The position numbers and the translations under genes are program-made. Source: Pricia antarctica (GTDB lineage: Bacteria > Bacteroidota > Bacteroidia > Flavobacteriales > Flavobacteriaceae). Taken from it: a DNA stretch of 60,494 bases. Location of the stretch: positions 1-60,494 of the forward strand of contig NZ_FNAO01000012.1 of NCBI RefSeq assembly GCF_900101815.1, read 5' to 3'. The notes below the pieces were generated by a model. That model was not told where the DNA came from and ran no database searches. It worked only from the letters and a program-made list of their open reading frames with translations. Below are positions 1 through 60,494 of this stretch, one piece after another (position 1 is the first letter of the stretch; every line of letters starts with the position of its first letter).

Positions 1-33
1 TTTCTCGAATTCCGTTTGTTCTTCTTTTCTCAT
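1..33 (-). CDS. 5' end of a gene cut by the window edge (unknown)
   Basis: Eleven codons read leftwards from an ATG (complement of 31-33) to the edge without a stop, giving a charged start (MRKEEQTEFEK). A 40-bp near-perfect palindrome lies 4 bp upstream, which is why I take it as a real start. Too little is visible to name it; a self-regulated DNA-binding protein would fit the palindrome, but that is a guess. Confidence 0.35.
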   Translation of the reverse strand, partial: MRKEEQTEFEK

Positions 34-37
34 GGTT

Positions 38-77
38 CTGTCTGAATAAAATTAATGATTAAATTTATTTCAGACAG
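38..77. promoter_or_regulatory. 40-bp near-perfect palindrome, candidate operator
   Basis: The outer arms CTGTCTGAA and TTCAGACAG are perfectly complementary. The inner AT-rich part matches at most positions, including TTAAT/ATTAA. It sits directly in front of the truncated leftward gene. It is too long and symmetrical for chance. An autoregulatory operator is the simplest reading; a transposon end is an alternative. Confidence 0.5.
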
Positions 78-574
78 AGTTCAGTTTACACTCTCTAGGA
101 TTTATTTGTTGGAGAACTTTATGTGATTTCTAATTACAATACCTTTTTATAGATTCTTTTTATAGCTTGTCATAATTATAAAATTTGCGCAAAGCTTTAT
201 ACACCAAAAAAGTATGTATTTCTTGACGATTAATTCCTTTTTTATAGGTTGCAATTCACAAAATCAATTAGGTAATATTGTCAAGACCGCAAACCTCAAA
301 ACATGAATAAAATTCGCAGCGTGCAACATTTCATTTTGATATAGTGTTCTCGTATAGTCGGTTACATCAACATCATCCATATGTTAGAAAATTATTAAAA
401 CGGCAACTATAATTAAGTTCCTACACTGGTTAGTAACCTCGCTTTTATGGGGTGCATGCTTTCGACCTCTAGCATGTTCTTAAGGTCAAGAGTCTTACGT
501 GCTGACCCTGATAATCTTCAAATATTATACCTGAATCACCTCAACTATCTTCTTTGAGGTTCTATGCGCCCATC
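78..574. other. Gene-free stretch with a 23-bp repeat shared with 27.9 kb
   Basis: No convincing gene is visible. Positions 330-352 match 27890-27912 with one mismatch in 23 bases (core ATATAGTGTTCTCG). A weak hairpin (ACCTCA at 538-543, TGAGGT at 555-560) lies just past the stop of the leftward glycosylase-like gene and may end the restriction operon transcript. Confidence 0.4.
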
Positions 575-1231
575 TCAATGAATTAGATGTCTCTTAATTA
601 ATGGCGTAGGGTCTGAATTAGGATTCAACCAATTTACCCTACTAGGATGGGTTGTTAAAATTACGGTCAAACCCTGCGTGTTCTTATAGATATTAGTTTG
701 CCATTTCCTTTTATTGTTTTCCGTAAAAGTGTCAATCAAATCTGAGGCGTTTAACTTAGAACGAACAAAGCCCCCTACTCTCTTACCAAAACAAATTATG
801 TTTTTTACTTCCAAGGCATCTATCACCTTTTCATGGAACGGCCAACACAAACCCGCTAAATCGTTGAAATCTTCTGCAATATCTCTTTCCAATCTAGAAC
901 GCTGAAATATCATATTACTGGCAGGGGTCAGTTGCGGTTCTAACCCTAAAGAATTGAGAAGATGCACGACCCTTCTTTGATGAGGAGATTCTCCTGCATT
1001 CTTACTGGTCCAAACCTCATCAGCATACTCGGACCAAAACTCTTTACCTCCAATTTTTACCGTATGCGATTTTATTGTTTGATCAAGGTTGTCTTCCAAC
1101 TTACCGCCTGGGTTAATCCCTAATAAGTAAACTGGCTTTTTCCCTTCAAATGCCTTCGAACCTGAATAAAATACGGCGCCGTTTACATCCCATAATTTTT
1201 GAGGTATTGCTGCAAGAAGTTCTTTATTCAT
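575..1231 (-). CDS. Uracil-DNA-glycosylase-superfamily protein
   Basis: A 218-residue protein with two hallmarks of the UDG superfamily. Motif 1 (LLGINPGG, about residues 35-42) resembles the GINPG/GMNPG motif of Mug/TDG/SMUG enzymes and includes the catalytic Asn. A late motif (THPSRVNW, about residues 194-201) resembles the HPS loop that enters the DNA minor groove. Such enzymes cut the N-glycosidic bond of uracil or related bases. It starts 10 bp after the hsdR stop, so it is the last gene of the restriction operon. This suggests a role in DNA quality control or in attacking modified phage DNA, but the substrate cannot be read from sequence. The superfamily is fairly sure, the exact family is not. 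Confidence 0.7.
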   Translation of the reverse strand: MNKELLAAIPQKLWDVNGAVFYSGSKAFEGKKPVYLLGINPGGKLEDNLDQTIKSHTVKIGGKEFWSEYADEVWTSKNAGESPHQRRVVHLLNSLGLEPQLTPASNMIFQRSRLERDIAEDFNDLAGLCWPFHEKVIDALEVKNIICFGKRVGGFVRSKLNASDLIDTFTENNKRKWQTNIYKNTQGLTVILTTHPSRVNWLNPNSDPTPLIKRHLIH

Positions 1232-1241
1232 AGTACTTACT

Positions 1242-4079
1242 TTATCCCATACCCTCTATAAAAGTTTCAATGAACCCCTTTATTTTAGCCAGTACACGCT
1301 CTGATGAGGTTGCACGTTCCCGTAGGCTTGGTCGTTCCTTCATTACGGCTATGACTTCATCTCTTAAAGGTTCCTTTTGGGTAAATAAGTAATTACTGAT
1401 GGTATCTATCAAACGCTTGTTGTCCAAGTTTTCTTCTTGGCTGAGGTTTTTGATCGCCTTCTTTTTTTCGTTGGTCCAGAAACTATCGAATTCATCCGCG
1501 ACTAAATCCGAATCCCTGATCAGCGGTAAGTTTTCCTCAATGAATCGCTCTATAAGCTCTTTTTTACTTCTAAGCTGTGCCTCCGAGGATAGCATGTCTG
1601 AAATTGCTTTGCGTTGCTGTTCCTGTTCCTTCGGTTGTGACTCGTATAGCTTTGCCAAAAGGGTGAGGATATAGGCTACATTGACCTCATCCCTGCGTAT
1701 CAGTTCCAATTCAAAATCAATGTCATCTAATATGGACACTTTTTCTTTTTGAGTCTCCGATCGTATGGTGTCATAAAGGTCTAGGTACTTGCTTTTATAA
1801 TTTTCAAATGTTTGCTCGTCCATCCCCAGATCTTCATGACTGAACTCGGTAAAGGTGTTTAGGACGTTCTTGACCCGCATCAGTTGCCTGAACGCTTTTA
1901 CGAACTCCAACTCCTCTTCCTCAGAAATCAGGTCGTTAACGCTATCGAAAGTAGGTGCTATCTCCAAAACCTTTTCCACCGCTTCATTGAAATCTTCGAT
2001 ATAATCCTCGTAGGGCTGAATAATTATTTCTTCTATGGCATCCTTGTTCGAAAACAAGGTAATCGCCTCATCGGTAGCCTCCTTTAGGTTTCTAAAGGCT
2101 ACAACATTGCCCTGAGACTTCACCTCGTCCAAAATCCTGTTCGTACGGGAGTATGCTTGAATTAGGCCATGATGCTTTAGGTTCTTATCTACGTAAATGG
2201 TATTTAGCAATTTACTATCAAAACCAGTCAAGAACATGTTCACCACCAAGAGCACATCTACTTGCTTGTTTTTAACCCGTTTACCAATATCCTTGTAATA
2301 CCCGTAAAATTCGTTGGTGGAATAGTTGGTCCGAAACATGGCATTGTAATTATCAATGAAATCGTCCAGCTTTTCCCTTGTGTGTTTGGTGTCATATTGC
2401 AGAACTGGCTCACCTACCCTAAAATCTTCATAATCCTCATCTGGTATGAAGCCCGTGGCATCCTCATCCAATTGGTTGGCTTGGTAAGAAAATATTGTCG
2501 CCACCCTTAGATCATGCAAGCCTTCTTCCTTTTTTCTTTGTAAAATCTCGTAATATTTGATGAGTGTCTTTACGTTCTGCACACAGAAAATGGCGGTAAA
2601 CTTTTTGCTGTGGGTTTTTCTATTATGGTTCTTTATAATGAAGTCAGCATTGTTTTCAAGACGTTCTGGGGCTTCCATTACCTCAGCGGTATTGATATCC
2701 TCCACATTTAGGTCAACCACATCCTCTTTGAGCTTTACGGTGCTCATGTACTCAATGGAGAACTTTAAGACGTTCCTATCCCTAATGGCATCCGTAATCA
2801 CGTATTTATGCAAACATTCTTCAAATAGGTCTTTGGTGGTGCGTTTACCCAAGGCGTTCTTCACCGAATTATCTGCAAATATGGGTGTGCCCGTAAACCC
2901 GAACATCTGGCTATTTTCAAAAAATGCTTTTATTCTGTTGTGGGTCTCCCCGAACTGGCTACGGTGGCACTCATCAAAAATGAAGACAACCTTTTTTTCT
3001 TTCAAACCCTCCATCTTATTAAGATGTTTGGGGTTCACAATGGCCGTATTCAGTTTCTGGATGGTGGTTACTATAAGCTTGGTATCGTTACTTAATTGCT
3101 TTACCAAAGCTGAGGTATTATTGGTAGCATCTATACTACCCTCGCTAAAGCTGTTGAACTCCCTGATGGTCTGATAATCCAAATCTTTACGGTCAACTAC
3201 AAATACAACCTTATGTACCCCATTAAGATTTGTAAGAATTTGGGCTGTTTTAAAGGATGTAAGCGTTTTGCCCGATCCCGTGGTGTGCCAGATGTACCCA
3301 AACTTGGAACTGGTCTTTACACGCTCTACAATTGTCTCGGTCGCATAATACTGGTAAGGTCTCAACACCATGAGAATGTTGGCCGTATTCAGCACTACAT
3401 ATTTGGTAATCATTTTGGATAGATGGCAAGGTTCCAAAAATGTATTCGAGAAATCCCTCAACTGGGTAATAATCATATTGTCCTCTGATGCCCAAAAGAA
3501 AGTCTGTTTAAAGGACCTTGCTTTTACAGGATTGTTCGCGAAGTACTTAGTGTTTACCCCGTTACTGATTACGAAAAGCTGTATATACTGAAACAAACCT
3601 CTACCAGAGCCAAAGGAATGCCGTTCGTAACGATTTATCTGATTGAAGGCCTCCTTCATTTCCAGACCCCGTTTCTTTAGCTCTATCTGGACTAATGGCA
3701 AGCCGTTGATCAAGATAGTTACGTCATAGCGGTTTTTATAAGACCCCTCCATGTTTATTTGGTGGGTAACTTGGTATTGGTTCTTGCACCAATGCACCTG
3801 ATCAATTAGCTCTATATAACCTGTATCGCCATTATCTTTGGCATAGGTGATTCTATCCCGTAATGTTTTGGCCTTTTCATAGATATTGCCTTTAGAGAGG
3901 ACATTCAGAATTTGTTTAAACTCGCTTTCTGAATATGTGGCTTTATTGTGCTTTTCGAGTTTGTTTTTTAGATTTTTGATAAGGGCCGCCTCATCCTTAA
4001 TGACCACTTTTTTATACCCAAGTTCCTTTAATTGGTTGACTAGATTTTCTTCTAAGATATACTCTGGTTGTGTGGTCAT
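1242..4079 (-). CDS. hsdR: Type I restriction enzyme, R (restriction/translocase) subunit
   Basis: 945 residues, normal for HsdR. The N-terminal nuclease domain shows a PD-(D/E)xK pattern: Asp in NRYDVTIL and the ELK of VQIELKKRG, about residues 119-134. A superfamily-2 helicase core follows, with Walker A (TTGSGKT, about residue 265), DECH in VFIFDECHRSQ and the GFTGTP motif. A helical C-terminal region binds the rest of the complex. The enzyme translocates DNA with ATP and cuts far from the unmethylated site, together with HsdM and HsdS encoded upstream. Its ATG overlaps the stop of the preceding pentapeptide gene by one base, indicating translational coupling. No frameshift is seen, so it should be active. 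Confidence 0.95.
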   Translation of the reverse strand: MTTQPEYILEENLVNQLKELGYKKVVIKDEAALIKNLKNKLEKHNKATYSESEFKQILNVLSKGNIYEKAKTLRDRITYAKDNGDTGYIELIDQVHWCKNQYQVTHQINMEGSYKNRYDVTILINGLPLVQIELKKRGLEMKEAFNQINRYERHSFGSGRGLFQYIQLFVISNGVNTKYFANNPVKARSFKQTFFWASEDNMIITQLRDFSNTFLEPCHLSKMITKYVVLNTANILMVLRPYQYYATETIVERVKTSSKFGYIWHTTGSGKTLTSFKTAQILTNLNGVHKVVFVVDRKDLDYQTIREFNSFSEGSIDATNNTSALVKQLSNDTKLIVTTIQKLNTAIVNPKHLNKMEGLKEKKVVFIFDECHRSQFGETHNRIKAFFENSQMFGFTGTPIFADNSVKNALGKRTTKDLFEECLHKYVITDAIRDRNVLKFSIEYMSTVKLKEDVVDLNVEDINTAEVMEAPERLENNADFIIKNHNRKTHSKKFTAIFCVQNVKTLIKYYEILQRKKEEGLHDLRVATIFSYQANQLDEDATGFIPDEDYEDFRVGEPVLQYDTKHTREKLDDFIDNYNAMFRTNYSTNEFYGYYKDIGKRVKNKQVDVLLVVNMFLTGFDSKLLNTIYVDKNLKHHGLIQAYSRTNRILDEVKSQGNVVAFRNLKEATDEAITLFSNKDAIEEIIIQPYEDYIEDFNEAVEKVLEIAPTFDSVNDLISEEEELEFVKAFRQLMRVKNVLNTFTEFSHEDLGMDEQTFENYKSKYLDLYDTIRSETQKEKVSILDDIDFELELIRRDEVNVAYILTLLAKLYESQPKEQEQQRKAISDMLSSEAQLRSKKELIERFIEENLPLIRDSDLVADEFDSFWTNEKKKAIKNLSQEENLDNKRLIDTISNYLFTQKEPLRDEVIAVMKERPSLRERATSSERVLAKIKGFIETFIEGMG

Positions 4080-5428
4080 TATCTAAATTTTCGGAAAGCT
4101 TGAACAATTTGGAAAAGCCCATAGCTGACAAAAATACGTTGGGCAAAATTGAAAATTTGAAAAAAACCAGATGGTGCCAAGCTCGTTTCAATAAAATCAG
4201 ATTTATGCGTTGGATCTAGGGATATAAAATAGTACTTAACCACTTCTTCAAAAACCTGCCAATCAAAATCACAGTTTGTACACAAAATCACATATTCCTC
4301 TGTGAGTGTAAGCATAATATAAAAAATAATAGAACTACCTAAAAAGGTGAAAACAATACCTCTCAAAAATGATGTGCCATAAATATTCGACAATCCATTT
4401 AACCCCAAAATGAATCTATTAACCAAAAACTTAAAGGCTCCTTTACTCTTATAAAATTCTTTCAAGGTTTTCTTTTCAAATTTTCGAACCTCCAAACCCT
4501 GAACTATATCGTTATTTTCCTTATATAGCTTACCAAGAATTTTAAAGGTCTCAATTTTATTTCGGAAAGGAATGTGGCCCTCCCTGCGTACCGCACATTG
4601 ATATACATCCGCATTTTCATTCTTATAGAAATCTTTAATAACAGAAATTTTACTGTCTCCGTTTTTTTCATCAGGATAAAGAAGGCTATGGAATTTTTTT
4701 GCCAAAGCGTTATCCTCTTTATTTTTCAATTCCTCCTCCAACGTTTTGAATCCTTTCCATTTTTCAAATTCAATATCATTGGCCGTAATTTTTCCTTGGA
4801 TATATGCCAGTGATAAATCTAGTCCCTTTTTAAATTTAGAACCACGGAGCGTCAGGACATTTTCTATTAGCGTATAGGTGAGAAGAGCATTTCCTTGGAA
4901 AATAATATCAGAGAGAATAGCCGTTTTATGAAACTTTGTATTTAAAAAAATTACATTCTCCGCAAACGTGCAATTCCAGAAACTGACATATTCCTTAAAT
5001 GAGGTATTGTAAAAGTTGGTCTTGCCAAAAAAATGACATTTCTGGAATGAAGCTTTTTCATTAAATTCGGTATTTTCTAAGGAAAATTCTTTTGTAAATT
5101 TTGTATCATCCCTATCTGAAATTGTACCCTCATTTGAAACAGGGCCAAATTCTACCTTTTTATTAAATTCTACATTTTTTACCTGAACTTTTTCCTTAAA
5201 AAGGCAATTCTCAAATTTTATTTCATTCGAAATGGATAATTTAGTCTCTGAATCTCCTTCAAGAATAAATTCTTCCTCAAATTCACAATGTGTGAAATGT
5301 ATATCTCGCTTTAGTAGCTTTAAATTTAATTTGCCTATTATAGTCCTATTTTTAAATGACAGTAATGTTCTATCAGGAGAAGTAATAGCAACGTCCAAAT
5401 CATGAACTGTAAGCGTTTTTTTTTTCAT
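4079..5428 (-). CDS. Pentapeptide-repeat protein with C-terminal membrane segments, inside the RM operon
   Basis: A 449-residue protein not found in ordinary hsd operons. Residues about 40-210 carry imperfect pentapeptide-type repeats with F or L at the centre every five residues (for example FENCLF, FQKCHFFGKTNF, FWNCTFAENVIF), which build a right-handed beta-helix. A linker follows, with a segment starting IPFRNKIETFKILGKLYKEN. The C-terminal 100 residues hold a clear membrane helix (about 355-378, GIVFTFLGSSIIFYIMLTL) and a second hydrophobic segment near the end. The two bracket a short LDPTHK region, a layout like a two-helix channel whose selectivity filter is lost. It lies between hsdS and hsdR with 1-bp spacing on both sides, so it is co-translated. 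Its function is unknown; a membrane effector or an anchor for the RM complex are inferences. Confidence 0.75.
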   Translation of the reverse strand: MKKKTLTVHDLDVAITSPDRTLLSFKNRTIIGKLNLKLLKRDIHFTHCEFEEEFILEGDSETKLSISNEIKFENCLFKEKVQVKNVEFNKKVEFGPVSNEGTISDRDDTKFTKEFSLENTEFNEKASFQKCHFFGKTNFYNTSFKEYVSFWNCTFAENVIFLNTKFHKTAILSDIIFQGNALLTYTLIENVLTLRGSKFKKGLDLSLAYIQGKITANDIEFEKWKGFKTLEEELKNKEDNALAKKFHSLLYPDEKNGDSKISVIKDFYKNENADVYQCAVRREGHIPFRNKIETFKILGKLYKENNDIVQGLEVRKFEKKTLKEFYKSKGAFKFLVNRFILGLNGLSNIYGTSFLRGIVFTFLGSSIIFYIMLTLTEEYVILCTNCDFDWQVFEEVVKYYFISLDPTHKSDFIETSLAPSGFFQIFNFAQRIFVSYGLFQIVQAFRKFR

Positions 5429-5429
5429 A

Positions 5430-6662
5430 CTAAATAAACATTTGCTGCAACAGCCCTTTTTTAAACTGTTGGGTGTGTTCTAATTGGGAATTGACCAAAC
5501 CTATTTTTTTATCAATTGCATTTAAAAAATTAGCGATTCTGGTTTGTTCTTCCCCAGAAACAGGCAAACCAATTTTAGCTCCGTTTAAGAAATCGGTATT
5601 ATTAATATTCATTGTGTTTTTGGCCCCTTTTTGAACCAAAGGATTCAGATAATTATAAGTATTAACCCATGATAAAAAATAATTGTGAAGCATAAATCCG
5701 ATATTTTTATTAATAGGTTTGAGTACCACATATAATGGAGAAGTAACACCTGTTCTGCCTGTTAGATTTTGCTTGATAATACCATAAGGGAAGTCCTTAG
5801 TAGGACTTTTTGTATATATGACATCAACGGGATTTACTATTTTATAATGGGAAATACTTTTGGCAGAATAAGACCGACCTAAATGTTTTAACTGATTTAT
5901 TACCCCTTTTTTCTTAGCAACAGAAAAGACTTCATCTAGTGAATCATTACTATTTTTAGTCTTATGTTCATACAATACGTTGGCTAACTTACTCTCCTCC
6001 CAATCTGAGTAATCGCCGCCATCGGACCGTTTAAACCGTAACTTTTGAGAAAACAATTGTTGCATCACCCCTTTCTTAAATTGCTCTAAAAGGGTTTTCT
6101 TTTGTTGTAATTGCCTTATTTTTTTATCTACCGATGAAAGAAAGGAGGCTATTTTTTTCTGCTCCGAAAGTGTTGGGTAATCTATGAGGTAATCCCCAAT
6201 CAAACTCGCGCTAAGGTTTCTTTGTCCACCACTATTGCTTAAGTTTCTAATCTTTTTATAATGGTGTGATAGAACTTGAAATAAAAAAAATTCGTTTATT
6301 TCATTTCCGGTAATAATGGCTGCACAAGCCTGATTGGTTGAAGCCTCTATATTTAGTATAGCAACTTGACCTCTAGTTTTTCCTTGGCCATACATTGCCA
6401 TCAAAATCGTCCCAATCTGAAAAATTTTTGCCGAAGAATTATTTAATCCCTGAGATGTAATAAATTCATCTGCGGAGTTAATATTGTTAAAATGCACAAG
6501 AGATGTCGTTATCCATGGAATATTGCCATTCCAGTATTCTGGTTTACTCCTATTCGGAGTTCCTCCAGAGGTTATTTTAGATACATTCTTCAACTTCTTT
6601 TTCACCCATTGCTCGCAAAAATCGTCAAACCTTAATATAGGTACACGTTTAAATTTCTTCAT
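5430..6662 (-). CDS. hsdS: Type I restriction-modification specificity subunit
   Basis: 410 residues with the two-fold plan of HsdS. The first target-recognition domain opens with W(V)KKKLKNVSKITSGGTP. It is followed by a helical spacer (QKKIASFLSSVDKKIRQLQ, then LLEQFKKGVMQQLFSQ). A second recognition domain (about residues 210-365) ends in a matching helix, RIANFLNAIDKKI...QFKKGLLQQMF. The paired helices set the spacing between the two half-sites. Both recognition domains are complete, so a bipartite target is expected; its sequence cannot be predicted. It sits 1 bp after hsdM. I saw no inverted repeats or a second partial hsdS nearby that would suggest phase variation. Confidence 0.93.
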   Translation of the reverse strand: MKKFKRVPILRFDDFCEQWVKKKLKNVSKITSGGTPNRSKPEYWNGNIPWITTSLVHFNNINSADEFITSQGLNNSSAKIFQIGTILMAMYGQGKTRGQVAILNIEASTNQACAAIITGNEINEFFLFQVLSHHYKKIRNLSNSGGQRNLSASLIGDYLIDYPTLSEQKKIASFLSSVDKKIRQLQQKKTLLEQFKKGVMQQLFSQKLRFKRSDGGDYSDWEESKLANVLYEHKTKNSNDSLDEVFSVAKKKGVINQLKHLGRSYSAKSISHYKIVNPVDVIYTKSPTKDFPYGIIKQNLTGRTGVTSPLYVVLKPINKNIGFMLHNYFLSWVNTYNYLNPLVQKGAKNTMNINNTDFLNGAKIGLPVSGEEQTRIANFLNAIDKKIGLVNSQLEHTQQFKKGLLQQMFI

Positions 6663-6663
6663 C

Positions 6664-8226
6664 CTAAAACGGTGATGGAATGTTCAGTTGCTTACAAAAA
6701 TCGATAATGGTAGTATCGGTTTCCGCAATGTCCTTTTCTAAATCCCTCAAGGCGCTGGAAACCTCATCCAAATTTACAGGTTCCTCTTCTTCAAAGGTAT
6801 CCACATAACGGGGTATATTTAAGTTATAATCGTTTTCTTTAACTTCATCTAACTTTGCTACATAACTGTATTTATCCAAGGTCGTACGCTCCCTATATGT
6901 TTGTATAATAGTATCTACATGTTCGTCGGTCAATAGGTTTTTATTGCCGTCCTTATCAAAACTTTGGGAGGCATCAATGAATAAAATATCATCATCATTG
7001 ACCCTGCATTTACTTAGCACCAAAATACAGGTGGGTATGCTAGTACCATAAAAGATGTTGGCAGGTAGGCCAATAACGGTATCTAAGTAGTTGAGGTCTT
7101 TTATAATATACTTTCTTATAGTCTCTTCCGCTGCACCCCTAAATAATACCCCATGTGGCAATACACAGGCCATGGTGCCATTTTCCGCTAATTGGTATAG
7201 CATATGCTGTAAAAAAGCGAAGTCTGCCTTACTGGTAGGTGCTAAACGCCCGTACTGGCTAAAACGTTCATCGTTCTCATTCAATGGGTTATTCTTGCCC
7301 CTCCATTTAGCTGAAAAAGGTGGGTTGGCCACTACAGCTTCAAATTTCTGGTCTAAATGCTGAGGTTGCTCTAAGGTATCTTCCTGCTTTATATCAAAAT
7401 TACGGTAATGAACATCATGCAAAATCATGTTCATCCTCGCCAAGTTGTAAGTGGTACGGTTCAACTCTTGACCGAAAAACTCGTCAACCTCAACCTCTCT
7501 GGCTACCCGCAATAACAAGGAACCACTGCCACATGTGGGATCGTATACGCTTTTTAGCCTTTTCTTACCTGTGGTTACAATCTTTGCCAGTATTTTGGAC
7601 ACCTGCTGTGGGGTATAGAACTCCCCTGCCTTCTTACCTGCACCACTGGCAAATTGGGATATAAGATACTCATAAGCATCACCCAAAACGTCTGAATCGG
7701 CATCCTCTAATGCGAAATCAATTTTATCTAGATGTAGTAGTACCTTAGAAATTAAACTGTTTCTTGCCTCTGTGCTTCTGCCTAGTTTGGTACTGTTGAG
7801 GTCTAGGTCTTCGAACAGTTTATTGAAGTCATCCTCACTTTCTGTACCCATTGTACTCTGCTCTATACTGTTAAGGATGCCCTCTAAATCGGCCAGTATA
7901 AAGTTACTTTCGGTCTCGGTGTTTGCGTTACCCTTTTTGGCTATAAAATTAAATAGTTCATCTGGCCTTAAAAAGTATCCAAGTTTCAGTAGGGATTCTT
8001 CACGTATGGCTTGTAAGTCCTCCATATTAGTAACCTTATGGTAGTCCTTTACCTTCTCTGTTTCTAAAAGTTGGTTAGCGTATAGGTATTGCTTCTCGGA
8101 AAGGTATTTGTAGAAGATAAATCCTAATATGTAATCACGGAATTCGTCGGCATCCATTTTGCCTCTTAATTCATTGGCAATGTTCCACAATTGAGCTTCA
8201 AGTAGTTTTTTTTGTTCTTCTGACAT
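6664..8226 (-). CDS. hsdM: Type I restriction-modification methyltransferase subunit
   Basis: 520 residues, typical length. The N-terminal helical HsdM domain (LWNIANELRGKMDADEFRDY) is followed by the N6-adenine methyltransferase domain. AdoMet motif I is DPTCGSGSLLL (about residue 222) and the catalytic motif IV is NPPF (about residue 305). It methylates adenine in the HsdS-defined target and protects host DNA. It is the first gene of the operon; a TAnnTTTG promoter box lies 36 bp upstream of the start. Confidence 0.95.
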   Translation of the reverse strand: MSEEQKKLLEAQLWNIANELRGKMDADEFRDYILGFIFYKYLSEKQYLYANQLLETEKVKDYHKVTNMEDLQAIREESLLKLGYFLRPDELFNFIAKKGNANTETESNFILADLEGILNSIEQSTMGTESEDDFNKLFEDLDLNSTKLGRSTEARNSLISKVLLHLDKIDFALEDADSDVLGDAYEYLISQFASGAGKKAGEFYTPQQVSKILAKIVTTGKKRLKSVYDPTCGSGSLLLRVAREVEVDEFFGQELNRTTYNLARMNMILHDVHYRNFDIKQEDTLEQPQHLDQKFEAVVANPPFSAKWRGKNNPLNENDERFSQYGRLAPTSKADFAFLQHMLYQLAENGTMACVLPHGVLFRGAAEETIRKYIIKDLNYLDTVIGLPANIFYGTSIPTCILVLSKCRVNDDDILFIDASQSFDKDGNKNLLTDEHVDTIIQTYRERTTLDKYSYVAKLDEVKENDYNLNIPRYVDTFEEEEPVNLDEVSSALRDLEKDIAETDTTIIDFCKQLNIPSPF

Positions 8227-8261
8227 GTTCGATGGTTAGTAGGAAAATATATCGGTGGTTT

Positions 8262-8269
8262 CAAATATA
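8262..8269 (-). promoter_or_regulatory. Bacteroidota -7 box for the hsd operon
   Basis: Read leftwards the bases are TATATTTG, a perfect match to the TAnnTTTG -7 consensus, 36 bp before the hsdM ATG. No clear TTG -33 element was found at the ideal spacing, so confidence is moderate. Confidence 0.5.
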
Positions 8270-8616
8270 GGGTTATTCAAGAAAGATATTTACTAAAACC
8301 CTATGCTTGGTATTGGGAATTTAGAGAAAGGCGGCACTAAATAATGGTAGGCAAAACAATCTCAACCGCAAAATTGTATAAGACAATCTACTGCTTATCA
8401 AGACCATAGGGTTAAAATGGAACTAAATTATATCCTTCGTATTTAAATAGTAAGTCTTGACGCAAAGCGGTGAAAAAAAAGTCCAAAATTTAAAGTTGCC
8501 GGTTTGAATCGATACCCCCGAGGGGTTGGATAAATCGATTTCCTTTTGAGGGGGTGGGGTCTCAAACGTAGGTATGGAAACGATAACAAGTGCATATAGC
8601 ATTTTTTAAAACCTTT
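8270..8616. other. Gene-free stretch with a cruciform-like inverted repeat
   Basis: No gene is seen between hsdM and the zinc-finger gene. AATCGAT (8507-8513) and ATCGATT (8534-8540) form an inverted repeat around a CCCC/GGGG core (8516-8525). It lies downstream of the zinc-finger gene and may be its terminator or a binding site. Confidence 0.35.
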
Positions 8617-9030
8617 CTATTTTAAATTTCTGAGTTGTCTTGCTATCTCCGTGGCTAATTGCACCACACCCATATTATTTGACTGTTTTTTCCTCGCCCA
8701 TTGGAGGGTCATACGCTCCCTACTTGTTTCCCTGACACGTTCTATGTCGGTTGCGGTATTACCTTCCTTAAAACGGCTGGAAATGCCTCCGATGATGAGG
8801 TTCTGCATAATGACCTTGTCATAGTTCGCTAAGGCAGCCTTACGCATAAGTTTTTGAAGCTTGCGGCTCTGAATACCTTTTCTAGGATTAAGACCAAACC
8901 TGACCTTATACTCCTGAGCATTTAGGCCATGCCTTTTGTTTACGTGCAATAATAGCTTATCGTAGGCTACGGCGCAGATTGCGCATATTGGTTGCCCTTT
9001 TTTATTGAATTGGTGTTCTAAATAGGTCAT
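8617..9030 (-). CDS. Ros/MucR-type zinc-finger transcription factor
   Basis: 137 residues. The N-terminal part contains CAIC-x9-H-VNKR-H, matching the C-x2-C-x9-H-x4-H prokaryotic zinc finger of the Ros/MucR family, followed by the family's HGLNAQEYKVRFGL stretch. The rest is basic and helical (ARKKQSNN near the end). Ros/MucR proteins are DNA-binding, mainly repressors. In Bacteroidota similar proteins often sit on mobile or defence islands. It lies between the hsd operon and a divergent ATPase gene, so it could regulate either. A 12-bp perfect palindrome in the 395-bp divergent region is a candidate site. Confidence 0.72.
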   Translation of the reverse strand: MTYLEHQFNKKGQPICAICAVAYDKLLLHVNKRHGLNAQEYKVRFGLNPRKGIQSRKLQKLMRKAALANYDKVIMQNLIIGGISSRFKEGNTATDIERVRETSRERMTLQWARKKQSNNMGVVQLATEIARQLRNLK

Positions 9031-9381
9031 AATGAAACGGTGGGTTAAGATTTGGGGTCAGTAAATTGATTTTCTAAAGATTAGGTGAATTTAATGAATC
9101 GGTGGTTTTTGAAGCTAACAATTACAAAAAAAGCTTATAGATACTGCCATTTAAGCTACTTCAATTAATGCTTTTGGGTGACTAATTTGGGATATCGTTG
9201 ACATGAAACTTACAATATTTTTTCTAAATCCCCCGATAAATCATTACTTTCCAATCTGATTATATTAACTATTTGGAGAACGGATGCACAGTAACGGAAA
9301 AATAATGCCCTTACAAATTAAAGTTACTTCAAAGTGATTTAAAATCTATTAGATTATATATCGATTCAAAATAACCATATA

Positions 9382-9393
9382 CGTACCGGTACG
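9382..9393. promoter_or_regulatory. Perfect 12-bp palindrome, candidate operator
   Basis: CGTACCGGTACG lies 32 bp before the ATG of the ATPase gene, in otherwise AT-rich DNA between two divergent genes. The position overlaps where RNA polymerase would bind. A site for the neighbouring zinc-finger protein is a natural guess, not shown. The rest of 9031-9425 holds nothing I can assign. Confidence 0.4.
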
Positions 9394-9425
9394 CATTTCA
9401 ACAAGTTGTAAATAATACAAAAACA

Positions 9426-10907
9426 ATGAACGCATTAACAGCATTATTACAAACTGATTTTGGTAATCCAGATGGATTATACGATTCTAATTTGGAAAAT
9501 TACTTTTTAGACCAAGGATATTGGAACGAAATAGTTGAAGAAAAAACCTTTTTCATAATTGGAAGAAAAGGTACGGGTAAATCAGCTATTTATAATTGGA
9601 TTTATAATAGACAATTTGAAAAAGCAATTCTAATCAGCAATTTATCATTTAGAAGTTTTCCATTTGAAAAATTACTGCGATTGTCTGACGACGATTTTAC
9701 AAGACCAAATCAATATCAAAGTATTTGGAAATACATTATTTTAAGTGAGTTTGCTAAACAAATCGTGCTCGACCAACAGTATGAACCTAATACAGAAGTT
9801 TATAAAGAATTGGTTGAATTTGTAAATGAACGATTCGGCAAAAATTTGAAAGATTTACATTCTAAAATCACAACCCACACAAAAAAGACGGAATTTGGAT
9901 TACAATATAAAGGCATCGGACCTAAAAGTTCAAGTGAATCCACATTAAAAATTGACGATGGATTAGATAATATCTCTGAAATAAATATAAGATTAGAGTT
10001 TTTAGTATTGGAAAATATTGAAATTAGCAAAAGACCATATCTAATTCAATTCGACCAACTTGATGACAATTACACTTTGTATATTGATAACAAAAAATAC
10101 TTTGAATCCTTGATAAGTTTATTCAAAGTAATTTATGCTTTAAACTCAACTATATCGCCTATTTCACCACAAACAAAAGTTTTAGGCTACTTGCGTTCAG
10201 ATATTTTTTATCATTTCAGTAGTCACGACCCAGATAGTGCAAAATTTGATTATCACACTTATCATATAAATTGGGCAATAACAAATCGGACAGATTGGAA
10301 CAATCCGCCGTTATTACAATTAATTAATGCCCGCATACAAAATAGCGTCGAAGAATTAGATGGAGACAAATCATTTTTCTACATATTTAATAGAAATTTT
10401 ATTAAGCTTACGGAAAATGGTAAACCGATTGAGCCATTTAGATATATAATTCATCGAACCTTTCATAGGCCAAGGGATTTGGTCCAATTTTGTATTAAGG
10501 TTCAAGAGCAAGCCAAAGCCTCTAAAAAATTAGATTATGAGACCTTTAACGCAGCTGAAAAAGAATATTCTTCATGGTTAATTGATGAACTTAAAAATGA
10601 GATTGCACCAGTAATACCAAACACGAACACATTATTTACACTTTTACGAACAATTGGAACAAAACCTTTCGCTGCTTCAGCGTTTAAGACTAAATTCTTT
10701 CAAAGTGGAAATAGAAACTTAAATAAAAGTCCAGAGGCATTATTAAGATATTTATACGAATTAGGTATTATTCAAAATGTAAATTTTACAAAATCTAGGA
10801 TGGAACTATATTCCATAATTAGAAATGAAAAATCCAACTATGAGCCAAGAATGAAAGCTGAATTACATTCGGGATTAATTAAGGGATTGCACACATATCG
10901 CGAATAA
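9426..10907 (+). CDS. P-loop ATPase of the Sll1717-like type
   Basis: 493 residues. A Walker A motif, GRKGTGKSA (about residues 46-54), lies near the N-terminus. A Walker B-like stretch with paired acids (LIQFDQLDDN) lies near residue 205. The overall layout resembles the stand-alone P-loop ATPases called Sll1717 family, whose role is poorly known but which often sit beside restriction systems. A basic helical C-terminus (about 385-493) may be a winged-helix or effector part. The gene is clearly more AT-rich than the backbone genes, consistent with transfer. It is monocistronic and ends at a hairpin terminator. A defence role is inferred from context only. Confidence 0.65.
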   Translation: MNALTALLQTDFGNPDGLYDSNLENYFLDQGYWNEIVEEKTFFIIGRKGTGKSAIYNWIYNRQFEKAILISNLSFRSFPFEKLLRLSDDDFTRPNQYQSIWKYIILSEFAKQIVLDQQYEPNTEVYKELVEFVNERFGKNLKDLHSKITTHTKKTEFGLQYKGIGPKSSSESTLKIDDGLDNISEINIRLEFLVLENIEISKRPYLIQFDQLDDNYTLYIDNKKYFESLISLFKVIYALNSTISPISPQTKVLGYLRSDIFYHFSSHDPDSAKFDYHTYHINWAITNRTDWNNPPLLQLINARIQNSVEELDGDKSFFYIFNRNFIKLTENGKPIEPFRYIIHRTFHRPRDLVQFCIKVQEQAKASKKLDYETFNAAEKEYSSWLIDELKNEIAPVIPNTNTLFTLLRTIGTKPFAASAFKTKFFQSGNRNLNKSPEALLRYLYELGIIQNVNFTKSRMELYSIIRNEKSNYEPRMKAELHSGLIKGLHTYRE

Positions 10908-10969
10908 AACTACTCGCAACAGTGATAACGTTGCACAAACCCCTAATCCGTACAAAAATCTATCAATTT

Positions 10970-10992
10970 AAGCCTCATTAAGGGGCTTTTTT
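10970..10992 (+). terminator. Rho-independent terminator of the ATPase gene
   Basis: AAGCCTC pairs with GGGGCTT (one T-G pair) around a 5-base loop, followed by a run of T, 62 bp past the ATPase stop. Confidence 0.7.
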
Positions 10993-11008
10993 CTTATCAG
11001 CTCAGAAG

Positions 11009-11179
11009 TTAGAAAGCCAATTTTAGATGCTCTGCAGAAGCAGGGAACAATCGAAGTACACTTTTAAGTACTGTTGCCAATACAAGCCGCCTCGTCCCGC
11101 TTTTTGAATTTTTTTCAAGGAATCTCAGGTACTCTATCAGCTTGTAGGCAATGGCCGAGAGGTGAATGACCTTATTCTC
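11009..11179 (-). pseudogene. Possible 3' remnant of a transposase
   Basis: The reading frame ends with IHLSAIAYKLIEYLRF and a basic, helical tail. This resembles the conserved C-terminus of IS1182/IS5-like DDE transposases (the AYNLKKYLKF type). The frame runs on to an ATG at 11257, but that part overlaps the tRNA-Asp terminator, so I consider only the 3' portion protein-like. No rest of the transposase is present. Low confidence. Confidence 0.3.
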
Positions 11180-11242
11180 CTGTAAAATAATGAAAACCGT
11201 AATTAATTTTCGTGACCGTACAAAAACCGTACGAAATTGAAA

Positions 11243-11284
11243 ATAAAAAAACCCCATTCATTTGATATACAAATGATTGAGGTT
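11243..11284 (-). terminator. Terminator of tRNA-Asp
   Basis: Read leftwards, a 15-bp stem with one central mismatch (AACCTCA.TCATTTG against CAAATGA.TGGGGTT) is followed by seven T. It begins 9 bp past the 3' end of the tRNA. Confidence 0.85.
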
Positions 11285-11292
11285 TTATTCTG

Positions 11293-11366
11293 CGGTCTGG
11301 ACGGGACTCGAACCCGCGACCCCCTGCGTGACAGGCAGGTATTCTAACCAACTGAACTACCAGACC
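11293..11366 (-). tRNA. tRNA-Asp (GTC)
   Basis: A 74-nt cloverleaf. The acceptor stem is GGTCTGG/CCAGACC and the T-arm is CGGGTTCGAGTCCCG. The anticodon stem CCTGC/GCAGG encloses loop CTGTCAC, with anticodon GTC. CCA is not encoded. Its 3' end faces the defence block on the left, the usual geometry for islands inserted at tRNA 3' ends. Confidence 0.96.
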
Positions 11367-11441
11367 GTGGCGTTTAGCGATTGCAAATATACATCGGTTA
11401 TTGAATTGCGCAAACAATTTTTTGCAAAATAATCCGAAGCC

Positions 11442-12371
11442 TTATAGAAAGTTCTGCCGCTCGGTCATAAAGGTGTTCAATACCGTTGAAAAATCGCCCC
11501 CGATATCAACACCAACATACTTGATACGGTATTGGGCACATTTCAACTTCAGGTCTTCAAAGTAATGGGTTACACGGGTTTCGTAAGCCTCTTTGATGGC
11601 ATCTGAGTATAAATCGATATGCTCCCCGGTCTCTACATCCAAAAAACGTTTCGGGGTGTTTTCAAAATCGAAGCGTACTTCTGTCTCTTTATCCAACAGA
11701 TGGAACAATACCACCTCGTGCTTATTATGTTTCAAATGCCTGAGCGCCTCGAACAAGGTTGAATCGTCTGTTTCGGTCTGGAACATATCGGTAAACAAAA
11801 AGATAAGGCTACGGCGCTTGATTTTTTCGGCGATGAGATGCAGATAGGTGTAGGTTTCTGTCTGCTGCGCCGGTTTGGTATCCAAAGCTATCTCGCTGAG
11901 CTTGGCCAGTAGCATCTGGTGATGACGTTCGCTACCCTTTTCAGGAGAAAAATAGTCATACGCATCCGAATACACGCTCAGGCCGACAGCATCCCTTTGT
12001 CGCTTCAAGACATTCATCAGGGCGGCGATCGCCAATACCCCAAATCCGATTTTGTTGAGGTTGTCGATGCCCAAATTTTTTACTTCGGGATAGTACATGG
12101 AAGCCGAGCTGTCCAATATCATATGGCACCGCAGGTTGGTTTCCTCTTCGTATCGTTTAGTGTAGAGCTTATCGGTCTTGGCAAAAAGCTTCCAGTCAAT
12201 GTGCTTGGTGCTTTCGCCGTTGTTGTAGGTTTTATGTTCGGCGAACTCGGCGGAAAAGCCATGAAACGGACTTTTATGGATACCACTGATAAAGCCCTCG
12301 ACCACCTGATTGGCCAAAAGCTCCAAGTTCTGGAAAAGGGAAGCTTTATTTAACTCGGATTGCAGGTTCAT
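11442..12371 (-). CDS. DUF58-domain (vWA-like) protein
   Basis: 309 residues. It has the DUF58 signature (SGIHKSPFHGFSAEFAEHK, then IDWKLFAKTDKLYTKRYEEE, about residues 30-98). This leads into a von Willebrand A-like fold with a MIDAS-type D-x-S-x-S (LDSSASMYYP). These proteins are usually encoded with MoxR AAA ATPases and Bat proteins in Bacteroidota and are thought to act in a metal-dependent chaperone or stress system at the membrane. The MoxR partner is not beside it here. It has no membrane segment. Confidence 0.85.
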   Translation of the reverse strand: MNLQSELNKASLFQNLELLANQVVEGFISGIHKSPFHGFSAEFAEHKTYNNGESTKHIDWKLFAKTDKLYTKRYEEETNLRCHMILDSSASMYYPEVKNLGIDNLNKIGFGVLAIAALMNVLKRQRDAVGLSVYSDAYDYFSPEKGSERHHQMLLAKLSEIALDTKPAQQTETYTYLHLIAEKIKRRSLIFLFTDMFQTETDDSTLFEALRHLKHNKHEVVLFHLLDKETEVRFDFENTPKRFLDVETGEHIDLYSDAIKEAYETRVTHYFEDLKLKCAQYRIKYVGVDIGGDFSTVLNTFMTERQNFL

Positions 12372-12588
12372 ACCGCTAAGATAGGGGTTTTTGGGATGGG
12401 AGAAGAGTGCTTGGTTGATACCCTACCTTAATTTCGACCTTAGTAGATTCAAATGATTAAAAGTTCAATCTGCTTTCGGAAATTCAATGTTCAAGGTATA
12501 AATACTTTCAACCTTAGACAGCTATGAGGTAACGATTAAACCTCAAATCTAATCTGGCGGACTTACCATACCTTGACCTACCCAATCA

Positions 12589-12614
12589 AAAAATCCCGCC
12601 AAGGCAGGATTTTT
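12589..12614 (-). terminator. Terminator of trxA
   Basis: AAAAATCCCGCC and GGCAGGATTTTT form a hairpin (imperfect at two positions) with a U-rich end, 33 bp past the trxA stop. It also separates trxA from the leftward DUF58 gene. Confidence 0.65.
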
Positions 12615-12646
12615 AAGTCTCGATTCCCTTTCAGGAGTCAGAATGT

Positions 12647-12964
12647 CTACAACACCGCATCAATCGCATCGGTATACGCTTTCTTGGGAGAAACCCCTAC
12701 TTGCCTATTCACGATTTCACCGTCTTTAAATACAAGTACAGTGGGTATATTCCGAACCCCGTATTTAGCTGCGAATTCTTGGTTGGCGTCTACGTCCACT
12801 TTACCAACAACGGCTTTGCCCTCGTATTCGGTACTCACCTCATCGATAATCGGGCCTACCATTCTACAGGGACCGCACCATGCCGCCCAAAAATCTACTA
12901 TTACCGGTTTATCGCTTTTAAGGACTACTTCGTCAAAAGTGGCGTCCGTTATTTCTAATGCCAT
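12647..12964 (-). CDS. trxA: Thioredoxin
   Basis: 105 residues, a standard single-domain thioredoxin. The redox site is WCGPC (C30 and C33), the buried Asp is in VDFWAAWC, and the cis-Pro is in NIPTVLVF. It reduces protein disulfides in the cytoplasm (no signal peptide), recycled by thioredoxin reductase. It lies 100 bp downstream of dnaE on the same strand and could be transcribed from its own promoter. Confidence 0.97.
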   Translation of the reverse strand: MALEITDATFDEVVLKSDKPVIVDFWAAWCGPCRMVGPIIDEVSTEYEGKAVVGKVDVDANQEFAAKYGVRNIPTVLVFKDGEIVNRQVGVSPKKAYTDAIDAVL

Positions 12965-13064
12965 AATTTCTACTTTTAATGATTATGCAAACTTAGTCAA
13001 ATATTCCCTGTTTTCCTTACTCCATACGTATTGCTTTTGACTATAACGGTATTAGGGTATCCAA

Positions 13065-16000
13065 TCAATTCAGGGTATAATGCACTTCATTTTCCTTCAA
13101 ACTTATCAAAAGTTCGCTCGAAATCTGTACTTTCTGCTTTCGGCTTGAAAGCCTGACCTTTATCTGCTGATCCATCTCATAAACAACAAAATTCAGCGGA
13201 TGGCTGCCTTTGTGCATCACCAAAGTATCCTTTAACCGATGGATGCCTTCTTCTTTCAGTTCATCGATATTCAGTTTGATGGTCAGTTTTTTGGCGTAGG
13301 TTTCCATTACTTCTTGCAACAGCATAAAACTGTTGTATTGTAGTCGCGGTTCTCCTTTTTGGCCGGTGTCCCGGTTGGTCCAACCTTCCTTTACAAAAAC
13401 CTTTATGTAGGCGAATGAGTTGATCATCAAAAAATGGCGGAACTTGAGATATTCCTCCCCGAAAATCCGGAATTCATAGGATTCGGAATAATCTTCCATG
13501 GTAAACAAAGCCCATCCCTTACCGTTTTTGGAGACACGATGCTGTACATCGGTAATCACACCGGCAAGCGCCAGTTCGCGGTTCACGTAATTTTCCAAGG
13601 TATTCACAGAGGACACCTCAGCGTTGCAGAACGCATCGATCTCAGTTCTAAAATCGTCCAGCGGATGACCGGAAATATAGATGCCGACCACTTCTTTTTC
13701 ACGTCGCAGCTTTTCCATCGTGCCCCATTCCTCACAGGGCGGTACGGTGGGCTCGGCAATCTGCACTTCGCTGGAATCCCCGAAAAGGCTTACTTGGGCG
13801 GAGTTCTCGTTCTCCTGGAATTTTGCACCGTATTTGACCACTTTTTCCAAGAAGGTCACCCCATCGCCTTCGTCTTTAAAATACTGGGCGCGATGGGCCG
13901 CTCCGAAGGAATCGAAACCGCCGGCGACCGCTAGACTTTCAAAGGCCTTTTTGTTGGCGGAGCGCAGATCAATACGTTTGGCCATGTCGAAAACGGACTT
14001 GTAATGCCCATCTTCCTTACGGTTGGCAACAATGGTTTCCACTGCGGAACGGCCTACCCCTTTGATGGCTCCCATCCCGAAGCGTACGGCCCCAGCTTTG
14101 TTGACCGCGAACTTATAGTAGGATTCGTTGACGTCGGGGCCGAGCACTTGAAGGCCCATCCGCTTACATTCTTCCATAAAAAACGTCACCTGTTTGATGT
14201 CGTTCATATTGTTCGACAGCACCGCCGCCATATATTCGGCGGGGTAATGGGCTTTCAGATACGCGGTCTGATAGGCGATGTAGGCATAACAGGTAGAGTG
14301 GCTTTTATTAAAGGCATAGGCGGCGAAAGCTTCCCAGTCTTTCCATATTTTTTCTAAAGTTTCCTTTGGATGTCCCTTAGCTGCTCCACCCTCCAAAAAT
14401 TGCGGTTTCATTTTTTGCAGTACCGCAAATATCTTTTTTCCCATCGCTTTCCGAAGGACGTCCGCGTCACCCTTCGAAAATCCGGCCAGTTTTTGGGACA
14501 ATAGCATCACCTGCTCCTGATACACTGTAATACCATAGGTTTCCTTTAGATACTCTTCCATATCCGGAAGGTCATAGGCTATCTCTTCGTCCCCATGTTT
14601 TCTTCGGATAAAACTCGGAATATACTCCATGGGCCCCGGACGGTAAAGCGCGTTCATGGCAATCAAATCATCGAAAACGGATGGCTTCAGATCCTTCATG
14701 TGCTTCTGCATGCCGGGGGATTCATACTGGAATATGCCTACCGTATCGCCCCGCTGAAACAGTTCATACGTCTTCTCATCGTCCAACGGAAAATCGTCCG
14801 GCACCAAATCGATACCGTGCTTGGCTTTTACAATCTTTACGGTATCCTTTATTAAGGTTAAGGTTTTCAATCCGAGGAAATCCATCTTTAACAGTCCCGC
14901 ACTTTCGACAACGGAATTGTCGAATTGGGTAACGTAGAGGTCGGAATCCTTAGCGGTGGCTACCGGAACGAAATTGGTAATATCGTCGGGAGTGATGATG
15001 ACCCCACAGGCGTGGATACCCGTATTTCGAACCGAACCTTCGAGTATTCGGGCCATATTGACGGTCTGGCCTTCGAGATCATCGGTCTCGGCAATGTTCA
15101 ATAATTGATTGACTTTCACTAGATCATCAGGACGGAACTTCTTTTTCAGGTCGGCATCCGAAAATCCGAAAATCTTGCTCAGTTTAGACATGGTCGGGAT
15201 CAGCTTTGAAATCCGGTCGGCATCGCCCAAAGGCAAATCAAGCACCCGCGCCGTATCACGGATGGAAGATTTTGCGGCCATGGTACCGTAAGTAATGATC
15301 TGCGCCACTTGGTTTGCACCGTATTTCTTGATGACGTAATCCATCACACGCCCCCTGCCCTCATCATCGAAATCAATATCGATATCGGGCATGGACACCC
15401 GATCGGGATTCAAGAACCGCTCGAAAAGCAAATCGTACTTTAAGGGGTCGATATTGGTAATCCTAAGGCAGTACGCCACTACCGAACCGGCAGCGGAACC
15501 TCGTCCAGGTCCTACGGAAACATCCATATTTCGGGCCTCGCGAATAAAATCTTCCGTAATCAAGAAATAGCCGGGATAGCCGGAGTTTTTGATGGTATCC
15601 AGCTCGAAATCGATACGCTCGCCAATTTCTGGGGTGATTTGGGCATAACGCTTTTTGGCCCCTTCATAAGTGAGGTGCCTTAAATAGGCATTTTCCCCAC
15701 GATTTCCACCATCCGCTTGGTCTTCCGCCACCTTAAAATCCGAGGGGATATCGAACTTGGGCAATAGCACGTCGCGAGCCAATTCAAAAGGTTCGATTTT
15801 ATTCACGACCTCCTGTACGTTTAAAATGGCCTCGGGGACATCTTTAAAAAGCGCCTTCATCGCGTCGCCGGACTTGAAATAATACTCTTGGTTGGGCAAT
15901 CCGTATCGATACCCACGGCCTCGGCCAATGGGCGTCGCCTGTTTTTCACCATCCTTCACGCAGAGTAGAATGTCATGCGCCTCCGCATCTTCTTGGGCGC

Positions 16001-17450
16001 AATAATAGGTGTTGTTGGTCGCTACGAGTTTAACATCGTGCTTTTTTGCAAACTGCAAAAGCACTTGGTTTACACGGTCCTCATCTTCTTGACCGTGGCG
16101 CATCATCTCGATATAGAGGTCGTCGCCGAACTGCTGCTTCCACCAAAGCAAAGCTTCCTCAGCCTGGATTTCGCCGACGTTCAAAACTTTTCCGGGTACT
16201 TCGCCGTAGAGGTTTCCGGTCAGTACGATGATATCCTCCTTGTATTGCTCAATGACTTTTCTATCAATACGCGGCACGTAGTAAAATCCGTTCGTGTAGG
16301 CGATTGACGACATCTTACATAGGTTGTGGTACCCCTTTTTATTCTTGGCCAGCAATACGATCTGATAGCCGTAATCCTTTACATTTTTATTGGTATGATC
16401 TTCGCAGACGAAGAATTCACAACCGATTATAGGCGTGATTTCTTGTTCCGTAGCGGGCTCCCCATTTTCCTCCGCCGTTTGATTTCTTTCGCGCACACCC
16501 TTATTATGGCCGCCGACTTCCTTGACGAAATGGAAAGCGCCCATCATGTTCGCATGATCGGTCAAGGCGACCGCCGGCATGTGATTATCTGCAGCGGATT
16601 TGACCAGATCCTTAATATTGATGGTGGATTGCAAGACCGAAAACTGACTGTGATTGTGCAGATGCGTAAATTGAGCGTCCTCAAGAGTCTTGATGTTTTC
16701 CTTGATTTCTTCCTTGGATATTTCCTCCGTTTCGTGGATACCCAGTTTATCGGCTAGTATTTGCGATGCTTTTTTAAGGTTGATATGCTTAAGGCCGATG
16801 AGTTGGATTTCCTGTGGATTGGCCTCTGAGAAATTCTGGAAATAATCCGGTTGCACATCCAGTTTTTCTATCGGATAGAATTTTCTGCGCACCAATTCTA
16901 GGAAGCAGCGTGTCGTGGCCTCAACGTCGGCCGTAGCATTATGCGCCTCTGCAAAAGGGGCTGCAAAAAGATGTTCATGAAGCTCGGTCAAGGTCGGAAG
17001 CTTGAACTTGCCCCCTCGCCCACCGGGAATCTGGCAGAGCTTCGCTGTTTCTTCGGTACAGGTATCCAAAACCGGTAGTTCCTGCAGTGGATTTTCGACC
17101 GCAAACCGATGGAATTCCGCTCCCATGATATTAAGGTCGAAACCGACGTTCTGGCCGACAATAAATTTCGTTTTGGCTATGGCGGTATTGAACTTTTCCA
17201 AAACCTCGGCCAGGGGACGCCCTTGCTCCTCCGCCAAAGCTGTGGAAATACCGTGTATTTGCTCGGCATCGTAGGGAATATTGAATCCGTCGGGCCGAAT
17301 CAGATAATCCTGATGCTCGACCAGATTGCCCATCGCATCGTGCAACTGCCAAGCGATCTGCACGCAGCGCGGCCAGTTGTCGGTGTCAGTGATGGGAGCG
17401 TTCCAGCGTTTTGGAAGGCCTGTGGTTTCGGTGTCGAAGATTAGGTACAT
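13065..17450 (-). CDS. dnaE: DNA polymerase III alpha subunit with fused proofreading exonuclease
   Basis: 1461 residues. An N-terminal DnaQ-type 3'-5' exonuclease (about 1-190) carries FDTETTG, GQNVGFDLNIMG and HNATADVEAT. Next come a PHP domain (FTHLHNHSQFSVLQS, ALTDHANMMGAFHF), the C-family polymerase core (GPGRGSAAGSVVAYCLRITN and the catalytic MPDIDIDFDDEGR), and C-terminal helix-hairpin-helix and OB domains. The exonuclease fusion is a Bacteroidota form in which polymerase and proofreading sit on one chain. This is the chromosomal replicase. It reads from an ATG; a near-consensus TACTTTA box lies about 15 bp upstream. Confidence 0.97.
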   Translation of the reverse strand: MYLIFDTETTGLPKRWNAPITDTDNWPRCVQIAWQLHDAMGNLVEHQDYLIRPDGFNIPYDAEQIHGISTALAEEQGRPLAEVLEKFNTAIAKTKFIVGQNVGFDLNIMGAEFHRFAVENPLQELPVLDTCTEETAKLCQIPGGRGGKFKLPTLTELHEHLFAAPFAEAHNATADVEATTRCFLELVRRKFYPIEKLDVQPDYFQNFSEANPQEIQLIGLKHINLKKASQILADKLGIHETEEISKEEIKENIKTLEDAQFTHLHNHSQFSVLQSTINIKDLVKSAADNHMPAVALTDHANMMGAFHFVKEVGGHNKGVRERNQTAEENGEPATEQEITPIIGCEFFVCEDHTNKNVKDYGYQIVLLAKNKKGYHNLCKMSSIAYTNGFYYVPRIDRKVIEQYKEDIIVLTGNLYGEVPGKVLNVGEIQAEEALLWWKQQFGDDLYIEMMRHGQEDEDRVNQVLLQFAKKHDVKLVATNNTYYCAQEDAEAHDILLCVKDGEKQATPIGRGRGYRYGLPNQEYYFKSGDAMKALFKDVPEAILNVQEVVNKIEPFELARDVLLPKFDIPSDFKVAEDQADGGNRGENAYLRHLTYEGAKKRYAQITPEIGERIDFELDTIKNSGYPGYFLITEDFIREARNMDVSVGPGRGSAAGSVVAYCLRITNIDPLKYDLLFERFLNPDRVSMPDIDIDFDDEGRGRVMDYVIKKYGANQVAQIITYGTMAAKSSIRDTARVLDLPLGDADRISKLIPTMSKLSKIFGFSDADLKKKFRPDDLVKVNQLLNIAETDDLEGQTVNMARILEGSVRNTGIHACGVIITPDDITNFVPVATAKDSDLYVTQFDNSVVESAGLLKMDFLGLKTLTLIKDTVKIVKAKHGIDLVPDDFPLDDEKTYELFQRGDTVGIFQYESPGMQKHMKDLKPSVFDDLIAMNALYRPGPMEYIPSFIRRKHGDEEIAYDLPDMEEYLKETYGITVYQEQVMLLSQKLAGFSKGDADVLRKAMGKKIFAVLQKMKPQFLEGGAAKGHPKETLEKIWKDWEAFAAYAFNKSHSTCYAYIAYQTAYLKAHYPAEYMAAVLSNNMNDIKQVTFFMEECKRMGLQVLGPDVNESYYKFAVNKAGAVRFGMGAIKGVGRSAVETIVANRKEDGHYKSVFDMAKRIDLRSANKKAFESLAVAGGFDSFGAAHRAQYFKDEGDGVTFLEKVVKYGAKFQENENSAQVSLFGDSSEVQIAEPTVPPCEEWGTMEKLRREKEVVGIYISGHPLDDFRTEIDAFCNAEVSSVNTLENYVNRELALAGVITDVQHRVSKNGKGWALFTMEDYSESYEFRIFGEEYLKFRHFLMINSFAYIKVFVKEGWTNRDTGQKGEPRLQYNSFMLLQEVMETYAKKLTIKLNIDELKEEGIHRLKDTLVMHKGSHPLNFVVYEMDQQIKVRLSSRKQKVQISSELLISLKENEVHYTLN

Positions 17451-17621
17451 GTGGGATTTTTAAAGTATTGGGGAGCGATTTAAATTATTCCGTAAAATTA
17501 GGCAATCGGATAGGGTTTTGAAAAATGATTTTTTAGGAGTTATTAACGTTTACCGTTTTATTTAAGACAAGGAATATTGGCGATAATTCTTTATCTTCAA
17601 ATCCAGAAAAAACCAATTCAT

Positions 17622-19046
17622 ATGAACGCCAAAAGCTTACCCTTAAAACCATCAAGTCACCTCTACCTTCTATTTCTTTTTCTAGGGATATGTGTGTCCT
17701 CCGCGCAAAACAATCAAAAACGCCCGCCCAACTTCGTCATCATCTTCGCCGATGATCTTGGCTATGGGGATTTGGGCGTGTTCGGCCACCCCACCATCAA
17801 AACCCCGAACCTAGACCGGATGGCCCACGAAGGCCAAAAATGGACGAACTTTTATGTGGGGGCAAGTGTCTGTACCCCGAGCAGGGCGGCCTTACTCACC
17901 GGAAGGCTTCCAGTTCGCAGCGGTATGGCCAGCAATAAACAACGCGTACTTTTCCCCGATTCGAAAAACGGACTCCCCGCCGAAGAGATCACCTTGGCGG
18001 AACAATTGAAACAAGTGGGCTATAGCACCGCCTGTATCGGAAAATGGCATCTAGGACACAAGAAACAATACCTGCCCACCAACAACGGATTCGATTACTA
18101 TTTTGGTATCCCGTACTCCAATGATATGGATAAAACCGGGGGGCAAGATTACAAAGAGGCGGCCAACCAAGGAGCTTCCGCCATCAGAATGGAGGATTAC
18201 AACGTACCCTTGATGCGGAACACCGAAATTATCGAACGCCCCGCCGACCAAAACACGATTACCAAACGCTATTCCGAAGAGGCCATTTCCTATATCAAAA
18301 AGAATAAGGACACACCTTTTCTGGTGTATTTGGCGCACAACTTGCCGCATATTCCCCTCTTCGCCTCCAAAGGTTTTTTGGGAAAGAGCGAACGTGGATT
18401 GTATGGCGATGTAGTTGCCGAAATCGATGACGGCGTCGGTAAGATATTAGCTGCCTTAAAAGAAGAAGGCCTTACCGAAAACACAATTGTAATCTTTACT
18501 TCTGACAACGGGCCTTGGCTTCCCTTCAAGACCCACGGCGGCAGTGCAGGACTTTTACGAGCGGGAAAAGGCACCACTTGGGAAGGTGGTATGCGAGAGC
18601 CGACCATCTTCTGGTCTCCCGGAAAAATAAAACCTGCAGTGATTACGGACCTTGGTTCGACGATGGACCTTTTTACCACTTTCAGTAAGTTGGGCGGTGC
18701 GAAAATCCCAGATGACCGTGTTATCGATGGAGTAGACCTGAGTGCTACTTTGTTCGAGCAACAGGAAAGTCCCAGAAAAAATATGTTCTACTACCGGGGT
18801 ACCGACCTTTATGCCGTACGGCTTGGAGATTACAAGGCGCATTTTATCACCGAAGGTGCCTATGGACAGTTCGAGGAACGGCAGGAACATGCAACGCCCA
18901 TCCTATATAACGTAAATGAAGATCCTTCGGAACAGTTCGATATTGCCAAAGAGCATCCGGAAGCTATCGAGCGGATCAATGCCCTTGTGACGGAGCATCA
19001 GGCTAAATTAGTGAAGGGGAAAGATATGCTGGCAGAGCGGGAGTGA
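17622..19046 (+). CDS. Secreted formylglycine-dependent sulfatase
   Basis: 474 residues from the ATG; an in-frame TTG 45 bp upstream is possible but would spoil the signal peptide. A signal peptide (about 1-28, ending SSA) leads to the mature enzyme. The sulfatase signature CTPSRAALLTGR begins at C84, the residue converted to formylglycine. The metal-binding Asp pair is in IFADDLGYGD; later motifs are GKWHLGH and FTSDNGPW. It hydrolyses sulfate esters, probably on algal polysaccharides or related sulfated sugars, in the periplasm. It needs a formylglycine-generating enzyme encoded elsewhere. It is divergent from dnaE. Confidence 0.93.
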   Translation: MNAKSLPLKPSSHLYLLFLFLGICVSSAQNNQKRPPNFVIIFADDLGYGDLGVFGHPTIKTPNLDRMAHEGQKWTNFYVGASVCTPSRAALLTGRLPVRSGMASNKQRVLFPDSKNGLPAEEITLAEQLKQVGYSTACIGKWHLGHKKQYLPTNNGFDYYFGIPYSNDMDKTGGQDYKEAANQGASAIRMEDYNVPLMRNTEIIERPADQNTITKRYSEEAISYIKKNKDTPFLVYLAHNLPHIPLFASKGFLGKSERGLYGDVVAEIDDGVGKILAALKEEGLTENTIVIFTSDNGPWLPFKTHGGSAGLLRAGKGTTWEGGMREPTIFWSPGKIKPAVITDLGSTMDLFTTFSKLGGAKIPDDRVIDGVDLSATLFEQQESPRKNMFYYRGTDLYAVRLGDYKAHFITEGAYGQFEERQEHATPILYNVNEDPSEQFDIAKEHPEAIERINALVTEHQAKLVKGKDMLAERE

Positions 19047-19133
19047 ACAGTGGCAGTTTATAGTCCTATCCCTTCATTTCCATCCCTTAAAATTTTCCCA
19101 TCATGATTTTCGCCAATAATTTAATTCGGAGTA

Positions 19134-19163
19134 TTGCCCATTTCAAGAAATGGAGTATATTTG
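19134..19163 (+). promoter_or_regulatory. Promoter of rpsP-rimM
   Basis: TTG (19134-19136), a 19-bp spacer and TATATTTG (19156-19163) match the Bacteroidota TTG/TAnnTTTG promoter with ideal spacing. Transcription would begin near 19170, giving a leader of about 145 bases. That leader contains CTGAG/CTCAG and AGGGT/ACCCT hairpins and might carry translational control of S16. Confidence 0.75.
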
Positions 19164-19314
19164 CACCCGCTTTACAAGAAAAAGCGTTCAGATTCCCGCC
19201 TGAGTTTATGCTCAGTCTTCGACTTTTCTCAAGAAAAACTAAGGTCGTAGTACGGAAATGAGAAATAAAAAGAATTAATAATTAGGGTCGGGCACCCTGC
19301 AAAATTAATGTGAT

Positions 19315-20241
19315 ATGCCAGTAAAGATTAGACTTCAGAGACACGGTAAAAAAGGTAAACCCTTTTATTGGATCGTTGCCGCCGATAGCCGTGCCAAAAG
19401 GGACGGTAAATATTTGGAAAAATTGGGTACCTATAATCCCAATACCAACCCCGCCACCATCGATTTAAATTTTGATAATTCCGTTCAATGGCTACAGAAC
19501 GGAGCGCAGCCTACCGATACTGCACGAAATATTCTTTCGTACAGAGGTGTTATGATGAAACATCACCTTTTAGGCGGTCTTCGCAAAGGCGCCCTTACCG
19601 AAGAGCAAGTGGAAGAAAAATTCAATGCTTGGTTGGAAGATAAAGATTCCAAAATTTCCGATAAGGTAAGCGGATTGGATAAGGAAAAGGAAAAAGCAAA
19701 GGCAGACGCCCTAAAAGCGGAAAAAGAGATTAACGAAAAACGTATGGCCGCCGCCACTGAAGCCGAGCTTCCGGAAACTCCCGAAGGTGGAGATGCTTCC
19801 GAAGAAGTCGAAGCTGTAACTGAAACCGCACCGGAACCTAAAGCTGAAGTCGAGCAAAGCGAGGAAAAAGCACCCGAAGCCGAGGCGAAAGAAGAAAAAC
19901 CTGCGGAAAAGACCGAGGACGATACCCCCAAGGTTATAAAAGAGGACGCTAAAGAAACCGAAAAGGCCGATAAGCCAGAGGCTAAAAAGGAGAACGCCAA
20001 AGAAACAGAAGAGGTCGTTAAAACCCCAGAAGCCGCACAAACAGATAGGGACAATGCTGAAGATAATTTCGCGGCACCGGTAGTCGAGAAGGAAGAAATC
20101 AAAAAAGACGATTCCAAAACAGAAGCACCAAGCGTTCAAGAAGTGGTTACCGACGAGGACTTCTCCAAGAAAGATGCCGACAAGCCTACTCCTGCAGAGG
20201 CTAAAAAAGCGGACGACAAAAAAGAAGAGGACAAGAAATAA
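19315..20241 (+). CDS. rpsP: 30S ribosomal protein S16 with long acidic/Lys-rich C-terminal tail
   Basis: 308 residues. The S16 fold occupies about the first 80 (MPVKIRLQRHGKKGKPFYW, GTYNPNTNP), followed by a conserved helical linker (HHLLGGLRKGALTEEQ). The remaining two-thirds is low-complexity E/K/A/P/T sequence. S16 from most bacteria is 80-90 residues; tails occur in Bacteroidota, but this is long. S16 helps assemble the 30S 5' domain. The gene is 11 bp ahead of rimM, the usual rpsP-rimM pairing. Confidence 0.95.
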   Translation: MPVKIRLQRHGKKGKPFYWIVAADSRAKRDGKYLEKLGTYNPNTNPATIDLNFDNSVQWLQNGAQPTDTARNILSYRGVMMKHHLLGGLRKGALTEEQVEEKFNAWLEDKDSKISDKVSGLDKEKEKAKADALKAEKEINEKRMAAATEAELPETPEGGDASEEVEAVTETAPEPKAEVEQSEEKAPEAEAKEEKPAEKTEDDTPKVIKEDAKETEKADKPEAKKENAKETEEVVKTPEAAQTDRDNAEDNFAAPVVEKEEIKKDDSKTEAPSVQEVVTDEDFSKKDADKPTPAEAKKADDKKEEDKK

Positions 20242-20252
20242 AGTAGAAAACG

Positions 20253-20783
20253 ATGCGCAAGGAAGATTGCTTCTACCTCGGTAAAATCGTTTCAAAATAT
20301 AGTTACAAGGGCGAGGTACTCGTTAAAATAGAAACCGACGAACCCGAAATCTACGAAAATATGGAATCAGTGCTTATCGCCATGAAGGGCGGTAACCTGG
20401 TTCCATTTTTTATTGACCGCTGCCGGTTGCACAAATCGCTATTGCTCCGTATCGATTTCGAGGAAGTGAAAGACGAGCCTGCCGCAGACCGGATTATGAA
20501 CCACCAACTCTTTCTTCCCCTATCGATGTTGCCCAAATTGGAGGGCGACAAGTTTTACTTCCATGAAATTACCGGATTTACCGTAGAAGATGCCGTACAC
20601 GGAAACATCGGAACCATAACCGGCGTCAATGATACGACTTCACAAGCCATTTTCGAGGTAGAAAAAGAAGGCAAGCAACTGCTGATTCCCATTACCGATG
20701 AGATTTTTATAGGTCTGGACCGGGAAAAAAAAATCGTAAAGGTTTCTACGCCAAGTGGGCTAGTGGAACTCTATATGGGATAA
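20253..20783 (+). CDS. rimM: 16S rRNA processing/ribosome maturation factor RimM
   Basis: 176 residues. The N-terminal RimM beta-barrel (FYLGKIVSKYSYKGEVLVKI) is followed by the PRC-barrel (KFYFHEITGFTVEDAVHGNI, QLLIPITDEIF). RimM binds S19 and helps 30S head maturation. Co-transcribed with rpsP. It ends 17 bp from a convergent gene. Confidence 0.95.
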   Translation: MRKEDCFYLGKIVSKYSYKGEVLVKIETDEPEIYENMESVLIAMKGGNLVPFFIDRCRLHKSLLLRIDFEEVKDEPAADRIMNHQLFLPLSMLPKLEGDKFYFHEITGFTVEDAVHGNIGTITGVNDTTSQAIFEVEKEGKQLLIPITDEIFIGLDREKKIVKVSTPSGLVELYMG

Positions 20784-20800
20784 AGATTCCGAAAATAACA

Positions 20801-21841
20801 TTACGCCAAGGCCTTTTTACAGTATTCCAAACATTTTCTTACTTCTTGTACCGCATCCGAACCTTCGGGTATTTCGTACTCCAACTCCACCGTTGCCGGA
20901 AATTTGTAGTTATTGTCCCGTATCATCTGCAGCGCCCCTGTTATGGGAGTGTCTCCCGTTCCCCAAGGTAGGTTTCCCTTGTCGTGCGCCGGGGTTTGCC
21001 GATCTTTGAGGTGCATACTTTTAATGCGGTCGTGATTGGTCTTGATAATCGCCAACGGGTCGGAATTTCCGGCGGCGACGTAATGTCCGAGATCTAGGTT
21101 CAGCATGTTGAATTTGGATTGCTCTAAAGCGGTGTCCCACAAAGTCGGGGTTTGTTGTTCATGTCCGTGATAGGCGACGTAGATACCATGCTTTTTGGCC
21201 ATTTCCCCTAATCTTTTGGTCTGGACATTGTCCCCCGGATGTTCCACGGTCACATGGCTGGCCCCCAATGCCTTTCCGGTGCGCATGCCCCAGTCGATAT
21301 CGGCATCGCTATTCTCTTTTCCAAAAGTATCCCTAGGTTTAAAGGCGTAGATATTCACCCCGGCATCCTTGTACATTTTCTGGAATTGAACGAACTTGTC
21401 CATACCCACATTTTTACGCCATTCGGAGACCTGCTTGCCGTAATCCGCTCTTTGCGCCTGCATATCGGCGAATTCCTTTTCTTCGGCACCGGTAAGCCCA
21501 TTAGCTCTTTTCTTCGACATCAACTTATAAAGGCCAGACATGTCAACAGGGTTTTCCATTCTCCCCGCAAAGGTCTCGGCCGGATCTCCGATCAGTTCGA
21601 TGGCGCTGATGCCGCTATCCAACACATACTTCAAGGTAGCCTCCGCACTTTGATCGGGCATACTTCGGTATGAATAGGTAATTACCCCTATCTGTACGCC
21701 GTTGATCAACGAATTTGGTTTTTTCAATGATCTTAAAATGGCCGGTGCGCCAAAAACGGAAGATCCCATTAAAGTAGTGCCTGCCATTAAAGCCGCCGAG
21801 GTACCGACAAATTTTCGTCTTGTGAATTTTTTGTCTTTCAT
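20801..21841 (-). CDS. Tat-exported sugar phosphate isomerase/epimerase-like TIM-barrel protein
   Basis: 346 residues. A twin-arginine signal (MKDKKFTRRKFVGTSAALM) precedes a xylose-isomerase-like TIM barrel. Typical elements are IGVITYSYRSM, GISAIELIGDPAE, a metal-binding HPGDN, AYHGHEQ, and MLNLDLGHYVAAGNS, with a final Glu in ATVELEYEIPEG. Members isomerise or epimerise sugars or inositols using a divalent metal; export suggests action in the periplasm. It lies between two sulfatases, fitting sugar scavenging. The exact substrate is unknown. Confidence 0.85.
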   Translation of the reverse strand: MKDKKFTRRKFVGTSAALMAGTTLMGSSVFGAPAILRSLKKPNSLINGVQIGVITYSYRSMPDQSAEATLKYVLDSGISAIELIGDPAETFAGRMENPVDMSGLYKLMSKKRANGLTGAEEKEFADMQAQRADYGKQVSEWRKNVGMDKFVQFQKMYKDAGVNIYAFKPRDTFGKENSDADIDWGMRTGKALGASHVTVEHPGDNVQTKRLGEMAKKHGIYVAYHGHEQQTPTLWDTALEQSKFNMLNLDLGHYVAAGNSDPLAIIKTNHDRIKSMHLKDRQTPAHDKGNLPWGTGDTPITGALQMIRDNNYKFPATVELEYEIPEGSDAVQEVRKCLEYCKKALA

Positions 21842-22037
21842 AGTGATTGTTCTTGGTTCACAGCATCATTGTGACGTGTTAATTTAAGAATTTTTACGGA
21901 TGAACGTCAATTAATTTTTATTTTATCGACGGCCGTTGCCCTCTCCTTTTCCTATTTTTGATTTTTGCAGCGCATCCTATCCATTAAACGCATGCTTTAG
22001 AACATATATCCACTTTGCGCTTTAAACCAAAAAAACC

Positions 22038-23471
22038 ATGTTTAGGTACCTACTTTTTTTATTGCTACCCATCCTCTTTTTCTCCTGTAAACCGAAAACT
22101 GAGGACAAAACGACGGAAATAGAACGGCCGCCGAACATTGTCCTTATTTTTACCGACGATCAAGGTTATCGCGATGTCGGCGTATTCGGGGCGGACGATA
22201 TTGAGACCCCGAACCTCGATCAAATGGCGGTCGATGGGATCAAACTGACCAGCTATTATTCGGCACAGGCGGTGTGTTCGGCTTCCCGAGCCGGTATTTT
22301 GACGGGTTGCTATCCGAATCGTATTGGTATCCACAACGCTATGATGCCCAACAGTAATATAGGTTTGAATCTTTCTGAAACTACTTTGGCCGAAATGCTA
22401 AGCGCCAATGGTTATCGTACGGCCATCTACGGCAAATGGCACTTGGGCGACGACCCGAAATTTATGCCGAACAACCAAGGTTTCGACGAATATTTCGGCA
22501 TCCCCTACTCCAACGATATGTGGCCTTTGCATCCGCAGCAGGGACCTGTTTTCAACTTCGGACCATTGCCGCTCTACGAGAACGAAACCGTAATCGATAC
22601 TTTGACCGATCAGACCCAACTGACCACCCAGATTACGGAACACAGTGTGGATTTTATCCATAGAAATAAAGATAGCCCTTTCTTTCTCTATGTGCCGCAC
22701 CCACAACCCCATGTGCCTTTATTTGTTTCGGATAAATTCAAGGGAAAATCCAATCGAGGGCTTTATGGGGATGTTATCATGGAAATCGATTGGTCCGTCG
22801 GACAAATTTTGAAGGCTCTAAAGGAGGATGGCCTAGCCGATAATACCTTGGTCATTTTCACTTCCGACAACGGCCCGTGGCTGGCCTATGGAAACCACGC
22901 CGGAAGCGCCCTGCCCTATCGGGAAGGCAAGGGTACGGCCTGGGAAGGTGGGCAGCGCGAACCTTTTCTCGCCCGCTGGCCCGGGAAACTGCCCGCCGGA
23001 AAGGTTATCGACGTACCTATAATGGCTATAGACATCCTTCCGACGATAGCGGAAATTACGGATTCAAAGCTTCCCGAAAAAACCATTGATGGCATGAACG
23101 TTTGGAAGGTGTTGACCGGGGAGGCCGAAGAGAGCCCGCAAGAAGCCTACTTCTATTACTACCGCGTCAACGAACTTCACGGGGTACGTTACGGCAAATG
23201 GAAGCTTTATTTTCCGCATACCTATCGAACAATGAACGGACAAGAACCGGGAAAAGACGGCTTGCCCGGGGAGTATCGGATGGTGGACCTAGAGGAAATC
23301 GAACTGTATAATCTTGAAAAGGATGAAAGCGAGACCAACAACGTGGCGGACGAAAATCCGGAAGTTGTTGAAAAAATCAAGGAACTCGCCGATGACATGC
23401 GTGCGCGATTGGGCGATTCTTTAAGGGATATGGAAGGTTCGGAAACCCGTGAACCGGGTCAGGTCAAATAA
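22038..23471 (+). CDS. Sulfatase, lipoprotein
   Basis: 477 residues. A lipobox (LFFSC, lipidated C17) anchors it to a membrane. The sulfatase signature is CSASRAGILTG with C80 as the formylglycine precursor, the less common Ala form of C-x-(P/A)-S-R. The metal-binding DD is in IFTDDQGYRD; GKWHLGDD and FTSDNGPW follow. About the same plan as the sulfatase at 17.6 kb, but clearly a different subfamily. It probably desulfates exogenous glycans. Divergent from the TIM-barrel gene, with which it may share a 196-bp promoter region. Confidence 0.93.
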   Translation: MFRYLLFLLLPILFFSCKPKTEDKTTEIERPPNIVLIFTDDQGYRDVGVFGADDIETPNLDQMAVDGIKLTSYYSAQAVCSASRAGILTGCYPNRIGIHNAMMPNSNIGLNLSETTLAEMLSANGYRTAIYGKWHLGDDPKFMPNNQGFDEYFGIPYSNDMWPLHPQQGPVFNFGPLPLYENETVIDTLTDQTQLTTQITEHSVDFIHRNKDSPFFLYVPHPQPHVPLFVSDKFKGKSNRGLYGDVIMEIDWSVGQILKALKEDGLADNTLVIFTSDNGPWLAYGNHAGSALPYREGKGTAWEGGQREPFLARWPGKLPAGKVIDVPIMAIDILPTIAEITDSKLPEKTIDGMNVWKVLTGEAEESPQEAYFYYYRVNELHGVRYGKWKLYFPHTYRTMNGQEPGKDGLPGEYRMVDLEEIELYNLEKDESETNNVADENPEVVEKIKELADDMRARLGDSLRDMEGSETREPGQVK

Positions 23472-23608
23472 AGTTTAAAGAGTATATACGAGGTTTTTCA
23501 AAAAAGGTTTGGTTTTAATGGGAAAAAAATTGAAAATTCCTTTTGTATTGAAAATAACGGCGTAAGTGAAGTAATAAACACTATATTTATATATATAATT
23601 TATATATC

Positions 23609-23854
23609 ATGAAAAAGGTTAGAAAATTGATCGATGTGGATACGGCCGTTTTGAAAATTCTTGACAAAGAGGCCAAAAAGCAAAAGCGCTCCTTGAAAAG
23701 TCTTATGGAGTATACCATAGAAGAGACCGCACGAAAACTGGAATCGCCCTCAGCAGCATATAAAACGATGATGGACGATATGCTAAATAAATTGGATGAA
23801 GGCCGGTTAGAGTTCAGTTCCATCGACGATATTAAGTCCAAATATGGGCTATGA
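23609..23854 (+). CDS. Antitoxin of a RelE/ParE-type toxin-antitoxin pair
   Basis: 81 residues: a ribbon-helix-helix-like N-terminus (KKVRKLIDVDTAVLKILDKE), a basic stretch (KKQKRSLKSLMEYTIEE) and an acidic C-terminus typical of the part that wraps the toxin. The stop overlaps the next start by 11 bases. An AT run (TATATTTATATATA) just upstream is the likely promoter, expected to be autoregulated. Confidence 0.75.
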   Translation: MKKVRKLIDVDTAVLKILDKEAKKQKRSLKSLMEYTIEETARKLESPSAAYKTMMDDMLNKLDEGRLEFSSIDDIKSKYGL

Positions 23855-24113
23855 AGTCGATATTTCTAGGGAAGCCCAAATCGAACTTGATGTTGCGGAA
23901 TGTTTTTTTCGCGCCCAAAATCTTCATCCATCTTTTTTGGATGACTTTTTCAGACAGATAGCATTTTTAAAGACCAATCCAGAAGCGTTTCAAATAAAAT
24001 ATCGGGACATACGGATTATTTGTTTCGAACAGTTCAACTATTCGATTCATTATATTATCGTCAAGCATCAGGTTTTAATTCTTCGTATCCTCGGTCAACG
24101 TCAAGATTTTTAA
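23844..24113 (+). CDS. RelE/ParE-family toxin
   Basis: 89 residues. It has the ParE/RelE plan: an N-terminal strand and helix (YEVDISREAQIELDVAECFF), then RYRDIRI-like strands ending in VLILRILGQRQD. Members cut mRNA on the ribosome or poison gyrase; which one applies cannot be read here. Translationally coupled to the antitoxin. It ends 2 bp ahead of the trmN-like gene. Confidence 0.8.
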   Translation: MGYEVDISREAQIELDVAECFFRAQNLHPSFLDDFFRQIAFLKTNPEAFQIKYRDIRIICFEQFNYSIHYIIVKHQVLILRILGQRQDF

Positions 24114-24115
24114 TT

Positions 24116-24829
24116 TTGGATAAACCTTTCCAATTCAAACAATTCACCATAATCCAAGACCGCTGCGCCATGAAAGTAGGTACGGACGGTGTTTTGTTGG
24201 GCGCATTGGCGTCTTTAGATATAAATCCAGATTCCATTTTAGACATTGGTGCGGGAACGGGAGTGATTGCCCTGATGCTCGCCCAACGAAGCGCCGCGCA
24301 AACCATCGATGCTTTGGAAATCGACGAAGCGGCCTACGAACAATGCGTCGAAAACTTTGAGGCCTCGCCTTGGGGCGACCGGTTGTTCTGCTACCACGCC
24401 GGGCTGGACGAATTTGTGGCCGAATGGGAAGACACCTATGATTTGATCGTTTGCAATCCGCCTTTTTATTCTGAAGATGTTTCAAGCGGGAACCTTTCCC
24501 GTGATACCGCTAGGCAAAATGCCGCACTTCCCTTTGAAGAACTTTTAAATGGAGTTTCCCTATTACTTTCCGAAGATGGCGTATTTGCTACGATCATCCC
24601 TTTTAAAGAAGAGGGAGAATTTTTGGTTCTAGCAGATAACTATGGATTATATCCTCAAAAAATCACTCGGATCAAAGGAAATCCAACATCCCATATAAAA
24701 AGAAGTGTACTGCAATTAGGGTCTACCCAAACCAAGGTCGACATCGATGAGCTTACCATTGAGCTCACACGCCACGAATACACCCAAGAATACCGAACAT
24801 TGACCCAAGACTTTTACCTGAAAATGTAA
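24116..24829 (+). CDS. tRNA1(Val) A37 N6-methyltransferase-like protein (TrmN6/YfiC family)
   Basis: 237 residues from a TTG start. The N-terminus FQFKQFTIIQDRCAMKVGTD matches the family start, so the longer frame inside the toxin gene is not used. AdoMet motif LDIGAGTGVIALMLA and the N6-amine catalytic motif NPPFY (VCNPPFYSED) are present. The family methylates A37 of tRNA-Val. There is no ATG at the junction, so translation may be coupled to the toxin gene, an odd link between a TA pair and a housekeeping enzyme. Confidence 0.88.
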   Translation: MDKPFQFKQFTIIQDRCAMKVGTDGVLLGALASLDINPDSILDIGAGTGVIALMLAQRSAAQTIDALEIDEAAYEQCVENFEASPWGDRLFCYHAGLDEFVAEWEDTYDLIVCNPPFYSEDVSSGNLSRDTARQNAALPFEELLNGVSLLLSEDGVFATIIPFKEEGEFLVLADNYGLYPQKITRIKGNPTSHIKRSVLQLGSTQTKVDIDELTIELTRHEYTQEYRTLTQDFYLKM

Positions 24830-25025
24830 CATACCTCAATAGTATAGTCATATTTCCTTATTGAAGTCATTTAGATTTATTGTTTGGAACCGAAATATTC
24901 GGCTTTTTTGCCCTAATGAAGTCATTTTTCAGTTGCATGGTCTAAGCTACGGAACTTAAAAAAGACCAAATTAGGGTAAAAAATGTGAATATCGTAGGTA
25001 AAATAAAAAGTCTAAACTACTTCAT

Positions 25026-25033
25026 TATCTTTG
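25026..25033 (+). promoter_or_regulatory. -7 box of glutaryl-CoA dehydrogenase gene
   Basis: TATCTTTG matches TAnnTTTG. Transcription would start near 25040, giving a near-leaderless mRNA whose first usable start is the ATG at 25043 or 25049. A clear -33 TTG is not seen. The rest of 24830-25025 holds no gene. Confidence 0.5.
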
Positions 25034-25048
25034 GTAGAAAATATGCCT

Positions 25049-26227
25049 ATGAAACCTGACTTGTTCGAAGCCCCCGATTATTATAATTTGGATGACCTTT
25101 TGTCCCAGGAACACAAACTGGTTCGCGACGCCGCACGCCAATGGGTCAAACGCGACGTATCGCCCATTATCGAAGAATACGCTCAAAAAGCGGAATTCCC
25201 CAAACAAATTTTAAGCGGATTGGCGGAAATCGGAGCGTTCGGCCCCTACATTCCCGAGGAATATGGCGGAGCTGGGCTCGACCAGATCAGCTATGGCCTT
25301 ATCATGCAGGAAATAGAGCGCGGCGACAGCGGGGTGAGGTCTACCGCTTCGGTGCAGTCGTCATTGGTCATGTATCCTATATACACGTACGGCAACGAAG
25401 AACAACGTAAAAAATACCTTCCTAAATTGGCGACCGGCGAACTGATGGGCTGCTTCGGATTGACCGAACCCAATCACGGTTCCAATCCCGGAGGTATGGA
25501 AACGAAATTTAAGGATCAGGGAGACCACTACCTCTTGAACGGTGCCAAATTGTGGATATCAAATTCCCCGTTTGCCGATATCGCCGTCGTCTGGGCAAAA
25601 AATGAAGAAGGCCGCATTCATGGCTTGATCGTGGAGCGCGGTATGGAAGGTTTTTCCACTCCGGAAACCCACAACAAATGGTCGTTGCGAGCTTCCGCTA
25701 CCGGAGAATTGATTTTTGACAACGTTAAAGTCCCAAAAGAAAACCTGCTACCGAACAAAAGTGGACTTGGAGCGCCCCTTGGCTGTTTGGATTCCGCCCG
25801 CTACGGCATTTCTTGGGGCGCCATCGGCGCTGCAATGGATTGTTATGATACAGCACTCCGTTACGCCAAAGAGCGCGAACAGTTCGGAAAGCCTATCGCA
25901 GCCTTCCAGCTGCAACAAAAGAAATTGGCGGAGATGATCACCGAAATCACCAAGGCACAATTGTTGGCCTTCCGGTTAGGACAGTTAAAAAATGAAGGCA
26001 AGGCGACTACGGCCCAGATCTCGATGGCCAAGCGCAACAATGTCGATATGGCGATAAAGGTCGCCCGCGAAGCGAGACAGATTTTAGGCGGAATGGGTAT
26101 TACCGGTGAATACAGTATCATGCGCCATATGATGAACCTTGAAAGCGTGATTACTTATGAAGGCACACACGATATTCATTTGTTGATTACGGGAGCGGAT
26201 ATTACAGGGCACGCCGCTTTTCAGTAG
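25049..26227 (+). CDS. gcdH: Glutaryl-CoA dehydrogenase
   Basis: 392 residues from the ATG favoured by the promoter position (25043 is also possible). An acyl-CoA dehydrogenase with FAD-binding CFGLTEPNHGSNPGGM and KLWISNSPFAD. The catalytic base is in YEGTHDIH (about E371). The end ADITGHAAF matches glutaryl-CoA dehydrogenases rather than short- or medium-chain enzymes. It converts glutaryl-CoA to crotonyl-CoA in lysine/tryptophan breakdown. Cytoplasmic. Confidence 0.9.
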   Translation: MKPDLFEAPDYYNLDDLLSQEHKLVRDAARQWVKRDVSPIIEEYAQKAEFPKQILSGLAEIGAFGPYIPEEYGGAGLDQISYGLIMQEIERGDSGVRSTASVQSSLVMYPIYTYGNEEQRKKYLPKLATGELMGCFGLTEPNHGSNPGGMETKFKDQGDHYLLNGAKLWISNSPFADIAVVWAKNEEGRIHGLIVERGMEGFSTPETHNKWSLRASATGELIFDNVKVPKENLLPNKSGLGAPLGCLDSARYGISWGAIGAAMDCYDTALRYAKEREQFGKPIAAFQLQQKKLAEMITEITKAQLLAFRLGQLKNEGKATTAQISMAKRNNVDMAIKVAREARQILGGMGITGEYSIMRHMMNLESVITYEGTHDIHLLITGADITGHAAFQ

Positions 26228-26246
26228 GAGGGGCTACAACGCAGGA

Positions 26247-27599
26247 CTATTTATCTAAATTTAGCGCGTTGACATTTCTTCCAATCTGATATCCTTGTTC
26301 AAGTCCCAAATTAATGGATTCCTCAAAATGGATGCCCCCGTATAACCTTGATAAGGCGGCTTCTTCCGCCAAGGCGTAAAAACTGTCGAAGTTTCGGGGG
26401 GTTCCGTCCATATCCGTACGGTTTTCGTGGGTATGGTCCGTAAATTGATAATTATCCCCAAAGAAATCGGTCATAATTTCGGCCAAAGCACCCGATTGAA
26501 CGGAATGGCCCGAGGTATATTCGGGAAAGGGAGGCGTGTTTAGAACGGGCATCCAGCTAGGGTCGATATACTTGTTTATATAGGTTATCGGTCGAATATA
26601 ATTGGTTTGGTACTTTACCTTCCAGCACGATATAAACGCATCAGAGATTCCGATGCCCAATTTGGCGAAGGCCTCGGCGGCAATGTCCAAATTTGTATTG
26701 TTCTCCTTGATCAATTGGTTGAGTATGGAAATGGAATGTCCCGGCGGGGTAGCTGTGGTCACCGGATCATCGGACCAAAATTGGGCAATTTTAAGCTGTT
26801 CGGGTGTAAGAGCGTTCACCACGTCATACACTTCCAAAGCCCGTTGATAGCAGACGGAATTTTCCTCTACAGAAAACGGCGGCGGGGGCGGAGGAAGTGC
26901 ATCCCCTTCAAAGTTTGCTTTCAAAAAAGGCCTGTTTGAGCCCCAATACGGCTGTAACGCGGATTGAAAACCGGGGGCCGTCGGAACCCAGTATTGCTCC
27001 CCGGACGGGGGGGCATACTCCTTCGGAAAATTAGTGAACTGGGCATCCTTCCCTCCATCGGTTTCCGACCAGGCCAGTATTTTATCGGCCACATCTTGGC
27101 CCAATTTCACCGAAATCTCATGCACTTCCGCTCCGTTTTCCTTTAAAAATTCGGTGTTGAATTTTTCTTCCAAAGCTGCAATGGCCGTCAAACGGTTTTC
27201 GGTAGTATTGGCGTAAAAGTATCCGGTCATCTTGGCAAGTACCGCATTGGCCACGGTAGGCCAATGGTAAATTTTATCGGTTTCTAATTGGGTCTCCAGA
27301 TTTAGATCGGTCAGCTTTCCCGAAAGGGAAACTTTATCGGGCATTCCCGGTACCACTGCCTCATAAAGGGCTACGCTGGTATACCCAAAAGCCCGGGCGG
27401 CGACCGGCGGTGTGTAGCCAACTGTTTCAATGGTTAGGGTCTTGATAAGATCATACCACTCGGTTACAACCTGTGCATCGAAGTCACTAGTATTCTTTTG
27501 ATCTACCACATTAATCACATCATCATTGTCTTTTGTACAGGAACCGATAAAGACCAGTAAACCGAAAAGCACTAGGTATCTTAAAATATTTCGTTGCAT
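26247..27599 (-). CDS. Vanadium-dependent haloperoxidase-like lipoprotein
   Basis: 450 residues. A lipobox signal (FIGSC) leads to a helical PAP2/haloperoxidase fold. The vanadate/phosphate-binding set is visible: K-x6-RP (KYQTNYIRP, R about 336), TSGH (362-365, in place of the classical PSGH) and SR-x5-H (SRLYGGIHF, R about 418 and H about 424). Either a haloperoxidase (halide plus H2O2 to hypohalous acid) or a related acid phosphatase. Marine flavobacteria commonly carry the former. Confidence 0.8.
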   Translation of the reverse strand: MQRNILRYLVLFGLLVFIGSCTKDNDDVINVVDQKNTSDFDAQVVTEWYDLIKTLTIETVGYTPPVAARAFGYTSVALYEAVVPGMPDKVSLSGKLTDLNLETQLETDKIYHWPTVANAVLAKMTGYFYANTTENRLTAIAALEEKFNTEFLKENGAEVHEISVKLGQDVADKILAWSETDGGKDAQFTNFPKEYAPPSGEQYWVPTAPGFQSALQPYWGSNRPFLKANFEGDALPPPPPPFSVEENSVCYQRALEVYDVVNALTPEQLKIAQFWSDDPVTTATPPGHSISILNQLIKENNTNLDIAAEAFAKLGIGISDAFISCWKVKYQTNYIRPITYINKYIDPSWMPVLNTPPFPEYTSGHSVQSGALAEIMTDFFGDNYQFTDHTHENRTDMDGTPRNFDSFYALAEEAALSRLYGGIHFEESINLGLEQGYQIGRNVNALNLDK

Positions 27600-28174
27600 A
27601 TCATTTTTTTTAAGCGTGTAAAATTAAAGTATTTTCTATTCGGCGAAAACCTAAAAAAAATAATTATGCCCCACTTAAACCCAAAATCCGATCCCTTAAT
27701 CGATCTGTTCTGTTTTTGTAGTGGTATGCCTACATTCAGAGAGATTGCATCGCTATTTTTACACTGATGATGGCTCCCCACAGAATTCCTTTATTTGACC
27801 ACAACATCCGGGGACTTCACATCATTTAATTGTCTAACTTGGTACAAGGGCGTAAGTTTACCGTAGTTATTATTTCAGGAGTTAATTTTTTCATTTTCAT
27901 ATAGTGTTCTCGATAAAAGAGTCCGGTCTTCACTGATCGGACTCTTTTTGGTTAAATAAGATTTTATTTGTCCTTCACATTACCTAGCAAAGTTGATATT
28001 TGGAATTTTTACCAAAAAGATTTTACCCAATCATGCTACTTTAAATACCATCCGTATTTCTGAGACCGTTCCTTCCAACTTTTATTTTACTTCTATTAAA
28101 GCCAACCAGCCAAACCCCGAAAATCGTAGTTATTTTCGTATTTTTAAGGATGTTAATCCCATATAAATATCGCT
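27600..28174. other. 575-bp gene-free stretch with a possible small RNA
   Basis: No protein gene is seen. A promoter-like pair, TTG (27830-27832) and TAAGTTTA (27853-27860) with 20-bp spacing, precedes a strong terminator at 27915-27949, so a transcript of roughly 80 bases is possible. It includes the 23-bp segment (27890-27912) also found at 330-352. Confidence 0.4.
27915..27949 (+). terminator. Strong rho-independent terminator
   Basis: AAAAGAGTCCGGTC pairs with GATCGGACTCTTTT (one G-T pair) over a 6-base loop and ends in T5. No gene ends just before it on the plus strand, which is why a small RNA is suspected. The symmetrical A/T flanks could also make it work leftwards. Confidence 0.85.
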
Positions 28175-28999
28175 ATGATTACCGAAAAACAGATCGAGAC
28201 CTATAAAAAGGATGGTTATCTACTTCTGAAAAACCTTTTTGACACGGAAGAAATCGGCCTCCTAAAAAAAGCGGCACTGGCCGACCGCGAGCTGGACAAG
28301 CGCTCTTACGGTCGGGATGATGGTGAAGGGGGAACGGTACGCCTCTCCATTTGGAACCATCCGGGAAATAATATCTATGGTACTTTCGCTCGAAGCGAAC
28401 GCATAGTCAACATAGCCGAAACTTTGCTGGAAGGAGAGGTCTACCATTACCACTCCAAGATGATTTTAAAAGACGCCAAGGTAGGGGGCGCCTGGACTTG
28501 GCATCAGGATTACGGTTATTGGTACAATTTCGGATTGCTGCAACCTTTGCTGACCAGCGTGACCATTGCCGTCGACAAGGCCACCAAAGAAAACGGATGT
28601 TTGCAGGTACTCAAAGGCTCTCATAAAATGGGGCGGGTCGACCATGCATTGAAAGGCGATCAGGCCGGTGCCGATATGGAACGGGTCGAGGAGGCTAAAA
28701 AGCAGTTTCCACTGGTTTACTGCGAAATGGAACCCGGCGATACCCTATTCTTCGATTGCAATATTTTACACCGTTCGGATCAAAACCGTTCGGACCATTC
28801 GCGATGGTCGTTGATCTGCTGCTATAATGCTGCCCGCAACGATCCCTATAAAGAAGGGCAACATGCCAGCTATACACCATTGGAAAAAGTGGGTGCTGAT
28901 GCCATAAAAAAATCTCCGGGCGGTGGATTTGATACAGATCCTGAATCCAACTGGGTGAGCCCCGATACGGATGAGACCATTGAAAAGATGAAATCTTAA
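28175..28999 (+). CDS. Phytanoyl-CoA dioxygenase-family (PhyH) protein
   Basis: 274 residues. An Fe(II)/2-oxoglutarate oxygenase with the metal-binding H-x-D in WTWHQDYGYW and a distal His in FFDCNILHRSDQNRS, followed by a 2-OG-binding Arg (SRWSLICCYN). Hydroxylates an unknown small molecule in the cytoplasm. Convergent with the Gfo/Idh/MocA gene, 55 bp apart. Confidence 0.85.
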   Translation: MITEKQIETYKKDGYLLLKNLFDTEEIGLLKKAALADRELDKRSYGRDDGEGGTVRLSIWNHPGNNIYGTFARSERIVNIAETLLEGEVYHYHSKMILKDAKVGGAWTWHQDYGYWYNFGLLQPLLTSVTIAVDKATKENGCLQVLKGSHKMGRVDHALKGDQAGADMERVEEAKKQFPLVYCEMEPGDTLFFDCNILHRSDQNRSDHSRWSLICCYNAARNDPYKEGQHASYTPLEKVGADAIKKSPGGGFDTDPESNWVSPDTDETIEKMKS

Positions 29000-29054
29000 C
29001 GTTGTTTTAGAACTTTTAATTCCTGTCGAATAAATTTTAGGGGTTCGAGATAGT

Positions 29055-30245
29055 TCACTGCTTCATTTTTTGAACGATTTCGCCGGTAGTCTTATGTTTT
29101 AAGATGAGTTTCTTATCGCCGTTCGGCAGCATTTCTTCCTTGATCAGATAATGGTCGTCGTCGTACGAGGTGAACTCCTTTTCATAACTATCCGCAGAAT
29201 CGCCTCGCCAGGCCTCCAAAACCACTGATTCCCATTTTTTGGTTTCTGCGGATTTGTAGGCGGCATCCAAAATGGCGTTTACAATATAGCCATCGTAAAA
29301 AGTTTCTAGCGGGTCTCGGTTTTGCTCAATGGCATCGAACATATCGGTAAACATGTGCGGATAACCCAACTCATGTGCCTCGTCGCCCACCGGAAACAAC
29401 CAGCCCTTGTTGACCTCCGCCTTTTCCGCTACATAGCCATCGCCCTTGCCAGTGGTGAACATTTCGAACCCTGTTCGCAAAAAACTGTTGACCCAAATAG
29501 TGCCTTCGGTACCCATAACCTCATCACGCAGGTCCATACCCCCACGAAATGCCCAGCTTACCTCGAACTGGCCGATGGCACCGTTGGCATATTTGACCAG
29601 CCCAATGGCATGGTCTTCCGCTTCTATGGGATGTACCTGAGTATCGGCCCAGCACATGACCTCCAAGGGTTTTATATGCTTGCCGATAAAGTTCCGGCTG
29701 ATTTCCACGCAGTGGCAGCCCAAATCGATGATCGCCCCGCCACCGGATTTTTCCTTATCCCAAAACCAATCGCTATGCGGTCCCGGATGCGTCTCGCGGG
29801 ACTTCGCCCAAAGCACCTTGCCGATACTGCCTTGCCGAATACTTTCCATGGATTTCAAGAATTTAGGGGTGTAGCAGAGATCTTCAAGATACCCACCGAA
29901 AATTCCCGCTTCCTCTACCATTTCCAACATTCGCTTGGCCTCTGCAGCGGTTCGGCCCAAGGGTTTGGTACAGATCACGTGTTTTTTCGCTTTTGCACAG
30001 GCCCGTACCGCTGGTTCGTGAAGATGGTTGGGTAAGGAAATCAGAACTACATCTACCTTCTCATGGTTTATTGCGGCTTCCATGGAATCGGTATGATGGG
30101 CCAAATCGTAATCGTCCGCCAAACGCTTGGCATTAGCTGCGGTTCTGGAATATACCGTGATGATCCGGTCCGTTCTACGTTGGGCGTGGAGTGTTTCGGC
30201 GTAGAATCGGGCGATAAATCCGGAGCCGAGAAGGGCAATGTTCAT
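29055..30245 (-). CDS. Gfo/Idh/MocA-family NAD(P)-dependent oxidoreductase
   Basis: 396 residues, no signal peptide. The N-terminal Rossmann fold begins MNIALLGSGFIARFYAETLH and continues VDVVLISLPNHLHEPAV and KHVICTKPLGRTAAEA with the family Lys. The C-terminal domain contains GGGAIIDLGCHCVEISRNFIG with the catalytic His. Oxidises or reduces a sugar or cyclitol. Cytoplasmic, unlike the Tat-exported paralogue at 35.6 kb. Confidence 0.88.
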   Translation of the reverse strand: MNIALLGSGFIARFYAETLHAQRRTDRIITVYSRTAANAKRLADDYDLAHHTDSMEAAINHEKVDVVLISLPNHLHEPAVRACAKAKKHVICTKPLGRTAAEAKRMLEMVEEAGIFGGYLEDLCYTPKFLKSMESIRQGSIGKVLWAKSRETHPGPHSDWFWDKEKSGGGAIIDLGCHCVEISRNFIGKHIKPLEVMCWADTQVHPIEAEDHAIGLVKYANGAIGQFEVSWAFRGGMDLRDEVMGTEGTIWVNSFLRTGFEMFTTGKGDGYVAEKAEVNKGWLFPVGDEAHELGYPHMFTDMFDAIEQNRDPLETFYDGYIVNAILDAAYKSAETKKWESVVLEAWRGDSADSYEKEFTSYDDDHYLIKEEMLPNGDKKLILKHKTTGEIVQKMKQ

Positions 30246-30284
30246 GGGGAAATGTTTTAAGATTCAATTACAAAAATTGTGACA

Positions 30285-30307
30285 TCGAGTACTTCGGCTG
30301 CGCTCAG
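30285..30307. repeat. Small dispersed intergenic repeat, copy A
   Basis: The segment with core TTCGGCTGCGCTCAG matches, in inverted orientation, 36831-36853 at about 19 of 23 positions. Short elements of this kind (TTCGACTGCGCTCAG type) are widespread between flavobacterial genes. Confidence 0.55.
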
Positions 30308-30344
30308 CATAAACTACAGTCGAGATGCCAAACTCAAATATAAC

Positions 30345-30368
30345 TTCAAGTTCAAGTTCAAGTTCAAA
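30345..30368. repeat. Short TTCAAG hexamer array
   Basis: Three TTCAAG units and one TTCAAA, preceded by CCAAACTCAAAT, a string very like the one beside the heptamer array at 33.68 kb. It lies in the 384-bp gene-free gap 30246-30629, which otherwise holds copy A of a dispersed repeat and a terminator. Confidence 0.6.
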
Positions 30369-30543
30369 ATACAAATTAATGTTTCATTCTAGGCGCAAAA
30401 AACCTCGTCTTTAGGCGAAGACCTTAGTTTGATTTGCTATTCGCCTTGTGCTATCGCCATTCGCAAAAAATCCGCAAGGCGATTTGCGTATGGCGTTGGA
30501 TCCAACGGTTGAACTTTAGCCGACATTCAGTCGGAACCAAAAC

Positions 30544-30564
30544 CCATCGGTCTTTACCCGATGG
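30544..30564 (-). terminator. Likely terminator after the dnaE2-like gene
   Basis: CCATCGG and CCGATGG form a 7-bp stem, 66 bp past the stop on the minus strand, followed by a T-rich stretch (GTTTTGG). Moderate strength. Confidence 0.5.
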
Positions 30565-30629
30565 TAGTATAATTGGGCTATTCCAAATTTAAGAAAATTG
30601 ATCTGCGTTTTTACATTCATCCCATACTT

Positions 30630-33600
30630 TCATTCCGATACTGAATCCGCCGAAGCGGATTTCTTTGCTTCAAACACCTTCGTACTCGTCTTCATATCGG
30701 CATACCGCGGATCTTGCACATAGTCCTCTTTTCGCATTTTGATGACCTCGATGCTCAGAAAACCGAACTCGCTGACTACTTTGCCGTAAAAACGATAAAT
30801 GCCCTTGCCGCGGAATCGGTATTTTGCGGCTATGGGTGGAAAAAGCACGGTGTCGAACACCTGACCCTGTTGGTCGAGCAATGTGGCGAACTGCATTGGG
30901 CTTCCCTTATGGGTCTTGGTGTTTTTTACCGTGATGAGATAGCCGTAGATATCGATATGCCGTTCTAGATACCGTTCCAGATCTTTGCTTCCGGTCGTGT
31001 TCTTTGGAGGGTCGATCAATAGTTCGAAGGGACTGCACAAGGCGAACCCCAAAAGCTCGAGCTGGGTAAAGGCCATTTCGAGATCGGTGGTATGTAACGA
31101 GGGAATCTCAAAATCTTGATGGTCGGGCCGAAAGAGTTTGGGATGATCAATCTTTTGGGTCTTTCCCAAAAACAAATGGGCCTTCCACAAGAGTTCGTGT
31201 TTGTTCGTACCCGTGAACCGAAAGGCATCGATGCGGATAAGGATGCTTACCTGTTCTATGGATAAGGTTACCCGATCTAGAAAATCCTCCAAGGAATTAA
31301 AGATTCCGTTGATGATCCGTTCTTTTAGGATGCGTTCCGAGACCCGGTCTTCTAGTTCGCGCAAGTAGCCAAAGCCGAGGTACAGGTTATTTCCGAGGAT
31401 GCGGTTGCCGTTGTTGCTCGTATTGACACAGGGCGGATGGATTTTTGCTCCCAGCATCCGGGCCTCGTGTACATAGAATTCCGGACGGTAGAATCCGCCG
31501 CCGTTATTGAGTACCGCGACCATATATTCCAATGGATAATAGGCACGGAGGAACAAGGTCTGGTAACTTTCAACGGCATAGGAAGCGGAATGCCCCTTGG
31601 CAAAGGCGTATCCGGCGAAGCTGGCGACCTGGTTCCAGATCTCGAAGATGAGGGTGTCGTCATACCCTTTTTTACGGCAGTTGTCAATAAATTTTTCTTC
31701 TACGCGCTGGAATTCTTCCCGCGAACGGAACTTGCCGCTCATGCCCCGGCGCAGCACGTCGGCCTCGCCAAGATCTAAGTCCGCGAAATGGTGGGCGACC
31801 TTGATGACGTCTTCCTGGTAGACCATAACGCCGTAGGTCTCGGGCATAATATTTAACATCACGGGATGTGCCTTTTCCTCGGCCCTGCCCTTGTTCCGAT
31901 GTCGCAAAATATACTCCCGCATCATCCCACTTTTCGCGACCCCTGGGCGGATAATCGAACTAGCGGCGACCAGGCCCAAATAGGTGTCGACTTCCAGTTT
32001 CTTGAGCAGCATACGCATGGCGGGAGACTCCACATAAAAACAGCCCATACACTGCGCCGTTTTGACCAAGTTATTAATGACCGAGTCTTTTTTGAAGGCC
32101 TTGATATCGTGGATGTCGAATTTGGCGAACTCCTCAGGACGGTCGTGTTCCAGAATATCCAAGGTCTCCTTGATTTTCGATAGACCCCGTTGTCCGAGAA
32201 TGTCGAATTTATACAGCCCGACATCTTCTGCGATGACCATATCGTATTGGGTCGTGGGGAAACCCTTGGGTGGCATATTGGTCGCCGAAAACCAATGCAG
32301 AGGTTTTTCGGTAATCAGAATGCCCCCGGCATGGATGCTCAAATAGTTCGGCATCCCCTGTAGCAATTTGGTGTACTTAACCACCAAGATAGAAACCTTG
32401 TCAAGCCGGGAGGCTTGAAAATCACCGTCACAAAGCATATCAATTTCCTCTTTGGGCAAGCCGAAGACCTTACCTAATTCCCGTACCATACCCCGCCATT
32501 TAAAAGTAACGTAGGTTCCCAAAAGAGCCACATTTTTAAAACGATCGAAAATATATTGGGTCATTATGGGTCGGTCCCGATGTGAAAAATCGATATCGAA
32601 ATCCGGCGGGTTGGCACGGTAGAGGTTGATGAACCGTTCGAAATAGAGATCGAGTTCCATGGGATCCACATCGGTAATCCGTAAAAGATAGGCCACGATA
32701 CTATTGGCGCCGCTACCCCGGCCTACGTAGAAAAATTTTTGCTTTCGGGCATAGGAGACAATATCCCAATTGATCAGAAAATAAGAGACAAAGCCCATTT
32801 TTATAATAAGTTCCAGTTCTTTTTTCAAACGTGCGATTACAGCATCCCCACCTTCGGGATAGCGATAAGGCAGCCCTTCTTGGCAAAGCTTTTTCAGCAT
32901 AGCTTCATCTTCTTCACCGTTCGTATTATAAAATTGAAGGTTCTGCGGTTTTCGCCCCGTGGAAAAATCAAAATGGATGGAACAGGAATTCAGCAGCCGT
33001 TCTGTGTTCTCCAATATAAACGGGTGCTCCGAAAAAGCGGCCGCCAAGTTTTCTATGGGAAACATTTTTTCGTCTTCTGAAGCCTGCTCCATCGTGGAGA
33101 GTTTACTGAGTAGGGTATTATTATCGATGGCGCGTAGCAATCGATGAGCGTTGAAATCACGTTTATTGCGAAAGGTGACCGGCTGTTGTACGACCAATTT
33201 ATCCTTGAATTTAAGTAATCCAGAAAACGGAAGCCGCCTCAAATCGTTGATGGATATGCCAATGAACTCATAGTCGGCAAATGATTTTCGCTGTTCCTGT
33301 ATTACTTTTTCAAAAGGATAAACGACATAGGCATTCTGGAATTCGGGCGCGCTTTTTAAAAACGACTTTCCTTGGTGCAAGTGTTCTGAAAGATAGTCGT
33401 TCAGTTCTAAATATCCTTCGTTGTTTTGGGCAATCCCCACAAAACAGGGGTCGACCCCGTTCCTGAAATCGATGCCCAGAACGGGAGTGATATCGTATTC
33501 CGTCGACTTCCGGACAAAATTGAGTCCCGCCGAGGTATTGTTGATATCGGTGAGCGCCAATCGGGTCACCTGGTTTTCTTTGGCCAATTGCAAGAGTTCG

Positions 33601-33656
33601 ACCTCGGAAAATGTTCCGTAGCGCATGCTGTAGTATGTGTGACAGTTTAAAAACAA
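30630..33656 (-). CDS. Error-prone DnaE-type polymerase (DnaE2/ImuC-like)
   Basis: 1008 residues from TTG at 33656, where the family start LNCHTYYSMRYGT begins; an upstream TTG (33671) would add five residues encoded by repeat DNA. The N-terminal PHP domain is degenerate (ALTDINNTSAGLNFV). The polymerase core carries GRGSGANSIVAYLLRITD and the catalytic acids PPDFDIDFSHRD. A C-terminal OB region follows. It lacks the exonuclease of the replicative DnaE. Paired with dinB just upstream, it should form a translesion/mutagenesis cassette as known for ImuB-DnaE2. No ATG start is available, probably because a heptamer array abuts its first codon. Confidence 0.87.
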   Translation of the reverse strand: MFLNCHTYYSMRYGTFSEVELLQLAKENQVTRLALTDINNTSAGLNFVRKSTEYDITPVLGIDFRNGVDPCFVGIAQNNEGYLELNDYLSEHLHQGKSFLKSAPEFQNAYVVYPFEKVIQEQRKSFADYEFIGISINDLRRLPFSGLLKFKDKLVVQQPVTFRNKRDFNAHRLLRAIDNNTLLSKLSTMEQASEDEKMFPIENLAAAFSEHPFILENTERLLNSCSIHFDFSTGRKPQNLQFYNTNGEEDEAMLKKLCQEGLPYRYPEGGDAVIARLKKELELIIKMGFVSYFLINWDIVSYARKQKFFYVGRGSGANSIVAYLLRITDVDPMELDLYFERFINLYRANPPDFDIDFSHRDRPIMTQYIFDRFKNVALLGTYVTFKWRGMVRELGKVFGLPKEEIDMLCDGDFQASRLDKVSILVVKYTKLLQGMPNYLSIHAGGILITEKPLHWFSATNMPPKGFPTTQYDMVIAEDVGLYKFDILGQRGLSKIKETLDILEHDRPEEFAKFDIHDIKAFKKDSVINNLVKTAQCMGCFYVESPAMRMLLKKLEVDTYLGLVAASSIIRPGVAKSGMMREYILRHRNKGRAEEKAHPVMLNIMPETYGVMVYQEDVIKVAHHFADLDLGEADVLRRGMSGKFRSREEFQRVEEKFIDNCRKKGYDDTLIFEIWNQVASFAGYAFAKGHSASYAVESYQTLFLRAYYPLEYMVAVLNNGGGFYRPEFYVHEARMLGAKIHPPCVNTSNNGNRILGNNLYLGFGYLRELEDRVSERILKERIINGIFNSLEDFLDRVTLSIEQVSILIRIDAFRFTGTNKHELLWKAHLFLGKTQKIDHPKLFRPDHQDFEIPSLHTTDLEMAFTQLELLGFALCSPFELLIDPPKNTTGSKDLERYLERHIDIYGYLITVKNTKTHKGSPMQFATLLDQQGQVFDTVLFPPIAAKYRFRGKGIYRFYGKVVSEFGFLSIEVIKMRKEDYVQDPRYADMKTSTKVFEAKKSASADSVSE

Positions 33657-33687
33657 AATTCCAAATTCCAAATTCCAAAACTCAAAT
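33656..33687. repeat. Heptamer array, left flank of the four-helix-bundle gene
   Basis: Three AAATTCC units, then AAAACTC and AAAT. It is in inverted orientation to the array at 34091-34119. It begins exactly at the first codon of the dnaE2-like gene. Confidence 0.8.
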
Positions 33688-33728
33688 AATAAATAATTTG
33701 AACATTGAAATCATTTATGATTTGAGTT

Positions 33729-34082
33729 TTAAGGTCGGTTTTTATTGATTATTGAAGACAAAATACTTCTCAATTCTCCTGCTTCTTCGATAAGTTCTTC
33801 CGATTCATGCTTAACCTCATCATTCAAATCTCTTAATAGCTTTAGCCAATATTGGGCTTCTTTAGCTTCCTTTCTCGAAATTTTAATTCTCATGAGAAAA
33901 TCTCTATCCCCAAGTTTTTCATTGGCTTCAATATAATTTGCACCTACTGACCCTGAAGCTTTTATTAGTTGTTTCATATCTTCTATGTTGCTCAAAGTTT
34001 TGGGCAAAGTCTTTACAAAAAGGCGACACTCCCGCGCAAATAAATAAGTTCTATCTTCTAAATTATAAATCTTTTCTTTCAT
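33729..34082 (-). CDS. Four-helix-bundle protein (S23/Avd-like family)
   Basis: 117 residues, mostly helical, with family features: YLFARECRLFVKTLPKT, QLIKASGSVGANYIEAN, RIKISRKEAKEAQYWLKLL and a C-terminal ELRSILSSIINK. The family includes proteins encoded by intervening sequences in 23S rRNA genes and the Avd accessory proteins of diversity-generating retroelements. It is bounded by inverted heptamer arrays and sits between two genes that are normally one operon, suggesting it moved in as a unit. No reverse transcriptase is nearby. Start chosen at the ATG after the right array; longer frames would read through the array and dinB. Confidence 0.85.
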   Translation of the reverse strand: MKEKIYNLEDRTYLFARECRLFVKTLPKTLSNIEDMKQLIKASGSVGANYIEANEKLGDRDFLMRIKISRKEAKEAQYWLKLLRDLNDEVKHESEELIEEAGELRSILSSIINKNRP

Positions 34083-34090
34083 CTTTTTTT

Positions 34091-34119
34091 GGAATTTGGA
34101 ATTTGAGATTTGGAATTTG
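34091..34119. repeat. Heptamer array, right flank of the four-helix-bundle gene
   Basis: Units GGAATTT, GGAATTT, GAGATTT, GGAATTT. It fills the space between the dinB stop (34120) and the four-helix-bundle start (34082). Complementary to the array at 33656-33687, so the transcript could fold into a long stem with the gene in the loop. Confidence 0.8.
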
Positions 34120-35334
34120 CTACTGCCTCCGATGTGCCAGCACCACTGGCGGCAGCCCATTGAACGGATTCTGCATCCGACCGATGGTCTTTGCCCCAAG
34201 GCCCGATGCCCGCAAGACGCTTTTATCCCCATAGCGCTTTCTGATGGTATCCATGGCATGGTATAGGTTGAGGGTTTCTTCGGTATCGTCGAACAGGTTG
34301 ATCTGGTAATTGCCGCTGACCAAATGGCTGAACCGGATACCGACCAAGCGTACCAATAATCGTCTATTATAAAGTGTCTTGAACATATCCAGAATCTTAG
34401 GGATCAAGATGTGGTCGGCACTGGTATAGGGAATCCGTAATTGTTTGGAATAGGTGTTGAAATCGGAATATCGGATCTTGACCGAGACACAAGCGGTCAG
34501 TTTTTCGCCCCGTCGCAACTGATAGGCCAGATTTTCGGTCATGGCGATGAGAATTCCCCTTAGTTTTACCACATCGATGGTATCCCTATCGAAAGTACGC
34601 TCCGTTGAAATGGATTTTCGTTCGCAAAATGGTATTACGGGCGTATTGTCGATGCCGTTCGAACGTTTCCAGATTACCTTTCCGTTGGCACCCAATACAC
34701 GTTGCATCACGTCAACGGGCATCTCTTGCACGTTCTTTACTTGCCGTAGTCCCAGATTACGCAGGGTCTGATAGGTCTTGTCGCCTACCATAGGTATTTT
34801 TTTGATGGACAGGGGAGCCAAAAAAAGCTTTTCAAACCCCTGATCTATCTTTAGATGGTTATTGGGCTTCGCTTCGTTTGTGGCCACTTTAGAAACTACT
34901 TTATTTACGGATAGACCAAAAGAAATCGGAAGACCCGTCTCCTTCACAATCCGTTGCCGCATTTCGGCAGCATACTTGTAAGCCCCGAAAAAACGATCCA
35001 TACCGGTAAGATCGGCGTAAAATTCATCGATACTCGATTTCTCGAATAGCGGCACTTGTTCCTTAATAATCTCTGTGACGACATCGGAATGTTTGCTGTA
35101 CGTACCCGCATTACCGCGAATGACAACGGCCTCGGGACAAAGTTCGCGTGCCATTTTCATGGGCATACCCGAGTGTACCCCGAACCCGCGGGTCTCATAA
35201 CTACAGGCCGCCACCACGCCACGGTCGCCCGTGCCGCCCACCAACAAAGGCCGGTTCTGCAGTTCGCGATTGATCAGCCGTTCTACGGAAACGTAGAAGG
35301 TATCCAAATCGATGTGAAGTATTGTTTTATCCAT
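34120..35334 (-). CDS. dinB: Y-family DNA polymerase (DinB/Pol IV-like)
   Basis: 404 residues. The palm motifs are intact: HIDLDTFYVSVE with the first catalytic Asp and SSIDEFYADLT with the Asp-Glu pair, so unlike ImuB it should be catalytically active. Thumb helix-hairpin-helix (KIPMVGDKTYQTLRNLGL) and little-finger domains follow. No clear C-terminal clamp motif was recognised, though QINLFDD near residue 365 resembles one. Performs translesion synthesis, probably with the downstream dnaE2-like polymerase. Upstream DNA has a 30-bp imperfect palindrome. Confidence 0.92.
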   Translation of the reverse strand: MDKTILHIDLDTFYVSVERLINRELQNRPLLVGGTGDRGVVAACSYETRGFGVHSGMPMKMARELCPEAVVIRGNAGTYSKHSDVVTEIIKEQVPLFEKSSIDEFYADLTGMDRFFGAYKYAAEMRQRIVKETGLPISFGLSVNKVVSKVATNEAKPNNHLKIDQGFEKLFLAPLSIKKIPMVGDKTYQTLRNLGLRQVKNVQEMPVDVMQRVLGANGKVIWKRSNGIDNTPVIPFCERKSISTERTFDRDTIDVVKLRGILIAMTENLAYQLRRGEKLTACVSVKIRYSDFNTYSKQLRIPYTSADHILIPKILDMFKTLYNRRLLVRLVGIRFSHLVSGNYQINLFDDTEETLNLYHAMDTIRKRYGDKSVLRASGLGAKTIGRMQNPFNGLPPVVLAHRRQ

Positions 35335-35398
35335 GGCATCCTAGTATTGTGCACAACAGACTTGGCACTACACTTAAAAATAAGGATGGCTAAGATAT

Positions 35399-35428
35399 GG
35401 AAAATATCCAATAATATGGAATATTTCC
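35399..35428. promoter_or_regulatory. 30-bp imperfect palindrome upstream of dinB
   Basis: Arms GGAAA...TCCA and TGGA...TTTCC are symmetric, 65 bp before the dinB ATG. This is where an SOS-type repressor would bind. It does not match a known LexA box; the role is inferred. Confidence 0.4.
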
Positions 35429-35444
35429 TATTTATAATTTTAGA

Positions 35445-35478
35445 CAAAAAGAAAGGTCCCGCATTCGCTGCGGGACCT
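35445..35478 (-). terminator. Terminator of the Tat-exported oxidoreductase gene
   Basis: A perfect 10-bp stem (AGGTCCCGCA/TGCGGGACCT, 5-base loop) followed leftwards by TTTCTTTTTG, about 145 bp past the stop at 35622. The intervening gap holds no gene. Confidence 0.85.
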
Positions 35479-35621
35479 ATCGTCACAAACTATTTTTAAA
35501 GGCTTATACCAGCGCTCAGGGTCGAGACCTACCGTCGTACCCTAATGCAGAAGCTGAAGGTCCCAAATGCAGCTTCGCTGATTGAAGTTACAGTGGAGTG
35601 GAAGTTGATTTGAGCACACCC

Positions 35622-36728
35622 TTACAATTCTATCTTTCCCCCGGTTTTCACCGCCTTATAAATCGCATCGATAATCTTCATGTCCTTCACACCTTCTTCG
35701 CCGTTTACCGGTACGATGGGCTGCTTGCCCTCAAAGATCAACTCGGCCATGCCATCCATCTGTAAAGTTTGATGCGTGACGTGGGGCTGGGTCAACGGGC
35801 CCTTGTGGGTGCGGCCTTCTATCGGGCCATAGCCGGTGGAGGGCTGCATTTCGACCCACCCCCCGTCGCCGGTCATATAAAAACGGTCGAGATTGTTCAT
35901 ATTGTAAGTCGATAGGCAGTTGGCCACTGCCCCGCTAGGGAAGCCCATTTGAAACTGTATGGTCTCGTCGACACCTTCCTTGAATTTCTCAGGATTTGTT
36001 TTGGTTTCCTGTGCCGTTACCCAAATCGGTTCTTCCCCTAGCATATACCGCGCACCGTTGATGGAATAGATACCGATATCCATCATGGCCCCGCCGCCAG
36101 CCAGTTTTTTATCCAATCGCCATTGATTAGGATCACCAATGGTAAAACCCGATTGACCCTGAAAGAATTTTGGTTGTCCGAACTCCCCGTCTTTCCGCAT
36201 TTGGATGACGGCGACGGTTTTGGGTTCGAAGTGCATGCGGTAACCGATCAACAGTTTTACGTTGGCCGCCTTACAGGCATCGACCATGGCCTGGCCTTCC
36301 GCTGCGTTAATGCCCATGGGTTTTTCGCTGATAACGTGTTTGCCTGCCTTGGCTACCCGAATGGACTGGTCTTTGTGGAGTCCGTTTGGGGTGATGACGT
36401 ACACGGCATCGATATCGGGATTGTCCTTTATTGCATCGAAGTTTTCATAGTTGTAGCAGTTTTTCTCCGGGATGTCATATTTCTTGCTCCACTCCTCAAT
36501 TTTGGATGGCGTACCGCTTATTAGTCCTACCAATTTCGCTCTTTGGCAATCTTCCATAGCTTTCGCCACTCGAGTGGCATAACTGCCCAGACCCATGATT
36601 GCGACTTTTAGGATGGGACCTTCGTAGGGTTTCTCCGCGGCCCCAAAAAGACTTGTGGGGTTGTATAAAAGGGGAATGCCAACGGCTGAAACGGTGATTT
36701 TTTCTAAAAAATTTCTTCTTGATGCCAT
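35622..36728 (-). CDS. Tat-exported Gfo/Idh/MocA oxidoreductase (glucose-fructose oxidoreductase-like)
   Basis: 368 residues from the ATG that opens the twin-arginine signal (MASRRNFLEKITVSAVG); a longer frame to 36773 is unlikely. Rossmann motif VAIMGLGSYATRVAKAM, EKPMG with the family Lys, and GGGAMMDIGIYSINGARYM with the catalytic region. Exported members keep tightly bound NADP, as in Zymomonas glucose-fructose oxidoreductase. Probably acts on periplasmic sugars together with the exported TIM-barrel protein and the sulfatases. Confidence 0.88.
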   Translation of the reverse strand: MASRRNFLEKITVSAVGIPLLYNPTSLFGAAEKPYEGPILKVAIMGLGSYATRVAKAMEDCQRAKLVGLISGTPSKIEEWSKKYDIPEKNCYNYENFDAIKDNPDIDAVYVITPNGLHKDQSIRVAKAGKHVISEKPMGINAAEGQAMVDACKAANVKLLIGYRMHFEPKTVAVIQMRKDGEFGQPKFFQGQSGFTIGDPNQWRLDKKLAGGGAMMDIGIYSINGARYMLGEEPIWVTAQETKTNPEKFKEGVDETIQFQMGFPSGAVANCLSTYNMNNLDRFYMTGDGGWVEMQPSTGYGPIEGRTHKGPLTQPHVTHQTLQMDGMAELIFEGKQPIVPVNGEEGVKDMKIIDAIYKAVKTGGKIEL

Positions 36729-36773
36729 AATGTATCTGATTTTGTCTAAAAATACATTTTTTAAACGAATCAC

Positions 36774-37027
36774 ATAAAATCTATTTCAAGTATCCACTGG
36801 TTTTGGATCCATAATTCGAAGAATTTTATACAGAGCGTAGTCGAAATACTCGATATAGGGATTTAATGGTTACTTCGTAACTGTTTAAGGTTTAAGGTAG
36901 AAACTCTAAGAATGCCACTTTGAACCACACCTTGCGGGCAAGCAGGCTTGAACGCTCTAACCGTACTTTTAAACCTCTGCCTCTAGCGGAGTCGAAGGCT
37001 TGAATTTTCGGTTGCCCGCTACGACCC
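36774..37027. other. Intergenic stretch with dispersed repeat, copy B
   Basis: Positions 36831-36853 (core GAGCGTAGTCGAA) are an inverted copy of 30285-30307. GCGGGCAA (36934-36941) and TTGCCCGC (37012-37019) form a wide inverted repeat. No gene. Confidence 0.5.
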
Positions 37028-37963
37028 TTAAAAAGGAAGTTTCTTCAAATCGACATTCCCCCCTGAAATAATAATCCCTACTTTTTTTCCAGTGAATCGA
37101 TTTTTATCGGACAGAACTGCAGCCAAGGCCACGGCACTTGAGGGTTCGACAACGATTTTCATACGTTCCCAGATCAGCCGCATGGCAGTAACGATTTCGG
37201 CTTCCGTAACCCTTATGATGCTATCCACATATCGCTGCATTATCGGAAAACTTGTATCGCCGAGCTGCGTTTTGAGTCCGTCTGCGATAGTGTTGGCTGT
37301 TTCGTTGGATTCGATTTTGCCGCTTTTTAGGGAACGAAATGCGTCATCCACTTCAAAGGGTTCCCCGCCAATGACCTTGCAAGCGTTTCCAAAATAATGG
37401 GCGGCCAAGCCTGTTCCGGCAATAAGGCCTCCACCACCTACGGGAACGATTATAAAATTGAGGTCCGGTTGTTCTTCCAACAATTCCATGGCCGCAGTGC
37501 CTTGCCCTATAATTACGTTTAAATCGTTCGAGGGATGAATAAAGGTCGCCCCGGTTTCCTGTTCGATTGTTTTGGCGGCGGCTTCCCTTGCGGCAAGCGT
37601 GGGCTCGCATTCGATGATCTTTCCACCGTATTCCGCTACGGCATCCTTTTTTACCTGTGGGGCGGTCGAAGGCATTACGATAAAGGCATCGCAGCCGCTA
37701 TTTTTTGCGGCAAGGGAAAGGGCCTGGGCGAAATTTCCCGAGGAATGGGTAACCACTCCCTTATCCCTTTGTACATCAGTCAATTGCAAAACAGCATGGG
37801 TAGCCCCTCTCATCTTATAGGCACCGCCTTTTTGGAAGTTCTCGCATTTGAAATGGATATCCGCTTTAGACATCCTATTTATGGATTTAGAGGTAAAAAT
37901 CGGAGTTCTATGGATGTAGGGCAGAATTTGTGTATGACATCGGAGCAGTACTTCTTTTTGCAT
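37028..37963 (-). CDS. PLP-dependent threonine/serine dehydratase or serine racemase
   Basis: 311 residues, fold-type II. The PLP lysine is in KGGAYKMRGATHAV, the phosphate cradle is VPVGGGGLIAG and the substrate loop is SSGNFAQALSLAA. It lacks the C-terminal regulatory ACT domain of biosynthetic IlvA, so it is a catabolic-type threonine/serine ammonia-lyase, a serine racemase or a hydroxyaspartate ammonia-lyase; these cannot be told apart by eye. Cytoplasmic, transcribed alone. Confidence 0.87.
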   Translation of the reverse strand: MQKEVLLRCHTQILPYIHRTPIFTSKSINRMSKADIHFKCENFQKGGAYKMRGATHAVLQLTDVQRDKGVVTHSSGNFAQALSLAAKNSGCDAFIVMPSTAPQVKKDAVAEYGGKIIECEPTLAAREAAAKTIEQETGATFIHPSNDLNVIIGQGTAAMELLEEQPDLNFIIVPVGGGGLIAGTGLAAHYFGNACKVIGGEPFEVDDAFRSLKSGKIESNETANTIADGLKTQLGDTSFPIMQRYVDSIIRVTEAEIVTAMRLIWERMKIVVEPSSAVALAAVLSDKNRFTGKKVGIIISGGNVDLKKLPF

Positions 37964-38125
37964 GGTAAGGCCTATTAATTCCTATTAAAACTACAAATAA
38001 ATGGAGCAGACTTTGTGCCGCTCGTAAAATTCAGGATAAAAAGTAGGTGGAAAATTAAAAAAAACAGTCTTCCCACCCAACATTTGAAAGAAATCTGCGT
38101 TGTCATCCTACAGATAATCAGAACT

Positions 38126-39022
38126 ATGGCAACCGGGCAATACCAATTCGCTAACCTAAATCGATTCAATCTTGTTTTCTCAACAATTTGTATCCTTTTC
38201 TGTCATGCTCTATGCGATGCGGCGGTGAAACAATCTTTTCAGTCTTCCATTACCGGAGATTCATCCGAAGAAACATCCGAAATACAGCAATCAACCCCAC
38301 CGAAATCGACCATTGAAATATCCGATCCCGCTCAGGGTACGGTATGGACCGTTTCTGAGACGGCGAAAATACAATGGGAAACGGAGAACATCGATACGAG
38401 CAAATCGATACGATTTTTCTTGGCGAAGGATGATATGGTGGTGCAAGAATTGGGTAGCTTCAAAAATAACTCCCTTGCCGAGGGGATCGCCTTGGCCAAC
38501 AATGTGGGATCGGGAGACCAATATCAAGTCGTAGGCATCGAACTGTTTCCCGACAATAAATTTCAAGTGGCCAAGTATGCGACATCTTACTTCAGCATTC
38601 GCAACCCGATAGCCGATGCCCGTAAAAAAGCAGCTCTCGCTAAGCGTAATAGTCCTAAAGAGGATATATCGAGAAACGAATTCGAAGGCCGTAAGATATC
38701 CTATGTCAAGGAACTGAGCTTCACCAACGAAAATATCAGCGTAAGTCTTTGGGACCATGGCCGCCAAGACGGCGATATCGTATCGATCTACCTGAACGGC
38801 AAGACCGTCGTTTCCAAGCACCTTCTCACCTACAGAAGGAAAAAAGTCAGTTTCAAGTTGGATCCTGACAAAACGAACGAACTTTTTCTGTATGCCCATA
38901 ATTTGGGTACCGCTCCCCCGAATACCGTATCGATAGAACTTACGGATGGCAGTACTTCGGAAAAAATTATCTTGAATTCGGATTTGAAAAGTTGTGAGGC
39001 GGTGCAGATTAAGGTGAAATGA
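38126..39022 (+). CDS. Secreted two-domain protein with KNH/Ser-Thr-rich-type beta domain
   Basis: 298 residues from ATG; an upstream GTG would put 37 residues ahead of the signal peptide. A signal-like segment (FNLVFSTICILFCHALCDA) is followed by a beta domain. That domain (about 60-165, with GTVWTVSETAKIQWET and DQYQVVGIELFPDN) resembles Kre9/KNH-type domains of extracellular proteins. A C-terminal domain (about 195-298, SVSLWDHGRQDGDIVSIYLN, ELFLYAHNLGTAPPNTVSIE) is common in marine Bacteroidota exported proteins. No catalytic residues are seen; a binding or surface role is possible. Confidence 0.65.
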   Translation: MATGQYQFANLNRFNLVFSTICILFCHALCDAAVKQSFQSSITGDSSEETSEIQQSTPPKSTIEISDPAQGTVWTVSETAKIQWETENIDTSKSIRFFLAKDDMVVQELGSFKNNSLAEGIALANNVGSGDQYQVVGIELFPDNKFQVAKYATSYFSIRNPIADARKKAALAKRNSPKEDISRNEFEGRKISYVKELSFTNENISVSLWDHGRQDGDIVSIYLNGKTVVSKHLLTYRRKKVSFKLDPDKTNELFLYAHNLGTAPPNTVSIELTDGSTSEKIILNSDLKSCEAVQIKVK

Positions 39023-39129
39023 AAATAGGTTAAAAAGTGCAGGTTCTATAAAGTTCGAATCGTATTAAGTAAGCGAGATTGGATTTTAAAAATTTAAATT
39101 CGCACGTCGTTGCTTCCCACATACCTGAT

Positions 39130-39206
39130 CCCGAATCCCAAGTCCCAAGTCCCAAGTCCCAAGTCCCAAGTCCCAAATCCCAAATCCCAAATCCCAAATC
39201 CCAAAT
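39130..39206. repeat. Tandem array of eleven heptamers
   Basis: One CCCGAAT, five CCCAAGT and five CCCAAAT in perfect register over 77 bp. The unit resembles the heptamers flanking the four-helix-bundle gene (AAATTCC), but no such gene is here. The rest of 39023-39524 contains no supported gene; a frame from 39369 runs into the lipoprotein below. Confidence 0.9.
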
Positions 39207-39524
39207 CATAGCATGTTTAAAAATTATAAAGAAAGCGGAATAGCTTAAACTTTATAATGCCCGAATTGAATTTGGGGTGGGAGGCTCAGATCTATATCTT
39301 CGTTGTACCAGGCGTGTTTGGGCCGGCGCATAAAAATTTAAATTTTATTTTCGATTGGCCCGTACCCAATGAGACAGTTTCTCTATTGTTCATTGCTACT
39401 ATTTGTTTTATCTTGGTCAAGTGGTGAGGCAAAGGTGACCATTGAAGATATCCATCTTGACAAACTCGAATACATAAGCCTTATAAAAAGGAGTGGCAAC
39501 TACCCTTTAATCCAAATATACCTT

Positions 39525-40655
39525 ATGAAATATCGCCCAACCACTATCCTGTTTTCCTCAATGCTTTTAGTTTTCCTATCCATCGGGTGCCGTTTCGATA
39601 AGAAAATGGAGTCGGCCGAAAACCAAATGCGGGATGCTACAAGTATTGACCGCGAGTATAGTCCAGAAGCGATTATATTGGGTTTTTTTCCACCTGACGG
39701 CACTCGAAACCCTACGGCTTTAAGTCAGATCAACACCGTCAAAGGTCCAATTGATATTTCAGAATTAGGAGTATCGTTGACCCACGAGCATATAATGTCA
39801 AATTATGGAAAGGAAATAAATAAGACTTCGAACTATGATAGTGTTCAATTGTTCAATCAAGTAATCCCTTATTTAAAAAATTTAAAATCGCTAGGTGTTA
39901 ATTCCATTTTTGATTGCACAACAGAATATTTTGGTAGAAGAGTTGATTTATTGAAAAGGATATCGGAAGCTACAGATATACAGATTATTACAAATACCGG
40001 GTTTTACGGTGCAGCGGATGACCGATATATTCCTGAATTTGCCTATGGAGCCAGTGCTAAAGCCATCTCGGACCTATGGATCGACGAATTTAAAAACGGA
40101 ATTCAAGGAACGGATATAAAGCCTGGTTTTATCAAATTGGCATTTGATGATGGTAAGCCACCCTCTGATATTGATAAAAAACTTTTTGAAGCCGGAATTT
40201 TGACCCATTTGAATACGGGTCTTACGTTGGCAGTACATACCGGAAGCAATAGGGAAGCACTTGAGTCACAGATGCAGCTTCTAAAGGATAACGATATTCA
40301 TCCTAGCGCTTGGATCTGGACCCACGCCAATAAATTTAAGGATGATATCGTTTTACTTGATCTGGCAGCTAAAGGAGCTTGGATATCACTTGACGGTGTC
40401 AATCAATCCAACATAAGCGAATATATTAGAAGACTCAACCTCTTTAAACAAAAGAAATTACTACATAAAATACTATTGTCACATGATGGAAATGGTTTTC
40501 CAAGCGGTGACCCTATAAGAGGTTTTGAAGTGATTTTTAAAGGCCTAATTCCCGAAATGTTGACCAATGGATTTACGGAGGATGATATCCATCAAATTCT
40601 AGTGAGAAACCCGAAAGAGGCTTTTCAAATGCGGATAAGAAAAAATGATGATTAA
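39525..40655 (+). CDS. Phosphotriesterase-family amidohydrolase, lipoprotein
   Basis: 376 residues from the ATG that gives a lipobox (LVFLSIGC). The frame stays open for another 52 residues upstream and there begins with a second signal-like segment. The metal site is visible: H-x-H in LTHEHIM, the Lys that would be carboxylated in GFIKLAFD, then AVHTG, WTHAN and the Asp in LSHDG. Such enzymes are mostly lactonases with side activity on organophosphates. It forms a tandem pair with the next gene; they differ enough to be old paralogues. Confidence 0.86.
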   Translation: MKYRPTTILFSSMLLVFLSIGCRFDKKMESAENQMRDATSIDREYSPEAIILGFFPPDGTRNPTALSQINTVKGPIDISELGVSLTHEHIMSNYGKEINKTSNYDSVQLFNQVIPYLKNLKSLGVNSIFDCTTEYFGRRVDLLKRISEATDIQIITNTGFYGAADDRYIPEFAYGASAKAISDLWIDEFKNGIQGTDIKPGFIKLAFDDGKPPSDIDKKLFEAGILTHLNTGLTLAVHTGSNREALESQMQLLKDNDIHPSAWIWTHANKFKDDIVLLDLAAKGAWISLDGVNQSNISEYIRRLNLFKQKKLLHKILLSHDGNGFPSGDPIRGFEVIFKGLIPEMLTNGFTEDDIHQILVRNPKEAFQMRIRKNDD

Positions 40656-40781
40656 GATAGAATGCAGGTGTAACCCCTAAAATTCTAATTGAGGAGGAGA
40701 AAAAAAGGAGCTCTGGGCAATTTGCAGCTTTCCGCCTTCCCTAAAGAATGGTTTTATACCTTAGGAGATAAAATATTTGAA

Positions 40782-41807
40782 ATGAAAAAGTTAGTTGAAC
40801 ATTTTTTGATTCTTCTGCTCGCTATCTTCCCATCGGTTGCACTGGCACAGATCATAACCGTAACCGGACCTATCGAACCCGAGGAAATGGGTTTGGCCCT
40901 TATCCACGAACACATTATGGTAGATTGGATAGGAGCGGATAGCACAGGGCAACACCGTTGGGACAGGAACGAAATCGTAGAGCGTGCGCTGCCCTATCTG
41001 AAGGAAATCAAGGAATATGGTGTCACTACTTTTTTGGATTGTACCCCGGCCTATCTCGGCCGCGACCCCTATGTTCTGAAAAAACTGGCGGACCGGACCG
41101 GTATCCATATACTTACCAATACGGGCTATTACGGATCGGGGAACAACAAATACATTCCCGAAGGTCTAATGAACACCTCTGCCAAAGAAATGGCATTCCA
41201 TTGGATAAGGGAGTTCGAACACGGGATCGATGGTTCCGGTATCAGACCGGGTTTCATAAAAATATCCGTTGAAAATGAGGAAATTCTTTCCGAAATACAC
41301 AGGAACCTGATAGAGGCCGCGGGGCTTACGCATTTGAAAACCGGTATGGCCATCGTTTCACATACGGGAGGTGATTCGCCCGCAATGGCACAAATCAGGG
41401 TACTAAAGGAAATGGGGGTATCCCCTAGTGCATTTGTTTGGACACATGCGCAGAACGGAACCATGAACGGTTACCTTCAAGCGGCCAGCCAGGGAGCCTG
41501 GATCTCATTGGACAACATTGATGGCGGAACTTCAAACGATACTGAAGGTACAGGAAACATCGACTGGTTCGTAAAAACGCTTTTGGAGCTCAAGGATAGG
41601 GGAATTTTGGACCATATCCTGATTTCACACGACGCGGGATGGTACAATGTGGGAGAAAAGAACGGCGGATACTACAAAGGATACACGGATCTTTTTACGC
41701 AGCTGATTCCACGACTCAAACAAAACGGATTTACCCAAAAAGACATCGATTTGGTGCTGATGGAAAATCCGAAAAGGGCATATGCCATTCATATCAGAAA
41801 AGAGTAA
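40782..41807 (+). CDS. Phosphotriesterase-family amidohydrolase, secreted
   Basis: 341 residues from the ATG that opens a signal peptide cut after ALA (IFPSVALAQ); a frame from 40689 lacks a sensible N-terminus. Metal ligands: LIHEHIM (H-x-H), FIKISVE (Lys), VSHTGG, WTHAQ and ISHDAGW. Close in plan to the gene 127 bp upstream, so a tandem duplication. Periplasmic lactonase or esterase; substrate unknown. Confidence 0.88.
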   Translation: MKKLVEHFLILLLAIFPSVALAQIITVTGPIEPEEMGLALIHEHIMVDWIGADSTGQHRWDRNEIVERALPYLKEIKEYGVTTFLDCTPAYLGRDPYVLKKLADRTGIHILTNTGYYGSGNNKYIPEGLMNTSAKEMAFHWIREFEHGIDGSGIRPGFIKISVENEEILSEIHRNLIEAAGLTHLKTGMAIVSHTGGDSPAMAQIRVLKEMGVSPSAFVWTHAQNGTMNGYLQAASQGAWISLDNIDGGTSNDTEGTGNIDWFVKTLLELKDRGILDHILISHDAGWYNVGEKNGGYYKGYTDLFTQLIPRLKQNGFTQKDIDLVLMENPKRAYAIHIRKE

Positions 41808-41849
41808 TCTATTCGAACAGGACTATTTGAAATTAACACAGCATAAGGA

Positions 41850-41881
41850 GGTGCAAGTACAAATAACCGATACTGTGCACC
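41850..41881 (+). terminator. Hairpin after the phosphotriesterase pair
   Basis: GGTGCA-AGTA pairs with TACT-G-TGCACC (one bulged G), 42 bp past the stop. No T-run follows, so it may stabilise the mRNA end rather than terminate. Otherwise 41808-42084 has no gene. Confidence 0.45.
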
Positions 41882-42084
41882 GCTCATGAATTATCCATTC
41901 TCTCTTTAGGTCCGCCGGTATGGAGTTATTTGCGCAGCCTTGGGGACGCAAGTATATCCTATATAAAACAAATCTCTACAGCAGGAATGAAAAAGTGTTC
42001 ACAAATTTGGTGGTTTTGAGACGCACTCGCCTAGCCTAATAGGGTAGCAAATTTAGATCTGTTTGGATAAGCGTTAAGAAATAC

Positions 42085-44346
42085 CTACCCGATAATCTGC
42101 TTCTCCGAAATAAAGGGCTGATGATAATGCCGTTGTCCCGTAGCTTTATACAAAGCATTGGCCAATGCCCCCATAATCGGTGGGAAAGGCGGTTCGCCCA
42201 GTCCCGTTGGGTCGATGTTGTTCTGTACGAAATGGGTCTCGATTTCCTTAGGGGCTTCGCTGTGGCGGATCAACCGATACCGGTCGAAATTGTTCTGTTC
42301 GGGCACGCCGTCCTTAAAGCTCATGGCACTGTACATGGCATGGCCAATGCCATCGACGGCACCGCCTTCGGCCAGGTTGGTCGCCGCATCGGGGTTGATA
42401 ACGATTCCGCAATCAATTGCCGCAGTTACTTTTTGAACGATGGGATGTTCGTTTTCCAATACCATGTCCAAGACCTGGGCCACGTAGCTGTTGTGGCAGA
42501 AATAGGCGGAAACACCGCGGTGTACACCGGATTGCTCTTGACCCCATTTCGCCTTTTCCTTGACAAGTTCCAGCACGCCTGCATAGCGGTCGGCTTCATA
42601 GTCGTTGTTTTCGCCCACGGGATTTTCCTGTGCTCTTTTTAGAAGTTCCAACCGGAATTCTATAGGGTCTTTACCCGCTTCCTCGGCGACCTCATCCAGA
42701 AAGGATTGTTCGGCCCCGGCGATAAAATTCGACCGTGGCGCTCGAAACGCCCCGACCGTGATGTTGGAATCAATGCTCCAGTCCTCTGCCAAGTAATGAT
42801 CTACGGCCCCAGCGGGAAAACGGTTTGCCGCAAGGGGGCTTTCAGGTATCCCGCCCGCCCTCACGTGAAAGGCGATCAGGTTGTTGTTTTCGTCCAAGGC
42901 CGCCCGGTAGTAAGCTTCATAGGAGGGCCGATAAATGCCCATGGTCATATCGTCCTCACGGGTGTAGACCAATTTTACGGGTGCTTTTACTCTTTGAGAA
43001 ATAACACCTGCTTCCGTTAAAAAATGGCCGTAGAGCCGGCGACCAAACCCACCGCCCATACGGCTCATCTGTATGTCCACTTTTTCTACGGGAAGTCCCA
43101 ATCGCTCGGAAACACTTTTTTCCATGATCTCGGGAGTCTGTATCGGGCCTTTCAAAACGGCCATGTCATCGGTGACATCGGCGAAAAAGTTCATGGGTTC
43201 CATACAGTTGTGGGCCAAAAACGGACAGGAATAGCTACGTTCGATGATCTTGGCCGCCTTTTTGAACATGGCTTCCGGATCGCCATCCTTTCGGACTACA
43301 TTTTGTTTCACCTTGGATTTATCGGCCATGGCGGTTTTGTGGATTCGGGTACTTTCCAGTCCCGCAGGAAAACGCACTTTCATTTCCCTTCCAAAAATCT
43401 GCATTTTTTCATCGGCATCGGGCGATTCTTCCCATTCGACCTTAACGGCTTTTTTGGCGTTCATGGTTTCCCAAGTGGTATTGCCTACGACCACGATCAA
43501 ATCGGTAAACGCACTATTGTCAAAAGCACTTTTGGTGTAATCGTCTTTAAAGGTCTTGATGGTAAACACATCCTTGATACCCGGCATTTTCTTGGCCTCG
43601 GCACCGTCGAAGGATTTCAGTTTTAATCCGAAGGCCGGTGGATGCACCGTCATGGCGATGAGCATCCCCTCTTTTTGGATATCGAGTCCGAATAATGGCT
43701 TTCCGGTCACAATTTTTTGGCCGTCCACGTTTTTCCGGGAAGTACCGATGATTTTAAAGTCCTTTACATCCTTCAGGGCCACTTCTTCCGGAACTTCGAG
43801 TTCGGAAGCGGCGGAGGCTACCTCGCCAAACCCCATAGTTCTATCGGATGTTTTGTGGTACAGCTTCCCGGCATCGGTAGTGATTTCGTCGGCAGGCACC
43901 TGCCACACCTCAGCGGCAGCGGCAACCAGCATGTGCCTTGCGGTGGCCCCGGCCATCCGAAGGCCTGCCCAACTGGCACGAATGGACTGGCTGCCCCCGG
44001 CCAATTGACGGGTAAAGATATCGGTGTTCAACGGCGCCTGCTCGACCAGAACATCCTTCCAATCCACATCGAGTTCCTCGGCCACGATCATCGGCATGGA
44101 GGTTTTTACGTTCTGGCCGATTTCGGGATTGGGAGACATGATAGTTACCACCCCGTTATCGCCTATTTTCAGGTAACCGTTGATCTCGAACCATTCCTTT
44201 GGCATTTCTATTCCCGCCGCCACGGCCTCGGCCTGTTTGGGCTTACAGGAATTCAAGAAACTAAAGCCCAGCAGAAGGCCACCGCCTGCCAACCCGGAAT
44301 TTTTGATGAAGGCGCGTCGGCCGATATGTGTTTTTACAAGTGTCAT
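42085..44346 (-). CDS. Molybdopterin-binding aldehyde/isoquinoline oxidoreductase, large subunit (IorB-like)
   Basis: 753 residues from the ATG next to a twin-arginine signal (HIGRRAFIKNSGLAGG), with a Cys (FLNSC) that may be lipidated. Xanthine-oxidase-family cofactor motifs include GGSQSIRASWAG, MGGGFGRRLYG, VGAFRAPRSNF and GLGEPPFPP near the end, the last holding the active-site Glu. Hydroxylates N-heterocycles or oxidises aldehydes in the periplasm, passing electrons to the 2Fe-2S subunit encoded upstream. Confidence 0.9.
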   Translation of the reverse strand: MTLVKTHIGRRAFIKNSGLAGGGLLLGFSFLNSCKPKQAEAVAAGIEMPKEWFEINGYLKIGDNGVVTIMSPNPEIGQNVKTSMPMIVAEELDVDWKDVLVEQAPLNTDIFTRQLAGGSQSIRASWAGLRMAGATARHMLVAAAAEVWQVPADEITTDAGKLYHKTSDRTMGFGEVASAASELEVPEEVALKDVKDFKIIGTSRKNVDGQKIVTGKPLFGLDIQKEGMLIAMTVHPPAFGLKLKSFDGAEAKKMPGIKDVFTIKTFKDDYTKSAFDNSAFTDLIVVVGNTTWETMNAKKAVKVEWEESPDADEKMQIFGREMKVRFPAGLESTRIHKTAMADKSKVKQNVVRKDGDPEAMFKKAAKIIERSYSCPFLAHNCMEPMNFFADVTDDMAVLKGPIQTPEIMEKSVSERLGLPVEKVDIQMSRMGGGFGRRLYGHFLTEAGVISQRVKAPVKLVYTREDDMTMGIYRPSYEAYYRAALDENNNLIAFHVRAGGIPESPLAANRFPAGAVDHYLAEDWSIDSNITVGAFRAPRSNFIAGAEQSFLDEVAEEAGKDPIEFRLELLKRAQENPVGENNDYEADRYAGVLELVKEKAKWGQEQSGVHRGVSAYFCHNSYVAQVLDMVLENEHPIVQKVTAAIDCGIVINPDAATNLAEGGAVDGIGHAMYSAMSFKDGVPEQNNFDRYRLIRHSEAPKEIETHFVQNNIDPTGLGEPPFPPIMGALANALYKATGQRHYHQPFISEKQIIG

Positions 44347-44458
44347 AATCTTATTTTTTTTGTTGATACCCAAGAATTTAATCGTTTTCGCAAGTGGAGA
44401 AGACTACTGTCGACTTAGTCTTTATTACGCGCAGTCAGAATGTTCGGGCACCATTTTG

Positions 44459-44929
44459 TTAGGCATTTTCGGATGCGGAGGCCGCCGCCGTCTTTATGGC
44501 TCTCTTTATTCTGGTGTACGTACCGCAACGGCAGATATTACCGTTCATGGCGGTTTCGATCTCGGTATCGGTGGGATTGGGATTTGTTTTTAAAAAGGCA
44601 CTTGCGTTCATAATCTGACCCGCCTGACAGTAGCCGCATTGATAGACATCCTCTTTCAACCATGCCTCTTGTACCGGATGGTCCCCATTTTCGGATAAGC
44701 CTTCGATGGTGGTAACTCGCTGCTCGCCAACTGCCGAAACGGGCAATTGGCAAGAACGTACCGCATTGTCGCCTAAGTGGACGGTACAAGCCCCACATTG
44801 GGCGATTCCGCAGCCGTACTTTGTGCCGACCAATTTCAGGTGGTCGCGCAGCACCCAGAGCATGGGGGTCGATGGGTCGACGTCCAATTCCTGGGTTTTT
44901 CCATTAACATTGAGTGTGAAATTTGCCAT
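44459..44929 (-). CDS. 2Fe-2S small subunit of the Mo-hydroxylase (IorA-like)
   Basis: 156 residues from the ATG that begins [17 protein letters not shown]. Two clusters: plant-type [14 protein letters not shown] (about 42-55) and the helical [10 protein letters not shown] ... [15 protein letters not shown] set. The standard partner of the large subunit, 112 bp upstream of it. It has no signal and may ride out with the Tat-exported large subunit. Confidence 0.92.
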
Positions 44930-45024
44930 GATTTTGAAATTTGTCTTGAAAATACTACTTTTTCTTTGAAATGAACGGAAAAGGCTGATTATTTTCGGGC
45001 TCCCGCCACCAGATGGAATATTCA

Positions 45025-45456
<432 letters not shown>

Positions 45457-45573
45457 GGGGGCTAAAGAAATCATTCCTCCGATTTTTTTCAAAGAAAGAC
45501 AAAATACAATACCTCGAGGCAGAGCTATCCAAGCATTTAACGGAAGCATTAAATGTTGTACCTGAGAAATAAA

Positions 45574-45603
45574 AAAGGCCTGAACATTTCTGTCAAAGCC
45601 TTT
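45574..45603 (-). terminator. Terminator downstream of the tRNA-Leu 3' end
   Basis: AAAGGCCTGAA and TCAAAGCCTTT can pair around an 8-base loop; leftwards it ends in a T-run. It lies just past the 3' end of the tRNA fragment, where the native tRNA would need it. Confidence 0.6.
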
Positions 45604-45605
45604 CG

Positions 45606-45660
45606 TACTCGAGGTGGGAATCGAACCCACACGTCCTAAAACACTGGATTTTGAATTCAG
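45606..45660 (-). pseudogene. 3' fragment of tRNA-Leu (CAA): attachment site
   Basis: Read leftwards: anticodon loop TTCAAAA (anticodon CAA), 3' anticodon stem TCCAG, a long variable arm, T-arm GTGGGTTCGATTCCCAC and acceptor CTCGAGT. The 5' half (D-arm and 5' acceptor) is absent, and the 5' anticodon stem reads CTGAA rather than the pairing CTGGA. This is the footprint of an integrated element: the tRNA is cut at the anticodon loop and the recombinase gene starts 150 bp away. Confidence 0.85.
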
Positions 45661-45789
45661 AGTAGTTTGATGCTATTTATACTTAAATGACTTATTTTAA
45701 GACTTTTACATTTATTCTAAAAACAAAAAAGACCATATAAAACCATAAAAAACCACCATTTGTTGTACCTATGTTGTACCTAGAATTAT

Positions 45790-45797
45790 TATCTTTG
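45790..45797 (+). promoter_or_regulatory. -7 box of the integrase gene
   Basis: TATCTTTG, 16 bp before the ATG. Just upstream TGTTGTACCT occurs twice at 11-bp distance (from 45761) and once more near 45555; such direct repeats could be arm-type integrase sites. Confidence 0.5.
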
Positions 45798-45813
45798 AGA
45801 TAAATAATAAGGC

Positions 45814-47028
45814 ATGGGGTCAAGTATAAAGGTAACTCTTCGCAAAAAAGCAAACAAACAAGGTCATTTCCCCTTGGCGGTTCGTATTACCAAAAACAGA
45901 AAAACGACCTATCTTTATACGGGACATTACATTGATGTTAAATATTGGGATGAGGGCAATCGCGAGGTTCGAAAATCGCATCCCAACTCTAAGCGCCTAA
46001 ATAATCTTCTTATAAAAAAGTTGGCGGAAGCGAATCAAACCTTAATTGATTTACAGACTCATAAAAGTGATATCTCGTCAAAACAGATAAAAAAAGAAAT
46101 TTCAACTCCGCTTACAAAAACTAGCTTTAAAGAAATCGCGGATAATTATTTAGATAATTTAGAAAAAACAAATAAACTACAGCGGTTATCATCCGATAAA
46201 GCGCGGGTCGGTCATTTCGTAAAATTCGTTGACAATGATGACCTGAGTTTTCGCGAAATTGACGAAGCTCTACTGCGTCGTTTTTCGCTTTACTTGAAAA
46301 CTACACGAAAAGTATCTCAACGCTCGGTCATTAACAACCTAATTGTAATTAGAACCCTTTATAATCAAGCTATACGCCTAGGTATTGTTGACCGAAAATT
46401 GTATCCCTTTGGAGCGGATAAGATACGTATCAAATTCCCTGAAACCGAAAAAATCGGGCTGACCAAAGAAGAAATTCTAACTATCGAGGCATTAAGTGAC
46501 TTATCCGAACAACAATCTCACGCGAGAAATGTCTGGCTCTTTAGTTTTTATTTTGCGGGTATGCGTGTAGGTGACGTTCTTATGATAAAGTGGAGCGATA
46601 TTTATGACGGTCGTTTACATTACCGAATGGGAAAGAATGAAAAACTATTATCGTTTAAATTACCGGGAAAAATAATTTCTCTTTTACAACTTTATGAAGA
46701 AGACAAGCAATCCAGTGAAGATTTTATTTTTCCTGAAATGAAAAAAGCCAACTTAAAAATTCCAAAAGATATTTTCAACAAAGTTAAATCGGCCAACAGA
46801 AAATTTAATAAATATCTTGTGCAAATAGCAGAAAAAGCAGCTATTAATAAGAAGCTCACCATGCATATAGCCCGTCATAGCTTTGGTAATATTTCAGGTG
46901 ATAAAATTCCTATTCAAATGCTACAGAAGCTTTATAGACATTCTACAGTCACCACTACCATACTTTATCAAGCCAATTTTATGCATAAAGAAACTGATGA
47001 TGCTCTAGAGAAGGTCATTAATTTTTAA
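45814..47028 (+). CDS. Tyrosine recombinase / integrase
   Basis: 404 residues of the Bacteroidota phage/transposon integrase type: an N-terminal arm-binding domain (YLYTGHYIDVKYWDE), a SAM-like core-binding domain (TSFKEIADNYLDNLEK) and a catalytic domain. The catalytic set is complete: Arg in FAGMRVGD (about 253), H351-x2-R354-H355 in HIARH, H376 in YRHS and nucleophile Y385 (TTILYQA). Next to the tRNA-Leu fragment, it should drive integration and excision of the element to the right. Confidence 0.94.
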   Translation: MGSSIKVTLRKKANKQGHFPLAVRITKNRKTTYLYTGHYIDVKYWDEGNREVRKSHPNSKRLNNLLIKKLAEANQTLIDLQTHKSDISSKQIKKEISTPLTKTSFKEIADNYLDNLEKTNKLQRLSSDKARVGHFVKFVDNDDLSFREIDEALLRRFSLYLKTTRKVSQRSVINNLIVIRTLYNQAIRLGIVDRKLYPFGADKIRIKFPETEKIGLTKEEILTIEALSDLSEQQSHARNVWLFSFYFAGMRVGDVLMIKWSDIYDGRLHYRMGKNEKLLSFKLPGKIISLLQLYEEDKQSSEDFIFPEMKKANLKIPKDIFNKVKSANRKFNKYLVQIAEKAAINKKLTMHIARHSFGNISGDKIPIQMLQKLYRHSTVTTTILYQANFMHKETDDALEKVINF

Positions 47029-47042
47029 AAACACAATCCAAA

Positions 47043-47711
47043 TTACATAGAAATACCCTGCCCCCTATTTTCTCCCCTATCATTTCGAAGTTCTTGGTAA
47101 GCATCCTTCATACGCATCTTAACCTCGCTCCAACTTGTCCCGTTAAGGATAATCACATGGTTGTCCCTATTATTCATATTATGGGCATCCTCGAAGTATA
47201 ATAGCGACCGTTCGGCCATAGCCGTGTTGTCCATTTGGTATTTTTCCTGATAGGCACCTAGCATTGCCTTTAGGGTACAATACTTGAGAAGTTCATGTAT
47301 ATCATAGAAATCTTTTTGCGTTCCTCGACCAACGATAGCGTTAATTTTCATGGCGGCAACATCCAGAATACTTGCCAATCTTGCACCTTCGTAAATTTCT
47401 ACGGGATTGAGCAGCCGATACGGGGCATTGACGAAATCGGTTTTGATATTGTCTATGGCCCCGAAAACACCTGCATCGGTAGCTGAGATACTTGTAAAGC
47501 GCGAACCAAATTGACTTTTTAGTTTGGAATTGACTACGTTGGAATAGAATATATCAAAATCCCGCTCGCTAAAAAGGTCCAAATCTACCGAATGGCGGTG
47601 TTCAAAACGCAGGGCAAGGTTGGTTCCCCCTGCCAAATAATGTTCTGAAAGGTAATCGGATTGCATGAGTTCCAAAAGCAGTTTCCGTTGCCCTTCTTCG
47701 ACCGCCTTCAA
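47043..47711 (-). CDS. AbiEii/AbiGii-type nucleotidyltransferase toxin
   Basis: 222 residues. LAGGTNLALRFEHRHSVDLDLF (G28-G29-T30, D43 and D45) is the nucleotidyltransferase signature of the AbiEii family, and a helical domain follows. AbiEii toxins act as type IV TA or abortive-infection effectors; relatives (MenA-type) add nucleotides to tRNA. The start overlaps the stop of its partner by 4 bp. Convergent with the integrase, 14 bp apart. Confidence 0.88.
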   Translation of the reverse strand: MKAVEEGQRKLLLELMQSDYLSEHYLAGGTNLALRFEHRHSVDLDLFSERDFDIFYSNVVNSKLKSQFGSRFTSISATDAGVFGAIDNIKTDFVNAPYRLLNPVEIYEGARLASILDVAAMKINAIVGRGTQKDFYDIHELLKYCTLKAMLGAYQEKYQMDNTAMAERSLLYFEDAHNMNNRDNHVIILNGTSWSEVKMRMKDAYQELRNDRGENRGQGISM

Positions 47712-47953
47712 AGTGAAATGGTTTTATAAAAGTTGAGGGTTTTTTTAGATACGCCCTTAGTACTTTCAAGCGAAGCTATGATTTCTTGCTGGGAATATGC
47801 AGTTTCGATATACTGAATTTCAGCATCCGTACCACGTTCTAAGACTCTTACAATGATGAAATCCCTGTCCTTCGACGAATCCAATAAGTTTAAATCCACA
47901 TCCCAAAAAGTTGTTGGATTTAAATGATTTTCATGAAGTTTTTTCTTGCTCAA
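47708..47953 (-). CDS. DUF6922-like partner (probable antitoxin)
   Basis: 81 residues with TFWDVDLNLLDSSKDRDFI and VRVLERGTDAEIQY, a short domain repeatedly found upstream of AbiEii-type toxins in Bacteroidota. It is much shorter than classical AbiEi and lacks an obvious winged helix, so its mode of action is unknown. Overlaps the toxin start. Confidence 0.7.
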   Translation of the reverse strand: MSKKKLHENHLNPTTFWDVDLNLLDSSKDRDFIIVRVLERGTDAEIQYIETAYSQQEIIASLESTKGVSKKTLNFYKTISL

Positions 47954-48060
47954 AATTTCTGTATTTCAAATACTAAATTACGGATTATTTAAAGCTTTGG
48001 CAATTTTATCGTTTTGTTTGAAAGCCGGTTTCCGCTTTTTCTTTCCTCTCCCTAACCACA

Positions 48061-48081
48061 AAAAAGCGCCCATTAGGGCGC
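48061..48081 (-). terminator. Terminator of the mobilization operon
   Basis: GCGCCC-ATTA-GGGCGC, a perfect 6-bp GC stem, followed leftwards by T6, 34 bp past the relaxase stop. Confidence 0.8.
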
Positions 48082-48114
48082 AAAATTCCCCGTCCAAAAG
48101 CACCTATTTGAATT

Positions 48115-50427
48115 TTACCACGGAAGCCCCATACCCTTATCTTTCCTCTTGAATTTTGTAAAATCCGTAAACTCGTCCTTGAACCCATTGTACATCTCTT
48201 CGGTTTTTCTGTCGCTATTCCCCAATAAGGAGCTGATGGCATAAACTCCTTTTCTAAGGAAACGGTTTTGTTGGAAACTGGATTGCCTTTGAGATACTTG
48301 AACAAGGCACTGCCGAAGCCCGTTATCCATATGGTGGTGTACAATTTCTCGATGTAGGTTCGGTTGTATATTTTCAGCTGTTAGCATAAAGGTGGCCTTG
48401 TCGTAAATCCCCCTTTCCAGTAAATGTCCTGCCCATAGGTTTTCGAGGTTGTCCCTAGCCTCTTCAACGAGGTTGTTGATGACAGGTTGTTGTTCCTTTA
48501 ATGTTGCGGTCAAATCGGGCATGGAACTTAAATACTGGCTCGTTCTTTTTGGTAACGGGCAACTTGTCCTGTTATCCGTATAAATGGATTTGACCTCGAA
48601 CCCCTTCTCCCCTTTTACAAAATAGAACCCCTTAGCATTGAAAAGGGCGATATAGTCCTTTGCCGATTTCTCGAAAGGCGCGTGCAACCGTTCGGCATTC
48701 TTTACATACGAACTCAAAGCGACACTCTCATACTGCTTTTTGTAAATAGGATTCATTTTTTCATAGAGCTTCGGGAATATCATGGGCAGAAAAAAGGCCG
48801 ATGCCGTCAACTTGGGGCTATTTTCGGAAGACTGTTCCGATAAAATTTGGAGCACCAGATGGTTTTGGCGTACAAAACCCGTGGATACATATTTTTCCAT
48901 TTCCTTCGGAAAAGGCAAGTGTCCCAATTTTACGAGTATGGCATGTTTGTTAGATTCGGAAAAGGACAATTGGTTGTCATTATACTTTACCCCCAAGGAT
49001 TGGAACAAAAGACGAACACTTCCTTGCTCCGTACCGACATTAAAAATACGCTTTTCCAATATATTGACGATGAGCTTGAACTTGTTCTCCAAGATTTCCT
49101 TTTCTTTTTTGGTTTCCAGTTCGTACAATCTTTCCCTGACCATGGGAAAGGCATTTTCTACCGATTTCCTGAATTCCGTCCTTTGATTTTTTGGGATGTA
49201 GCGTTCCAAGAAATTATGCTTTTCTGAGGCCAACAAACTCGGTACGATATCGCCAAAATTCCTGGTCATGATATGTTCCGAGAGCAGTCCTTCCTGTTTC
49301 GGGGATTTCAGGTAGGATGTTGTTAATGCCCCTTTTATCGTTTTTTGGATTTCTAATTGGAACTGTTTGCTTTCGGTATCGATTTTCGTGGGTTCGTTGC
49401 CCTTCCCGAAAATATCCTTGCGGTTTTGCATTCGGATATTTTTGCTCAGTTCCCTTGCCCTAAAAACATAGCCAGATCTGTCATAGATGGTAAATCCTTC
49501 GATAACCTCTCTCTTTTTGTCCAGCTTGATGTCGATGTCCTGATATTCTTTGACTACTTCTTCCAGATCATTCGGATGGATGGTTTGAAAAAGGTCATAG
49601 GTAGTTTTTATCTGCTTCAAGAGTCGTTTCCGGTGCATCGGCAACAGCTTCGATCTGGAATTTGTATCGAATACCTTTTGCAGTTTCGGGCCGCTCAATC
49701 CTCGGTGTACGGTCGAGCCGTTGATGAACCTTGTCCGGTAGCCTTTTTGGTTGTTCAGGCCGTAGGCGACCCCAATTCGACCCATTTCGTTCGTGGTGGT
49801 TCTTAATTCGATACGATAGGGCTTGACCAGTCTTGCGAATTCCTCGAAACTGCGCACTTTGTACTTTTGGTTGATACCGTTCAGTACGTCCTGCATATAA
49901 TATTTCGTTCCTTTTTCTGCGTCCATTCCGAACTGTAGCTCGGGCAATCGGTATATCGGGAGTTGCCTTCTCTGTTTTGTCGATGGTGCCGGCGATAGGC
50001 CGTATTTTTTTTCTAGGTGCCGTCGTGTCGCCATGCTCCTTTTATGGCTGTTGTAGATTCCTAGTACTTTTCCATCTTCTTTTACAATAGTGGTTACGAT
50101 ATGAACGTGCTCGTGTTCTGTATCCGTGTGCCTTACTACTACATAGGGCTGTTCGCCATATCCCATTTTATCCATGTATTCTCGGGAAATTTTAAGAAAA
50201 GTATCGTCGTCAAGGTGTTCCCCGTGTGGAAGGTTTAGGCTAATATGGGCATAGCGGTTCTTGGTTGCGTTGCGCTGGCCCTGAAAATGGAGTACATTCC
50301 CGAAGAACTTTGGCGATATGCTTTGGGAAAACGTGTTACCGTAACCGAGTACTTGCATACCTTCTTTTCCGAAGACATAGTTCAATGTCCCCTTACAGGT
50401 TTCGCCATAAATGATCTTTCCTATCAT
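48115..50427 (-). CDS. MobA/relaxase
   Basis: 770 residues. The N-terminal relaxase domain has the MOBP-like histidine motif HEHVHIV (about 106-112), preceded by HISLNLPHGEHL and followed by CysGly-free helical sequence (YRLPELQFGMDAEKGTKYYM). The relaxase nicks oriT, stays bound to the 5' end through a Tyr and pilots the strand into a recipient. Its start overlaps the stop of the accessory gene by 4 bp. No transfer (tra) genes are seen, so the element would need a helper conjugative system. Confidence 0.9.
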   Translation of the reverse strand: MIGKIIYGETCKGTLNYVFGKEGMQVLGYGNTFSQSISPKFFGNVLHFQGQRNATKNRYAHISLNLPHGEHLDDDTFLKISREYMDKMGYGEQPYVVVRHTDTEHEHVHIVTTIVKEDGKVLGIYNSHKRSMATRRHLEKKYGLSPAPSTKQRRQLPIYRLPELQFGMDAEKGTKYYMQDVLNGINQKYKVRSFEEFARLVKPYRIELRTTTNEMGRIGVAYGLNNQKGYRTRFINGSTVHRGLSGPKLQKVFDTNSRSKLLPMHRKRLLKQIKTTYDLFQTIHPNDLEEVVKEYQDIDIKLDKKREVIEGFTIYDRSGYVFRARELSKNIRMQNRKDIFGKGNEPTKIDTESKQFQLEIQKTIKGALTTSYLKSPKQEGLLSEHIMTRNFGDIVPSLLASEKHNFLERYIPKNQRTEFRKSVENAFPMVRERLYELETKKEKEILENKFKLIVNILEKRIFNVGTEQGSVRLLFQSLGVKYNDNQLSFSESNKHAILVKLGHLPFPKEMEKYVSTGFVRQNHLVLQILSEQSSENSPKLTASAFFLPMIFPKLYEKMNPIYKKQYESVALSSYVKNAERLHAPFEKSAKDYIALFNAKGFYFVKGEKGFEVKSIYTDNRTSCPLPKRTSQYLSSMPDLTATLKEQQPVINNLVEEARDNLENLWAGHLLERGIYDKATFMLTAENIQPNLHREIVHHHMDNGLRQCLVQVSQRQSSFQQNRFLRKGVYAISSLLGNSDRKTEEMYNGFKDEFTDFTKFKRKDKGMGLPW

Positions 50428-50810
50428 CCTGTTCGTTCTTCCATCGTAATTTCCATGAGTGCGTGCAGAAATCCGTTCGCTTTTTGTATTTCGTTTTGTA
50501 AACTACTGTTCGGGCTTCTCAGGTTCTTGTGGTGGACGAGCTTGACCAATTGGTTGATATTGTTGCCTATCTTGTTGATGTGGTAGGCAAGGTTCGAGGT
50601 GTCGGGGAGCATATCCTTTTCTTCAGATTCGCTATGCAATACCAATCTTCTCAGGAGCGGACTTACAGTGCCCCTTTTCGAAATATCCAGATGATACGAT
50701 TCGCAGATTTTTCTCAATTTACCATATTCCGTATCGTTGAACCGCAGCATAACGTTATGGTACCGCTTCTTGTTTCCCAATCGTTTTCGGCCTCTTTTCC
50801 TTTGTTCCAT
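50424..50810 (-). CDS. MobC-like mobilization accessory protein
   Basis: 128 residues. The basic N-terminus (EQRKRGRKRLGNKKRYHNV) and ribbon-helix-helix-like start lead to the conserved NLAYHINKIGNNINQLVKL motif of MobC/relaxosome proteins. Binds near oriT and helps the relaxase. First gene of the mob operon. Confidence 0.85.
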   Translation of the reverse strand: MEQRKRGRKRLGNKKRYHNVMLRFNDTEYGKLRKICESYHLDISKRGTVSPLLRRLVLHSESEEKDMLPDTSNLAYHINKIGNNINQLVKLVHHKNLRSPNSSLQNEIQKANGFLHALMEITMEERTG

Positions 50811-51255
50811 TTTCGTTGCTTTTCAGGGCAAAACACTTCGCAAGAAGTAGACAATTCTAAGTTACTTAGAATGCACCTTGCTATCCGTTCCACGGATAAA
50901 TATATGTAATCAAATCTGATTATAACTAACTTATAATCAATATTTTAAATCATAAAAACATATCGATACATATGCGGCCATATGGGTACAATTCGTAAAA
51001 TTATGAGGACTTATTTGGTTTGGAATATAACCGGGAAATATGGAAACGTTCCAGACCTTTGTGGGTAGGGAGAGGAAAGGTCAAGCGGTTTTTTAACCGC
51101 TTGTGCTTTTGCGCGGCCGAGGAGGTCGGGCAAAACTGCAATGGAAAGACTTCACGGACGGACCGGCGAAGCGTGTCCGTCCGGGGAGGATTGGAGTGGA
51201 AGGTTGCCCGATTTCCGCAGGAGCGGGCCGGAGGGAATCGATGTACGGCAAACAA
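50811..51255. other. Probable oriT region
   Basis: A gene-free region in front of mobC with strong inverted repeats: CATATG-CGGC-CATATG (50969-50984); CAAGCGGTT-TTTT-AACCGCTTG (51082-51103); and CGGACGGAC/GTCCGTCCG (51156-51164 and 51176-51184). 51050-51250 is far more GC-rich than the AT-rich flanks. Position and structure fit an origin of transfer; the nick site is not identifiable. Frames across it look non-coding. Confidence 0.55.
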
Positions 51256-51956
51256 AGATTCATGCTATAATCTTACTCAATGGCATACCTTAGTTAAGGG
51301 TCTATGTTTTTATGATAATGGACCAATTATGAAAAGCCTATTTGTGTAATAAGTATTTTTCAGATTCTAGATATATTGAATACATTCAACCGACCATATC
51401 CAAAATAAGGCATTCGCCTGTCGTAAGGTTTGTCTATCAATATATCCTAAACCCGCCTTTCTAAATAGATGATATATCCGAGTTTTGGCTGTACGTTGAT
51501 TTTTAGAAATTATAAAGCATAAGGTTCCGATGATGTTGAGCCCTATCATTAAAGTAGTTATGTAGTTCATTAACTAAATAATTGTTTAATTAATGAATTA
51601 CGTAATTAGTAGCAAATTTTTCTCGTAAGTAAAAAGTTTGACTAAATGGTAACAGTATAAAAATATCCAAGTTTTCAGTGGAAGGGGGGGGGGAGAACGG
51701 TTATACTTAAATTTTGCCGATTTACATATTAGCAGGACCGAAGTGGTTCGGAAAGACCGAGCGCAAAAAATTGCATTTCCTTCTTCAGGTCGAAGGGTTG
51801 CCTTACGTTTTTCAGTGCTTGGGGTCTTATGACGGTCTATCTTTCCATGATCTTTGGAATCGTCAACCATAAAATTCTATTTGAATTTGATTTCAAAGTT
51901 TAAATAATCGTGGGATTTAATAAACCATACAGAAGTAATGCCTAGTGCCGAAAAAG
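51256..51956. other. Gene-poor stretch
   Basis: A 67-residue leftward frame at 51367-51570 has a hydrophobic N-terminus and basic tail and could be a small membrane protein, but nothing supports it beyond being open. A 10-base G run lies at 51684-51693. A 90-residue frame at 51598-51870 looks spurious. Confidence 0.3.
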
Positions 51957-51973
51957 GTTCGTTTTACGGGACT
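51957..51973 (+). repeat. 17-bp repeat, copy 1
   Basis: GTTCGTTTTACGGGACT, preceded by an A-run. Identical at 16 of 17 bases to 53871-53887 and 15 of 17 to 57748-57764, all in the same orientation. Confidence 0.8.
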
Positions 51974-52077
51974 GTGTGTTATAGAATCAAAACATGAAGA
52001 AAACCACCATAATAATTTAATCAAATTTATGTTGACCGATCAATAAGTTCGTTGCCCACGATATTTTAAAATTCCGA

Positions 52078-53703
52078 TTAAACCTCCTTATTCATATTAA
52101 AAATTAAATCATAATCATAAATCATTCTTAGACATAACCACCAGACGTAAATTCCGTAGTGTTCGATTTGAATTGGCAACAACAAACCGTGACAGAGTTC
52201 ATTTCTGAAATTTACACTATTGTTATCTACAAGAAAATCTTTCAGCTCATAGAATATATTATGGTTATTTACTTGAATTAATTTATCTAGTAACCCGCCC
52301 AACATATTATCATGTTGGATTTCATCATAAATTTTTGCTGTTAGTATTCCTCGGTTTTGTAAAATGTGTTTAAAACTATTTTCAATCTGAGGTATTAAAA
52401 TGTGGGAAGATGTGACAAAATCGTTCGCAAAACCGGCACTCAAGCCCTCTGTGAACAAATACATTCGATTTGACGGAATAAATTTACTTTTACATTTTTT
52501 GAATAGATAATAGCTGATTACGTCTTTATCCACAAAACTGTCGCAGTCCATGATCCATTTACACTTTCTAAGAAAGTTGATCATACACTCTCTTATTATA
52601 TTCCTCGATTGGATTAGCTCATATTCATCTTTGGTGGTTGTTCCAACAGTTTTACCTCTTGAATCTATTTTTTTGAATTCACTGAATAATTGAGACATAA
52701 ATGAGTTGTCGGCTGGACTATTTTGTTTTATGTACTTAGAGGTATCTAAGGGAAAGGATAAGAGTGCCTGGTACCCACTCGCAAAATCTACAATATTTAG
52801 CTCTTCAATACATTTATCACCGAATTCATTTATAATTTCTTCAGATGAGTAGCCAATATCATCAAAAGATTGGCCAACAGAAGAAAGCATTTTAATATTT
52901 TCTTTTTGTTCCGTTAGAACCTTCAATTCTAATCTTCTTCGCAGCTTATCGTCACATTTTAGGCCTTTAAGTTCAATTAGTGCCTTCTGATATGTGTTTA
53001 GAATTGAAGGGTAGAAAGTATTAGGTTTTTTATTGCCCAACTGCCAATCGCCATCTTTTTCCAAGGTTTCGGCAGTCATTATTTTTGATTCAACTTTTGA
53101 TATCGACTTTATGAGTCGTAATGCTTCAATTAAAAATAGTACAGCTGAAAAATCATTATTCCTTTCGTGTGACTGGATTTGCTGCCTTAAGAAAACATTA
53201 AAGTCCTCAAAGGATCTATTAGGATTTAAGGAAGCGAGGTCCGCAATCAGCTTTTTTTGTAAGAAGGGTTTTTCTAATTTCAGGACAACCTGTTTTCCCA
53301 ATTTGTAAATTTCCCCAATATCCTTTGAAAACAGATCTTTTGCTTGCTTTACCAGCCCAAGCGCATGAATCAAGAACTCTTCATTTTGGTTTACTATAAA
53401 TAAATCGATATATAACAAAACGGCTTTCCGCAAGTGAATTTTCTTCCCATCTCGAATTCTATATGAAAGATATTCACTCCATCGAGCGATTATTTCTTTA
53501 TTTGGATACTGGTGCATATCTTGAGCATCATCCAATAAAGCGTCCAGTTCAACACTCTGTAAATCATTCAGAGAACAACTGCATAATTTAAAAGTCATCC
53601 GGATTTCATCCGAATCTGGGTGTTTCAACTTTAGTCTATAAAGGATATTTCTTAGTTCGGTCCCGGAACAGGTGTCATCGATATGTTGTAAATGTTTATC
53701 CAT
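52078..53703 (-). CDS. DUF4209-like protein with a HEPN-type R-x4-H motif
   Basis: 541 residues, almost all helical, no signal or membrane segment. The C-terminal quarter fits the DUF4209 type: HILIPQIENSFKHILQNRG, LLDKLIQVNN, FYELKDFLVD, then NFRNELCHGLL. R500-x4-H505 is the active-site pattern of HEPN ribonucleases. The N-terminal two-thirds is unrecognised. The gene lies between two direct 17-bp repeats on a mobile element, with TATTTTTG (53802-53809, minus) as a possible -7 box. An RNA-cutting defence or abortive-infection role is a reasonable inference, not shown. Confidence 0.65.
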   Translation of the reverse strand: MDKHLQHIDDTCSGTELRNILYRLKLKHPDSDEIRMTFKLCSCSLNDLQSVELDALLDDAQDMHQYPNKEIIARWSEYLSYRIRDGKKIHLRKAVLLYIDLFIVNQNEEFLIHALGLVKQAKDLFSKDIGEIYKLGKQVVLKLEKPFLQKKLIADLASLNPNRSFEDFNVFLRQQIQSHERNNDFSAVLFLIEALRLIKSISKVESKIMTAETLEKDGDWQLGNKKPNTFYPSILNTYQKALIELKGLKCDDKLRRRLELKVLTEQKENIKMLSSVGQSFDDIGYSSEEIINEFGDKCIEELNIVDFASGYQALLSFPLDTSKYIKQNSPADNSFMSQLFSEFKKIDSRGKTVGTTTKDEYELIQSRNIIRECMINFLRKCKWIMDCDSFVDKDVISYYLFKKCKSKFIPSNRMYLFTEGLSAGFANDFVTSSHILIPQIENSFKHILQNRGILTAKIYDEIQHDNMLGGLLDKLIQVNNHNIFYELKDFLVDNNSVNFRNELCHGLLLPIQIEHYGIYVWWLCLRMIYDYDLIFNMNKEV

Positions 53704-53870
53704 TTTTAATTTTTGGATTAGGGCTCAAAGGTGTACTATAGTTGATGAAAATTTGAATAAATCGATAAACCCTCGAAGTTGTTGTTTTTATGAACTTATA
53801 CCAAAAATAGAACAAAATGCCCCCTTCGATTATGCCATTTTAATATCGAATGGATTTGATCCCAGAAAAA

Positions 53871-53887
53871 GTTCGTTTTACGGGGCT
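53871..53887 (+). repeat. 17-bp repeat, copy 2
   Basis: GTTCGTTTTACGGGGCT, again preceded by AAAAA. With copy 1 it brackets the DUF4209-like gene as a 1.9-kb direct-repeat unit. Confidence 0.8.
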
Positions 53888-54027
53888 ATTAAAATTTCAA
53901 GTACATCCACTTTTTTAAAGTCCAATCAGATCAGTCATGTAAAAAGCCCATAGAAAACATAGGGTTCTACGTGACTCATAAAACTGACAAGACTCTACCT
54001 TCGTATATGGTATTGTTAAACTATGTA

Positions 54028-55650
54028 CTAAATCCTAATTAAATCAAGGTCTTGAAAATCGAAACTAAAATCGATAAAACGAGAAATACCTTTCATTTTG
54101 ATACTCCGACCTTTACCATTTTCATCCAATGAGAATATTGCGAAGGCGTCGGCTTTCATGTCTTGATATTCCCATTTGATGGCGAAAGTATGGTCTTGGT
54201 ACAATGACATTTTACCATTTAGCCTTGGCGACTTATACGATTTAAACCATAAATCCCCTTCTTTTTCGAATACTTCAACTTTTCCGAACCAGTCATCCTC
54301 GTAAATACCAACATAATTATCTTTTTCGACTTTTGTTTTCTTATTTGCAGCGACTTCAGCCCAAACTTTTTCGGAATCAGGGTCGCCCATTATTTGTCCT
54401 TGCCGTTGCATTCCCTTTGCCATATCGAGCCAGTCGGTGCCAGTTTCCAATTTTAGATATTCATCCAATAATTCAAAGCCCATCAGACCGTTCAAAGAAC
54501 CGGCTCCTTCGGAATTGTTCAAAACGACTATTCCAAGTTCCAGTTCTGGGATCAAAATTACTTCCGAAGACATTCCCGCTATCAATCCCGAATGTTCAAC
54601 TTTGAGAAATCCATTAAAATCCGATAGGAACCAGCCCAATCCATATCCGGAAAAATGGGTTTTAAACGGAGACCTAGGGTCCTGTTGTTGATTCATCCGT
54701 GTGTGCATCCGCCACATTTCTTGTTGTTGCTGTTCCGAAAATAAAGCTTTGTCCAAATCAGCGCCATATTTGCCTTCGTTCAATTGGACCAACATCCACT
54801 TGCACATATCGTTTGCACTGGCCCATATACCGCCAGCGGCACCGTTCATTTTTAATTCCATCTTGTCGTCCGACTCTGCCTTTGAGCCTTGTATCGCCGT
54901 TAAGGATTTACCATCAAAAGAATGTGCAACGGCAATTTTCTCATTTTTAAATGCATCGTTGTAATTGGAATACGAGTTATCCATCTGCAACGGTTTTAGA
55001 ATTACTTCATCAACAAAGGTTTCCCATGTTTTTCCATTCACCCTTGCCGTAAGTTCCCCAGCAACGAGGTATAATAAGTTGTCATAATCAAATTTTGTTC
55101 TAAAAGCGGTAGTCGGCTCAAAGTATTGAAATGAGGTAAGGACATCATCGATCGTAAAATCCGAACCGTCCGGAAAGATCATAAGGTCGCCGGCACCAAG
55201 CCCCAGACCACTTCGATGGGTCAAGAGGTCTTGAATATTGAAGTTGTCCGTAACATAATCGTTGTACATCCTGAATTCGGGAATATACTTTATGACCCTG
55301 TCCTCCCATTTGATTTTCCCTTGATCTACTAGAATTGCCAATGCCGCTGATGTAAAGGCCTTGGAATTTGAGGCGATCCCGAAAGGGGTATTGGCGGTTA
55401 CCGCTTCTTTTGAATCTATCGAGGTCACACCATATCCTTTGACATGTACGATTTTACCGTCTTTAACGACCCCGATTGCAAAACCCACGGTATTATCAAG
55501 TGTGCTGATCGCTGTGTTGACCATACTATCGATTTGTTTTGCGTTCATTTGGGCATTGACTTTGACCGAACTCATTACTACCATCAACAGGCCCAATACT
55601 GTAATTTTCAAGTAGTCCATATTATTCTTGATTTTTTCGATACTTTTCAT
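54028..55650 (-). CDS. Secreted serine hydrolase of the beta-lactamase (class C/AmpC-like) superfamily
   Basis: 540 residues; the start may be the ATG at 55650 or 55620, both give a signal peptide ending SSVKVNAQ. The catalytic S94-N-S-K97 lies in FGIASNSKAFTSAAL and a Y-x-N in FDYDNLLYLVAGEL. A third motif HSGLIAGMSSE supplies the His/Lys-Gly element. A C-terminal lipocalin-like beta domain (about 430-540) follows, as in Bacteroidota esterase/peptidase members. True beta-lactamase activity is unlikely. Expression probably depends on the ECF sigma factor encoded nearby, from a promoter at 55771-55797. Confidence 0.85.
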   Translation of the reverse strand: MKSIEKIKNNMDYLKITVLGLLMVVMSSVKVNAQMNAKQIDSMVNTAISTLDNTVGFAIGVVKDGKIVHVKGYGVTSIDSKEAVTANTPFGIASNSKAFTSAALAILVDQGKIKWEDRVIKYIPEFRMYNDYVTDNFNIQDLLTHRSGLGLGAGDLMIFPDGSDFTIDDVLTSFQYFEPTTAFRTKFDYDNLLYLVAGELTARVNGKTWETFVDEVILKPLQMDNSYSNYNDAFKNEKIAVAHSFDGKSLTAIQGSKAESDDKMELKMNGAAGGIWASANDMCKWMLVQLNEGKYGADLDKALFSEQQQQEMWRMHTRMNQQQDPRSPFKTHFSGYGLGWFLSDFNGFLKVEHSGLIAGMSSEVILIPELELGIVVLNNSEGAGSLNGLMGFELLDEYLKLETGTDWLDMAKGMQRQGQIMGDPDSEKVWAEVAANKKTKVEKDNYVGIYEDDWFGKVEVFEKEGDLWFKSYKSPRLNGKMSLYQDHTFAIKWEYQDMKADAFAIFSLDENGKGRSIKMKGISRFIDFSFDFQDLDLIRI

Positions 55651-55770
55651 GATTAATTGTTTTTTTGATAATTACTGGATTTAAGACCATCCATTGCTAT
55701 CGGCACCAATAGAAATAAAAGATCACCTATAATCGATTTCCAATATTCCGGTGCATTGCTTTTGTCGATA

Positions 55771-55797
55771 GGATACTTCAATACTCGGAAAGGTTAC
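55771..55797 (-). promoter_or_regulatory. ECF-type promoter for the serine hydrolase
   Basis: Leftwards: GTAACC (complement of 55792-55797), 15-bp spacer, GTATCC (complement of 55771-55776). It mirrors the promoter at 55831-55858, including the shared TTTTT before and TTT..CCGA after GTAACC. Confidence 0.65.
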
Positions 55798-55830
55798 AAA
55801 AAGAATGATTTTATTATTCTTTTGATTTTT

Positions 55831-55858
55831 GTAACCTTTTCCGAAACATCGGTATCTC
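55831..55858 (+). promoter_or_regulatory. ECF-type promoter for the sigma-factor operon
   Basis: GTAACC (55831-55836), 15-bp spacer, GTATCTC (55852-55858), 33 bp before the ATG of the first operon gene. The 14-bp arms AAAGGTTACAAAAA (55789-55802) and TTTTTGTAACCTTT (55826-55839) form a perfect inverted repeat made by the two -35 regions. Confidence 0.65.
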
Positions 55859-55891
55859 ATCATCGATACTATTAATCTTAAAAAATACATT

Positions 55892-56212
55892 ATGGGTTCA
55901 GAATTTGTGATTATCGGCTTTTTGGCCGCCGCGGCATTTACTATTTACTACTTGATAAAAAGTAGGCACGCCGAACAAATGGCGAAAATTGAGCATGGCA
56001 TTGCCTGCGATGACGAATCTAATTTTAAGTCAAACCTGATATTAAATCTGGGTATTGTGCTTTCTGCACTGGGAGCCGCAGTTTTCGTGTCGTATATGGT
56101 CGGCCATTTTACCAAGATGCCAGATTACATTAGCATGCCCGGCTTTCTTCTTCTCTTTGCAGGTCTGGGTTTTTTGGTTTCCAACCGTATAAATAAAAAT
56201 AGAGACAGTTGA
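55892..56212 (+). CDS. DUF6249-like small membrane protein
   Basis: 106 residues with an N-terminal membrane helix (FVIIGFLAAAAFTIYYLI), a short charged loop (SRHAEQMAKIEHGI) and two more hydrophobic helices (about 48-70 and 78-98). Proteins of this plan precede ECF sigma genes in many Bacteroidota. Its stop overlaps the sigma start by 4 bp. It may sense envelope state or hold the sigma factor; unproven. Confidence 0.75.
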   Translation: MGSEFVIIGFLAAAAFTIYYLIKSRHAEQMAKIEHGIACDDESNFKSNLILNLGIVLSALGAAVFVSYMVGHFTKMPDYISMPGFLLLFAGLGFLVSNRINKNRDS

Positions 56213-56763
56213 ACTCCCCCTCGGACCAACGACATATTCATAGGGTTCTCAGTGGGGAGAAAGATGCGTTTCGATATTTCGTGAGAAATTATCAGGAAAT
56301 GGGCTATTCAGTAGCCATATCCATTGTCAAGAATGATATGGACGCCAAGGATGCGGTTCAGAATGCCTTTATTCGGGCATTCAGATCGTTGCGTTCCTTT
56401 CGGCAAGATTCCCAGTTCTCCACGTGGTTCTATAAAATTGTGGTCAACGAGTCGCTGAAACAAATTAAAAGGGGCAAATCGAATAACGAGACTGTTAGCT
56501 TTAAAGATGACACTAAAGACTATGGCCCTATTTTTAACGAGGCGATGAATAAGCTGGAGGTCGAGGACAGGAACATTAGAATCGACAACGCCCTTAACCT
56601 TATGAAGCCGAAAGAGGCATTGGTATTGAAGCTACATTATCTCGGTGAGCAGCGGATAGAAGAAATAGAAAAAACAACGGGATTTACAAAAAGTAACATT
56701 AAAGTTTTACTGTTCAGGGCGAGAAAAAGTTTTTCCGCCCTTTTCGTTCAATATAAAAATTAA
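56209..56763 (+). CDS. ECF-type RNA polymerase sigma factor
   Basis: 184 residues from a TTG that overlaps the previous stop (AGTTGA). Region 2 (AFRYFVRNYQEMGYSVAISI, DAKDAVQNAFIRAFRSL) and region 4 (LNLMKPKEALVLKLHYLGEQ, IEEIEKTTGFTKSNIKVLLF) are clear. It likely recognises the GTAACC-N15-GTATC promoters at 55.8 kb, giving autoregulation and control of the serine hydrolase. Confidence 0.92.
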   Translation: MNSPSDQRHIHRVLSGEKDAFRYFVRNYQEMGYSVAISIVKNDMDAKDAVQNAFIRAFRSLRSFRQDSQFSTWFYKIVVNESLKQIKRGKSNNETVSFKDDTKDYGPIFNEAMNKLEVEDRNIRIDNALNLMKPKEALVLKLHYLGEQRIEEIEKTTGFTKSNIKVLLFRARKSFSALFVQYKN

Positions 56764-56766
56764 GGG

Positions 56767-57129
56767 ATGGACACAACGGACAAGAATATAAAAAAGGCAT
56801 TTTCGACCTACACCAAAAGTTTTGATGTCGATTTGGAGGAATCCATAATGGACAGGATCAGTGTGCAAAAAAACTACGGTGCCGAGCTTTTCCGATCAAG
56901 GAAAAGAGTAAAAGTAGGAACGGTTTTTAGCGCTTTATTCCTAATCGGTTACTTTTTGCTTACTTATTTTGACACCTTGCCCCGCATAAACGGCCAAATG
57001 AAGGTAATCGATGTTTACTTACCTGCAATATTTGCAAGTATGTTGATCATGGTTATGTATTTTTTGCTGAATTACATTTTCACTTCTTCAAAAAATGAAA
57101 TGGACAATCTGGTTCTTCCTGAACAATAA
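56767..57129 (+). CDS. Membrane protein, candidate anti-sigma factor
   Basis: 120 residues: a soluble N-terminus of about 45 (IKKAFSTYTKSFDVDLEESI) and two membrane helices (GTVFSALFLIGYFLLTYF; ASMLIMVMYFLLNYIF). It follows the sigma gene by 3 bp. No zinc-binding ZAS motif, so if it is an anti-sigma factor it belongs to a non-classical type. Confidence 0.6.
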   Translation: MDTTDKNIKKAFSTYTKSFDVDLEESIMDRISVQKNYGAELFRSRKRVKVGTVFSALFLIGYFLLTYFDTLPRINGQMKVIDVYLPAIFASMLIMVMYFLLNYIFTSSKNEMDNLVLPEQ

Positions 57130-57180
57130 ACGTCATCAACTGCTATAGTCCTTTGAACAATTGACAAATGGGTATAAGTT

Positions 57181-57744
57181 ATGATTTTCGGATATGCAAG
57201 GGTATCAACATCGGAACAAAAATTAGGTGCTCAAATCGACCTGTTGAAGAATGCAGGTTGCGAAAAGATCTACACGGATATTGCAAGCGGGGCAAGGAGC
57301 GATAGAAAGGGTCTGAACGAGCTGATCCGATACATGCGTAAAGGGGATACGGTCATTGCCTATAAAAATGACAGGATGTTCCGCTCCCTTAAAAATATGA
57401 TAGATCTAATAGACAAGTTCAATGAGGCAGGGGTCTATTTTAAAAGTTTAAGTGAACCCGAATTTGATACAGCTTCCGCCAATGGAAAATTCCTATTGCA
57501 AATATTTGCGGCCGTAGCCGAATTTGAAAGAAATCTAATAAGCGAAAGAACAAAAGTTGGCCTTAACAATGCCCGTAAAAGAAATAAACTTTTAGGTAGG
57601 CCAACTGGCTCAAAAAAAGTAACCATTGAAAAATATCATTTTGCAAAATATCTGTACGATAGCAAAAACTTACCTATTAAAACGGCTTGTAAGCAGGCAA
57701 AGATTTCTAAATCATCGTTCTATCGAATAGAAAAGGTCCTATGA
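57181..57744 (+). CDS. Serine recombinase (resolvase/invertase family)
   Basis: 187 residues. The catalytic domain begins IFGYARVSTSEQKLGAQ with the nucleophile Ser (residue 10), then YKNDRMFRSLKNM, LLQIFAAVAEFERNLISERT and the C-terminal helix-turn-helix (GLNNARKRNKLLGRPTG...KISKSSFYRIEKVL). Length fits small resolvases and invertases that act on nearby sites. A copy of the 17-bp repeat lies 3 bp after its stop, placing a possible target beside the gene. Confidence 0.93.
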   Translation: MIFGYARVSTSEQKLGAQIDLLKNAGCEKIYTDIASGARSDRKGLNELIRYMRKGDTVIAYKNDRMFRSLKNMIDLIDKFNEAGVYFKSLSEPEFDTASANGKFLLQIFAAVAEFERNLISERTKVGLNNARKRNKLLGRPTGSKKVTIEKYHFAKYLYDSKNLPIKTACKQAKISKSSFYRIEKVL

Positions 57745-57747
57745 AAT

Positions 57748-57764
57748 GTTCGTTTTATGGCACT
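57748..57764 (+). repeat. 17-bp repeat, copy 3
   Basis: GTTCGTTTTATGGCACT, preceded by GAAAT; 15 of 17 bases match copy 1. It follows the serine recombinase stop codon. Confidence 0.65.
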
Positions 57765-58409
57765 CAATAAAAAAAGTAAACTCATCTTTTAGTTTTAGTT
57801 GAAGTTTTATAAACTAGTTGTACCTCTACTTTTCTGTTAGGTTAAGAAGTTCATCCATCTGTGTTTTCTGTCCTTCTAAAACGTTACGAAGCTGTCCCTC
57901 GCTCCAATTTTCGGGATTCGTTTACATAGGCCAAACAATTGGCAAACTATGGAGAAGGAACTGAAAGCGTTGGCACAGGTCTCAGGAGCCTCGGGAAAGA
58001 GGAAATTGCCTTCTATATAAAGGGGTTCAAAAGGTGCGCCAGCGATGCCCTCACTGATAAGGTTATGTGAATTTCTGGCACTTGACCCTGCCCATTTCCC
58101 TGAATTGCGCGTCCTTCCAAAAACAAAGAAATTTTTCACTGAACATGGTGGTAATCGGCCCACACAGAGCATGTGTTTGAGCCAGCTTTCGGACAAATTC
58201 TTTAAAAACATTATCTATTGAGCAGAATATTTCTGTAACTTACTTTGAACGTAAGCAGTGAGTTTATTTTAAATGTTTGTTTTGAGCACTATATAAGTGT
58301 ACTGAGCTTTTTGCTATTTCTAAGATATTTCCCATTTTTTTATATCGAACCCATTCATACTTAAACAAATTGGACTTGGAACTTATTCAATGATTAAAAC
58401 AATAATATC
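57765..58409. other. Gene-free stretch, perhaps a degraded gene
   Basis: On the plus strand a run of about 60 codons ending TGA at 58218-58220 (APAMPSLIRLCEFLALDP ... CLSQLSDKFFKNIIY) has protein-like composition but no start and a stop just upstream. It may be a remnant; I cannot name it. The leftward 111-residue frame over the same DNA looks like its shadow. Confidence 0.25.
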
Positions 58410-60185
58410 ATGCCAGCGGAACTGATTGTCGCAGTGATTATTTTAGGAGCGGTCATACTTTTCAGTCTTGAGATATTTTCTATTGATATCACGGCCTTGA
58501 TCATTATGTGTGCGTTGATGGTGACTGGTGTCCTAACAGTGGAAGAGGCCGTTTCCGGATTCAGCAACCCTGCCACGTTGACCGTTTTGGCGATGTTGAT
58601 CATCAGTGCCGGCATTCAAAATACCGGACTTATTAATTATCTGGGCCAGCAGAGTGTTGGAACCGGTATCAAGAATGAAATCGTTGTGATGGCCATGACT
58701 ATGTTTTTGGCGGGTACCTTGTCTGCATTTCTGAACAACACGGCCGTAGTTGCGATCTTCCTTCCAATGACCCTGAAGATTGCCCATCACAAAAATATCA
58801 ATGCCAATAAACTGCTTATGGCACTGTCCTTTGGAGCTATGCTTGGCGGCTCGTGTACGGTGATCGGATCGTCTACCAACTTGCTGGTAAGCGCAATTTC
58901 CGAAGAGCATGGTTTGGGCGCGATAAAAATGTTTGAACTCGCACCGGTAGGTGGGATATTATTCATCGTTATGACTATTTTTCTGGTGATCGGCATAAGA
59001 AAAACTATTCCAGAGCGGAAATCGGAAAAAGGGGATCTTACCGGCATTTATCGACTCGATAACTATCTCGCCGAAATGATAATACCGGAAAATTCTCCTT
59101 TTGTTGGAAAAAATATCGAGCAGACCCGGCTTTTGCAGGACCATGACCTGGAAATATTGCGAATCATTCGCAGGGAGAACATAATATACCTGCCCGAAAA
59201 TATTGAATTGCTGGAAGCCGGTGACTCACTGATCGTTAAGGCAAAAGCAAGAAAAATAATTGCAATGGGCAAAATTCCCGGCATTGAGATTAGGACCGAC
59301 CTAGCAATAAACGATGAAAAATTAATCACCGAAGACGTTGTTTTGGTGGAGGTGATTATCGGGCCTAATTCCCTATTGATTAAAAAAAAGATAAACGATA
59401 TTGATTTCCGAAAAAAATATAAAGCAATTCCTTTAGCTGTTCGTGGGAAACGAGGGGTAGCCGTTGAACAACTTGACCAAATTGCCCTTTCGGAAGGATT
59501 TGCCCTGTTGTTGGAAATTGAAAAAGATGCAATTTCAGAACTCCATGCCGGGGATGATTTTATCGTGCTTCACGAGCTGCCGCAAATTAAGTTGGAAAAA
59601 CGAAAGGCTATCATAGCTACTACCATAGTTATTACTGTAATTCTTGCTGCGAGCCTTAACCTTACCTCAATTTTAGTAAGCGCTTGGTTGGGTTGCGTAG
59701 CGATGTTTATTACTCGGGTCATCAGGATTCAATATGCTTACAGTAAAGTCAGTTGGAAAATATTTTTCTTACTGGCAGGGCTTATTCCTTTGGGTACGGC
59801 ACTTGAAAAATCCGGCACCGGTGATCTTGTAGCCACTTTTATCACGGAACACTTGGCCACGTACGGCCCAGCGGCAATCCTTTCCTCCTTGTTCCTCGTT
59901 ACCACCTTACTGTCCGGGTTTGTTACCAATAATGCTGTGGCAGTACTCTTGGCTCCGATAGCTATTACTATTTCACATCAATTGCAAATAGACGCCAAAC
60001 CATTCTTACTGGCCGTCATCTTTGGGGCTAATACTAGCTTCCTGACCCCCATAGGTTATCAAACCAACACTTTGATCTATGGGGCCGGCCAATATAAATT
60101 CGTTGACTTTTTGAGAACGGGCGGGTTAATGACCTTATTGGTCTGGATATTGATAACGGTGTTGCTCCCACTTTTTTACTTTTAA
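58410..60185 (+). CDS. SLC13/DASS-type permease with RCK-C (TrkA-C) domains
   Basis: 591 residues. Five N-terminal membrane helices (VAVIILGAVILFSLEIFSI, with the NNTAVVAIFLPM and GGSCTVIGSSTN substrate loops) are followed by two cytoplasmic TrkA-C domains (about 205-390; EMIIPENSPFVGKN, NSLLIKKKINDIDFRKKY). Further helices carry the second copy of the loops (SGFVTNNAVAVLLAPIAI, NTSFLTPIGYQTN). Transports anions such as sulfate or dicarboxylates with sodium. Given two sulfatases in the window sulfate is attractive, but not shown. Confidence 0.9.
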   Translation: MPAELIVAVIILGAVILFSLEIFSIDITALIIMCALMVTGVLTVEEAVSGFSNPATLTVLAMLIISAGIQNTGLINYLGQQSVGTGIKNEIVVMAMTMFLAGTLSAFLNNTAVVAIFLPMTLKIAHHKNINANKLLMALSFGAMLGGSCTVIGSSTNLLVSAISEEHGLGAIKMFELAPVGGILFIVMTIFLVIGIRKTIPERKSEKGDLTGIYRLDNYLAEMIIPENSPFVGKNIEQTRLLQDHDLEILRIIRRENIIYLPENIELLEAGDSLIVKAKARKIIAMGKIPGIEIRTDLAINDEKLITEDVVLVEVIIGPNSLLIKKKINDIDFRKKYKAIPLAVRGKRGVAVEQLDQIALSEGFALLLEIEKDAISELHAGDDFIVLHELPQIKLEKRKAIIATTIVITVILAASLNLTSILVSAWLGCVAMFITRVIRIQYAYSKVSWKIFFLLAGLIPLGTALEKSGTGDLVATFITEHLATYGPAAILSSLFLVTTLLSGFVTNNAVAVLLAPIAITISHQLQIDAKPFLLAVIFGANTSFLTPIGYQTNTLIYGAGQYKFVDFLRTGGLMTLLVWILITVLLPLFYF

Positions 60186-60494
60186 ATTTCAAGACCATTT
60201 TATTTAACCATATACTAGAATGGCCTTATAGAAAAAATGGGGCAAAATTCCCATTAGAACCAATGGCGCGGTAGCTGTCAACAGCGGCCGTTAAAATCGA
60301 AAGATTTTAAGGATGACACTTTAAACGATTTTGAAAGTATATTATAATGTGGCATTAATTACAACGAGCCTTTGATATGATTGGTCCCCAAAAACGTTCG
60401 TGGCCGTTGCAGAAGTGCTCTGTGCGTAAGATATTGACCCGAGTAGGCTGTTTTTACGGAGCCTTCAGGGGGACCGGTCTTGATTGGATATACT
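60186..60494. other. Right edge, no gene; weak fourth repeat-like half-site
   Basis: AAAAACGTTCGT (60390-60401) resembles the left half of the 17-bp repeats. Nothing else is recognised; no tRNA-Leu is present to close the mobile element. Confidence 0.3.

Follow-up and report, generated by a model that had tools for sequence, protein, structure and literature searches.

What is a gene for a membrane protein doing inside a type I restriction-modification (RM) operon? The question is raised by the window, as we call the whole stretch of 60,494 nucleotides from Pricia antarctica analysed here, in which a pentapeptide-repeat gene, hereafter the cargo gene, sits precisely between the hsdS and hsdR genes of a type I operon that looks intact. 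The coordinates (Table 1) confirm this placement, and the gene has the marks of an accessory (cargo) gene of a type I system: it is inside the hsd operon, on the same strand, and tightly spaced. An earlier note on this DNA had put it 1 bp from both neighbors. One base indeed separates the hsdS stop codon (5430) from the cargo ATG (5428), whereas on the hsdR side base 4079 is common to the cargo stop codon and the hsdR ATG, giving a one-base overlap. The HsdR of the window has an EcoR124_C domain (Pfam); EcoR124I is a type IC enzyme.

Table 1 Features of the hsd operon and of the cargo gene in the window
Feature	Position	Strand	Details
hsdR, restriction subunit, 945 aa	1242..4079	-	HSDR_N, SWI2_SNF2, EcoR124_C; TIGR00348
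Pentapeptide-repeat membrane protein gene, cargo	4079..5428	-	449 aa, ATG start; homologues found
hsdS, specificity subunit, 410 aa	5430..6662	-	PF01420, two stretches
hsdM, methyltransferase subunit, 520 aa	6664..8226	-	TIGR00497 8.1e-139; translation
Pentapeptide beta-helix core, residues 122-194	4847..5065	-	hydrophobic residues, alternating 5/6 spacing; PF13576 at residues 118-163
Predicted transmembrane segment 1, residues 357-375	4304..4360	-	hydropathy
Conserved C-terminal stretch (residues 431-449), RIFVSYGLFQIVQAFRKFR; candidate for a second membrane helix, amphipathic	4082..4138	-	alignments A1, A2

In the cargo protein, a solenoid of pentapeptide repeats is followed by one clear transmembrane segment, and the C terminus is a semi-hydrophobic stretch with QAFRKFR as its last residues. 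Its tandem repeats have a periodic hydrophobic core. PF13576 matched the window protein with an E value of 2.5e-14 (Pfam) and was present in 39/39 members of alignment A3. In the core, alternating 5/6 spacing placed hydrophobic residues at 14/14 positions (0/20000 shuffles); this spacing was picked post hoc, once that of the phenylalanines had been seen, and PF13576 provides independent support for the repeats. A plain 5-residue register was not significant in the window protein, as 9768/10000 shuffles were equally good. The earlier note had joined the beta-helix to C-terminal membrane helices, and hydropathy predicts at least one such segment: residues 357-375 are strongly hydrophobic (KD 2.04), and the corresponding segment was clear in 25/25 proteins, namely the window protein and 24 RM-linked relatives (KD 1.51-2.53). 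The second helix is on weaker ground. Since the second C-terminal segment is just semi-hydrophobic in the same proteins (KD 0.24-1.53), two membrane helices in the window protein are plausible as judged from its sequence. By a crude hydropathy test, a signal-like N terminus was seen in 0/25 of these proteins, with one borderline. PF13576 was the sole domain found in the window protein, the ABC ATPase and anticodon nuclease domains that define PrrC and RloC being absent from it, and PADLOC and NCBIfam gave no match. No Pfam membrane or channel domain was recognized in the family; Pfam matches to 2TM and SLATT_fungal were rejected as not significant (E >0.2). A PDB search with the single window sequence returned no match.

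The order hsdM-hsdS-pentapeptide-hsdR recurs in other genomes, so that, with at least one membrane segment predicted, neither of the two grounds on which the earlier note would have dropped its idea applies. A genome-wide scan yielded 74 relatives, 24 of which lie in same-strand type I operons, and 19 of these 24 RM-linked loci have the cargo gene between hsdS and hsdR (M-S-...-PPR-...-R). In 16 of these 19, no other ORF comes between hsdS and the cargo gene, and the two are spaced at -8 to +18 bp. Other RM layouts were R-M-S (L051, L057) and R-S-M (L069). L076 was left out of the RM-linked count because its RM genes sit on the opposite strand. Further RM-linked loci, beyond the 24 of the scan, were L023 and L181-L183, the latter representing 3 of the 20 loci fetched from other families. 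The scan pattern was the C-terminal motif [YF]G[IYL][YF]Q[TIL][IV]QA, and the query alignment was mostly RM-linked. Because the pattern includes G437, Q440, Q443 and A444, these residues are fixed by construction in the 74 loci and the C-terminal conservation is partly circular; they were already common to the seven members of alignment A1, which had been found without the pattern. With the window protein alone as the query, 41 stretches of the genome contigs fitted a pattern and 0 were confirmed; the alignment query succeeded. A plasmid search gave one weak match, confined to the repeat region (Halorussus), and a phage search gave none at E 1e-5. In this analysis, family members were found almost exclusively in Bacteroidota.

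Whereas M, S and R are the genes commonly expected of a type I operon, the S-R gap acts here as a slot for interchangeable cargo genes, many of them toxin-like. It was occupied in 22 of 25 related operons and held nothing in the other 3. The slot mates and alternatives of the pentapeptide gene include TIR/SpbK, Abi_2/AbiD, Fic, RhuM-Fic, PDDEXK_4, KAP NTPase and HEPN-like proteins, which are often toxin- or defense-like; a Pfam match was absent for 6 of the 20 slot or operon proteins scanned. The prrC gene, too, lies exactly between the S and R genes of its operon. What the earlier note had called unusual is fair for the kind of protein but not for the slot, since prrC is described as residing inside the EcoprrI operon, of type IC, with PrrC sequestered in the complex (PMC3874165, available part). 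Type I and III systems are likewise described as carrying HEPN, Sir2, ParB or REase genes, predicted to be toxin-like (Makarova et al. 2012, PMC3506569, available part).

Outside RM operons, relatives adjoin genes of pAgo-SIR2 (L070 and its near-copy L073), OloAB of Olokun (L066), Lamassu (L099), DRT2 (L062) and Shedu (L076), and others adjoin HipA (L044, L054) or Fic genes (L075, L078). Most of these non-RM defense pairings are represented by one locus each, and the neighbors of non-RM loci were scanned in part: no defense neighbor was recognized at 39/74 scan loci, of which just 8 had their neighbors scanned. Many relatives have no RM partner within the fetched flanks. Several more distant ones adjoin housekeeping genes, such as those for LysRS, LepA and LeuRS, and an ancestral non-defense role is therefore possible. 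At one locus, L034, the cargo ORF is intact next to the scar of decayed hsdM and hsdS genes; hsdR was not found there within 21 kb.

The earlier note had offered three roles for the protein, as a membrane tether of the RM complex, a membrane-damaging back-up effector or a DNA mimic controlling HsdR. The toxin-like slot mates and the relatives beside unrelated defense systems make the effector the best of the three, and we tentatively propose, at a little short of an even chance, that the product of the cargo gene in the hsdS-hsdR slot is a portable back-up effector acting on the membrane, and not an RM subunit. In such a protein, the cytosolic beta-helix and a helical linker would hold the effector inactive and receive the signal. 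The C-terminal hydrophobic helix and the conserved QAFRK segment would then oligomerize, and the oligomer would open or damage the inner membrane, such that the infected cell would be stopped when restriction is insufficient. The company that the gene keeps agrees with this proposal, as does the divergence of the protein where R and M are conserved: in the identity table of 19 loci, L035 and L056 share 92% in R, 95% in M, 41% in S and 37% in the cargo protein. The trigger, membrane insertion, pore formation and toxicity are what we infer.

An unlikely but serious alternative is a guard of the PrrC type, in which contact with HsdMSR silences the protein and phage inhibition of the restriction enzyme frees it, with the membrane as its target. 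The placement of prrC and the EcoR124_C domain of the window HsdR are in keeping with it. In addition, the HEPN-like slot proteins have final stretches of 78-112 residues similar to the C-terminal end of HsdR from the window (E 3e-12 and 3e-8 in pairwise comparison), a similarity suggesting that some cargo docks on the RM complex; an HsdR-like stretch was looked for in the cargo protein itself and not found. Cargo distances also tracked those of R (Mantel r 0.475, 0/5000 permutations) and M (r 0.383, 6/5000) more than those of S (r 0.162, 203/5000) across 19 loci, with shared ancestry not removed. Repression of the strict PrrC kind by the RM enzyme is conceivable, but made less likely by the L034 gene, intact beside an RM scar, and the many relatives without an RM partner in the fetched flanks also speak against a guard.

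We regard as improbable a membrane exclusion factor that constitutively blocks phage DNA entry or membrane processes without killing and resides in the RM operon for co-inheritance. Its membrane segment, the copies without RM neighbors and the persistence at L034 would suit such a factor, which by itself leaves the tight gene order with differing partner systems unexplained. Quite improbable is a passenger with no defense role, retained by chance in a hotspot, as might be thought from the integrase and transposase genes in the slot of L163 and from the many relatives beside housekeeping genes or unscanned neighbors. A first tree covered the window and 69/74 loci (ORF >=300 aa). On a careful tree of 43 hand-picked rows (the window, 39/74 loci and L181-L183), a choice that the counts describe, RM linkage changed by at least 7 gains or losses and was yet clustered (0/500 shuffles as low), which, like the intact gene beside decayed RM genes at L034, argues against a passenger. 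A tether holding the type I enzyme at the membrane site of phage DNA entry would use the membrane segment, a repeat domain of the partner-binding kind and the tight coupling to S and R; we give it a slender chance, because the slot holds other proteins or nothing in most of the 25 related operons, also lacking a cargo relative in L145, whose R and M are 84% identical, and because relatives exist without nearby RM genes, paired with non-RM systems or with none recognized. Control of HsdR by DNA mimicry, as exerted by Qnr or MfpA on gyrase, is highly improbable despite the pentapeptide beta-helix and a weak profile match to the McbG-like PDB chains 2xt4 and 2xt2 (E 0.004-0.005), because those mimics have an acidic, DNA-like beta-helix surface while the repeat region here is neutral to slightly basic in net sequence charge (window protein +1; mean +2.2, range -12 to +8 over 25 members, L053 having -12), and the model gives the membrane segment no place.

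The back-up effector that we propose can be set beside known systems, the following likenesses being drawn from the available parts of the cited articles. PrrC of EcoprrI is also encoded by an extra gene inside a type IC operon and acts when restriction is inhibited (PMC3874165, PMC12707154), but it is an ABC-ATPase tRNA nuclease, whereas the cargo is a membrane protein with pentapeptide repeats in which no catalytic domain is recognized and whose control by the RM enzyme is hypothetical and weakened by L034. Immunity-suicide coupling in RM systems shares the predicted toxin-like genes carried by type I and III systems; the words membrane and pentapeptide are absent from the available text (PMC3506569). 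Nuclease-protease pairs likewise exemplify one module that unrelated systems, Lamassu and DRT among them, have recurrently acquired, but in that module a nuclease gene lies next to a protease that is fused to a defense enzyme, and the words membrane and restriction are absent from the available text (PMC12799240). Cap1, a two-helix membrane pore of type III CRISPR, joins a soluble sensor domain to a pair of membrane helices; its sensor is CARF-like with cA4 as the trigger, and the likeness is one of proposed architecture (PMC12642688). HglK of Anabaena has membrane helices and pentapeptide repeats in the reverse order, with four N-terminal membrane regions and C-terminal repeats, and functions in heterocysts (PMC8145042).

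With more reserve, and expecting that it may well need revision, we suggest that the cargo gene could represent an unnamed family of portable membrane effectors, found here almost solely in Bacteroidota, whose marks are a pentapeptide sensor and a C terminus like GYGIYQTIQAFRKY and which would serve at least six unrelated systems (type I RM, pAgo-SIR2, Lamassu, Olokun, DRT2 and Shedu). In type I RM it would be, to our knowledge, without precedent as a membrane-acting counterpart of PrrC, and S and the effector would diversify against nearly constant M and R. If the protein is an effector, this one family would allow the coupling of one membrane weapon to various sensors to be studied, and the PrrC paradigm would widen from tRNA cleavage to the membrane.

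The type I restriction-modification (RM) operon of the window encodes, on the minus strand and nearly without intergenic space, HsdM, HsdS, the pentapeptide-repeat protein and HsdR. The 1-bp spacing that the earlier note had given for both sides of the pentapeptide gene holds on the hsdS side; on the hsdR side the two genes overlap by one base. HsdM matched TIGR00497, HsdS contained two Methylase_S stretches, and HsdR matched HSDR_N, SWI2_SNF2 and EcoR124_C. The operon looks intact, because the translations contain NPPF in HsdM and GSGKT and DECH in HsdR, which we take to be diagnostic of these subunits. Among its neighbors (see the table), the 137-aa protein might regulate the RM operon, and the gene past hsdR is possibly a DNA-glycosylase defence gene. 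The motifs of the latter's product are presumably glycosylase-like, and it is weakly similar to family-4 uracil-DNA glycosylases (NCBIfam E 0.0034; PDB 4zbx E 0.19); it had partial matches in five plasmid records, and none of the ORFs compared from the other loci was related to it.

Positions of the genes discussed (L numbers are fetched loci)
Location	Strand	Feature	Remarks
Window 4079-5428	-	Pentapeptide-repeat membrane protein	449 aa
Window 575-1231	-	218-aa protein	10 bp past hsdR; GINPG and HPS motifs
Window 8617-9030	-	137-aa protein	Upstream of hsdM; ROS/MucR regulator match just under cut-off
Window 9426-10907	+	Sll1717-family P-loop ATPase	Near RM operon; NCBIfam E 1.6e-82; weak, sub-cut-off likeness to an anti-phage protein model
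L035:10023-10274, L049:9400-9666, L056:11265-11465		Small ORF	66-88 aa; NTIWAxKFEFHDxE; adjoins pentapeptide gene in these three RM operons
L036:8786-9844, L024:13731-14867		HEPN-like slot proteins	C-terminal 78-112 aa resemble window HsdR C terminus
L062:4700-5862		Relative split in two ORFs	274-aa repeat part, 113-aa membrane part; 4-bp overlap
L034:11182-11952		256-aa protein	8 bp past pentapeptide gene; several hydrophobic stretches; no Pfam match

The hsdM–hsdS–pentapeptide–hsdR order, which the earlier note proposed to seek in other genomes, is present there, including in other families (L181 and L182). A first scan covered 199 genomes from the family of the window and found matches in 13 of them, at E-values up to 0.001 and in some cases to the repeats alone. 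Inspection of the flanks placed the gene within type I operons in G073, G078, G174, G002 and G051, and as an interrupted copy past hsdR in the operon of G033; in others, among them G016 and G156, no type I operon surrounded the match. A seven-member alignment, used as the query for a genome-wide scan, yielded 74 loci, at least four from the same genomes. A same-strand type I operon surrounded the gene in 24 of them, and in 19 the gene lay between hsdS and hsdR, directly next to hsdS (-8 to +18 bp) in 16 of the 19. Four loci (L043, L052, L053 and L068) had the strict order with no further ORF of at least 60 aa, and five RM-linked loci (L051, L057, L069, L082 and L084) were laid out differently. 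From the 43 strong hsdR matches in the 199 genomes of about 3.5 Mb, a rough estimate is that 0.1% of a genome lies no further than 10 kb from such a gene, so the RM linkage of 24 of the 74 loci is not due to chance, subject to two caveats: the query alignment was mostly RM-linked, and the count took in this kind of HsdR alone. Class-wide, 21 of 395 genomes had matches, counting the window genome, and all five matches below E 1e-100 were RM-linked. Among 20 further loci (16 from the class-wide scan, 4 from another search), L181 and L182 had the M-S-pentapeptide-R order and L183, also from another family, M-Fic-S-pentapeptide-R; the remaining 17 had no such operon, L189 carrying an HsdM-like ORF four genes off.

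The gap between hsdS and hsdR is a slot for varied cargo. In 22 of the 25 operons of the window type (HsdR identity at least 56%, among the 43 hsdR places), this gap held at least one same-strand ORF of at least 60 aa, and it was empty in L145, L149 and L162; the gap between hsdM and hsdS was filled in 2 of 24 (the contig of L151 ends inside hsdS). The pentapeptide gene occupied the slot in four of the 25 (the window, L022, L023 and L029), and past hsdR, L024 had an interrupted copy and L145 a shorter pentapeptide protein that lacks the membrane part. Other occupants, assigned by Pfam on one representative and by BLAST clustering, were DUF4268/NucS_C, Abi_2, Fic, RhuM-Fic, PDDEXK_4, KAP NTPase, DUF3800, GIY-YIG, HTH, DUF2971 (under the curated cut-off) and genes for integrase and transposase, the latter two in a single operon; the wider operon set added an SpbK-like TIR protein. 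Six of 20 proteins scanned, one of the 20 lying outside the gap, had no Pfam match. The HEPN-like proteins of L036 and L024, likewise without a Pfam match and assigned by eye from sequence, carry at their C-terminal ends a stretch resembling the window HsdR C terminus (pairwise E-values of 3e-12 and 3e-8), and this stretch is possibly a docking tail on the RM complex.

Comparison of closely related operons suggests how the cargo changes. L145 and the window are 84% identical in both R and M and 33% in HsdS, yet the FKKGLLQQMF tail of HsdS is kept; the L145 hsdR start, an ATG homologous to the window's, lies 13 bp past the stop codon of hsdS, and the absence of any cargo there makes this junction a natural empty site. 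L035 and L056 share 92% (R), 95% (M), 41% (S) and 37% (cargo) identity, and the window and L043 83%, 87%, 34% and 30%; opposite cases are L043/L046 (S 41%, cargo 89%) and L064/L068 (S 38%, cargo 70%). In these pairs, therefore, the cargo diverges faster than M and R in many cases, if not in all. The RM label took nine changes on a 70-row tree, at least six forced by supported branches, and seven on a carefully built tree of 43 selected rows; these may be gains or losses alike. The smallest supported set containing the window had 33 rows on the former (22 RM-linked); on the latter the window fell in a 29-row group (25 RM-linked) without strong support. The label was clustered on both (0 of 500 shuffles as low).

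The earlier note described a pentapeptide helix joined to C-terminal membrane helices. The repeats and one membrane segment are well supported; a second helix is possible. Pentapeptide_3 was the sole Pfam family in the window protein (E 2.5e-14) and was detected in 39 of 39 aligned members. The repeat core (residues 122-194) alternates 5/6 spacing and is hydrophobic at 14 of 14 positions (0 of 20,000 shuffles, in a register test picked after the spacing was seen). After the core comes a linker that includes a conserved NKRETxRI-like stretch, and then one strong hydrophobic segment, seen by hydropathy in the window protein as well as in all 24 RM-linked relatives, which makes one membrane segment well supported; the C-terminal segment of the same proteins is semi-hydrophobic, and a second membrane segment there is possible. 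G437, Q440, Q443, A444, F445, R446 and K447 were invariant in seven of seven members found without any motif pattern; they were also invariant in alignments of 25 and 39, most of whose members were found by a pattern containing G437, Q440, Q443 and A444. In the 25-member alignment, the mean frequency of the commonest residue was 0.70 at 419-449, 0.58 at 121-225, 0.50 at 281-330 and 346-380, and 0.17-0.29 at 1-120 and 226-280. The C terminus and the membrane segment point to action at the membrane, and the linker, together with the N terminus, which is more variable, hints at a portion that senses a signal or binds a partner.

Relatives outside RM operons adjoin other defence genes, mostly at one locus each: pAgo-SIR2 at 11 bp (L070; L073 is a near-copy), Lamassu LmuA to LmuB at 12 bp (L099), OloA-OloB at 75 bp (L066), DRT2 at 157 bp (L062) and Shedu SduA at 165 bp (L076). 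The split relative in L062 either reflects a frameshift or is a form that naturally consists of two genes. HipA or HipA_2 lies beside relatives in L044 and L054, and in L080 by a profile built in this analysis; Fic does so in L075, and in L078 and L198 by such a profile or clustering. An RM or other defence partner was recognised at 35 of the 74 loci and none at 39, of which the eight with scanned neighbors (L034, L063, L067, L083, L090, L094, L095 and L101) had mainly housekeeping families.

One locus bears on the dependence of the gene on its RM enzyme. This locus, L034, comes from a Winogradskyella MAG. Its hsdM survives as a fragment that is interrupted by three stops and two frame changes and has lost 41 residues to a deletion, the last residues of hsdS alone remain, and hsdR was not found within the 21-kb locus. 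The start of the pentapeptide gene keeps its usual spacing to the hsdS tail; its reading frame stays open for 480 codons and retains the seven C-terminal residues. It has probably been retained without its RM enzyme, because neutral decay as in hsdM would be expected to break it. This is a single case in one MAG, and a second such scar was not found among 50 non-RM loci. The retention argues against a role solely as an RM subunit or as a tether, tethering being one of the routes that the earlier note had raised.

PrrC, the effector embedded in the type IC EcoprrI operon, is described in PMC3874165 and PMC12707154, and an immunity-suicide coupling hypothesis for RM systems in PMC3506569. A guard of the PrrC type, one of two main rivals, would be a cargo held silent by the RM enzyme; the L034 gene, probably persisting without that enzyme, argues against strict repression, and we regard such a guard as unlikely. 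The other, a constitutive exclusion factor, seems to us less probable still. Recurrent acquisition of one module by defence systems (PMC12799240), Cap1 (PMC12642688) and, within defence neighborhoods, fusions of pentapeptide repeats with Orc/CDC6 (PMC10853773) have been reported; in PMC5896346, an unrelated case, a type II RM operon interrupts a pentapeptide gene. The terms phage and restriction are absent from the text of a pentapeptide review (PMC8145042), and no description of this cargo family was found in titles or abstract openings among the matches listed in the open-licence literature. Sharing of the slot and pairing with defence genes both speak for a function of the family in defence, within which we tentatively read the cargo gene as a membrane-acting back-up effector.
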